Source: a virus. From it: 29,676 bases of DNA. Both the position numbers and the translations under genes were made by a program. The notes under the pieces were generated by a model. The model made no database searches and was not told where the DNA came from. It was given only the letters and a program-made list of their open reading frames with translations. The DNA lies in IMG/VR virus record IMGVR_UViG_3300027777_000107, positions 1 to 29,676 of that record, one strand, 5' to 3'. Below are positions 1-29,676 of the stretch, piece after piece (position 1 is the stretch's first letter; every line of letters begins with the position of its first letter).

Positions 1-14
1 AATTGTGGCAACTG

Positions 15-332
15 CTAACCACTTGGCAATGGTACATCAGCAGGCCATAACCCACGCTTACAAAGTAAAAAAACCGTGGCTCTATGTGCGTTGTTCCACA
101 TGATTTGTCTATCTAGCTTGCTAAGATTCTTGCCTTGGTCAATCTCATAGTGGCAATTCAGACATAGCGCCGCCACTAGATTGTCGTCTGCCTTTACGCC
201 CCGTCCCTTGCCGCCGCCCCAATTGCTATGCGCTGCCTGCACCATATGTTCTGCACCGCAATGCTGGCAGGGTAGCTCAGTCACTAGCTTAAGCAGTTTT
301 CTGCTTCGGACGTACTGATGCTTGGGAATCAT
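15..332 (-). CDS. YbcO/DUF1364-like HNH-type nuclease
   Basis: 105-aa protein. A CQHCG knuckle at residues 22-26 is followed by AHSN, a GKG-containing loop, KADDN, ALCLNCH (second zinc knuckle) and EIDQG. This layout (CxxC, AH, K.DD, C..CH.EID) is that of the DUF1364/YbcO family, which lambda-like phages carry in the nin region and which has a nuclease-like zinc fold; the C-terminal T..L...G.WP also fits. The likely role is DNA processing during recombination or packaging, but the substrate is not readable from sequence. The start codon overlaps the stop of the upstream gene by ATGA (329-332), so it is probably translationally coupled. It is the last complete gene of the left minus-strand block. 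Confidence 0.75.
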   Translation of the reverse strand: MIPKHQYVRSRKLLKLVTELPCQHCGAEHMVQAAHSNWGGGKGRGVKADDNLVAALCLNCHYEIDQGKNLSKLDRQIMWNNAHRATVFLLCKRGLWPADVPLPSG

Positions 333-655
333 TGGTGGGATTTGTCCTGCATACGGTTATTGGCTTGTTGGGTGCGCCAAATCTCTACGTCTAGCCGTGC
401 CGCCTCGATTTCCCAACGCAGGGTTTCCTCCTGCTCTATTGCCGCAGCCAAGCCTTTAAGAAGCTGTTGATAACTTGGGTCGGCATACGCTTCACGCTCC
501 TGTGCGTTGGCGGCTTCATAGCCCATAGTCAGGGCTTCTTTCATCAGCAGGGCTTTTTTGGATTTCCTAAATTCCTCAAGGTACACACGCTGCGCTTTGG
601 CTGCTCCGTAAACGGGGGCTTTGTCCCGAATGTCCTGGGTCTTTTGTTCAATCAT
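329..655 (-). CDS. hypothetical protein, charged and helical
   Basis: 108 aa, not recognised. It is rich in Ala, Glu, Lys and Gln, with no obvious hydrophobic segment, and looks mostly alpha-helical; residues 60-100 (LAAAIEQEETLRWEIEAARLD and onward) could form a coiled coil. It lies between two nuclease-like genes and is joined to each by a 4-bp ATGA overlap (652-655 upstream, 329-332 downstream). That placement supports it as a real gene of the same operon. A role as a partner of one of the neighbouring nucleases is possible, but nothing in the sequence shows it. Confidence 0.65.
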   Translation of the reverse strand: MIEQKTQDIRDKAPVYGAAKAQRVYLEEFRKSKKALLMKEALTMGYEAANAQEREAYADPSYQQLLKGLAAAIEQEETLRWEIEAARLDVEIWRTQQANNRMQDKSHQ

Positions 656-936
656 TTGATCACCCCCAATGCTCTTAAAGCCGCTTCAGGCCCGTCAACA
701 ACAGAAATTGGGCCTTGCCATGTGCCATGAAATTTGATTTGGTCTTCTGTAAGTTTTTGGCGTGATGGTGATTTGTTGCCATCTTTGACTTCCATTAAAA
801 GGTTTACACCCTTGAACGAAACCAAAAGGTCAGGTACGCCTTTGCCAACAGCCGCCAGGGACTGAACCGTAGCTCCAGCGGCACGTAAAGCCGATACAAC
901 CTGAACATGGTTGGCATCAGTCCGCGCCGCCCTCAT
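652..936 (-). CDS. VRR-NUC domain nuclease
   Basis: 94 aa, the size of a stand-alone phage VRR-NUC protein. GKGVPDLLVSF (about residues 32-42) supplies the metal-binding Asp of the PD-(D/E)xK fold, and LLMEVKDG (about 46-53) supplies the ExK pair. A Gln-containing helix follows (LTEDQIKFH) and then the W.GP..VV strand. The family cuts branched or flap DNA, in the manner of a Holliday-junction resolvase. In a phage with ERF and a YqaJ exonuclease it would plausibly resolve recombination intermediates. It starts at an ATGA overlap (933-936) with the 94-aa ORF upstream and also overlaps the end of the 68-aa ORF by 20 bp. Confidence 0.85.
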   Translation of the reverse strand: MRAARTDANHVQVVSALRAAGATVQSLAAVGKGVPDLLVSFKGVNLLMEVKDGNKSPSRQKLTEDQIKFHGTWQGPISVVDGPEAALRALGVIK

Positions 937-1123
937 GCCTCAACCGATTCATTCTGCTTCGTAGGTCGGCCAGTGCCGATTCCCCACGAAATTTGGCTAT
1001 GTCTGATGACATTTTTTGCCACCAGCTTCGGGCATCGCCCATTTCCATCATCCTTTTTCTGTATCTGCTCATCCATTCTCTCGCTTCGCAATCCCTCATA
1101 TGCTCTATCTGCTCCTGCGTCAC
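917..1123 (-). CDS. small DUF7696-like phage protein (GTG start)
   Basis: 68 aa beginning at a GTG. It has a CEAREW motif near residue 13, then a basic and aromatic stretch (RYRKRM, WWQKM), and then DIAKFRGESALADLRSRMN. The pattern CEAR-W ... I.K.RG..A...LR..M resembles a family of small phage proteins I recall as DUF7696; its function is not known to me. About 190 nt of it lie in a different frame inside the 933-1217 ORF. A TGA sits just upstream of the GTG in its own frame, so it is not an extension of a longer gene. Either the two genes truly overlap or a frame error is present. The composition looks protein-like. Confidence 0.55.
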   Translation of the reverse strand: MTQEQIEHMRDCEAREWMSRYRKRMMEMGDARSWWQKMSSDIAKFRGESALADLRSRMNRLRHEGGAD

Positions 1124-1217
1124 CTGTCATCTCCAATGCCTGTAATACGATTTGTGGGGGGTAATTTGTACCATCTTTTACCCCGTCAAGGATGGCATGG
1201 GCTTGGTAGTAGTTCAT
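933..1217 (-). CDS. small hypothetical phage protein (ALxxTGD type)
   Basis: 94 aa from the ATG at 1217. I prefer this start to one seven codons upstream because it makes an ATGA overlap (1214-1217) with the preceding gene. The stop makes another ATGA overlap (933-936) with the VRR-NUC gene. The N-terminus (MNYYQAHAILDGVKDG, then IVLQALEMTGD) resembles short conserved phage proteins of the form MNY..A..IL..VK.G...P..I...AL..TGD, whose function I do not know. The last 45 or so residues are of poor complexity and coincide with the overlapping 917-1123 gene in another frame, so this tail may be overprinted or not under selection. Confidence 0.6.
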   Translation of the reverse strand: MNYYQAHAILDGVKDGTNYPPQIVLQALEMTGDAGADRAYEGLRSERMDEQIQKKDDGNGRCPKLVAKNVIRHSQISWGIGTGRPTKQNESVEA

Positions 1218-1642
1218 GCTTTTAATGCCTCTCGCCAAGATTTTTTTTGCACCAGGCTCAATTGTTCGCCCTTTTCCTCACGGGCCTTTAACTTGTAAGC
1301 CCATGCTTTTGCGTCAGGCTTTGGCATGGCGTGAAGTTTTTGTATCGCTGCGGCCTTCTCATCGGGCGTATAAGCCGTTTTTTCTTGGGGTCTAGGGGGT
1401 AGGTAGCCCCCAACACCTGAAACGCTTTTAAAGGTCGGTAAAGTGCCCATTACGACTTTGCTTTTTAGCCATTCCGTAATTTTGGGCCATTGATGCGGTT
1501 TTGCCCATGCATGGTAGGTGCATAGCTTGCTGCCTTTGTCCACCGTCCATTCCATTGGGCATTCAAATGCACCGCAAAGTAGGTCAATTCGGTCAGGCAC
1601 TTGTGCCTGTTCGTGTTTCTGTTTTGCTTCAAAGTAGCTCAT
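1214..1642 (-). CDS. hypothetical protein with Cys/His cluster
   Basis: 142 aa. The N-terminal half has C23, C28, C41 and H44 in the context CGAFECPMEW ... KLCTYHAWAKPHQWP, which may bind zinc. A run of helical, Lys/Ala/Glu-rich sequence follows. Proteins with C..EW....G..LC.YHAWA.P..WP.IT occur next to DUF1376 replication proteins in other phages as I recall, but no function is established. Here it sits directly downstream of the DUF1376 gene and shares an ATGA overlap with it (1639-1642), and another with the next gene (1214-1217). A DNA-binding or helicase-loading role would be a guess from position only. Confidence 0.65.
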   Translation of the reverse strand: MSYFEAKQKHEQAQVPDRIDLLCGAFECPMEWTVDKGSKLCTYHAWAKPHQWPKITEWLKSKVVMGTLPTFKSVSGVGGYLPPRPQEKTAYTPDEKAAAIQKLHAMPKPDAKAWAYKLKAREEKGEQLSLVQKKSWREALKA

Positions 1643-2388
1643 GTTTGCTCCTGATGGTATGCGCCTTCAACGATTCGGGGGAATTTGCTTGCCGTGAAAA
1701 GAAATTCAAAGTTAGCTTTCCAATCTTTTGATTTGCCTGTCAAAAACTTGGATTTGCCTACATGGACAAAAAACCAATCAAAAAACTCTAACCCTCTTTC
1801 CCTGTCTAATTTGTCGGCAGACACCACATCACGCCATCTTGCCGCCACCAAACGCTTTCGGGAATCGCTGACCACAGTCACCCTTGGCAACATTGGCAAG
1901 CGGCTGTTGTACAGGTCAACAATTTCAGAAATTGGCGCTGATGGCGTTTTCTCGCTTGGCGAGACAACAAGAGACGTAGTCTCTTTTATATGGTTATTGG
2001 TTATTGGTTTATGGTTATTGGTTGCTATTGGGGTAGCATTAGGGGGGCTAATAGCCTCCCCATTAGGGTGGGTTTGACCTTCCTTTGCCCACCTTTTAGC
2101 CGCCCCACGTTTTCCTGCCTCTGCGAACTCTTTGAACTTGGCAATTTCTTTGTCGGCTCTAGGGTTGATGTAACCACCTTCTGTAGAAATAAAAAACTCA
2201 TCTAGGACGGTTAAGACTTCTTGCTCATGTTCACGCATACCAATTTGCCTAGCAATGTCCCGCTGCTTAATTGGCTGCTCATGTAAATAGTAAAAATCTA
2301 ACAATCTTCTAAATGCTAAGTCTTCAATGATTGATAGGTGGTGTGTGTGGCTTTTATAGTCGCCAATATGAAATTGATAGTAGTGCAT
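1639..2388 (-). CDS. DUF1376 (YdaU-like) phage replication protein
   Basis: 249 aa. Residues 1-95 are a clear DUF1376 domain: MHYYQFHIGDY, then HLS..ED.A.RRLLD.YYLHE.P, and a GGYINPRADKEI segment. A linker of low complexity follows (residues 105-155, with NNHKPITNNH), then a C-terminal domain with the pattern W...V......L....FFDWFF..V..S.FL.G....W...F.FL. DUF1376 proteins occupy the place of a replication initiator in many temperate phages. The linker is encoded by TTATTGG repeats (1992-2031) flanked by inverted repeats, which may be the origin it acts on, as in lambda O. It lies 3 bp downstream of the methyltransferase gene and overlaps the next gene by ATGA. Confidence 0.85.
   Translation of the reverse strand: MHYYQFHIGDYKSHTHHLSIIEDLAFRRLLDFYYLHEQPIKQRDIARQIGMREHEQEVLTVLDEFFISTEGGYINPRADKEIAKFKEFAEAGKRGAAKRWAKEGQTHPNGEAISPPNATPIATNNHKPITNNHIKETTSLVVSPSEKTPSAPISEIVDLYNSRLPMLPRVTVVSDSRKRLVAARWRDVVSADKLDRERGLEFFDWFFVHVGKSKFLTGKSKDWKANFEFLFTASKFPRIVEGAYHQEQT
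1951..2068. other. candidate replication origin inside the DUF1376 gene
   Basis: This segment packs several repeats. There is an inverted repeat CTCGC-ttg-GCGAG (1951-1963) and another, AGAGAC-gta-GTCTCT (1970-1984). Near-direct repeats of TTATTGG lie at 1994-2000, 2001-2007 and 2015-2021, with a variant ending at 2031. A G-rich inverted repeat spans 2042-2060 (9 of 10 pairs) and CATTAGGG occurs twice (2037-2044, 2061-2068). They fall in the linker-coding part of the putative initiator gene. This matches the lambda O arrangement, in which iterons lie inside the initiator gene. The repeats are seen directly; the origin role is inference. Confidence 0.45.
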
Positions 2389-2391
2389 GGC

Positions 2392-3351
2392 TTAACCCTG
2401 AGTTTCTTCAGATTTGTTAATTTTTGCCACCGCTGTACGCCAATCACCCTTGCAAAACACCAACACATTTTGGTGGGTTTTCGCCATCTTTCTACCTGAT
2501 TCAAATTGTTTGGTCACACGCATAGAAGCAGAGCCAACGCTTGTTGCCAAAATAGCTTCGTTGTATAGCAATGCTCCCGCTTGCTCAAAACCATCAATGG
2601 TTTCGCTTACAAAGTTTCTGTAAAAACCTTTTTTGTCCCTAAAGTCACCAACAACAAAACAAGCAAAAGTATCGTCTTTCATCTTTTGCACAGAACGCAA
2701 AATAATACGTTTATAGGCAGCTAAAAAGGTGTGCCATTCCATGTTAGAAAGGTCTTGGGGGTCATCGCTGTAAACTTCTAAATCGCCGTAAGGTGGGCAT
2801 GAAAAAACCATGTCAGCATCAGGTGCTAGAGCAAGCATTTCCATGCTATCCCCACATACCCAAACAGGTTTTAATGGGGTGTCAATTTTGTCAATCTGTG
2901 TTAGGTTTGCATCAATTTGCTCTTGACGCAAATCGCAACCCCAATAATTTCTGTTAAGCGCAGCAGCAACAATGCCTCTCACGCTACCTCCTGCAAATGG
3001 ATCAACCACTTGACCTAGATTGGGGCAAAACCATTTGACAGCCAACTCACAAAGCACAGGGTCAAAAATGCTTGTGTTCAATTCTGTGTTTTCTTCTCTA
3101 ATTCCTTCTTTTTTCCTGTAGAAGTCGTAAGAACCCGCTTTGTTGTCGGCATAAAGTAAAGACTTGTTTCTCCCAACTTCACTCTCAATGCCTAAGGATT
3201 TCCAAGCTCTTTTACGCTCCTGCCATTCACCCTGACGGGCATCAAGAATTGTAAAAGGGGGCAGCGTAAAGCGTTGGGCTACTACCCCTGAGGCTTGAGG
3301 CTTGATGATTTCGCCAAACAAGTCCACGCCATATAAAGACACATTTTCCAT
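2392..3351 (-). CDS. phage DNA methyltransferase (DNA modification methylase)
   Basis: 319 aa from the ATG at 3351, chosen because GGAG lies 8 nt upstream; the frame stays open to 3432, but the extra residues look non-coding. SAM-binding motif I is DPFAGG (residues 117-122), followed by YWGCDLRQEQ (acidic loop) and CGDSMEML. The catalytic motif is SCPPYGDLE (184-192), a DPPY-type variant with Ser-Cys in place of the Asp. It ends with QNVLVFCKG. This fits the N6-adenine or N4-cytosine class of orphan phage methylases. No restriction partner is seen, so it likely protects phage DNA or marks regulatory sites. It lies downstream of the HTH regulator gene and 3 bp before the DUF1376 gene. Confidence 0.85.
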   Translation of the reverse strand: MENVSLYGVDLFGEIIKPQASGVVAQRFTLPPFTILDARQGEWQERKRAWKSLGIESEVGRNKSLLYADNKAGSYDFYRKKEGIREENTELNTSIFDPVLCELAVKWFCPNLGQVVDPFAGGSVRGIVAAALNRNYWGCDLRQEQIDANLTQIDKIDTPLKPVWVCGDSMEMLALAPDADMVFSCPPYGDLEVYSDDPQDLSNMEWHTFLAAYKRIILRSVQKMKDDTFACFVVGDFRDKKGFYRNFVSETIDGFEQAGALLYNEAILATSVGSASMRVTKQFESGRKMAKTHQNVLVFCKGDWRTAVAKINKSEETQG

Positions 3352-3414
3352 AAATTTTTCTCCGCAAACTCCCTGAAAAGAAACAAACGGCAGGGGGGGA
3401 GTACCCTTTTCGGC

Positions 3415-3428
3415 GGGGTAGCTACCCC
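3415..3428. repeat. perfect 14-bp palindrome upstream of the methylase gene
   Basis: GGGGTAGCTACCCC is a perfect palindrome in the gap between the HTH regulator stop (3454) and the methylase start (3351). A related GGG-AGTA-CCC element lies 12 bp away, at about 3397-3406. It could be an operator or an RNA hairpin within the leader of the methylase gene. There is no T-tract, so it is not an ordinary terminator. Confidence 0.4.
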
Positions 3429-3453
3429 CCACCTAGCCGTGTTTCAACTTATT

Positions 3454-3603
3454 CTAAAACCATTCAGGTTTCAGCACCATTAACTGATACAGCCTACCTT
3501 GCGGCAGGGCTTTCCATTGCCACACAGCCCCTCTAGACACGCCTAATAGACGGGCTAAAGCTGATTGTGACCCTGCAAGGGTGATGGCTTGTTCTTTTGT
3601 CAT
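3454..3603 (-). CDS. YdaS/Cro-like helix-turn-helix regulator
   Basis: 49 aa (MTKEQAITLAGSQSALARLL at the start, KPEWF at the end). The core AGSQSALARLLGVSRGAVWQW is a textbook short HTH, with helix 2 SQSALARLL, turn GVS and recognition helix RGAVWQW. PQGRLYQL follows, as in YdaS/Cro-type phage repressors. It is the first gene of the minus-strand block and faces the early plus-strand genes across a 139-bp control region. No Shine-Dalgarno precedes the ATG, and a possible -10 (3615-3610) is so close that the mRNA would be almost leaderless, like lambda cI from pRM. It probably controls the divergent promoters. It is one of the shortest genes here. Confidence 0.8.
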   Translation of the reverse strand: MTKEQAITLAGSQSALARLLGVSRGAVWQWKALPQGRLYQLMVLKPEWF

Positions 3604-3623
3604 GTGTGGATTTTACTACACAT
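3602..3623. promoter_or_regulatory. 22-bp inverted repeat over the regulator start
   Basis: ATGTGT (3602-3607) and ACACAT (3618-3623) form 6-bp inverted arms around a 10-bp centre. The element covers the start codon and the candidate -10 of the HTH regulator gene, a suitable place for autorepression. Assignment as an operator is inference. Confidence 0.35.
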
Positions 3624-3639
3624 TAAAAAAAAACAACAA
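3610..3639 (-). promoter_or_regulatory. candidate leftward promoter for the regulator block
   Basis: On the minus strand TTGTTG (3639-3634) and TAAAAT (3615-3610) are separated by 18 bp. Transcription would start close to the ATG at 3603, giving a nearly leaderless message, consistent with the missing Shine-Dalgarno. The -35 match is only partial. Confidence 0.4.
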
Positions 3640-3641
3640 AT

Positions 3642-3656
3642 TAGGGTTTATCCCTA
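3642..3656. promoter_or_regulatory. 15-bp inverted repeat, candidate operator
   Basis: TAGGG-TTTAT-CCCTA is a 5-bp-arm inverted repeat midway between the two candidate divergent promoters, 2 bp from the leftward -35 and 10 bp from the rightward -35. It is the most central symmetric element of the switch region and so a good candidate binding site for the dimeric HTH regulator. Confidence 0.45.
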
Positions 3657-3666
3657 CCCAAAAGTA

Positions 3667-3694
3667 TTGTTGTCTGTTTAGACCCCTATACAAT
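3667..3694 (+). promoter_or_regulatory. candidate rightward early promoter
   Basis: TTGTTG (3667-3672) and TACAAT (3689-3694) with a 16-bp spacer. The -10 matches consensus at five of six positions. It would give a leader of roughly 40 nt before the first early gene at 3743, which has a clear AGGAG Shine-Dalgarno. Confidence 0.45.
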
Positions 3695-3742
3695 ATCAAT
3701 CAACCCGCACACATTGCAGCGGTCTTTTTAGGAGCAAGTAAG

Positions 3743-3934
3743 ATGACAAACACAACACAGAAACAAGACGTACACGGTGCTGTACGTATTGGCGGGGGCA
3801 CTAAGTTGCATCCTGCCGTAATAGACGCTCACTACGGCTTAACAATCCGTTGCTCATGCCCAGGCACACAACAAGGCGCGGCTTATCACAAAGCACGTTT
3901 TTTTCAGGGCGTGCAAGGCAATTGCAAACGTTAA
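3743..3934 (+). CDS. small early hypothetical protein
   Basis: 63 aa from the ATG at 3743. The frame is open further upstream, but this start has AGGAG at 3730-3734 with an 8-nt spacer, and the upstream residues look non-coding and overlap the divergent regulator. The protein contains KLHPAVIDAHYGLTIRCSCP, then GTQQGAAYHKARFF, and ends GNCKR. Cys-x-Cys and a later Cys suggest a compact fold, but I do not recognise a family. It is the first gene of the plus-strand module and would be the most strongly expressed early product. Basic residues near the end are compatible with nucleic-acid or host-protein binding. Confidence 0.6.
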   Translation: MTNTTQKQDVHGAVRIGGGTKLHPAVIDAHYGLTIRCSCPGTQQGAAYHKARFFQGVQGNCKR

Positions 3935-3941
3935 ACCAACA

Positions 3942-3955
3942 GGGGCTTCGGCCCC
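3942..3955 (+). other. UUCG-capped RNA hairpin between early genes
   Basis: GGGGC-TTCG-GCCCC forms a perfect 5-bp GC stem capped by the very stable C(UUCG)G tetraloop. It sits 7 bp after the stop of the first early gene and just ahead of the Shine-Dalgarno of the next. The following ATCTTTA is a poor U-tract, so it may be a weak terminator or attenuator, or an mRNA stabiliser. Confidence 0.5.
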
Positions 3956-3974
3956 ATCTTTAGGAGCAAACAAG

Positions 3975-4121
3975 ATGAAACAAAGTTACGTTGTCGAATG
4001 GAATCCAACCCACACCGCTGATGGTTGGTCACGCATGGAATTTACTTCCATTACCAAAGCCCTTGGCTTTATTTCTCTGATGGCAAAACGTGGTTGCCAT
4101 TGCCAAATCTTCAAAGCATAA
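3975..4121 (+). CDS. small early hypothetical protein
   Basis: 48 aa, starting MKQSYVVEWNPTHTADGWSR and ending KRGCHCQIFKA. A strong AGGAG lies 8 nt upstream of the ATG. The ribosome-binding stretch TTTAGGAGCAA..AAGATGA is nearly the same as that of the first early gene. The protein alternates hydrophobic and polar residues and ends with Cys-His-Cys, but no family is recognised. It is followed at once by the next gene, whose own AGGAG overlaps the end of this ORF. Confidence 0.55.
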   Translation: MKQSYVVEWNPTHTADGWSRMEFTSITKALGFISLMAKRGCHCQIFKA

Positions 4122-4131
4122 GGAGTACACC

Positions 4132-4293
4132 ATGGAAAACGCAATGGATGAAATGAGGGAATTAAGAATGGCAATGGCTCGATATGAGCGAAACGGCGAG
4201 TTTATAAAAGCTGGTCTTATACATCAGTTGTATGCGGAACTTTATGCCCGTTTCAATAACTTGCCTGTCGGCGAGTATTGGAATCTTTCTTAA
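4132..4293 (+). CDS. small early hypothetical protein, helical
   Basis: 53 aa beginning MENAMDEMRELRMAMARYER. The ATG at 4132 has AAGGAG about 7 nt upstream; a longer reading of the frame (from 4090) would start inside the previous gene and lacks such a site. It is predicted from sequence to be one or two amphipathic helices rich in Met, Glu and Arg, followed by a YAELYARFNN segment. No family is recognised. It is one of a run of five very small early genes, in the position where phages often keep host-takeover functions. Confidence 0.55.
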   Translation: MENAMDEMRELRMAMARYERNGEFIKAGLIHQLYAELYARFNNLPVGEYWNLS

Positions 4294-4308
4294 CTTCTAG
4301 GAAACACC

Positions 4309-4431
4309 ATGTACGACATAGAAGGCCCATACCCCAACCAACGCAAACGCCGTGTTGACAAAATCATCACTTGTCTCACGCTCGTAGCGCTTGTCATTGT
4401 TGCCCTAGACCTTTGGTTGTGGAGGCCGTAA
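4309..4431 (+). CDS. small single-pass membrane protein
   Basis: 40 aa. The basic N-terminal half (QRKRRVDK) is followed by one hydrophobic segment of about 18 residues (IITCLTLVALVIVALDLW) and a short WRP tail, so it should sit in the inner membrane with its N-terminus in the cytoplasm. The stop and the next start share a base (TAATG at 4429-4433), which implies translational coupling. Its function is unknown; superinfection exclusion or membrane anchoring of early proteins are possible roles, but unproven. Confidence 0.5.
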   Translation: MYDIEGPYPNQRKRRVDKIITCLTLVALVIVALDLWLWRP

Positions 4432-4619
4432 TGATGACTGCCAATGAAGTAGTAGCCAATATTGCAGCCACGGCTGATCGTATGTATGCGGGGCAACCCG
4501 CTGTTGACCGCCTAGCGTTTCAAGTAGGAATGCTGGAAAGCAAAGTACGTGAATACGTTTACCTTCTTGACAGCCTTCAACAGGAAGTTCAAGAAGTCAT
4601 ACAAATTTTGGAGGATTGA
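4431..4619 (+). CDS. small coiled-coil protein
   Basis: 62 aa (61 if the second ATG at 4434 is used). GGAGG lies at 4421-4425, which suits either start. The C-terminal half (FQVGMLESKVREYVYLLDSL and onward) shows a heptad-like pattern of Leu, Val and Ile and probably forms a coiled coil. It has no signal or membrane segment. The start overlaps the previous stop by one base and the stop overlaps the lipoprotein start (TGATG at 4617-4621). Function unknown. Confidence 0.55.
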   Translation: MMTANEVVANIAATADRMYAGQPAVDRLAFQVGMLESKVREYVYLLDSLQQEVQEVIQILED

Positions 4620-4885
4620 TGAAAGTGATTACCTACCCCCTACTTTGCTGGTTAGCTGTAATCACTACAGGTTGCAGCACATTCCAGCCACCCAAGCCGC
4701 CCAATCAGGAACTGGTTGTGGATGCCCGTGTAGCCCCTATGGGCCGCAATGAAGTCATTGATGCCGTAAAGCAATGCGAGACATCAGGGCTTCGGGCCAT
4801 ACCTTTGTACGCCAAGCGGCAGATTGGTGGCTATTCCGTGGAAACGGTCATTGAGGTCACTTGTGGCCCTAAGTACGTCTATTGA
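4619..4885 (+). CDS. small putative lipoprotein
   Basis: 88 aa from the ATG at 4619. The first 18 residues are a lipoprotein signal peptide (MKVITYPLLCWLAVITTG) ending at C19 in the context TTGC-S. The hydrophobic core is good, although Thr at -3 is not the commonest lipobox residue. The mature part starts with a Pro/Gln-rich tether (FQPPKPPNQE) and then a small domain with two more Cys (about 53 and 82) that could form a disulfide in the periplasm. GGAGG lies 7 nt upstream. A lipoprotein inside an early recombination operon is unusual. Superinfection exclusion or envelope stress control are conceivable; an outer-membrane spanin subunit is less likely, since the lysis genes are elsewhere. Confidence 0.65.
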   Translation: MKVITYPLLCWLAVITTGCSTFQPPKPPNQELVVDARVAPMGRNEVIDAVKQCETSGLRAIPLYAKRQIGGYSVETVIEVTCGPKYVY

Positions 4886-4932
4886 TATGTCCCAACAACA
4901 ATTTTACGAAACAGTACAGAAAGAAGAACTTT

Positions 4933-5496
4933 ATGCAGAAGATAGCAACAGCACTAGTGAAAGCACAGAAAACTTTTGCGCCAGCCTTAAAGACCGCCAC
5001 GAATCCTCATTTCCGCAGCAAATATGTAGACCTAGCATCTTGTGTGGAATCGGTTATAGACGCTTTAAACACAAACGGGATATTCTTGTTTCAGACTACT
5101 TCGGAACACCCTGATGGGATTGTCTGCGAGACAAGTTTCTTGCATGAGTCGGGTGAACGTCTTGATTGCGGGAAATTGTTTTTTCCTGCTCCAAAACAAG
5201 ACCCTCAAGGCTTTATGTCATGTTTGACTTACATTCGCCGCGCGTCTTTGATGGCAGCAACAGGGCAAGCCCCTGAAGATGATGATGGCAACGCAGCATC
5301 TAGAAAACAAGAGCCAAAAGTTAACGCAAGCGCTATGGCTGACCACCTTGCCGCAATAGACGCTACCACCAATAAAGAGGAGTTGCAGAACGCCTATGCA
5401 GCCGCTTATGAGGCTTGCAATGGTGATCAAACTTGGCAATCACGGGTAATGGCTGCTAAAGCCGCACGTATCAAGAAAGCAAAGGAGACAACATGA
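4933..5496 (+). CDS. erf: ERF-family single-strand annealing protein
   Basis: 187 aa from the ATG at 4933. The frame is open from a TTG at 4882, but the family start matches MQKIATALVKAQKTF. ERF signatures are K.A...NPHFRSKYVDLAS, then LNTNGIFLFQ, then SGERLDCG, and finally TYIRRASLMAATG followed by the acidic DDDGN. The usual GS.ITY.RRY motif is altered here to MSCLTYIRRAS. The C-terminal half is a variable helical region. ERF proteins anneal complementary single strands and work with a 5'-3' exonuclease; that partner is the next gene, joined by an ATGA overlap (5493-5496). The Shine-Dalgarno for 4933 is weak, so the start is less certain than the identity. Confidence 0.85.
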   Translation: MQKIATALVKAQKTFAPALKTATNPHFRSKYVDLASCVESVIDALNTNGIFLFQTTSEHPDGIVCETSFLHESGERLDCGKLFFPAPKQDPQGFMSCLTYIRRASLMAATGQAPEDDDGNAASRKQEPKVNASAMADHLAAIDATTNKEELQNAYAAAYEACNGDQTWQSRVMAAKAARIKKAKETT

Positions 5497-6158
5497 GCTT
5501 AGAACTTCCATCCACATGGCCTGGGTTAATGACTACCGCAGAACAACGTACAGATGAGTGGTTTACCGCACGTTTGGGCAAGGTCACGGCCTCTAGGGTT
5601 GCTGACGTAATTGCCAAGACCAAGACAGGCTACTCGACCAGCAGGGAAAACTACATGGCACAACTGGTCGTGGAACGTATGACCCAAAAGCCTACAGAGT
5701 CTTATTCCAATGCGGCTATGGCCTGGGGTACGGAACAGGAACCGTTTGCTAGGGCTGCATACGAACTTGCCAAAGACGTTATTGTGGAAGAAGTAGGGTT
5801 TGTGCCTCACCCCAACATTCCGATGGCAGGGGCTAGTCCTGACGGGTTTGTAGGGGTCAATGGATTGGTGGAAATCAAGTGCCCAAATACGGCAACCATG
5901 ATTGAAACCCTGCTGACCAAGAAATGCCCACAAAAGTATTTCACGCAAATTCAATTCCAGTTGGCTTGCACGGACAGAGTGTTTTGCGACTACGTGGTGT
6001 TTGACCCCCGTATGCCTAAAAACCTTCAACTGTTTGTCAAACGGATTGAACGTGATGAAGACTATATTGCACAAATTGAAGAAGAAGTAGAAATTTTCCT
6101 CAATGAAATCGAAACCAAAGTTAATTTTCTCCACGCACTAGGAAACCCAAATGTCTAA
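5493..6158 (+). CDS. YqaJ/lambda-exonuclease family recombination nuclease
   Basis: 221 aa. The motif order matches YqaJ: QRTDEWFTARLGKVTASR near the N-terminus (about 18-35), WGTEQEPFAR (79-87, with the family Glu), GASPDGF (113-119, metal Asp), LVEIKCP (125-131, ExK) and QIQFQLACT (about 152-160). This is the full set of the lambda Exo-like PD-(D/E)xK fold. The enzyme degrades one strand of duplex ends to expose single-strand DNA for the ERF protein encoded just upstream. Its C-terminal part is acidic and helical (DEDYIAQIEEEVEIFLNEI). It overlaps the next gene by 8 bp. Confidence 0.9.
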   Translation: MSLELPSTWPGLMTTAEQRTDEWFTARLGKVTASRVADVIAKTKTGYSTSRENYMAQLVVERMTQKPTESYSNAAMAWGTEQEPFARAAYELAKDVIVEEVGFVPHPNIPMAGASPDGFVGVNGLVEIKCPNTATMIETLLTKKCPQKYFTQIQFQLACTDRVFCDYVVFDPRMPKNLQLFVKRIERDEDYIAQIEEEVEIFLNEIETKVNFLHALGNPNV

Positions 6159-6372
6159 GCTCAAAAAAGAAATATCGTGCATCGTAGGTCAGTACACCAA
6201 TGCCCAGGGCGCTTCTAAGAACCGCTACCAGCGCATAGGCTCAATCATTGAAACCAAGAACGGCGATATGCTGAAGCTGGACGTAATTCCGCTTAAGGAT
6301 GGCGGGTGGGACGGTTGGGCTTACCTGAACGACCCTAAACCAAAAGACTTGGGGTTTGATGATGAATTTTGA
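6151..6372 (+). CDS. conserved small phage protein of the recombination module
   Basis: 73 aa. It contains NRYQRIGSIIETKNGDMLKL, then DGGWDGWAYLNDPKP. Proteins with the pattern RYQ.IG......NG.ML..D.IP.....WDGWAY..DP are commonly found beside phage recombination genes as I recall. The strand-rich pattern, with basic N-terminus and acidic tail (DLGFDDEF), is reminiscent of a miniature single-strand DNA-binding fold, but that is inference. The start lies 8 bp inside the YqaJ gene, so it is coupled to it; the stop overlaps the next gene. Confidence 0.65.
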   Translation: MSKLKKEISCIVGQYTNAQGASKNRYQRIGSIIETKNGDMLKLDVIPLKDGGWDGWAYLNDPKPKDLGFDDEF

Positions 6373-6655
6373 ACACATTAGAGCCAGGTCTTCAGACCCC
6401 ATCACATCATTCATGGCGGCTGATGTCGCCCCTAAATTTGCCAACAAGCACGTTAACACGATTATGGAGTGCCTAGCAAAGCACGGGCCGCTAGGCAAGG
6501 ATGGCATTGCCAAACACACGGGGCTTGATGGCGTTCAGATTTCTAGGCGCTTACCTGAACTGCAAAAGGATGGCCTGATTCTGCTTACAGGCAAAACCGT
6601 CAAATCCAGTACAGGCAACCAAGAACGTGAATGGCGCTTGGCAATTCCATGCTAG
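6362..6655 (+). CDS. winged helix-turn-helix protein
   Basis: 97 aa from the ATG at 6362 (an adjacent ATG at 6359 is equally usable). GGGG at 6351-6354 gives the better spacing for 6362. SDPITSFMAADVAPKF is a segment seen in small phage wHTH proteins. An HTH follows (GKDGIAKHTGLDGVQISRRL, then PELQKDGLILLTG) and a beta wing (KTVKSSTGNQEREWRL). It is a DNA-binding protein, probably a transcription factor for the phage or a replication accessory. As one of the last early genes it could switch on late genes, but this is a guess. Confidence 0.7.
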   Translation: MNFEHIRARSSDPITSFMAADVAPKFANKHVNTIMECLAKHGPLGKDGIAKHTGLDGVQISRRLPELQKDGLILLTGKTVKSSTGNQEREWRLAIPC

Positions 6656-6735
6656 AAATCTTTTTGCTCTTATTGCTTGGCGGTGCGGTGCTGGTGCTGG
6701 CGGTGCTTATCGCCATTCATATCCTTAAAGACTAA
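6649..6735 (+). CDS. tiny transmembrane peptide
   Basis: 28 aa, mostly one hydrophobic helix (EIFLLLLLGGAVLVLAVLIA, then IHILKD). The ATG overlaps the end of the previous gene by 7 bp, and the stop lies 11 bp inside the convergent lysozyme gene. It is too short to be sure of, and the codons are Leu/Gly/Val-rich as any hydrophobic frame would be. If real it is a membrane peptide at the end of the early module, for example an antiholin-like regulator. Confidence 0.4.
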   Translation: MLEIFLLLLLGGAVLVLAVLIAIHILKD

Positions 6736-7204
6736 GAAACATGGCTCGTTCATCAATACGGCGGTTTTGAAGCCCTTTGAGAATCTTGCCACCCGCCATG
6801 CAATACTTGAGTAGCTCATCTGCTGAGCCTACCATATCGCCACGCAGGGCTTTTTGACGGAGGGTGCTTCGCTGTAATGTGCCCAAACCAACATTAAAGC
6901 TAAAGCTAACCAAAGCATCAAACTGCCCTTGGGTTAGGGGTACAGGCACAAACTTCTCTACGCCACGCTCAAACCGCTGTAAGTCTGCCGCAAGTATGGC
7001 ATCCACTTCTTCTACAGAAAACTTGCGATTGTCTTCAGGACGTAGGGGGTAGGCGTCACGGTCTTCTATTTTTAGTTTGCCCTGTTCAGGGTATAGCACA
7101 TGGCCCACACCAATAGTCCACAATTTTGCAGGGCAGCGGTATGGGGTGAACCTTATGCCCTCATGGTGTTTAATGACCGCAAGGGCTTTTGGGCTGACGT
7201 TCAT
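6725..7204 (-). CDS. phage lysozyme (GH24 endolysin)
   Basis: 159 aa, the usual length of T4/P22-type lysozymes. The catalytic set is E15, C24 and T30 in the exact E-x8-C-x5-T spacing of lambdoid endolysins, inside HHEGIRFTPYRCPAKLWT followed by IGVGH. Further signatures are VPVPLTQGQFDALVSFSFNV and NRRIDERAMF. The enzyme cleaves the glycan strands of peptidoglycan. It has no signal peptide or signal-anchor segment, so it needs the holin encoded directly upstream (ATGA overlap 7201-7204). It is the last gene of the minus-strand late block and is convergent with the early module, overlapping its last ORF by 11 bp. Confidence 0.93.
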   Translation of the reverse strand: MNVSPKALAVIKHHEGIRFTPYRCPAKLWTIGVGHVLYPEQGKLKIEDRDAYPLRPEDNRKFSVEEVDAILAADLQRFERGVEKFVPVPLTQGQFDALVSFSFNVGLGTLQRSTLRQKALRGDMVGSADELLKYCMAGGKILKGLQNRRIDERAMFLSL

Positions 7205-7716
7205 TTACCAAACGCTCTGCCGCCAAAATGGAATGCAATTATTGACGCAAACAGGGTTTGGGTTTCATTGTCCCAAAGCTGCTCTGCCAGTTTTTCAAAA
7301 GATACGTTTGAACTGATACCATGCCATGCGAGGGTCAGGTCGATTACTACAAGCAGAAAAAAGAAGCCGTAAGTAATAACGGGTCGAACTGAAGCTCTTA
7401 GGTTGTGCATCCATTGGCTAGTCCCTTCGTTCAGGCTGGTGTCATGTGCGTAGATTGCTTGCATCTCAGCTTGCTGTGCGCCGATTAAAGCAGTCTTTTC
7501 TGACGATTTTGTTTCAATCTCAAGCTGCTCAGTCTTGATGTGTTCAATACGCTCCTGCGCTTCAAACCCTGCTTTACGCATTTCTAGCTCACGCTGAATC
7601 TGCATTTGAGCCAAGGCAAGCTCATGCTTTTTGTCGGCACGGTCTTGGAATGCGTCTAACAGCTTGGGCAAGCCGCCCATCAGGAATGAAACTATGGTGG
7701 ACAGTAAAGTAATCAT
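7201..7716 (-). CDS. 3TM-type holin
   Basis: 171 aa. It has a short hydrophobic segment at the N-terminus (ITLLSTIVSFLMGGLP), a long charged, coiled-coil-like middle (residues 25-95), a strong membrane helix near 113-132 (VITYGFFFLLVVIDLTLAWH) and a third at 155-168 ending in FHFGGRA. The final LFASIIAFHFGGRAFGK is the hallmark of the Holin_3TM (GTA-holin-like) family. It would form the membrane lesion that lets the adjacent lysozyme reach the wall. It shares ATGA overlaps with both neighbours, as expected for a coupled lysis cassette. Confidence 0.85.
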   Translation of the reverse strand: MITLLSTIVSFLMGGLPKLLDAFQDRADKKHELALAQMQIQRELEMRKAGFEAQERIEHIKTEQLEIETKSSEKTALIGAQQAEMQAIYAHDTSLNEGTSQWMHNLRASVRPVITYGFFFLLVVIDLTLAWHGISSNVSFEKLAEQLWDNETQTLFASIIAFHFGGRAFGK

Positions 7717-8045
7717 TTAGGTTTCTCGCAAGTGTGTTTAGCACGTTCTTCTAGGATGGCAATTTTTTGGCGGTTGTACTGGATGTCGTCACGGTTTTTT
7801 TGAATCTCTAAAGACAGGTCTTGGCGCAGACGCTCACGGGCAAGCTCTGCCCCTGTGTTGGTAGCCTGTTTGTTGTCGCTAGTCACTACCAAGCTGATTT
7901 TGCTGTTTAGGATGGTTACTTCATGGCTCAAACTAGACAGAGCATTCATTAAATAAACCACGCAACTAAACAACAAAGGCAGAATGGCAAACGTGATTTT
8001 TTCAATCAAAGCGCCTTTTGCGGCTTCTTTAGGTTCGTCACTCAT
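7713..8045 (-). CDS. membrane-anchored coiled-coil protein (spanin-like)
   Basis: 110 aa. One hydrophobic segment lies at about residues 17-38 (ITFAILPLLFSCVVYLMNAL), and the rest is a long charged helix with coiled-coil character (SLEIQKNRDDIQYNRQKIAI), ending CEKPK. This is the topology of an inner-membrane spanin (Rz-like), and its place beside holin and lysozyme fits. I did not find an Rz1-like lipoprotein here, so the spanin role is only plausible. ATGA overlaps join it to both neighbours. Confidence 0.65.
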   Translation of the reverse strand: MSDEPKEAAKGALIEKITFAILPLLFSCVVYLMNALSSLSHEVTILNSKISLVVTSDNKQATNTGAELARERLRQDLSLEIQKNRDDIQYNRQKIAILEERAKHTCEKPK

Positions 8046-8263
8046 TTGTCAGCCTTTTTGTCTAGCTTGTCAAAAATCTGCTTGCAGATGTCTTTTAGCT
8101 CATCAATGTCTCTGCGGTAGTCGTCTTTGATAACGTAGCGCACATGGACATCTTCTAGCCTGTCTTCTAATCGAGTCAGACTTTTGGTAATGTTGTTCAG
8201 CACCCATCCTACCAAGAAACCCGCACAGGAAACCACAATATTAAATATTTGCTGGTTGTCCAT
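8042..8263 (-). CDS. small membrane-anchored coiled-coil protein of the lysis cassette
   Basis: 73 aa. An N-terminal hydrophobic stretch (FNIVVSCAGFLVGWVLNNI) is followed by an amphipathic helix (TRLEDRLEDVHVRYVIKDDY) and a Lys/Asp-rich coiled coil. Proteins of this form (MDNQQIFN....GF..GWVLN, then V.K.DY..DI.E.K....IFD.LD.KADK) recur before lysis genes in aquatic phages as I recall. They resemble XhlA-type anchors, but the function is not established. It is the first gene of the four-gene lysis cassette and follows the collar fibre gene after one base. Confidence 0.65.
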   Translation of the reverse strand: MDNQQIFNIVVSCAGFLVGWVLNNITKSLTRLEDRLEDVHVRYVIKDDYRRDIDELKDICKQIFDKLDKKADK

Positions 8264-8264
8264 G

Positions 8265-8993
8265 TTAGGCCTTCATGATGTATGCCAAGGCATAGTAGGG
8301 CGGGAGGTTGGCGTTAGTGCCTGATACACCCGCTGATGTTATTGTCGTTGCAACGGTTATTCCTGTTGTTGCTGTTCCCGTATTTGTAGAGCCTAAATTA
8401 ACAGTACCGCCTGAATTCAATGAATTAGAAACGTTGGCACCTGCATTAACTGTGTGATTATGGCCTGGGTCTGTAACTACGGATGATGCCGTATGCGTGT
8501 GGCTGACCACAATTGAGTCAGCAGAACCGCCTGTAGCGTTTACTGAATAAGTGCTACCAGCACCTACCACAAATCTGCTTCTTAGGTCAGGTGTGCCGTT
8601 AGAACCATCACACAGATACCAGCCTGTAGGAACACTACCAATAGCGCCGTACCATAACGAAATCACGCCTGTAGGGATAGTCGTGCCGACAGACGCTTGG
8701 ACACCCACAATTCCATAGATGTTGTCGTAAGTGCCAATAGTGACCGCTGCGCTTGTTTTAACCACAAACTTGTAAAAGTAGCCGTAGGTCAGCCACACAT
8801 CTGTAGGCGTTCTGCCTGATGAGTCCAAGACGATAGGGTTGGTGTTGGCTACGTTGCCGTTAATATTGGTGTAGGACGCTAGGGGCGTTGTAGAACCCGC
8901 TTGGTAGGTATAGACCAACCCACCGTTTAAGGGCTGTCCGTTGTTGTCAAAGAACTGTTGACCGTTGCCAATAGGCGATAGATTGACTGCCAT
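8265..8993 (-). CDS. tail fibre with phage tail-collar domain
   Basis: 242 aa. The N-terminal region (LSPIGNGQQFFDNNGQPLNG, then TPLASYTNINGN and PIVLDSSGR) is a common virion-attachment module in aquatic phages. The middle holds a tail-collar domain: TIPTGVISLWYGAIGSVPTG, WYLCDGSNGTPDLRSRFVVG. The C-terminal part is Ser/Thr/Gly-rich with HTHTAS and a GHNHT segment, metal-binding in related fibres, and ends LPPYYALAYIMKA, which is typical for this family. It probably decorates the tail and contacts the host surface. It lies apart from the main fibre locus, between the ejection proteins and the lysis genes. Confidence 0.85.
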   Translation of the reverse strand: MAVNLSPIGNGQQFFDNNGQPLNGGLVYTYQAGSTTPLASYTNINGNVANTNPIVLDSSGRTPTDVWLTYGYFYKFVVKTSAAVTIGTYDNIYGIVGVQASVGTTIPTGVISLWYGAIGSVPTGWYLCDGSNGTPDLRSRFVVGAGSTYSVNATGGSADSIVVSHTHTASSVVTDPGHNHTVNAGANVSNSLNSGGTVNLGSTNTGTATTGITVATTITSAGVSGTNANLPPYYALAYIMKA

Positions 8994-9002
8994 GATTTGC
9001 CC

Positions 9003-11195
9003 TTATTGAATGTCGCTGATTTTATTCTTGCCTGTCTGTTTTGTCCCTGCGCCTAGCTCCAATGCTTTGCGTGTCTCGGCTTCTGCTGCACGTCTTGCCC
9101 TCATTTCCATTACAGACGTTCCCAATTGCAAGCCAGGTACGGCTACGTTTAAACCTTTTTCAACGCCAGCTTGGGCCAAACCTGAAGCCTTTTCAGCCAA
9201 TGCGCCCACCAAAGTGTTGGAATTGTTTACAAACGCACCACGGGGCTGCGCTTGGGTGTAACGGGCCACGTTGCCTAATGTTTTAAGTTGTGAGGCGGTT
9301 TCTGGGTTAAAAATCTCTTGCACGTTTTTAACGTCATCCAAACGCTTCAAGGCTTTGTTGTACCCCGCTTGGCTAAAGTTGCCCTGTCCATCAACAATGC
9401 CTGACTTGTCTGTAAGCCAATTGATTGTCCCTGCCGCCATGTGCTGATTGGCTTCAGAGTTTCGGCCTAGGTTGTTAACCATTGTTTGCACGTTTTTATT
9501 AACGCCGTTTACTACAAACTTTTCTAGGTATTTGTCAGCAGGAACTGTGTCATCTACCGCAGCTTTATAAGCGGGGTCTTTTTTCAACAAGTCAAACCGT
9601 GCTTTAGCCAAAGTCCTAGCTTTGTCAGCTAAAGGCTTTAGGGCTGATGCGCCGCCTTGTAGTGGCAAATCTTCCAATGCCTGACGCACAATGCTTGATG
9701 CTTGCGCTGCGTTGCCATCACCGCTACGTTCTGCCTTGCGGATTTCTGATGCCAAGTTGGTACGCATAGCCTCAAACTGCTCAAACGTCATTGGTTCGGT
9801 TTTAAACCTCTCAAGTTGCTTGGCAATAGATGGCGGCAAAAATTCTGTCTTGAGTTTTTTACCCAATGCGGCTTCAGCATTTTTGGCTATGGTTGCACCA
9901 TCCACAGGAAATTGACCGCCGTTAGCGTCTTCCAATGCTTTGTAAGCGGCACGAATGTCTGTATTTTTGGCATCGTCCAATGTTTTGTAAGCATCAATGA
10001 TGCCTTGGCTGTTTTCTATGGTTTTTGTGCCGTAAACATCAGGTGCAGCCCTTTGGCGTATTTCCCCAATGTTTTCAACCAACTGACCGTTTTGCTCATT
10101 AAACCTTTGAGCCAATTGAGGGTCTTTGCCTCTGCGGTTTTGCTCATTGGACAATTTCACAATGTCGCCAGTAGCTTGACCTTCAGTTAAACGCACAGGG
10201 AAAGGCAAAGAATCTGCTTCGATGTGGCGCTGCAAAGTCGGCAAATTAACTTTTTCCACAGGTATTGCAGCCAATGCTTTTTGCAATTCAGGCGTAGCAA
10301 CCGACAAAGCCTGTTTGATAGTCACCTCAGTAGGCACGGCGGCAGCACCCATGCTGACCATTCCTGCTTGTTGTGCAGGGGTTTGACCCGATGGTTGGCC
10401 TTGCTTGACCACCTGAAGCTCTGCCGCAGCACTTTTGTAAGCCTTTGCAACTTTAGGCACGGCAGCACCAGCGGCAGTCAATCCCACTTCAATTGCGGCT
10501 TGTACGTCTTGCACAGGCACACCAAATTTAGCAGCAATAGATTCGGCTTTTTCGCCAATGTTTTTGCTAATGTAGTCCATAACCTGTGATGGCAATGCTT
10601 CTTTGTAGGCTTTGGTTTCGCCTAGCCCTGTAAGTTTGCCGACAGGTGAGGCAATAGGTGCGGCAAGTTTTTGTGATGCGGCTGCAGCTTCTTCAGGGTT
10701 TAAGCCAAATGCCCGTCCTGCTATGTAGCCAGCCGTTCCAGCAATGGCTGATGGCGCACCTGCAACCACATCTGCCGCTGATGCAAAAAAGCCTGGTATG
10801 GCTTGCTTGGCTTCTAATCCTGTTTGTAGGAACTTACCTACAATTTTTCGCATGGATGAAGTTTCAGGTTTTGCTTCAACTTCTGTTGATTTGGGTGCGC
10901 CTGATTCACTCGCGGCGGGGGTAGATTCCCACAAATCAGCCAATAGACCACTTGTTGCTGGTTTAGCCGCTGGCGCTGTACGGGAAACCTTACCACCCAT
11001 TTCACGGGTTAAGGCATCAATGTCGCCTTGCGCCCTTACATCGCCTTTGGCAAGTCTTTCTTGCGCTTTGGTCATTTCCGATTGGAGAATGTCCATTCGG
11101 TCTTTGTCACGCATCGCCTGATCTTGAGATGAAACTTTGGCGCTTTTAACTGGCGCAGGGGCTTCTGCTTCCCACAGTTCAGCAAGTGTTGCCAT
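9003..11195 (-). CDS. large internal virion (ejection-type) protein
   Basis: 730 aa, Ala/Lys/Gln-rich. The motif L-A-x-L-W-E occurs twice, at the N-terminus (TLAELWEAE) and again near residue 86 (LLADLWESTP), separated by a charged helical linker. Residues 130-185 are a long Ala/Gly-rich hydrophobic stretch (FFASAADVVAGAPSAIAGTA and onward) that could insert in a membrane. The remainder is helical. No enzymatic domain is recognised. Size, composition and its place after two other such genes suggest a P22 gp16/gp20-like or T7 gp16-like protein that leaves the capsid with the DNA. That is inference from position and composition. Confidence 0.55.
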   Translation of the reverse strand: MATLAELWEAEAPAPVKSAKVSSQDQAMRDKDRMDILQSEMTKAQERLAKGDVRAQGDIDALTREMGGKVSRTAPAAKPATSGLLADLWESTPAASESGAPKSTEVEAKPETSSMRKIVGKFLQTGLEAKQAIPGFFASAADVVAGAPSAIAGTAGYIAGRAFGLNPEEAAAASQKLAAPIASPVGKLTGLGETKAYKEALPSQVMDYISKNIGEKAESIAAKFGVPVQDVQAAIEVGLTAAGAAVPKVAKAYKSAAAELQVVKQGQPSGQTPAQQAGMVSMGAAAVPTEVTIKQALSVATPELQKALAAIPVEKVNLPTLQRHIEADSLPFPVRLTEGQATGDIVKLSNEQNRRGKDPQLAQRFNEQNGQLVENIGEIRQRAAPDVYGTKTIENSQGIIDAYKTLDDAKNTDIRAAYKALEDANGGQFPVDGATIAKNAEAALGKKLKTEFLPPSIAKQLERFKTEPMTFEQFEAMRTNLASEIRKAERSGDGNAAQASSIVRQALEDLPLQGGASALKPLADKARTLAKARFDLLKKDPAYKAAVDDTVPADKYLEKFVVNGVNKNVQTMVNNLGRNSEANQHMAAGTINWLTDKSGIVDGQGNFSQAGYNKALKRLDDVKNVQEIFNPETASQLKTLGNVARYTQAQPRGAFVNNSNTLVGALAEKASGLAQAGVEKGLNVAVPGLQLGTSVMEMRARRAAEAETRKALELGAGTKQTGKNKISDIQ

Positions 11196-12700
11196 TACTT
11201 AACAATCCCTAATTGTCGTGCTAAACGAATCTTACGGGTCAATTCTGCTTGTTCTGCCGCAGACATGGAAGCCTTTAACTTGGCAACATCTTGGGCAGTC
11301 ATTTCTTGGAAAATGCGGGGGTCTGCAATTTGGTCAAATTCCAATTTGCGCCGACCATATTGCGTTGCATCATTCTGTACAGGGGTCAAATAATTAGCCC
11401 TTTGAATCTTCATGTTCTCAATGCCAATCATCTGATCAGCAATGGCAAGAATGGCTTTTTCGTTTAGCTTCTTGTTTGGCGTAGCAACTTCAGCCAACGC
11501 CCTAGCCGCATCCGTATTGCCGCCAGCAAGTGCCAACAAAGCAGAGTTCTTAGCCAATTCTTCGGTATTAACCTTTTCTTGTTCATAAGCAGGAATGCCA
11601 ATAGCGTTAAGAATACCCGCAGCCAATTCTTTGCGTTGACCGCCTACGCCTGTAAATGAGTCGGGCGCAAACTTCTTGATGTTTTGGAAGATGGCAACAC
11701 GACTAGGGGCATCTGCAGCATCTTTAACCGTTGTCTTAAAGTCTTCGCCTATAGTTGAAGCGCCAGCGCCAAGCAAACCTGCTTGTGCAGGGCCAACACC
11801 TGTGACCAATGGTGTGCCGCCACGTTGCGACATAGGCCCAATTAACCTACGCTCTCCTGTAACACGGTCAACGACTTCTGTTGTTGGCGGTACTTGTGTC
11901 TCAACTAAAGTACCAGGCAAAGCCTCACCTGGCCTTTGCTGCCCAAACAATCCTGTTTGTATAGTGGCGCTGCCTGCACCTGTCGTTACACCAACACCGC
12001 TTGGCTGCAGCGCAGACAAACGTGAGCCTTGGTCTAAAGTTGTAAGCAGCTTGTCTTTTAGGAATTGTCTTACGCCTGCGGGGTTGGTTGATGCTTGTTC
12101 TATGTAAGGTGCAATCAATTCTGCAGCACGTTCTTTGGGGATACCCAATGCTCTAGCTTGTTCGTCAGCATAACTTTGAAGTTTTTTTGCAAGTGCTTCA
12201 GGCGCAATTGTTTCAGGATTTTTCTCTGAAGCAATGATTAACGGATTGTTTATCAAAGAAGTTAACCTGCTTGCAATGCCTAAAACTTGCTCATTGGCAA
12301 ATCTTTGTTCAGCGGATTGCGTTCCAATTGCACTTGTTTTGAATGTTTCCTGTGCGCCAAAAGAGCCTGCCATGTCTTTTAGGTAGTTTAGGCCTGTTAA
12401 GGGCGCAACTTCGCTTGTGATCTTGGCGGCTTTGGCAGGGTCGTATTTGCCGTTGGTCGTGTAATACCTAGGGTCAGCCATTACGGTTTGCATATTGCGG
12501 CGTTCTATATCCCTTTGTTCCTCAACGGATAAAGCAATTTGACCCGTCCTAGCGGCTTGTTGCTGCTGCTGTACCGCCAACGGGTTCAGTTGTTCCGCTT
12601 GTTGGTAGGCTTGTGCGCCACGGGCAATGTTTAATATGTCCCCCAAAGACATAGGCTGTGGAGGCCTAGATTGGGACGCTACGGGTGTGAAGTCTGCCAT
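11195..12700 (-). CDS. internal virion (ejection-type) protein
   Basis: 501 aa. The N-terminus holds MSLGDILNIARGAQAYQQAE and a Gln-rich run (VQQQQQAARTG), a form seen in phage ejection proteins that begin with an amphipathic helix. It is rich in Ala and Gln, with no signal peptide and no clear membrane segment. The C-terminus (MSAAEQAELTRKIRLARQLG) is helical. No known catalytic motif is seen. It lies between the gp7-like protein and the 730-aa protein, sharing a TAATG junction with the latter. The three together match the gp7-gp20-gp16 ejection set of P22 by position, though I cannot show homology. Confidence 0.55.
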   Translation of the reverse strand: MADFTPVASQSRPPQPMSLGDILNIARGAQAYQQAEQLNPLAVQQQQQAARTGQIALSVEEQRDIERRNMQTVMADPRYYTTNGKYDPAKAAKITSEVAPLTGLNYLKDMAGSFGAQETFKTSAIGTQSAEQRFANEQVLGIASRLTSLINNPLIIASEKNPETIAPEALAKKLQSYADEQARALGIPKERAAELIAPYIEQASTNPAGVRQFLKDKLLTTLDQGSRLSALQPSGVGVTTGAGSATIQTGLFGQQRPGEALPGTLVETQVPPTTEVVDRVTGERRLIGPMSQRGGTPLVTGVGPAQAGLLGAGASTIGEDFKTTVKDAADAPSRVAIFQNIKKFAPDSFTGVGGQRKELAAGILNAIGIPAYEQEKVNTEELAKNSALLALAGGNTDAARALAEVATPNKKLNEKAILAIADQMIGIENMKIQRANYLTPVQNDATQYGRRKLEFDQIADPRIFQEMTAQDVAKLKASMSAAEQAELTRKIRLARQLGIVK

Positions 12701-12710
12701 GATTTATTCC

Positions 12711-13469
12711 TTACGCTACATTTCCGTATGAAAACCGCTGATATGGATCAGAACTTGGGGCGCTTGGGGTCATAGGGGTTGGCGTAACGCCGCCCGTAGG
12801 GGTCATAGGATTTCGTTGGCTCAATATTTGAGACAACATATATTGATTACCTGCGCCTTGAATGCCGCCGCCCAATGCATTACCCATAGCCACTTGACCT
12901 GCGCCAATAGCTGAACCTGCGCCCGAAATAGCGTTTCCTACGCCTTGGGCTGTGTTGGATGAAAGCTGACCTGTTTGCCCAAGTGATGTTTGACCTAACC
13001 CCGCAATAGATGCTAGGTTGTTGTAGATGTTTGACCGTTGTGTTTGGTAGCGGTTAAAAGCGTTTTTGTATTCCTGACTAGCTTCGCCTTGCCCATAATT
13101 CATCAAGCCTGTAAGGGTGTTGCCGCTGATTGCGCCGCCTGCTTGATTGGCAAGATTCAAATTTGCCAAGTTGCCTTGTTGCAACCTGAATGCATAGCCA
13201 GGGTCAATACCTGCCGCAAATTGTTCGGGGCCAAACTGCTGCGTTAGATAAGGCTTCATGCCTGCTATGTCGCCTAATGCGCTGTAGCCAGCCTCACGGT
13301 AAGGTGCTTGCTGTGCGTTTTGCACATCAAACATCTGCTTTTGCAAAGCAGCAGATTCACGCATTGCATCAGCTTGCGCCTGTGCGCCACGTTGTGCAGC
13401 TTGACCCGACAAATAACCACCAACTATAGCGCCGCCTGCGCCGATTGCTGCTGCTGCTACAAAACTCAT
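12711..13469 (-). CDS. gp7-like DNA transfer (ejection) protein
   Basis: 252 aa. The N-terminus AAAAIGAGGAIVGGYLSGQA is an Ala/Gly-rich hydrophobic helix, followed by AQADAMRESAALQKQMFDVQ and then YREAGYSALG, and further on DPGYAFRLQQG. This N-terminal pattern is shared by many phage proteins annotated as P22 gp7-like DNA transfer proteins. The middle is Gly/Ala/Gln-rich and the end is Pro/Thr-rich (PTGGVTPTPMTPSAP). In P22, gp7 is ejected and helps form the DNA channel across the envelope. It is the first of three ejection-type genes. Confidence 0.7.
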   Translation of the reverse strand: MSFVAAAAIGAGGAIVGGYLSGQAAQRGAQAQADAMRESAALQKQMFDVQNAQQAPYREAGYSALGDIAGMKPYLTQQFGPEQFAAGIDPGYAFRLQQGNLANLNLANQAGGAISGNTLTGLMNYGQGEASQEYKNAFNRYQTQRSNIYNNLASIAGLGQTSLGQTGQLSSNTAQGVGNAISGAGSAIGAGQVAMGNALGGGIQGAGNQYMLSQILSQRNPMTPTGGVTPTPMTPSAPSSDPYQRFSYGNVA

Positions 13470-13470
13470 G

Positions 13471-13929
13471 TCATTCCCCTTTAATTTCCAAAACCTTTAG
13501 CTTGTTGTTTGAGTCAAACAATGCAAGCTCATCAGGTTCAATCAAATCTTTTTCAATTTCATCTAAATCAGTTTTATCAGTTACATGGAACGTAATGCCA
13601 ATTGCGTCCGTTGCCGCCAAAGTAACCCGCTTAGTGCCAGGCTTGCTTTGCACAATGTCACCCGCGTACAGGTGTTTCATGCCGCCCTCTGTCCACGCAA
13701 TTATTTCACCTTTGGCGCACAAAAAATAGTGATCTTGCTTGTGTACTTTGCCAACAATCAATGTTCCCGCAGGGCGGCTTAACTTTCTTGCGTACATACC
13801 GCCATGAAAGTAGTGTTCCGTCTGCATAGCATCCGCTGCCGCTTGCAATTCTGACTGCGGCAAAGATGCCATTTCCGCTTGCAGTTTTTCTATCTGCTCA
13901 CGGGTTGGGATTGTCTGCAAATCGCTCAT
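13471..13929 (-). CDS. cupin-fold virion-associated protein
   Basis: 152 aa. The centre is a cupin barrel: G60-K-V-H63-K-Q-D-H67 (first motif), a KGEIIAW strand, the second-motif-like AGDIVQSKPGTKR (89-101) and a late H115 in TFHV. These three His are candidate metal ligands, although the first-motif Glu is shifted. The N-terminal 45 residues are a helical region and the C-terminus is acidic. Similar proteins lie between neck and ejection genes in many podoviruses as I recall, where their role is unknown; a structural or assembly role seems likelier than catalysis. It overlaps the next upstream gene by ATGA (13926-13929). Confidence 0.65.
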   Translation of the reverse strand: MSDLQTIPTREQIEKLQAEMASLPQSELQAAADAMQTEHYFHGGMYARKLSRPAGTLIVGKVHKQDHYFLCAKGEIIAWTEGGMKHLYAGDIVQSKPGTKRVTLAATDAIGITFHVTDKTDLDEIEKDLIEPDELALFDSNNKLKVLEIKGE

Positions 13930-14153
13930 AGGTTGTAGTAAGGTACTTTGTACGCTATGCCGTTAACCGTAATGTTTATAAACCCCACGGGGTTAGCTGG
14001 CAACGTGGCAGACCCTGCCGTGGCGGTTGAGGCAGAAGTAAAGTTCAGCAGGTTGATAAAGTATTGCTGCCATGTCCGTGTGGGGCGCTTGGTCTGTGCG
14101 TCCAAAAATTCCGACTGCGGATAGGGTTGGGATTGCGGGATTGGTAATGCCAT
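13926..14153 (-). CDS. small virion-associated hypothetical protein
   Basis: 75 aa. The N-terminus is Pro/Gln-rich ([18 protein letters not shown]), followed by RPTRTWQQYFINLLNF, an Ala/Thr/Ser-rich stretch, and FINITVNGIAYKVPYYNL, which reads as beta-strands. I recall similar short proteins next to gp10-like genes in aquatic podoviruses, with no known function. It starts with the shared base of a stop-start junction with the gp10-like gene at 14153 and ends at an ATGA overlap with the cupin gene. Confidence 0.6.
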   Translation of the reverse strand: MALPIPQSQPYPQSEFLDAQTKRPTRTWQQYFINLLNFTSASTATAGSATLPANPVGFINITVNGIAYKVPYYNL

Positions 14154-16015
14154 CAGTTTTCCCCTGCAGAAGCCTTAAGGTTAGCAGACACAATGACCGC
14201 TTTTACGGGGTCTGAGATTGCCACCTCAAACACTCTGTCTCTAGCCCAACCCAAACGCCGCCAAATGGCACGGTTGGCATATCGACCAATAGCGCCAATA
14301 GTCACCCAATGTTCGTTTGACCATGTAGAACCGCCATCGTCTGACCATTTCAGCATGGCTTGGGGGTTGTCGCCTTGCCCTGTGGATAGCCCTACGCCTG
14401 GTTGGAATTGAATCTGTAGCTCATCAAAGTATTGGCGCTGAAAGTCAGCCACCAAATGTGGCGCTCTGCGTAGCCGCCTAACTTGCTGACCATCATCTGT
14501 GTAATTGTCTTTGTCTAGCTTGTAAAGCTTGCCGTTGGAGTAATCACCAACTAACACTAATCCTTGGAATTGGGCGCAGCAGTTGCCTCTAGCACGTTCG
14601 TATTGGCCCAAATTGTTGGTGTAAAGCCACTTGTGCCACATCTGAGATGCAACGTCATAGCACCATGTAAGCTGAATAGACGGAAATGAAATTACATAAA
14701 CCTCATGGCCTTCTAGCTGGTAAGTCCACGCCACCGCATCGCTGACGGTTTGATTGGTCAGGGAATTTTCTACGGCATGAGTAGAAATACGTGTGGGGAC
14801 GTAGCCGTTCATTTGAACGATTTGGGCTTGACCACGGATGTTGCGGCTTAAGTAAGCAAATGAATTACCTAAACGGGCCAAACTCTTTTTGGCTGCAATT
14901 CCATGCTGTGTAGAAGTGCCTGGGATTCTTTGAAATGGGAATGGGCTAGTGCCTGCATCAATCCATACCTCACTAGACACTTCACCCAACAAATAAATTT
15001 CACGGTGGTCAACAATTAGCGACACCAAATCGTCAGGCGCACCGTCTTTGCTGCCAAATGAAACTGATGAGGATATGGGAGACAACACCGCAGACGCACC
15101 AAATTGCTGCGTATCAGGGTTGTTATAGACAAAGTAGTTGTCCACAATGTCCACAGATGTTGCGCCTGTAAACGCGCCGTCTGTGGCTGGCAATACAGAC
15201 CAATTTAGCCCGTAAAGCGTTCTAGAAGTGACGGTTTGAGAGTTATTGACCGTGTAAGTTCCTGCCCCGCCCGTGCCTGTTCCAAACGCTGTAATGATGG
15301 TTTGGGCGGTTACGGTAGAGCCTTGGATGGTTTGACCTAAAGCCAATGTGCCGCTAGTCACAGCAGTCACCGTAAGGGTTGTGCCTGATATAGAACCCGT
15401 TACCACCGCACCAGCTATAACGCTGTTCATTTGCTCAGACGCTATGGTTTGGCTGATGTTGATGGTGTATGTGCCTACTCCACCCGAACCTGAACCCAAT
15501 GCGGTTATCACGGTTTCTTGGGTAATTCCCACCCCAAACAAGGCTTGGTTTATGGCAATTGTGCCATTGGTGATAGCAGTCACGGTTAATGTTGTGCCGC
15601 TAATTGACCCTGTAAACACCGCAGAAGATGGGCTAGAAATACGCCATGTGTAGCGGTTTGTGCCATCCACAATGTAGCAATTCACGCCATTGTCAGTTAT
15701 CCCCACAATGCCTGTAGATGAATTTAACTGACCAACCATTGTGGTTGTGTAGGTAGAAGTAAGCGCATAAACATAAGGCCCACACACCGCAACCATAACA
15801 TCGCCACCTGATAGCGTTCTAAGCCCTCTCACCTCTTGCTGATTCTGAAACAGAACCAAAGATGTAAGGCCTGGCGTAGGGTAAAGCGCCACCACGCCAC
15901 GGTCACCAGGCTGCTTTAAAGGGTCGATTTCAGGGACAAAATTAATGCATTCCTGTGCATCTTGATAGATGCTTGGCGCTTCATAAGATGGGCCGACAAA
16001 GCCAAAATCAGGCAT
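14153..16015 (-). CDS. P22 gp10-like tail hub / DNA stabilisation protein
   Basis: 620 aa; P22 gp10 is about 470 aa. The N-terminus ([20 protein letters not shown], then [11 protein letters not shown]) and the C-terminal half ([36 protein letters not shown]) match the gp10-like family. This protein joins gp4 and closes the packaged head. The extra length is explained by two copies of a beta-rich module at residues 133-197 and 204-267, inserted between [12 protein letters not shown] and the segment [20 protein letters not shown]. It shares a one-base stop-start overlap with the gp4-like gene upstream. Confidence 0.85.
15215..15406 (-). repeat. beta-rich inserted module, copy in gp10-like protein (second)
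   Basis: Encodes residues 204-267 of the gp10-like protein: [20 protein letters not shown], then [20 protein letters not shown], then [14 protein letters not shown]. It is closely similar to the copy just upstream in the same gene and to one in the gp4-like gene. Confidence 0.75.
15425..15619 (-). repeat. beta-rich inserted module, copy in gp10-like protein (first)
   Basis: Encodes residues 133-197 of the gp10-like protein: [20 protein letters not shown], then [20 protein letters not shown], then [12 protein letters not shown]. The order [12 protein letters not shown] - G.T..A..I..G.G.GG.GTYT.. - SQT.AS is shared by all three copies in this window. Confidence 0.75.
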
Positions 16016-16989
16016 TAACGAAAGCCCCCGTCCATAATAAACCCTGCATCTTTAGCCTTACCCACCATCAGGCTGTCAGGGTAACGTGATACCTGTGGGG
16101 GACGCATATTGGTGCGCTTGATTGTGGCTTTGGCTTGGGCAGCGTAAGCGTTAATCATTGCAATCTGTGTGGCGTTTGCCTTACCAAACATGGGCATTAG
16201 GCGTTCAGCCAAACACCACCGCAATGCCATGTTGTAGCCTTGGGGGAGTTGTATGGTGTCATACAAACCTGAGTACGTCCTGAAGATCGTGCTTGTAAAC
16301 AAATGAAGCTCACCACTAGACGGGTTTGGGTACACATAAAGAGTCCCCAATAGCTCACTTGGTTGGTAGTAAATCATCTTTGCCCAAGGGCCATTAAGCT
16401 GTTTGATGCCCAAGGATTCGTATTCTTCCAAGCTCAGAATGGCTACGGGGTAGTCCAAATATCCCCCCGCCAAGTTAGTGCCGCCCTGTTGGGTAGCAAC
16501 CCTTACAAACGCAGATTCAATGGTTAAGGGGCGTTCATAGTAGGCAGAAATTGCCGTGCTTGCTACGGTTTGGGCCACGCTGACGGTGTATGTGCCGCCC
16601 TCATTGACGTTGCCGCCTGCACCCGTTCCAAAGCCTACGATGGTCGTTCCTGCCGTGATACCTGTGCCGCTGATGGTCATGCCCATAGTGATGCCACCTG
16701 CAGTCACGGCGTTGGCAGGCACAGTCAGGGTTGTACCAGCGATAGAGCCTGTGAATGTTGCACCTACAGACCCGCTTGGGCCTAGTGTGTACTGGACGGT
16801 ATTTTGTACGGTTTGGAAGATGATTTCTGTCTTATAGAAAACCATCATATTTTCATTTGACCATTGAGCGGTCATATCATTGAGCATATCAAAGGCATCT
16901 TGAGCCTCATCAGCGGTAGGGGATTCCCCCGCAGCCAATGCGCCGATGTCCTTCATGGCTCGGCTGATGATGTCAATGGGTTGGGTCAT
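16015..16989 (-). CDS. P22 gp4-like head-tail adaptor
   Basis: 324 aa; P22 gp4 is about 166 aa. The N-terminus [20 protein letters not shown], then [13 protein letters not shown], is typical of this adaptor family, as are [13 protein letters not shown] and the C-terminal [15 protein letters not shown] and [13 protein letters not shown]. The protein would form the ring under the portal to which the gp10-like protein attaches. The beta-rich module (residues 79-148) sits in a loop after VQYTLGPSG, and so accounts for part of the length. It is joined by an ATGA overlap (16986-16989) to the gene upstream. Confidence 0.85.
16546..16755 (-). repeat. beta-rich inserted module, copy in gp4-like protein
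   Basis: Encodes residues 79-148 of the gp4-like protein: [20 protein letters not shown], then [20 protein letters not shown], then [14 protein letters not shown]. It has the same order of motifs as the two copies in the neighbouring gp10-like gene, with a few extra residues. Confidence 0.75.
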
Positions 16990-17297
16990 AGTGTCACCTT
17001 AAATGTGGGGACGGCCCAAGGTAACGATGTGGAAACGGGGTTCCGCAAGTTATCTAGCTGCTCTTGCAGTCTTGATTTTATGGCATTCACGCCATCTTGG
17101 GTAGTCTCATCAATCAGCCAATTAACCACTTCTGTTTGGTGGCAGTCTTTTGTAACGGTGTAGGTCTTTTTCATAGACCAATAGCCTTCTGTTTCCACAG
17201 ACAGGTCGCCATCCACCGCTTTGCAGTAGTACTTCAAAGACTTTAGAAATCCGTCCTGCACAACGGTTTCTGAAATTTTCCAATTAAAGTCAGTCAT
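16986..17297 (-). CDS. conserved phage hypothetical protein
   Basis: 103 aa, starting [20 protein letters not shown], then [20 protein letters not shown]. It is strand-rich with two Cys and a Trp-containing core, and ends [12 protein letters not shown]. Short proteins of this type, where the N-terminal F.W.I......DG.....V.Y........G pattern is followed by an acidic loop, are found beside neck or tail genes in many phages as I recall. I know no proven function. It is coupled to the gp4-like gene by ATGA and lies 7 bp after a 54-aa ORF. Confidence 0.65.
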
Positions 17298-17304
17298 AAA
17301 AGGC

Positions 17305-17469
17305 TCATTTAAGCTGGTCTTCAGTAGGACGAGCTAATGTTGGGTGTTCCCACTTTGCAATGTAGTCACCTTTGCCATCGCTGTCGTTTTGCAAGCGGAT
17401 GGTGGTCATAAAGTCTGCGTCTTGCAGTTCAGGGTAAATTGCTTTGATTTTTTCGTATAAAGTCATCAT
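17305..17469 (-). CDS. small XkdW-like / fibre-locus protein
   Basis: 54 aa (53 if the second ATG at 17466 is used). The sequence begins MMTLYEKIKAIYPELQDADF, then TTIRLQNDSDGKGDYIAKWE, and ends HPTLARPTEDQLK. The L..KI...YP.L...DF.. - I.LQND.DG....I..W..P....P....L pattern is common among small proteins encoded beside phage fibres (XkdW-like). They often form the C-terminal or assembly part of tail proteins. The start forms an ATGA overlap with the C1q-like fibre gene (17466-17469), which is strong support for such a short gene. Confidence 0.65.
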   Translation of the reverse strand: MMTLYEKIKAIYPELQDADFMTTIRLQNDSDGKGDYIAKWEHPTLARPTEDQLK

Positions 17470-18014
17470 GCTGCCCTTACCAATGATGCTTGAAAGTATG
17501 TGCTTCCTGGGCCAGCGTTAATCGTTATAGTTCCAGTGCCATTTTGGTAAATGTAAAAGCCAACGTAATCAGTTGTGCCGTTTAAATACACAAGCGCAGA
17601 AACATTCGATCCAGTTGCAACAGTTCCGTTGTTGTCTAAACCCTGTTTAAATAAACTTCCGTTTTTATAGACAAAAGACAAGGAGCGCGTATAAGTTGTT
17701 GCTGAACCTAAAGACCAGCAGCCATTAATCTGATAGTAGCCAGCAACTGTTGGTTGAAACGAATACGCTGGAATCCCTCCAACAGTGCTGCCAGTATTAT
17801 TAAAAACAGAAGCTGTATCAAATTCTTCAGAATTACAAGGCACAATCGTAAATGTTGAGGCAGATACAGTAAACGTACCACTAGGATAAGCACTAAACGC
17901 AGGGCCAGTACCAGCCACACCAGTAGCCATTTCAGGCTGTGTAATTGTGGCATCAGGCAAACCACCCGCCACCAAGCCCGTAATTGTTCCGTCACCTGAT
18001 AAAGTCATTGGCAT
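17466..18014 (-). CDS. C1q-like domain fibre protein
   Basis: 182 aa. A short N-terminal helix region (TLSGDGTITGLVAGGLPDAT) is followed by ITQPEMATGVAGTGPAFSAY, the usual entry into a C1q/TNF-like jelly-roll in fibres. Residues 50-180 then show its strands: FTVSASTFTIVPCNSEEFDT, SFQPTVAGYYQINGCWS, FVYKNGSLF, GTTDYVGFYIYQ and YFQASLVRA. Such trimeric domains bind receptors or stabilise fibre ends. It sits directly after the S74 fibre gene, with its own start 3 bp before that gene's end, so the two could work on one fibre. Confidence 0.75.
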   Translation of the reverse strand: MPMTLSGDGTITGLVAGGLPDATITQPEMATGVAGTGPAFSAYPSGTFTVSASTFTIVPCNSEEFDTASVFNNTGSTVGGIPAYSFQPTVAGYYQINGCWSLGSATTYTRSLSFVYKNGSLFKQGLDNNGTVATGSNVSALVYLNGTTDYVGFYIYQNGTGTITINAGPGSTYFQASLVRAA

Positions 18015-18016
18015 TT

Positions 18017-19048
18017 TTATGCTCCTTTAAGTGCCGCTACTTCAGCTTTAGTTGCGTCTAGTTCGGCTTTAAGCTCTTGGATAGCAGCGGTTAATGTAGC
18101 CACTAAGAAGCTGGTGTCAATGCCTTGGTATTGCGGTTTGCCGTCAGCGTCTACAGCGTCTTTTTCACCTGTTACTGCTATTGGCAAAACTTCTTGAAGT
18201 TCGTGAGCAATAAAACCCTCGCACTCTGGCTGAGTGCCACCATAGCCTTCTTTCCAAGTCCATGTAACAGGCCGCAGTTGAGAAACACGGCTAAGTGCGC
18301 TTGTTAAAGGCTGGATGTTGGTTTTTAAACGATAGTCTGAAGTCGCGTTATACGCTGTCGTTGCGCCATTCGTGGCAATATTCCCGCCCGTAACAAAAGC
18401 ACTTCCGTTGTCGGTATAGAAATATAAATTTACGCCACTTGTTACACTAAGTCCAAAATATGAATCCCCAGATAAAGCAGCCCTAGCTCGTACAGCGCCA
18501 TTATTGAGTAATGCCAATCCATTTACTCTAGAACCAACAGGGTTTGTGGCTGTAGTCCCCACCAGCAAGTTACCGCTGGAGTCGATACGCATGCGTTCTG
18601 TGTTATTGCCACCAGCGGGGCGTGTTCCAAACGCTAAGTAACCCGCAGCATCGCCACCAGTACTATTTTCTTTGGCCCCCCGAATAACACCAAAATCAAC
18701 AGAAAGTGTTGTGCTTGTATAGTACCCACCAAAAGTTAACGCGCCTCCAGCATCTGCTGCTTGTGTGGTGTTGCTCAAAACCCTTAAGTTACCACCGCCA
18801 TTTATGCTACTTGATGCTCCAACAATTTGCGCCGTTTGACCAGTTGTGCCCCCTTGCCAACCAGTAATTCCATTTACATCCAGCTTCATTGCTGGCGAAC
18901 TCGTCCCAATACCTACGTTCTGTGACGCATCTACAGCAATCGCAGTAGTAGGAGTAGAACCTGTTTTAAGCTCTAATGTGCCTGACGTATCAGAAGAAAT
19001 TGCAGTACCGCCATTGGTAGCATTTCCTGCTGTGATGGTATTAGCCAT
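18017..19048 (-). CDS. tail fibre with peptidase S74 chaperone domain
   Basis: 343 aa. The N-terminal 230 residues are Ser/Thr/Gly-rich beta repeats with GNVGIGT-like ([18 protein letters not shown]) and [15 protein letters not shown] segments typical of fibre shafts. From about residue 233 a peptidase S74 domain follows: [64 protein letters not shown]237 and K242 keep the five-residue spacing of the Ser-Lys pair of the endosialidase chaperone. The domain trimerises the fibre and is then cut off at the Ser. Its start codon lies inside the end of the 55-aa ORF upstream. Confidence 0.9.
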
Positions 19049-19208
19049 TTATTTCTCCTTCAGCGGGTAATGGTGTGTTGCCTTCAGCAAGCCAAGCTAG
19101 ATAGGCGGCATAGTCTGTGTTGTCGGGGTCGCAGGGAATGCAAGCACCATCTGCTGTGCGAATAACGCTGGTTTGATTGCCCATAAATTGTGGTGATAGT
19201 TTGTACAT
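19041..19208 (-). CDS. small fibre-locus protein (DUF-type, tail-assembly like)
   Basis: 55 aa: [20 protein letters not shown] at the start, then [20 protein letters not shown] and [15 protein letters not shown]. The pattern TSVIR..D.A.IP.D..NTDY..YL.WLA.GN.P.PA is the short module often appended to, or encoded beside, phage tail fibres as an assembly helper. The ATG follows the upstream stop directly (TAA at 19211-19209), and the end overlaps the S74 fibre start by 8 bp. Both junctions support translation. Confidence 0.65.
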
Positions 19209-20306
19209 TTATAGCTCCGCAGTTGCTTGAATGTAATTTGTGCCACTTGCTTCTGTAAACAATATAGCACCCCCGCCAACAGTCATGGTAGACGTTGGCG
19301 TAAAATCAAATCGCCCACTAGAATATCCTGCATAACCTGAAGCCAATGCTGTCACAACTTGGTTGCTTATGCCATACAAATAAACAGTTCCCGAATAAGA
19401 AACAGTTGGTGCAGCCCTCATTGTGGTTGGGTATTTGATGTAAATAGATACTTGCGAACTGCCTGTAACAGAACCAGCGCCTATAGCGTTATACGTTCCG
19501 ACTGTGGATTTCCAATAATAACGCTCACACAAAGCCAACTCAGTTCCATAGTCGCGGTAGTCAAACGATGTGGCTACGCTGCCTTTTTCTAGCTGTACGC
19601 CTGTGATGTAGAACGTAGCTCCGTTTGTGCCGACTACGCTTGTTGCGCCTGTAGCTGAACGGAAACCGCTTGCTGTCCATGAACCTGCCGTACCTGATGC
19701 AGAAGAACCTGAACCCAAGCTCCATGCGACACGAATACCAATACCATTGGTAGCTCCAATCCATGTTCCTGCCGTTGGCCCAGCTATGGTAACTGTTTTT
19801 TGTTCCCAAGTATTTGCTGCATTGATTGTGTAACTATAGGGGTAGGAATAATTAAATGCACTATTTGATAAAGAGCCACCAAAAGTACCTGTTAGCGAAG
19901 AACGAACCCAAAATGATAGTGTAACTGTTTGAGCATTAGCTGTTCCCCAACTTAAATCCGCAGTATTAAAACCTTCAATAATTTGTTGAATTAAAAAAGT
20001 ATCAGAAGCGCCTACTGTATAAGCAGAAGAAGATGTGCATCCAGCATAATAACTAAACCCAGCGGGGGGTGTTACAGAACCTGCATTTTGTTGTACTGTA
20101 AATTTACTAGCTACAGTTCCGTAAATATTCCATCTATCTAAACAATATTGAGTTCCAGATGTATCTTGGGTAACACTAGCCCCAGCACTACGCTGGTCAA
20201 TCACCATTGCGCCGTTAATAATTCTGTTCTTAAATCCATACAAACCCGATGAATTCACACCATCGCTGGTGGTCATCAAGTCTGCGTTTACTGTTCCGTA
20301 TGGCAT
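19209..20306 (-). CDS. tail fibre / receptor-binding protein
   Basis: 365 aa. The N-terminal segment FKNRIINGAMVIDQRSAGAS, then YCLDRWNIYG and KFTVQQNAGS, begins a beta-rich carbohydrate-binding-like module; NANTW-type strands follow (NAANTWEQKTVTIAGPTAGT). The module closes with YITGVQLEKGSVATSFDYRD, then YGTELALCERYYWKS, a signature found in many phage fibre proteins. The C-terminal 100 residues are a second, variable beta domain, likely the receptor-binding tip. It lies between the long fibre and the 55-aa assembly-type gene. Confidence 0.8.
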   Translation of the reverse strand: MPYGTVNADLMTTSDGVNSSGLYGFKNRIINGAMVIDQRSAGASVTQDTSGTQYCLDRWNIYGTVASKFTVQQNAGSVTPPAGFSYYAGCTSSSAYTVGASDTFLIQQIIEGFNTADLSWGTANAQTVTLSFWVRSSLTGTFGGSLSNSAFNYSYPYSYTINAANTWEQKTVTIAGPTAGTWIGATNGIGIRVAWSLGSGSSASGTAGSWTASGFRSATGATSVVGTNGATFYITGVQLEKGSVATSFDYRDYGTELALCERYYWKSTVGTYNAIGAGSVTGSSQVSIYIKYPTTMRAAPTVSYSGTVYLYGISNQVVTALASGYAGYSSGRFDFTPTSTMTVGGGAILFTEASGTNYIQATAEL

Positions 20307-20315
20307 ATTGACCCC

Positions 20316-22490
20316 TTAAAGCACAACCCAACGGCTGCCGCTTGGTACTGTTACTGATTGACCGCTTGCAACTGTCATAGGCCCAACTGACATGGCACTA
20401 GACCCTGATGGAATGCTGTAGCTTGCGGCTACTGTGTTGGAATTTACGACTAGACCGTTACTAGCAACCGTTTGAGGCGAACTTAGATTGCCTGTTAGTG
20501 GGTTAAATGTAAGTTTTGTAGAAGATACGTTTGCGCTTGAAATAGAGCCTGTGGTGGCGCTTGTAAACGTCAGGTATCGGGTTGCGTTAGTAGTGGTGTC
20601 GTCTGTAATTGTCAGACCGCCTGTACTAGCTTGCCAAGTGGGTGCAGCAGCACCGTTGGATGTTAGGACATACCCTGCCGTTCCTGCGGCTGTAAACGCA
20701 TAAGCACTACCTGTACCGTAAGCCACGCCCCCATTGGTTGGGGTAGCGGTTCCGTTTGTGCCGCCACGGGCGATTGCAATGGTGTTTCCGTTCCATGTGG
20801 CTGAAGTGATAGAGCCAGGATAATCAAGGGTGTTGGTTGACCAAGATGTGTTTGCGGGGGTTTGGTCGTGTCTATCCCAAGAACCTGCGGCAGTTGCATT
20901 GGATAACAAAACAACCGTTACATAAGCGCCTGATGGCACAGAAACAATCAAAGTCCCTGAGTTGTTGTTGACCGTGATTGCGCCGCTACTTTGGTTGTTG
21001 TTAAACGAAAAAATAGTTCCGTTTGACAAAGTGGTAGCGTTCGGCAATTGAATCACCTGACCGCCTGACCCTGTGATCAAATAAACAGGGGTTGACGCAA
21101 CAGTTAGCGTGATTGTGGAACCTGATGCCGCAACACTTGTAAATCCATTGAAGTAAGCGTTTGCGGTAATGTTGTTGCTTGAATCCCGCAAAACCACGCT
21201 GTTTGCACCGCTGGACGTTGTAACGCCCGTGCCGCCATTGGCTACGTTTAGCGTTCCTGCCAGGGTAACGGCCCCTGTGGTGGCGCTCGATGGCGTAAAT
21301 CCCGTTGTTCCTGCGCTGAATGTGGTCACACCTGTAGACGGCGCATTTGCCCATGATGGCACACCCGCCGCTAAAGTCAGAATTTGCCCGTTAGTACCTG
21401 CCGCCAAAAACGTAGTTGCACTCGTTGCGCTTTGGTAAGGCAAAGAGCCTGCCGCACCGCCTGCAAGGTTTGTAGCGGTTGTGGCGCTGGTGGCGGTAGC
21501 TGCATTGCCACCAATAGACAATCCGCTTGCCGTGCCTGTTAACCCCGTTCCTGCGCCTGTAAATTGGGTGTTAGCGGTAATGGTTGTGCCTGTGATCGCT
21601 GCTGCTGTCGTAGCGCCTACAGTCGTGCCGTTAATCGTGCCGCCTGTAATTGCTACCGCATTGGCGTTTTGGGTAGACATAGTGCCAAGACCCGACACTT
21701 GTGTGTTTGCAATTGCAATGGCTGTATTGGTGACAGACGAAACCTGACCCGATGCATTTGTAACAAATACAGGCACGGATGAGGCAGAGCCATACGTTCC
21801 CGCAGTACCCACGGGCGTAATGCTGAACACATTTGCCGCTAAAGACAATCCTGTTCCAGCGCTGTAAGTAGTTGAAACGGCAAAAGAAGACCAATTAATA
21901 GCAGTAACGCCTAATGTGCCGCCAGGCTGTGCGGTGCTGTACCAAGCTGAACTTGCTTGACCACCGCTTAAAACAAACACAATTGCGCCAACGTATTCGT
22001 CCCATGTGTCAGCGCCTGGGCTTCTAGTCCACGCCCCTGCTGCCACCACATAAATGCCGTTGTTAGCCGCTGTGGATTGGTTTTTAACCAAAACCGTGTT
22101 ACCCGCCACCAAACTTACGGTGTCAATAGTCTGAAGACCTGACAACGTGATATTTGTGGTGGTTGCCGCATTGACAGGCTGTTTCCAGCTTAATCCTGCT
22201 GCGTAGTAATCCACATATTGCTTGTTGGCAATGTCTGTAGGGCCTGTAGGGGCTGCGGTCACCGTGCCTGACGTAAACGCACCTGTGGACGGGGTTGTTG
22301 CCCCTATGGTGGTGCTGTTTATCGTGCTGTTTGTGATATTTAACCCTGATTGATCGGGCGAAATATTGGCGTAAAACGGCGTTCCTGCGGGGCCAATCAG
22401 CGAAATTAACGCAAAGGTTGGCTCGGGTTGAAAATACCCTGAACAGGGACGATATTGGTCGTTTGGGGTGACCGCAGCATTATTGGACAT
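20316..22490 (-). CDS. long repetitive tail fibre
   Basis: 724 aa, very rich in Thr, Ser, Ala, Gly and Asn. The N-terminus (PRP-type CSGYFQPEPTFALISLIGPA) is likely the tail-attachment part. TGPTDIANKQYVDYYAAGLS, WKQPVNAATT, TIDTVSLVAGNTVLVKNQST and NNGIYVVAAGAWTRSPGADT form a conserved fibre domain near residues 80-190. The remainder is repeats of the NGTTVGATT, FTGAGTGLTG and NGGTGVTTSSG kind, and LPNATTLSNGTIFSFNNNQS near residue 480. It is the shaft-like fibre of the adsorption apparatus. Its repetitive nature makes in-frame length change likely between strains. Confidence 0.8.
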   Translation of the reverse strand: MSNNAAVTPNDQYRPCSGYFQPEPTFALISLIGPAGTPFYANISPDQSGLNITNSTINSTTIGATTPSTGAFTSGTVTAAPTGPTDIANKQYVDYYAAGLSWKQPVNAATTTNITLSGLQTIDTVSLVAGNTVLVKNQSTAANNGIYVVAAGAWTRSPGADTWDEYVGAIVFVLSGGQASSAWYSTAQPGGTLGVTAINWSSFAVSTTYSAGTGLSLAANVFSITPVGTAGTYGSASSVPVFVTNASGQVSSVTNTAIAIANTQVSGLGTMSTQNANAVAITGGTINGTTVGATTAAAITGTTITANTQFTGAGTGLTGTASGLSIGGNAATATSATTATNLAGGAAGSLPYQSATSATTFLAAGTNGQILTLAAGVPSWANAPSTGVTTFSAGTTGFTPSSATTGAVTLAGTLNVANGGTGVTTSSGANSVVLRDSSNNITANAYFNGFTSVAASGSTITLTVASTPVYLITGSGGQVIQLPNATTLSNGTIFSFNNNQSSGAITVNNNSGTLIVSVPSGAYVTVVLLSNATAAGSWDRHDQTPANTSWSTNTLDYPGSITSATWNGNTIAIARGGTNGTATPTNGGVAYGTGSAYAFTAAGTAGYVLTSNGAAAPTWQASTGGLTITDDTTTNATRYLTFTSATTGSISSANVSSTKLTFNPLTGNLSSPQTVASNGLVVNSNTVAASYSIPSGSSAMSVGPMTVASGQSVTVPSGSRWVVL

Positions 22491-22502
22491 GAAAGCCCCT
22501 TA

Positions 22503-22841
22503 TTAGTCAGCTTGGCAAGCCGTGATGTACAGAGTGTTTGTGCTTGAACTGATGGCCTTGATGTAAAACGGGGCTTTGGGAGCAGCAATCAGCAAGGGAA
22601 AAGTCATTGCAGCAGGCAAAATAAATGAACCGCTATTGCCTGTAGAGGCCACGGTTGGGGTGGTTACTGTGCTGGAGTTAGACAATTCCACGCCAGCAAC
22701 GCCTGAACCTGTGTTTAACAAAGAAACGTAATTGGTTTGGTCGTTTGTGGTGGCTTCAATCAGCAGGGCTGTGCTTGCTGAAGTTGTGAGATTGAGTGCA
22801 TAGGTGCGACCACTTGGGCGCATTACAGATGTGTTAACCAT
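22503..22841 (-). CDS. small virion protein at the head of the fibre operon
   Basis: 112 aa. The sequence MRPSGRTYALNLTTSASTAL, then IEATTNDQTNYVSLLNTGSG and FILPAAMTFPLLIAAPKAPF, is strand-rich with no signal peptide. Short proteins with this pattern accompany fibre or capsid genes in aquatic phages as I recall, and could be a decoration or fibre-base protein. It is the first gene after the terminator at 22874-22908. AAGAGGT (22855-22849) is its Shine-Dalgarno, and a perfect TATAAT lies just before it. Confidence 0.6.
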   Translation of the reverse strand: MVNTSVMRPSGRTYALNLTTSASTALLIEATTNDQTNYVSLLNTGSGVAGVELSNSSTVTTPTVASTGNSGSFILPAAMTFPLLIAAPKAPFYIKAISSSTNTLYITACQAD

Positions 22842-22848
22842 GATGTGT

Positions 22849-22866
22849 ACCTCTTATCAAATTATA
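22849..22866 (-). promoter_or_regulatory. candidate promoter -10 and Shine-Dalgarno for the fibre operon
   Basis: TATAAT (22866-22861, minus strand) is a perfect -10, directly followed by AAGAGGT (22855-22849), the ribosome site for the ATG at 22841. No good -35 lies 17 bp upstream, where the terminator T-tract and stem sit, so a phage activator or an alternative sigma might be needed. The leader would be only about 13 nt. Confidence 0.4.
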
Positions 22867-22873
22867 GGCTTGC

Positions 22874-22908
22874 AAAAAAGAAAAGCCATCCCTTTTGAGG
22901 ATGGCCTC
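22874..22908 (-). terminator. Rho-independent terminator after the coat operon
   Basis: On the minus strand GCCATCC... is read as a stem of 7 bp (22905-22899 with 22891-22885: GCCATCC / GGATGGC), a 7-nt loop, then TTTTCTTTTTT (22884-22874). It lies 21 bp downstream of the stop of the 140-aa virion protein gene and separates capsid genes from fibre and neck genes. It is the only clear intrinsic terminator in the late block. Confidence 0.85.
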
Positions 22909-22928
22909 TCCACTTAACTCATGCTTGT

Positions 22929-23351
22929 TTAGGGCAAGAAGTTCAGGTCGTAGCCGTAGATGAACACATCAGCGGTAGCTGCTGCGCCCTGTGCGGTGGT
23001 GTTGCGAATGTACAGATTGCCGCTTGTGATGGCATCAGTAGAAGTCGCGGCGGTCACAACAACAGTTGCTGAAGATGTGTTACCCGACAAAGCATAAGCA
23101 GATTTAACTGTTGTGCCTGTAGCGCCTGGGCCTGTATACACAGCCAATTGCGCTGTGGTCAAGCTGATAGATGCGTTGGTCACAATGATGCTTTGTACGC
23201 TGACATCGCCAGCAGCAAAGATTGGGGCCAATGTGTCTCCTACTGCATTCAAGTTCACGCCTTGGGCAGACGCAATCAAGCGCAGAGCCTGATTGGTTGC
23301 CAAATTCGTTGGGTGACTTGCTTGTGATGATGCTGGGCCTGGATTTGCCAT
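22929..23351 (-). CDS. virion protein following the coat gene
   Basis: 140 aa. It begins MANPGPASSQASHPTNLATN, then QALRLIASAQGVNLNAVGDT, followed by Ser/Thr/Val/Ala-rich beta segments and DVFIYGYDLNFLP at the end. Composition is like capsid decoration or fibre-base proteins. It sits directly after the coat gene (25 bp) and before the terminator, so it should be expressed at a similarly high level. A head-decoration role is plausible; no family is recognised. Confidence 0.6.
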   Translation of the reverse strand: MANPGPASSQASHPTNLATNQALRLIASAQGVNLNAVGDTLAPIFAAGDVSVQSIIVTNASISLTTAQLAVYTGPGATGTTVKSAYALSGNTSSATVVVTAATSTDAITSGNLYIRNTTAQGAAATADVFIYGYDLNFLP

Positions 23352-23376
23352 GATGTTTCTCCTAAAAAGTTAATGA

Positions 23377-24624
23377 TTAAGCTGCGACACGGCAGGCAAG
23401 TTCAGGGTACAGAGGCGCCCAACCATACAGAACGTCCACACGGGTAGGAATGGAGTCATTGTTGATGGTGTACTGACGCACAACACGCATGGACAAACCC
23501 AATTCCTTGTCGGAAGCACGGCCTGCGAATACCACGCCATCAGGCAATTCCAAGTCAGCGGTAGCCAAAGTGAAAGCATTTTTGTGCATCACGATGTTTT
23601 GTGGGCTGACAGTACCTGTGTTGTTGAACGGGGTCACTACAGCGGTGCTGCTGGTAGAAGCCAAGCTCACGTTTTGGAACTGACCTGCGGTAATCACGGC
23701 GGGGCTTACGGTCACAGAAGTAGTGCCTGAAGTTGCCACGGTTACGTTAGAAGTCACCACAAAGTTACGCAGCTTGTTAGAGCCATAGGCTTGACGATTT
23801 TGTGGGTTGACAGCAAAGATGCCAGCAATCTGAATCACGTCACCTTGCTTCAAGCCTGCGGTAGCAGTTGCAGCGGTCAATGCGATAGTAGAAGTAGAAG
23901 CCCATCCGCTAGTGATGAAGCCTGTACCTGTGGTGGTGTTGCAAGACAGAGTTGCGGTTGCATAAGAACCGAAAGTCTGCGAGATCACGTTCTGATCCAT
24001 AAACCAGTTCATGCCTGCTGAGTCACGACCCATCATGCCTTTTTGGTACTGCTTGCTGATAGCGTCAGACGGTACGAACAAACCTTTCAAGCTGTCCACG
24101 ATAGTGGCAGATGTAAAGGGTTCGATAACGCATGAACGGCGACCATCACGGGGTGCGCCCTCAGAATCCAAATACGCACCTGCGGTCAGGTAGGTAATCA
24201 GGCCTGTGGGGGGTGTACCTGCTGTACCCACGATGTTGGCGGTGTTGTTCTTAGCTGTAGTCAGACCGTCAAAGTCGATCTTGTTGGCAATAGCTGCCAC
24301 AGCAGGCTTCAGAACACGGTCACTAAACATATCCAAAGACAGAGCCAAATCTTGTGTAGTGAATTGGGTGTCAACGTGAAATTGTGTGGACAGGGTGACA
24401 GGCACGCTTGATTCGTAGAAATCTTCCACGTTCAATGCGGGGCCAGTAGTACCAATGAAACGACCAGGTTTACGGACGTTCAAGGTTGCGCCAATCTTTG
24501 CGCCGCTTACGGCAAATTGGTCGTCATAGTTACGGTCAACGTTATTAGAAAAGGTTAACTCGTTTTCCAAGACCATCAAGGCCTCGTTGGTGATCATGCT
24601 GATCGTTAGTAAATTGTTACTCAT
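23377..24624 (-). CDS. P22 gp5-like major coat protein
   Basis: 415 aa; the P22 coat is about 430. The N-terminus ITNEALMVLENELTFSNNVD, then YDDQFAVSGAKIGATLNVRK, is the hallmark of the P22 coat family, and FHVDTQFTTQDLALSLDMFS, VLKPAVAAIANKID and GRRSCVIEP follow in family order. Residues 240-310 contain a strand-rich segment (LKQGDVIQIAGIFAVNP) in the position of the P22 insertion domain. The end holds KELGLSMRVVRQYTINNDSI, PTRVDVLYGW. AAGGA 7 nt upstream of the ATG is a clear Shine-Dalgarno. The protein builds the icosahedral shell with the scaffold encoded just upstream. Confidence 0.92.
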   Translation of the reverse strand: MSNNLLTISMITNEALMVLENELTFSNNVDRNYDDQFAVSGAKIGATLNVRKPGRFIGTTGPALNVEDFYESSVPVTLSTQFHVDTQFTTQDLALSLDMFSDRVLKPAVAAIANKIDFDGLTTAKNNTANIVGTAGTPPTGLITYLTAGAYLDSEGAPRDGRRSCVIEPFTSATIVDSLKGLFVPSDAISKQYQKGMMGRDSAGMNWFMDQNVISQTFGSYATATLSCNTTTGTGFITSGWASTSTIALTAATATAGLKQGDVIQIAGIFAVNPQNRQAYGSNKLRNFVVTSNVTVATSGTTSVTVSPAVITAGQFQNVSLASTSSTAVVTPFNNTGTVSPQNIVMHKNAFTLATADLELPDGVVFAGRASDKELGLSMRVVRQYTINNDSIPTRVDVLYGWAPLYPELACRVAA

Positions 24625-24648
24625 TTCAAAATCCTTAAAAAAATAGGT

Positions 24649-25554
24649 TTAGCGAATCTTTCCAGCCAACCTAGCAGCTTTCCAAGCCTGATATGAGCCA
24701 TGAAACTGACCATCGCTAGTCAGGGCTACATCACGCCCGTTAGCCGCCGATTTGATTGGATTGATCGGCACGGGTGCTTTACTTTTACCGACAGCAGGCT
24801 TTGTCTGAGGCTCAGTCTTTTCGTACTGCGCTTCCAATTTCCCAATAGTTCTTAAGGCGGCAGTTAAGGTCATGCCTTGCAGTTTCTGAGCAAAGTCAGG
24901 ATTTTCGGCTAGGTGGTACAAGATGCGGGGGCCTACATCTGATTCAAAGATTGCATCACGCACTTCGTTACTTACGGTAACGTCTGCGCTAGAAACCATT
25001 GCCTCAAAGTCAGGCATTTCCGCTTTTGCTGCATTTACCCGTTGCGCCCAAGTATCTATTAACTTGGCGTGTTCGGATGCAGCTTTTGCCTGCGCTTCCT
25101 TAACCTTTTCTTCCTTCAACCTCTGATCAACCCGATAGTCCGTCAATGCTTTCGCATACTCGTACATATCGCTAAACTGCTCGGGCAGCGGCTCAGTTTC
25201 AGCGGCATCAGCTTTAGGCTGTGCTTTTGTCTCTAAATCCCGCAACCTTGCTTCCAAAGATTCCCTTGCTTCGCGTTCCCGCTGTGCTTCTGCCCTAGCT
25301 TCTTCACGTTGCTTGGTTATCTCAGAAAACCGTCTCTCCAACTTAGGATTTTGTTTTCTATCCTCTGTTGTCGTTGCTTCACTCTCCGCTTTCGGTTCAC
25401 TCTGTTCGGGCGTTTCTGTCGGCTCTGTAGGAGTATTCTCGACTACAGCCTCGGCAGGCGCTCTATCAGCTAAACCCATTTTTTTAGCATTGAACTCAGC
25501 TAAATTCTCACTTGTCACCAAATTGGCAGCAAGCCTTTCCGCTACTTCCGACAT
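24649..25554 (-). CDS. scaffolding protein
   Basis: 301 aa, highly charged, with about 100 residues of acidic, Glu/Pro/Thr-rich sequence at the N-terminus (VVENTPTEPTETPEQSEPKA), then long coiled-coil helices (REEARAEAQREREARESLEA and EEKVKEAQAKAAS). A basic C-terminal section follows (KLEAQYEKTEPQTKPAVGKS; end AWKAARLAGKIR), which in scaffolds contacts the coat. It lies between portal and coat genes, where P22-type phages encode the scaffold (P22 gp8 is 303 aa). GAGGT is 6 nt before the ATG. Confidence 0.85.
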   Translation of the reverse strand: MSEVAERLAANLVTSENLAEFNAKKMGLADRAPAEAVVENTPTEPTETPEQSEPKAESEATTTEDRKQNPKLERRFSEITKQREEARAEAQREREARESLEARLRDLETKAQPKADAAETEPLPEQFSDMYEYAKALTDYRVDQRLKEEKVKEAQAKAASEHAKLIDTWAQRVNAAKAEMPDFEAMVSSADVTVSNEVRDAIFESDVGPRILYHLAENPDFAQKLQGMTLTAALRTIGKLEAQYEKTEPQTKPAVGKSKAPVPINPIKSAANGRDVALTSDGQFHGSYQAWKAARLAGKIR

Positions 25555-25576
25555 TGAGTTACCTCAAAGAATTAAC

Positions 25577-25592
25577 CCCGTAAACCCACGGG
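25577..25592. other. intergenic stem-loop between portal and scaffold genes
   Basis: CCCGT (25577-25581) and ACGGG (25588-25592) form a 5-bp stem around a 6-nt loop in the 52-bp gap. No T-tract follows on the minus strand, so it is not an ordinary terminator; RNA processing or stability is possible. Confidence 0.3.
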
Positions 25593-25606
25593 TAGGTGAT
25601 TACATA

Positions 25607-27730
25607 TTACATTAAATTGGGCTGTTGCACAAATGGGCTTGCACCTTGACTTATGTCCTGTGCTGCGGCTTGGGCAAATGCAAACTGTTCTGCATTTAGG
25701 CGCTCAATCTCCGCAAGCAACTGGTCAGCAGGCATTCTTGCAATCAGCATTTTGACCAAAGCATCAATTTCGGTTTTGTTCTGTGAAGTAACAGAACGGG
25801 TGTTTTGGTCGTTAACCCGTACTTCTGCCATTGTCTCGGTGTTGTGCGCCCGTGCGGTTACATCCATTAGCTTGCGTTTAGTAGCGCCTTCTTCTTTAAT
25901 CTGCGCCACTTGCATACGGTTGTTAATCTCCAACCCTGCTGCCTGTAGCTGCTGCTGAAGTTCCTCAATAGCTTTTTGGGATTGAGCCAAACGCATTTGA
26001 ATTTCAGGCGGTATGTCTGATTTCTCATCAATCTGCGCCATTGGGTTCAAGGCAGCTAGGCGGTCTGCAATCACATCAGCGCCTGGGAAATCCATGTTTC
26101 TGAACACCAAGTCACCCGCAATATTGAATAGCTCTGCATTGCCTGCCAGCAGCGGCATCATGCTTTCCACGGCTTGCTGTCGTCTAGATTGGAAGCCTGG
26201 GCCTGTATCCATGACCACATCGTATTCGCCTACGGTCACATCATTCAGCACTTCACCAATGGCGCTTTGCTCATTGATAACTGTCATGTCAGGTTGACCA
26301 TCAGACCCAATGATTCGCATGACACGTTGGGTGTCGTAGATTTTGGGAATCAGGTCTAGGATGATTTTGCCCGTGTGCTTGATGGAACGGGTCATGTTGT
26401 CGTAGAAATGGAAGTTAGACAGGTCAACTTGGGCTTGCTGGCCCATTAGCGCCTTGCCTGAGATGTTCCCGCTTGGCAGTTGGTTGGGGTCTAAGATGCC
26501 CAACACCATTTGCAGGTCGGCAGAAATTGCACCTGCGGCTTCCATGATGCCTAAAGGTGGCGGCTCGGGCTGTAGTCGTTGTGGTACAGGCGCAGGGACA
26601 CCCTCGATGTCTTTTTGCTTGTAACGTAAGACAGGGCTGGATTTGATGTTAGCCAGCGCCCACTCATTTTCGTGACCCTCATCCTGACCTTCTGCAAGCA
26701 GCCATTTGGCCTTCGGTGCTAGTGCCACGCTTTCAGTCATAGAAGTGCGCCAAAAGTTGTACATCCGCTGTGGGTCTTTGGCAAACCGCACTAAACCGTA
26801 TTTCTTGCGCTTGTCGTCCACAATGACCTGTGCGCCGTAGCAAGGCACGATAGGAATGTATTTACCTGCCCAAGTTTTTTCTTCCAAGACTTCCATAGCG
26901 GTCATCTTGCACCACTTCACGGCCCTACGGTATGAGTCACGTTCGTCAATGACTTCTAGCCCTGCGGCCTCTACACGCTCAAAAAAACTCTCAGAATCAG
27001 CAAATGCGCTTGTGCCATCGCTTAGTAGGAAAAGCCTAGCCCGTTCACGTTCAACGTAAAAGTATTCGGCAATCCTGATGTCTTCTTTGGTAATCCAAGC
27101 GGCTGTGTCGTCACCTGTGCTGCGGGGTTGGAAGTTAGCCCCATCATCCGCATCGGGGTACATTTCCCTAAATATCTTTTTGTCCAGCACGGTAGTAATC
27201 AGGCATCGCTCTGCGTCTGAGCCATCAGGACGGATGCTGTTAGGGTCGAAATAGACGGTAAACGGGTTGTCGATAGCGTCAATGTAGATTTCTTGGTCAA
27301 AGCTGCTTTCGCTGACGTACTTATAGTTCACTCGCCAGTAGCCCCAACCCATCCTTACAGCGTAGTCAAAAGCGGTGTCGTAGGCTGTGTCGGCGTTTGA
27401 ATTGGTTTCAATGTGGCGGGTGATGCCTTCAATGACTTGGGCAACCTTGTAATCAGCTAGGTTATTCACAGGGTGAACCTTGATGCGGGGGCGCTGCATC
27501 CTTTGTTGGTTAGTCACTTGACGGATGTACGCATCAATCTTGTTGATGGTCAGGCATGGCCTAGCTTCTACGTTGCGGCTGTTCTGAATCTCAATAGGCC
27601 ATTGGTCGCCAGCGGCAAACTTAATGTCTTGCAGGGCTTCGGCACGGTTAGTAGAGTCAGCGTCATTCACCAAGCGCCAAAACTTCATGGCCTCGGCTAT
27701 TTTGTTGTTTGTAGGGTCTTGATATGCCAT
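25607..27730 (-). CDS. P22 gp1-like portal protein
   Basis: 707 aa; P22 gp1 is 725. N-terminal family features are FWRLVNDADSTNRAEALQDI, KFAAGDQWP and ARPCLTINKIDAYIRQVTNQ. Other segments include DNPFTVYFDPNSIRPDGSDA and GKYIPIVPCYGAQVIVDDKR, typical of P22-type portals, and GNISGKALMGQQAQ (about residue 425) near the crown. The last 150 residues are helical with many Gln and Ala, as in the P22 barrel. Twelve copies would form the DNA entry ring. AGGAG lies 6 nt upstream of the ATG. It sits after the terminase and before the scaffold, as expected. Confidence 0.93.
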   Translation of the reverse strand: MAYQDPTNNKIAEAMKFWRLVNDADSTNRAEALQDIKFAAGDQWPIEIQNSRNVEARPCLTINKIDAYIRQVTNQQRMQRPRIKVHPVNNLADYKVAQVIEGITRHIETNSNADTAYDTAFDYAVRMGWGYWRVNYKYVSESSFDQEIYIDAIDNPFTVYFDPNSIRPDGSDAERCLITTVLDKKIFREMYPDADDGANFQPRSTGDDTAAWITKEDIRIAEYFYVERERARLFLLSDGTSAFADSESFFERVEAAGLEVIDERDSYRRAVKWCKMTAMEVLEEKTWAGKYIPIVPCYGAQVIVDDKRKKYGLVRFAKDPQRMYNFWRTSMTESVALAPKAKWLLAEGQDEGHENEWALANIKSSPVLRYKQKDIEGVPAPVPQRLQPEPPPLGIMEAAGAISADLQMVLGILDPNQLPSGNISGKALMGQQAQVDLSNFHFYDNMTRSIKHTGKIILDLIPKIYDTQRVMRIIGSDGQPDMTVINEQSAIGEVLNDVTVGEYDVVMDTGPGFQSRRQQAVESMMPLLAGNAELFNIAGDLVFRNMDFPGADVIADRLAALNPMAQIDEKSDIPPEIQMRLAQSQKAIEELQQQLQAAGLEINNRMQVAQIKEEGATKRKLMDVTARAHNTETMAEVRVNDQNTRSVTSQNKTEIDALVKMLIARMPADQLLAEIERLNAEQFAFAQAAAQDISQGASPFVQQPNLM

Positions 27731-27742
27731 ATTTAACTCCTA

Positions 27743-29017
27743 TTAGCCCATCCATCCGACTGCCATATCAGTCCTAGCTCTAGGCTTGCGTTTTGGGGGT
27801 TCTTTAATCATAAGCGCAATGTATCTAAATGCGTCAGCCCCGTGTGAGTAATGATCGTGCCGTGGGCTTCTGCTGAATTGCTTGGTGTCGGGGTCAACGT
27901 CATAACGGTAATGCCGTAAGCAGGTAATGCCGTCTGCAGCGTGTTCACGGTCAAACCAACAGGTCGGGAAGATTGTCCTGGCTGCGTTGATAGAGTCCAC
28001 GATGGGCACTCTAGGCAGAATTTGGGTTTTATAACCTGCACTTCTAACAATGTCGTCAATGCTGCGCCCTGCCGCCGCTAGGGTTTTGTTTTCAGCGTCA
28101 TGGGGCAACCAAATGGTGTCATAAACATAGCCAAAGGTTTGCATGGTGGCTAGGTAGTAGCTCATGGTCTGCTGACTGCCCTCTAAGTAGCGAATCAGGC
28201 GTGTTTCCATGCCCACAAACTGCAGAAACCATATTGCCGTGCTATCAGACCATCCAAGGTCAAAAACAGCGTGTACAGGCTTGGTAGCGTCATAAGGCAC
28301 TCTAGTAATGCGCCCATCCTTTTCTGCGGCTTGCATTTCTTTGGCAAAAATAGCCCCATCTACGGTTTGGCGGCATAGACCTTCCCACACCTGGTTGTAG
28401 GCTTCTTCGTCCCTTTGTTTAAGGGCATCTTTTTCCATCCGCAGGGTGTCGGGAAACCACGGGTTGTCGTACCAATTCACCCGCATGGTGATGCAGTCTT
28501 CAGGGGGATTGGCTACAAACCTTTGGTAGGTTTCATCCGTTTCTAGCTCGGGATTAAAGCTCACCCATATCTCTGAGCCTGTTTTACGGATGGTGGGGAT
28601 TAGGATGTTCCAGCTTAAGCGGCTGACGGTTTGGGCTTCTTCCACCCAACAGATGTCTATGCCTTCGTAGGATTTGACGTTGGCTACATTGTTCTTTAGG
28701 CCGACAAACGCAAACTCTGTTCCGTTCTTGCCTCTAATGCTGGCTTGGGTGATTTCGTAGAAGTTCAGCAATCCTAGGCTTTCGATTTGGTCGCACAGCA
28801 GCTTGTGTACCGAATCTCTCATAGAAGTCATAAACTCACGGGCGCACAGAATGCGGATTGGGTTTTTTGCTCCTAGGATGAGTAACGCCCTTGCTATGCC
28901 CCAACTCTTTGCTCCACCCCTGCCGCCATGTAAGACTTTGTAACGGCTTTTCTTAAACAAGCCCTCTAGCTTGATGGGGAATTCTGCATTGGCTATTGCA
29001 GATTGAATTTCATTCAT
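27743..29017 (-). CDS. terL: terminase large subunit, PBSX type
   Basis: 424 aa. The Walker A is HGGRGGAKSWG (30-40), Walker B IDICWVEEAQ (120-129) with the catalytic Glu pair, and the coupling motif SFNP (153-156). The nuclease domain has VFDLGWSDSTA (D253), LPHDAENKT (about 305-312) and SHGADAFRY (D395), the three acidic sites of the RNase-H-like terminase nuclease. This is the Terminase_3/PBSX class, usually found with cos or headful packaging of various types. It powers DNA packaging through the portal encoded 12 bp downstream. Its ATG overlaps the stop of the putative small subunit by 4 bp (29014-29017). Confidence 0.95.
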   Translation of the reverse strand: MNEIQSAIANAEFPIKLEGLFKKSRYKVLHGGRGGAKSWGIARALLILGAKNPIRILCAREFMTSMRDSVHKLLCDQIESLGLLNFYEITQASIRGKNGTEFAFVGLKNNVANVKSYEGIDICWVEEAQTVSRLSWNILIPTIRKTGSEIWVSFNPELETDETYQRFVANPPEDCITMRVNWYDNPWFPDTLRMEKDALKQRDEEAYNQVWEGLCRQTVDGAIFAKEMQAAEKDGRITRVPYDATKPVHAVFDLGWSDSTAIWFLQFVGMETRLIRYLEGSQQTMSYYLATMQTFGYVYDTIWLPHDAENKTLAAAGRSIDDIVRSAGYKTQILPRVPIVDSINAARTIFPTCWFDREHAADGITCLRHYRYDVDPDTKQFSRSPRHDHYSHGADAFRYIALMIKEPPKRKPRARTDMAVGWMG

Positions 29018-29286
29018 TCGGGCTTAACGAATGTGACTTGGATGCCTGACAGTAAGGGTGAACCGTCTGCGTTCTCTACGCTTACAGCTTGGTGGGCTTT
29101 ACCGTCCATCCTGTCCATGATTTCCTTCACGGCCCAAGGCTCACCTTCTTCAGCTTTCCTTACTAGGGTGTCTGCAATGGCTCTTAGGCGGTGTGGCTCT
29201 TGTGTCAGAACAAGGCGCAACTTGTCATAGAACATTCTGCTTTTGGCAGCGTTCTGATTGCCTTGTTGTCCACCTCTTTCTGCCAT
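29014..29286 (-). CDS. putative terminase small subunit-like protein
   Basis: 90 aa. The start ERGGQQGNQNAAKSRMFYDK, then LVLTQEPHRLRAIADTLVRK and GEPWAVKEIMDRMDGKAHQA, matches a small protein family (G.Q.GNQNA.K...F...L.......R.......L...A..GEPWA..E...R.DGK) that precedes PBSX-type large terminases in many phages and is sometimes labelled small terminase or DUF5681-like. The helical, basic N-terminus suits DNA recognition. Its ATGA overlap with the large subunit supports a packaging role; homology to a true small subunit is not shown. Confidence 0.65.
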   Translation of the reverse strand: MAERGGQQGNQNAAKSRMFYDKLRLVLTQEPHRLRAIADTLVRKAEEGEPWAVKEIMDRMDGKAHQAVSVENADGSPLLSGIQVTFVKPE

Positions 29287-29317
29287 TCGTGTCGAATCCT
29301 AAGTATTTGTCGCTAAA

Positions 29318-29482
29318 TTACTTTTTTGACTTAGACGCAGGTTTCTTATTCGCCTTTTTCTCAGCTTCACCCTGCACAGAATAGGCAATAGCCACCGCTT
29401 GTTTAGGTGGCTTACCTGCCTCTATCTCTTTTTTGATGTTAGCTTTAAGAGCCTTCGGTGTCATTGATGCTATCAACGGCAT
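29318..29482 (-). CDS. small basic conserved phage protein
   Basis: 54 aa: MPLIASMTPKALKANIKKEI, then EAGKPPKQAVAIAYSVQGEA, ending in a Lys-rich tail (KKANKKPASKSKK). The core ...I..NI...I..GKP.KQAVAIA.S is widely encoded by phages and some bacteria, with no known function. The basic tail suggests DNA or RNA binding. The start overlaps the end of the 56-aa coiled-coil ORF by 38 bp in another frame. It lies 31 bp before the small terminase-like gene. Confidence 0.6.
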   Translation of the reverse strand: MPLIASMTPKALKANIKKEIEAGKPPKQAVAIAYSVQGEAEKKANKKPASKSKK

Positions 29483-29615
29483 TTGCTTTCTCCTGTGCTA
29501 ACCAGTTGTTTAGCTCTTGGACAGCTCCGCTGATCTGAAAAAGCACAGCTTCGTGTTGCTTGGCTGTGGCTTTTAGTTCCTCTAGGCGCTTTTCAATTTG
29601 CTCTACAGTCATCAT
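29445..29615 (-). CDS. small coiled-coil protein
   Basis: 56 aa (55 from the second ATG at 29612). MTVEQIEKRLEELKATAKQH, then EAVLFQISGAVQELNNWLAQ, reads as a two-helix coiled coil, ending in a short polar tail. No family is recognised. The first ATG (29615) forms an ATGA overlap with the stop of the ORF running in from the window edge (29612-29615), and its end overlaps the next gene. The small-gene cluster ahead of the terminase is otherwise typical of late-region entry. Confidence 0.55.
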   Translation of the reverse strand: MMTVEQIEKRLEELKATAKQHEAVLFQISGAVQELNNWLAQEKANAVDSINDTEGS

Positions 29616-29676
29616 GCACCGTGAATAATTGCGTAGTTAATGACAACGGCTTCAGAATATGAAGTGGCTGCAGTCA
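29612..29676 (-). CDS. partial small protein, 3' end only
   Basis: The last 20 codons of a minus-strand ORF that enters from the right edge: TAATSYSEAVVINYAIIHGA then TGA at 29614-29612. The start is not in the linear window. If the window ends are joined, the frame continues through positions 1-37 to an ATG at 37, giving a 33-aa protein whose start lies inside the YbcO-like gene. Either way it is linked to the next gene by ATGA. No family is recognised. Confidence 0.4.
   Translation of the reverse strand, partial: TAATSYSEAVVINYAIIHGA

Follow-up and report, generated by a model that had tools for sequence, protein, structure and literature searches.

Neck genes and module copies in the window

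The window, i.e., the whole stretch of DNA analysed here, is a linear virus record of 29,676 bases. Among its late genes, those for terminase, portal, scaffold and major head protein are followed by fibre genes and by the genes of a gp4-like adaptor and of a gp10-like protein of head closure. A 724 aa protein encoded between the head and fibre genes (20316-22490, minus strand) matches head decoration and virion structural PHROGs, and a protein encoded at 2392-3432 (minus strand) combines a DNA methyltransferase PHROG match with a ParB-like nuclease segment.

The gp10-like head-closure (nozzle or packaged-DNA stabilisation) protein (620 aa; 14153..16015, minus strand) matches phrog_578 (head closure Hc3) over residues 4-618 with an E-value of 2.8e-102, and the top fold match of its model is P22 gp10 (8eap, E 6.7e-16). 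Further profile matches are 7eeq, 9vyg and 8tvr. The full-length profile and the predicted fold together place it in the P22 gp10 head-closure family. The adjoining gp4-like head-tail adaptor (324 aa; 16015..16989, minus strand) gives weak matches to SU10_adaptor (PF24175, E 5e-6) and phrog_637 (Ad3, E 1.3e-4), and a profile match to the P22 gp4 PDB chains (E 2e-4) that falls into two pieces. These matches to P22 gp4 and to podovirus head-tail adaptors are weak but consistent with one another and, with the position of the gene next to that of gp10, point to the gp4 family. The two proteins are accordingly assigned, gp4 with the lesser confidence, to the families of the P22 tail accessory factors gp10 and gp4, which are 472 and 166 aa in length and carry no module.

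The gp10-like protein contains two copies, and the gp4-like protein one copy, of a module of 65-71 residues, much as the preliminary description had it (64-70 residues). Copy 1 (gp10 residues 132-196; 15428..15622, minus strand) and copy 2 (residues 203-267; 15215..15409, minus strand) lie six residues apart, copy 2 following copy 1, and the gp4 copy (residues 77-147; 16549..16761, minus strand) has one loop that is 4 residues longer. Pairwise protein identities among the three are 60%, 50% and 54% (z = 22, 14 and 15; 1000 shuffles). A profile built from the module recovers the three copies with i-Evalues of 2.2e-27 (copy 1), 1.6e-27 (copy 2) and 9.8e-22 (gp4); an HMM scan of the window yields no fourth copy, the next-best open reading frame having E = 1.7. 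The claim that the modules account for much of the excess length over P22 holds for gp10, where the module block of ~142 residues makes up nearly all of it, but only in part for gp4, where the module contributes less than half and the rest is a middle region typical of the larger adaptor type to which this gp4 belongs. The DNA of copies 1 and 2, proposed earlier as a place to look for a recent duplication, is 60% identical, and the same codon is used at 16 of 39 shared residues. With this identity and a near-random choice of codons, a recent event is rejected and the duplication is old.

Predicted fold, composition and distribution of the module

Modelled alone from 79 diverse copies (AlphaFold), the module is confidently predicted as a single all-beta domain (pLDDT 95.9, the value for copy 2 folded by itself) with strands at 4-22, 30-32, 40-45 and 53-70, the first and last being long. 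In the gp10 monomer model the copies occupy residues 132-200 and 203-269 with high confidence (pLDDT mostly >90 for copy 1, ~90-96 for copy 2), between strands E120-125 and E272-275; confidence is low for the N-terminal residues 1-22 and the C-terminal residues 514-620. The best PDB fold match of the module (Foldseek) is 8eci chain 1, from Arthrobacter phage Bridgette (prob 1.00, TM 0.69, E 0.032), with a probability well above that of the next match and deposited as 'Decoration protein'. Matches to an F1-ATPase barrel, ubiquitin E1 and T5 pb9 reflect general barrel likeness only (TM 0.4-0.6, E ~1 or more), and PDB sequence matches of the module profile are short antibody hits judged to be due to chance.

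Over all of its 126 residues, gp7 of phage Judy (Bridgettevirus) matches 8eci chain 1; its gene lies right after the major capsid gene, and the same protein is annotated as a decoration protein in phages ChuckDuck and Karkharias. The decoration proteins of the Arthrobacter phages Bridgette and Judy are described as dimeric cement proteins that bridge capsomeres (PMC13033339). The module and the 8eci protein have DVGRTITRAGIPAGTTITAVASGT in common (hhalign E 8e-5, probability 61, over 24 of 71 columns only). Their likeness thus extends over the whole module in fold, whereas in sequence it is confined to one segment of 24 residues (xVGxxIxxxGIPAGTTITAxxSGT), and the Foldseek E-value is only 0.03. 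Moreover, gp7 is a free-standing 126-residue capsid protein, whereas the module of the window is an inserted domain. On fold prediction and profile comparison, homology of the module with the Bridgette-type decoration protein is likely but not proven.

Charged residues make up ~3% and aromatic ones ~4% of the modules, and threonine, serine and glycine together half, against 17%, 11% and 25%, respectively, in the gp10 core. There is hardly any tryptophan, and the conserved positions are mostly glycine, threonine and serine plus one tyrosine. This composition is unlike that of a typical aromatic sugar-binding surface, yet would be compatible with binding. The two gp10 copies each have a distinct conserved consensus, that of copy 2 being TIQGxGVTAxTIITALG. 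In comparisons with ~20 close relatives, the gp10 core has a dN/dS of 0.042, its two modules have values of 0.060 and 0.077, and the gp4 module has one of 0.086; many pairs approach saturation at synonymous sites, which makes these figures rough, but none comes close to one. They indicate strong purifying selection on all three modules, which are functional.

No Pfam or NCBIfam model above cut-off covers the module, matches such as FeoA (E 0.05) being sub-threshold; this holds for the carbohydrate-binding families in these collections and also for Ig-family models, the best of which is Big_15 on gp4 (13 bits against a cut-off of 27), isolated modules giving nothing. The profiles phrog_21413 and phrog_38233 contain the module and match all three copies of the window, but each clusters whole proteins (595 and 896 columns) and does not define the domain. 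A tblastn search of phages with the isolated module gave no match, which is ascribed to the low-complexity filter, as the same collection contains module-bearing gp4 proteins; a literature search on the module motifs returned unrelated ricin and antibody papers only.

Viral proteins in which the module is predicted include a major capsid protein, gp10, a side tail fibre, tip attachment protein J and a pectate lyase. In contigs found with the module profiles, further hosts are tail sheath (DUF3383), minor capsid of the XM1 gp53 type, neck terminator, baseplate J and wedge, major capsid proteins, lambda-type decoration protein D and fibres, and also large cellular proteins in which FG-GAP or RHS repeats occur; the contigs are of phage, bacterial and archaeal origin. 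A cement protein is likewise among the hosts of other copies. At five loci on cyanobacterial contigs (L185, L193, L199, L224 and L239), very large open reading frames of 3,200-3,660 aa that run off the end of the locus carry two or three modules. A 1,905 aa protein on a Nitrosarchaeum contig (L198:3205-8919) combines the module with a Pfam match to ubiquitin-E1 FCCH; as Uba1 is among the weak fold matches too, there may be a distant kinship between these two barrels. Two proteins with collagen repeats from the giant virus Indivirus ILV1 (BFVD A0A1V0SCQ2 and A0A1V0SDM6) are also predicted to contain the module. Ig-like domains of tailed phages are promiscuous small beta domains that occur in many exterior virion proteins and vary in presence among close relatives. 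There is perhaps an even chance that the module is an uncatalogued and very widespread domain family of similar reach, which phages and some bacteria and archaea place in loops of nearly all classes of exterior virion proteins, and to which free-standing decoration proteins of the capsid would belong as one form. The module differs from Ig-like domains in fold and sequence, and in sitting internally in head-completion proteins.

Insertion sites and history of gain

Two complete environmental phages, MW202674 and MW202520, have gp10 cores 63% and 55% identical to that of the window, in which one propeller blade strand runs into the next through a hairpin and the modules are cleanly absent; their gp4 proteins carry one module each. 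Both proteins are module-free in Rhodoferax phage P26218, Pseudomonas phage PAE2, phage DSL-LC05 and a Vibrio phage, and in gp4 of these more distant phages (P26218, PAE2, DSL-LC05 and Vibrio phages) the module is missing at the corresponding loop. In Xanthomonas phage PBR31 this site in gp4 is occupied by a diverged insert that includes LGGDISGAGIPAGATVTAI. Module boundaries agree across alignments of 31 gp10 and 30 gp4 proteins. Since relatives of both proteins are module-free at the same sites, the modules are insertions, lying in loops between conserved family segments as had been proposed. The opposite case, a core domain present everywhere in invariant copy number, does not apply: no module is found in 101 of 333 full-length gp10 proteins, nearly all others carrying two, and copy number varies.

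Two modules occur in gp4 at 22 loci (e.g., L141, L255 and L286). An apparent third gp10 copy of ~25 residues, found in 20 or so proteins, most likely represents the end of copy 2, separated from the rest by a nested insertion; in five gp10 proteins with seemingly one copy (739-749 aa), a second one is probably present but diverged or interrupted. At four loci (L121, L143, L154 and L159) copy 2 of gp10 has a module of another kind (AIATAGTGYSVNDIVTVVGGVYG...GGVVTGLSLTSFGAYTSTPSNPVSVT) inserted at its ITALG/TGTGG loop, an arrangement of a domain inside a domain inside gp10. At two others (L103:3509-5803 and L160:4395-6674) gp10 has four modules, the fourth seemingly within the third at the same ITALG/TGTGG loop. 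A second, hypervariable insertion site follows QPGVGL (columns ~877-926 of gp10 alignment A4, residues ~541-546 of the window gp10); the inserts there are unrelated short stretches, present in lineages both with and without modules.

The history of the modules was traced on gp10 core trees of 90 and 116 sequences from which the modules had been left out. Presence of the gp10 modules requires a single change of state, supported at 100% by SH-aLRT in the 116-row tree, and presence of the gp4 module one change on the same 116-row tree, older than the gp10 event, so that a sister clade has the gp4 module and lacks those of gp10. Repeated gains or losses among close relatives are not seen on the 116-row tree. 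As the first scans were biased to module carriers, the C-terminal core of a basal gp10, which is free of modules, served as query of a further scan; among the 80 best of >600 matches, all 77 full-length gp10 proteins carry modules. Nearest neighbours of the copies keep their position in 109 of 109 cases for gp10 copy 1, 100 of 105 for copy 2 and 174 of 176 for gp4. The gp10 copies are 56% identical to each other and 51-52% to gp4 and other modules; this slightly closer mutual likeness suggests a single insertion followed by tandem duplication.

Possible roles of the modules in the neck

The modules are read here, with somewhat better than even confidence, as three copies of an autonomous beta-barrel of the capsid-decoration type, placed in exposed loops of two neck proteins and serving to stabilise or shield the neck. 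In this lineage the gp4-like protein gained its module once and gp10 its pair once and later, after which the modules of both proteins were inherited vertically under strong purifying selection; the pair would have arisen by tandem duplication of one inserted module. The domains would project from the neck as an outer layer, which would comprise ~24 domains if the P22 stoichiometry of ~6 gp10 and ~12 gp4 subunits applies. Such a layer may stabilise or shield the neck through neighbouring subunits or the capsid vertex, as decoration proteins do. A decoration or stabilisation role is favoured because of the placement in exterior proteins, the kinship with a decoration protein and the strict retention of the modules, the fold match itself being suggestive only.

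Adhesion, the main rival role, is less probable; the modules would then loosely hold the virion to the host envelope or to extracellular glycans, in the manner of Ig-like or carbohydrate-binding modules. In lactococcal 936 phages carbohydrate-binding modules decorate the neck, Dit and major tail proteins (PMC6669499). As extra domains of neck and tail proteins that are optional within one phage group they resemble the module of the window, whose many exterior hosts, tail fibres among them, mirror this distribution. Its occurrence in tail fibres, and in large proteins of cyanobacteria or with RHS and FG-GAP repeats, also fits adhesion. However, the module matches the 936 modules in neither sequence nor fold and lacks an aromatic platform, its poverty in charged and aromatic residues and the absence of carbohydrate-binding or Ig matches above cut-off speak against this role, and the neck is not the usual site of first contact. 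That the modules of gp4 and gp10 touch each other or a neighbouring subunit and, as essential parts, lock the neck shut is improbable. Their retention in all 77 gp10 proteins of the sample chosen regardless of modules, the strong purifying selection, and the different conserved consensus of copies 1 and 2, which suggests different contacts, would agree with a lock; but the sister clade with a module in gp4 alone is evidently viable, so that the gp4-gp10 module pair is not required, and many relatives tolerate nested insertions in copy 2.

The preliminary description further saw in the module a mobile, exon-like domain spreading within virion genes. This is right in that the same domain occurs in many unrelated virion proteins, on phage, bacterial and archaeal contigs and with nested and tandem copies in some relatives, but it does not hold for present mobility. 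No near-identical module DNA was found in unrelated contexts, identity reaching at most 76% between modules of unrelated host proteins and at most 75% within one protein. Taken together with the single gains on the tree and the clustering of copies by position, this indicates that the spread across proteins took place long ago and rarely; a cassette actively moving between virion genes at the DNA level is largely refuted in this sample and very improbable. The module is thus regarded as an ancient, selected and promiscuous domain of the decoration type, and not as a spreading exon.

Optional small domains on the phage surface are usually accounted for as Ig-like or carbohydrate-binding. The module is an apparently unnamed barrel of a different kind with a similar lifestyle, found even in head-completion proteins. 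With sister clades that have or lack the gp10 modules, and a solved decoration protein as the nearest fold, the role of the module is directly testable, and a domain model would improve the annotation of many unknown virion proteins.
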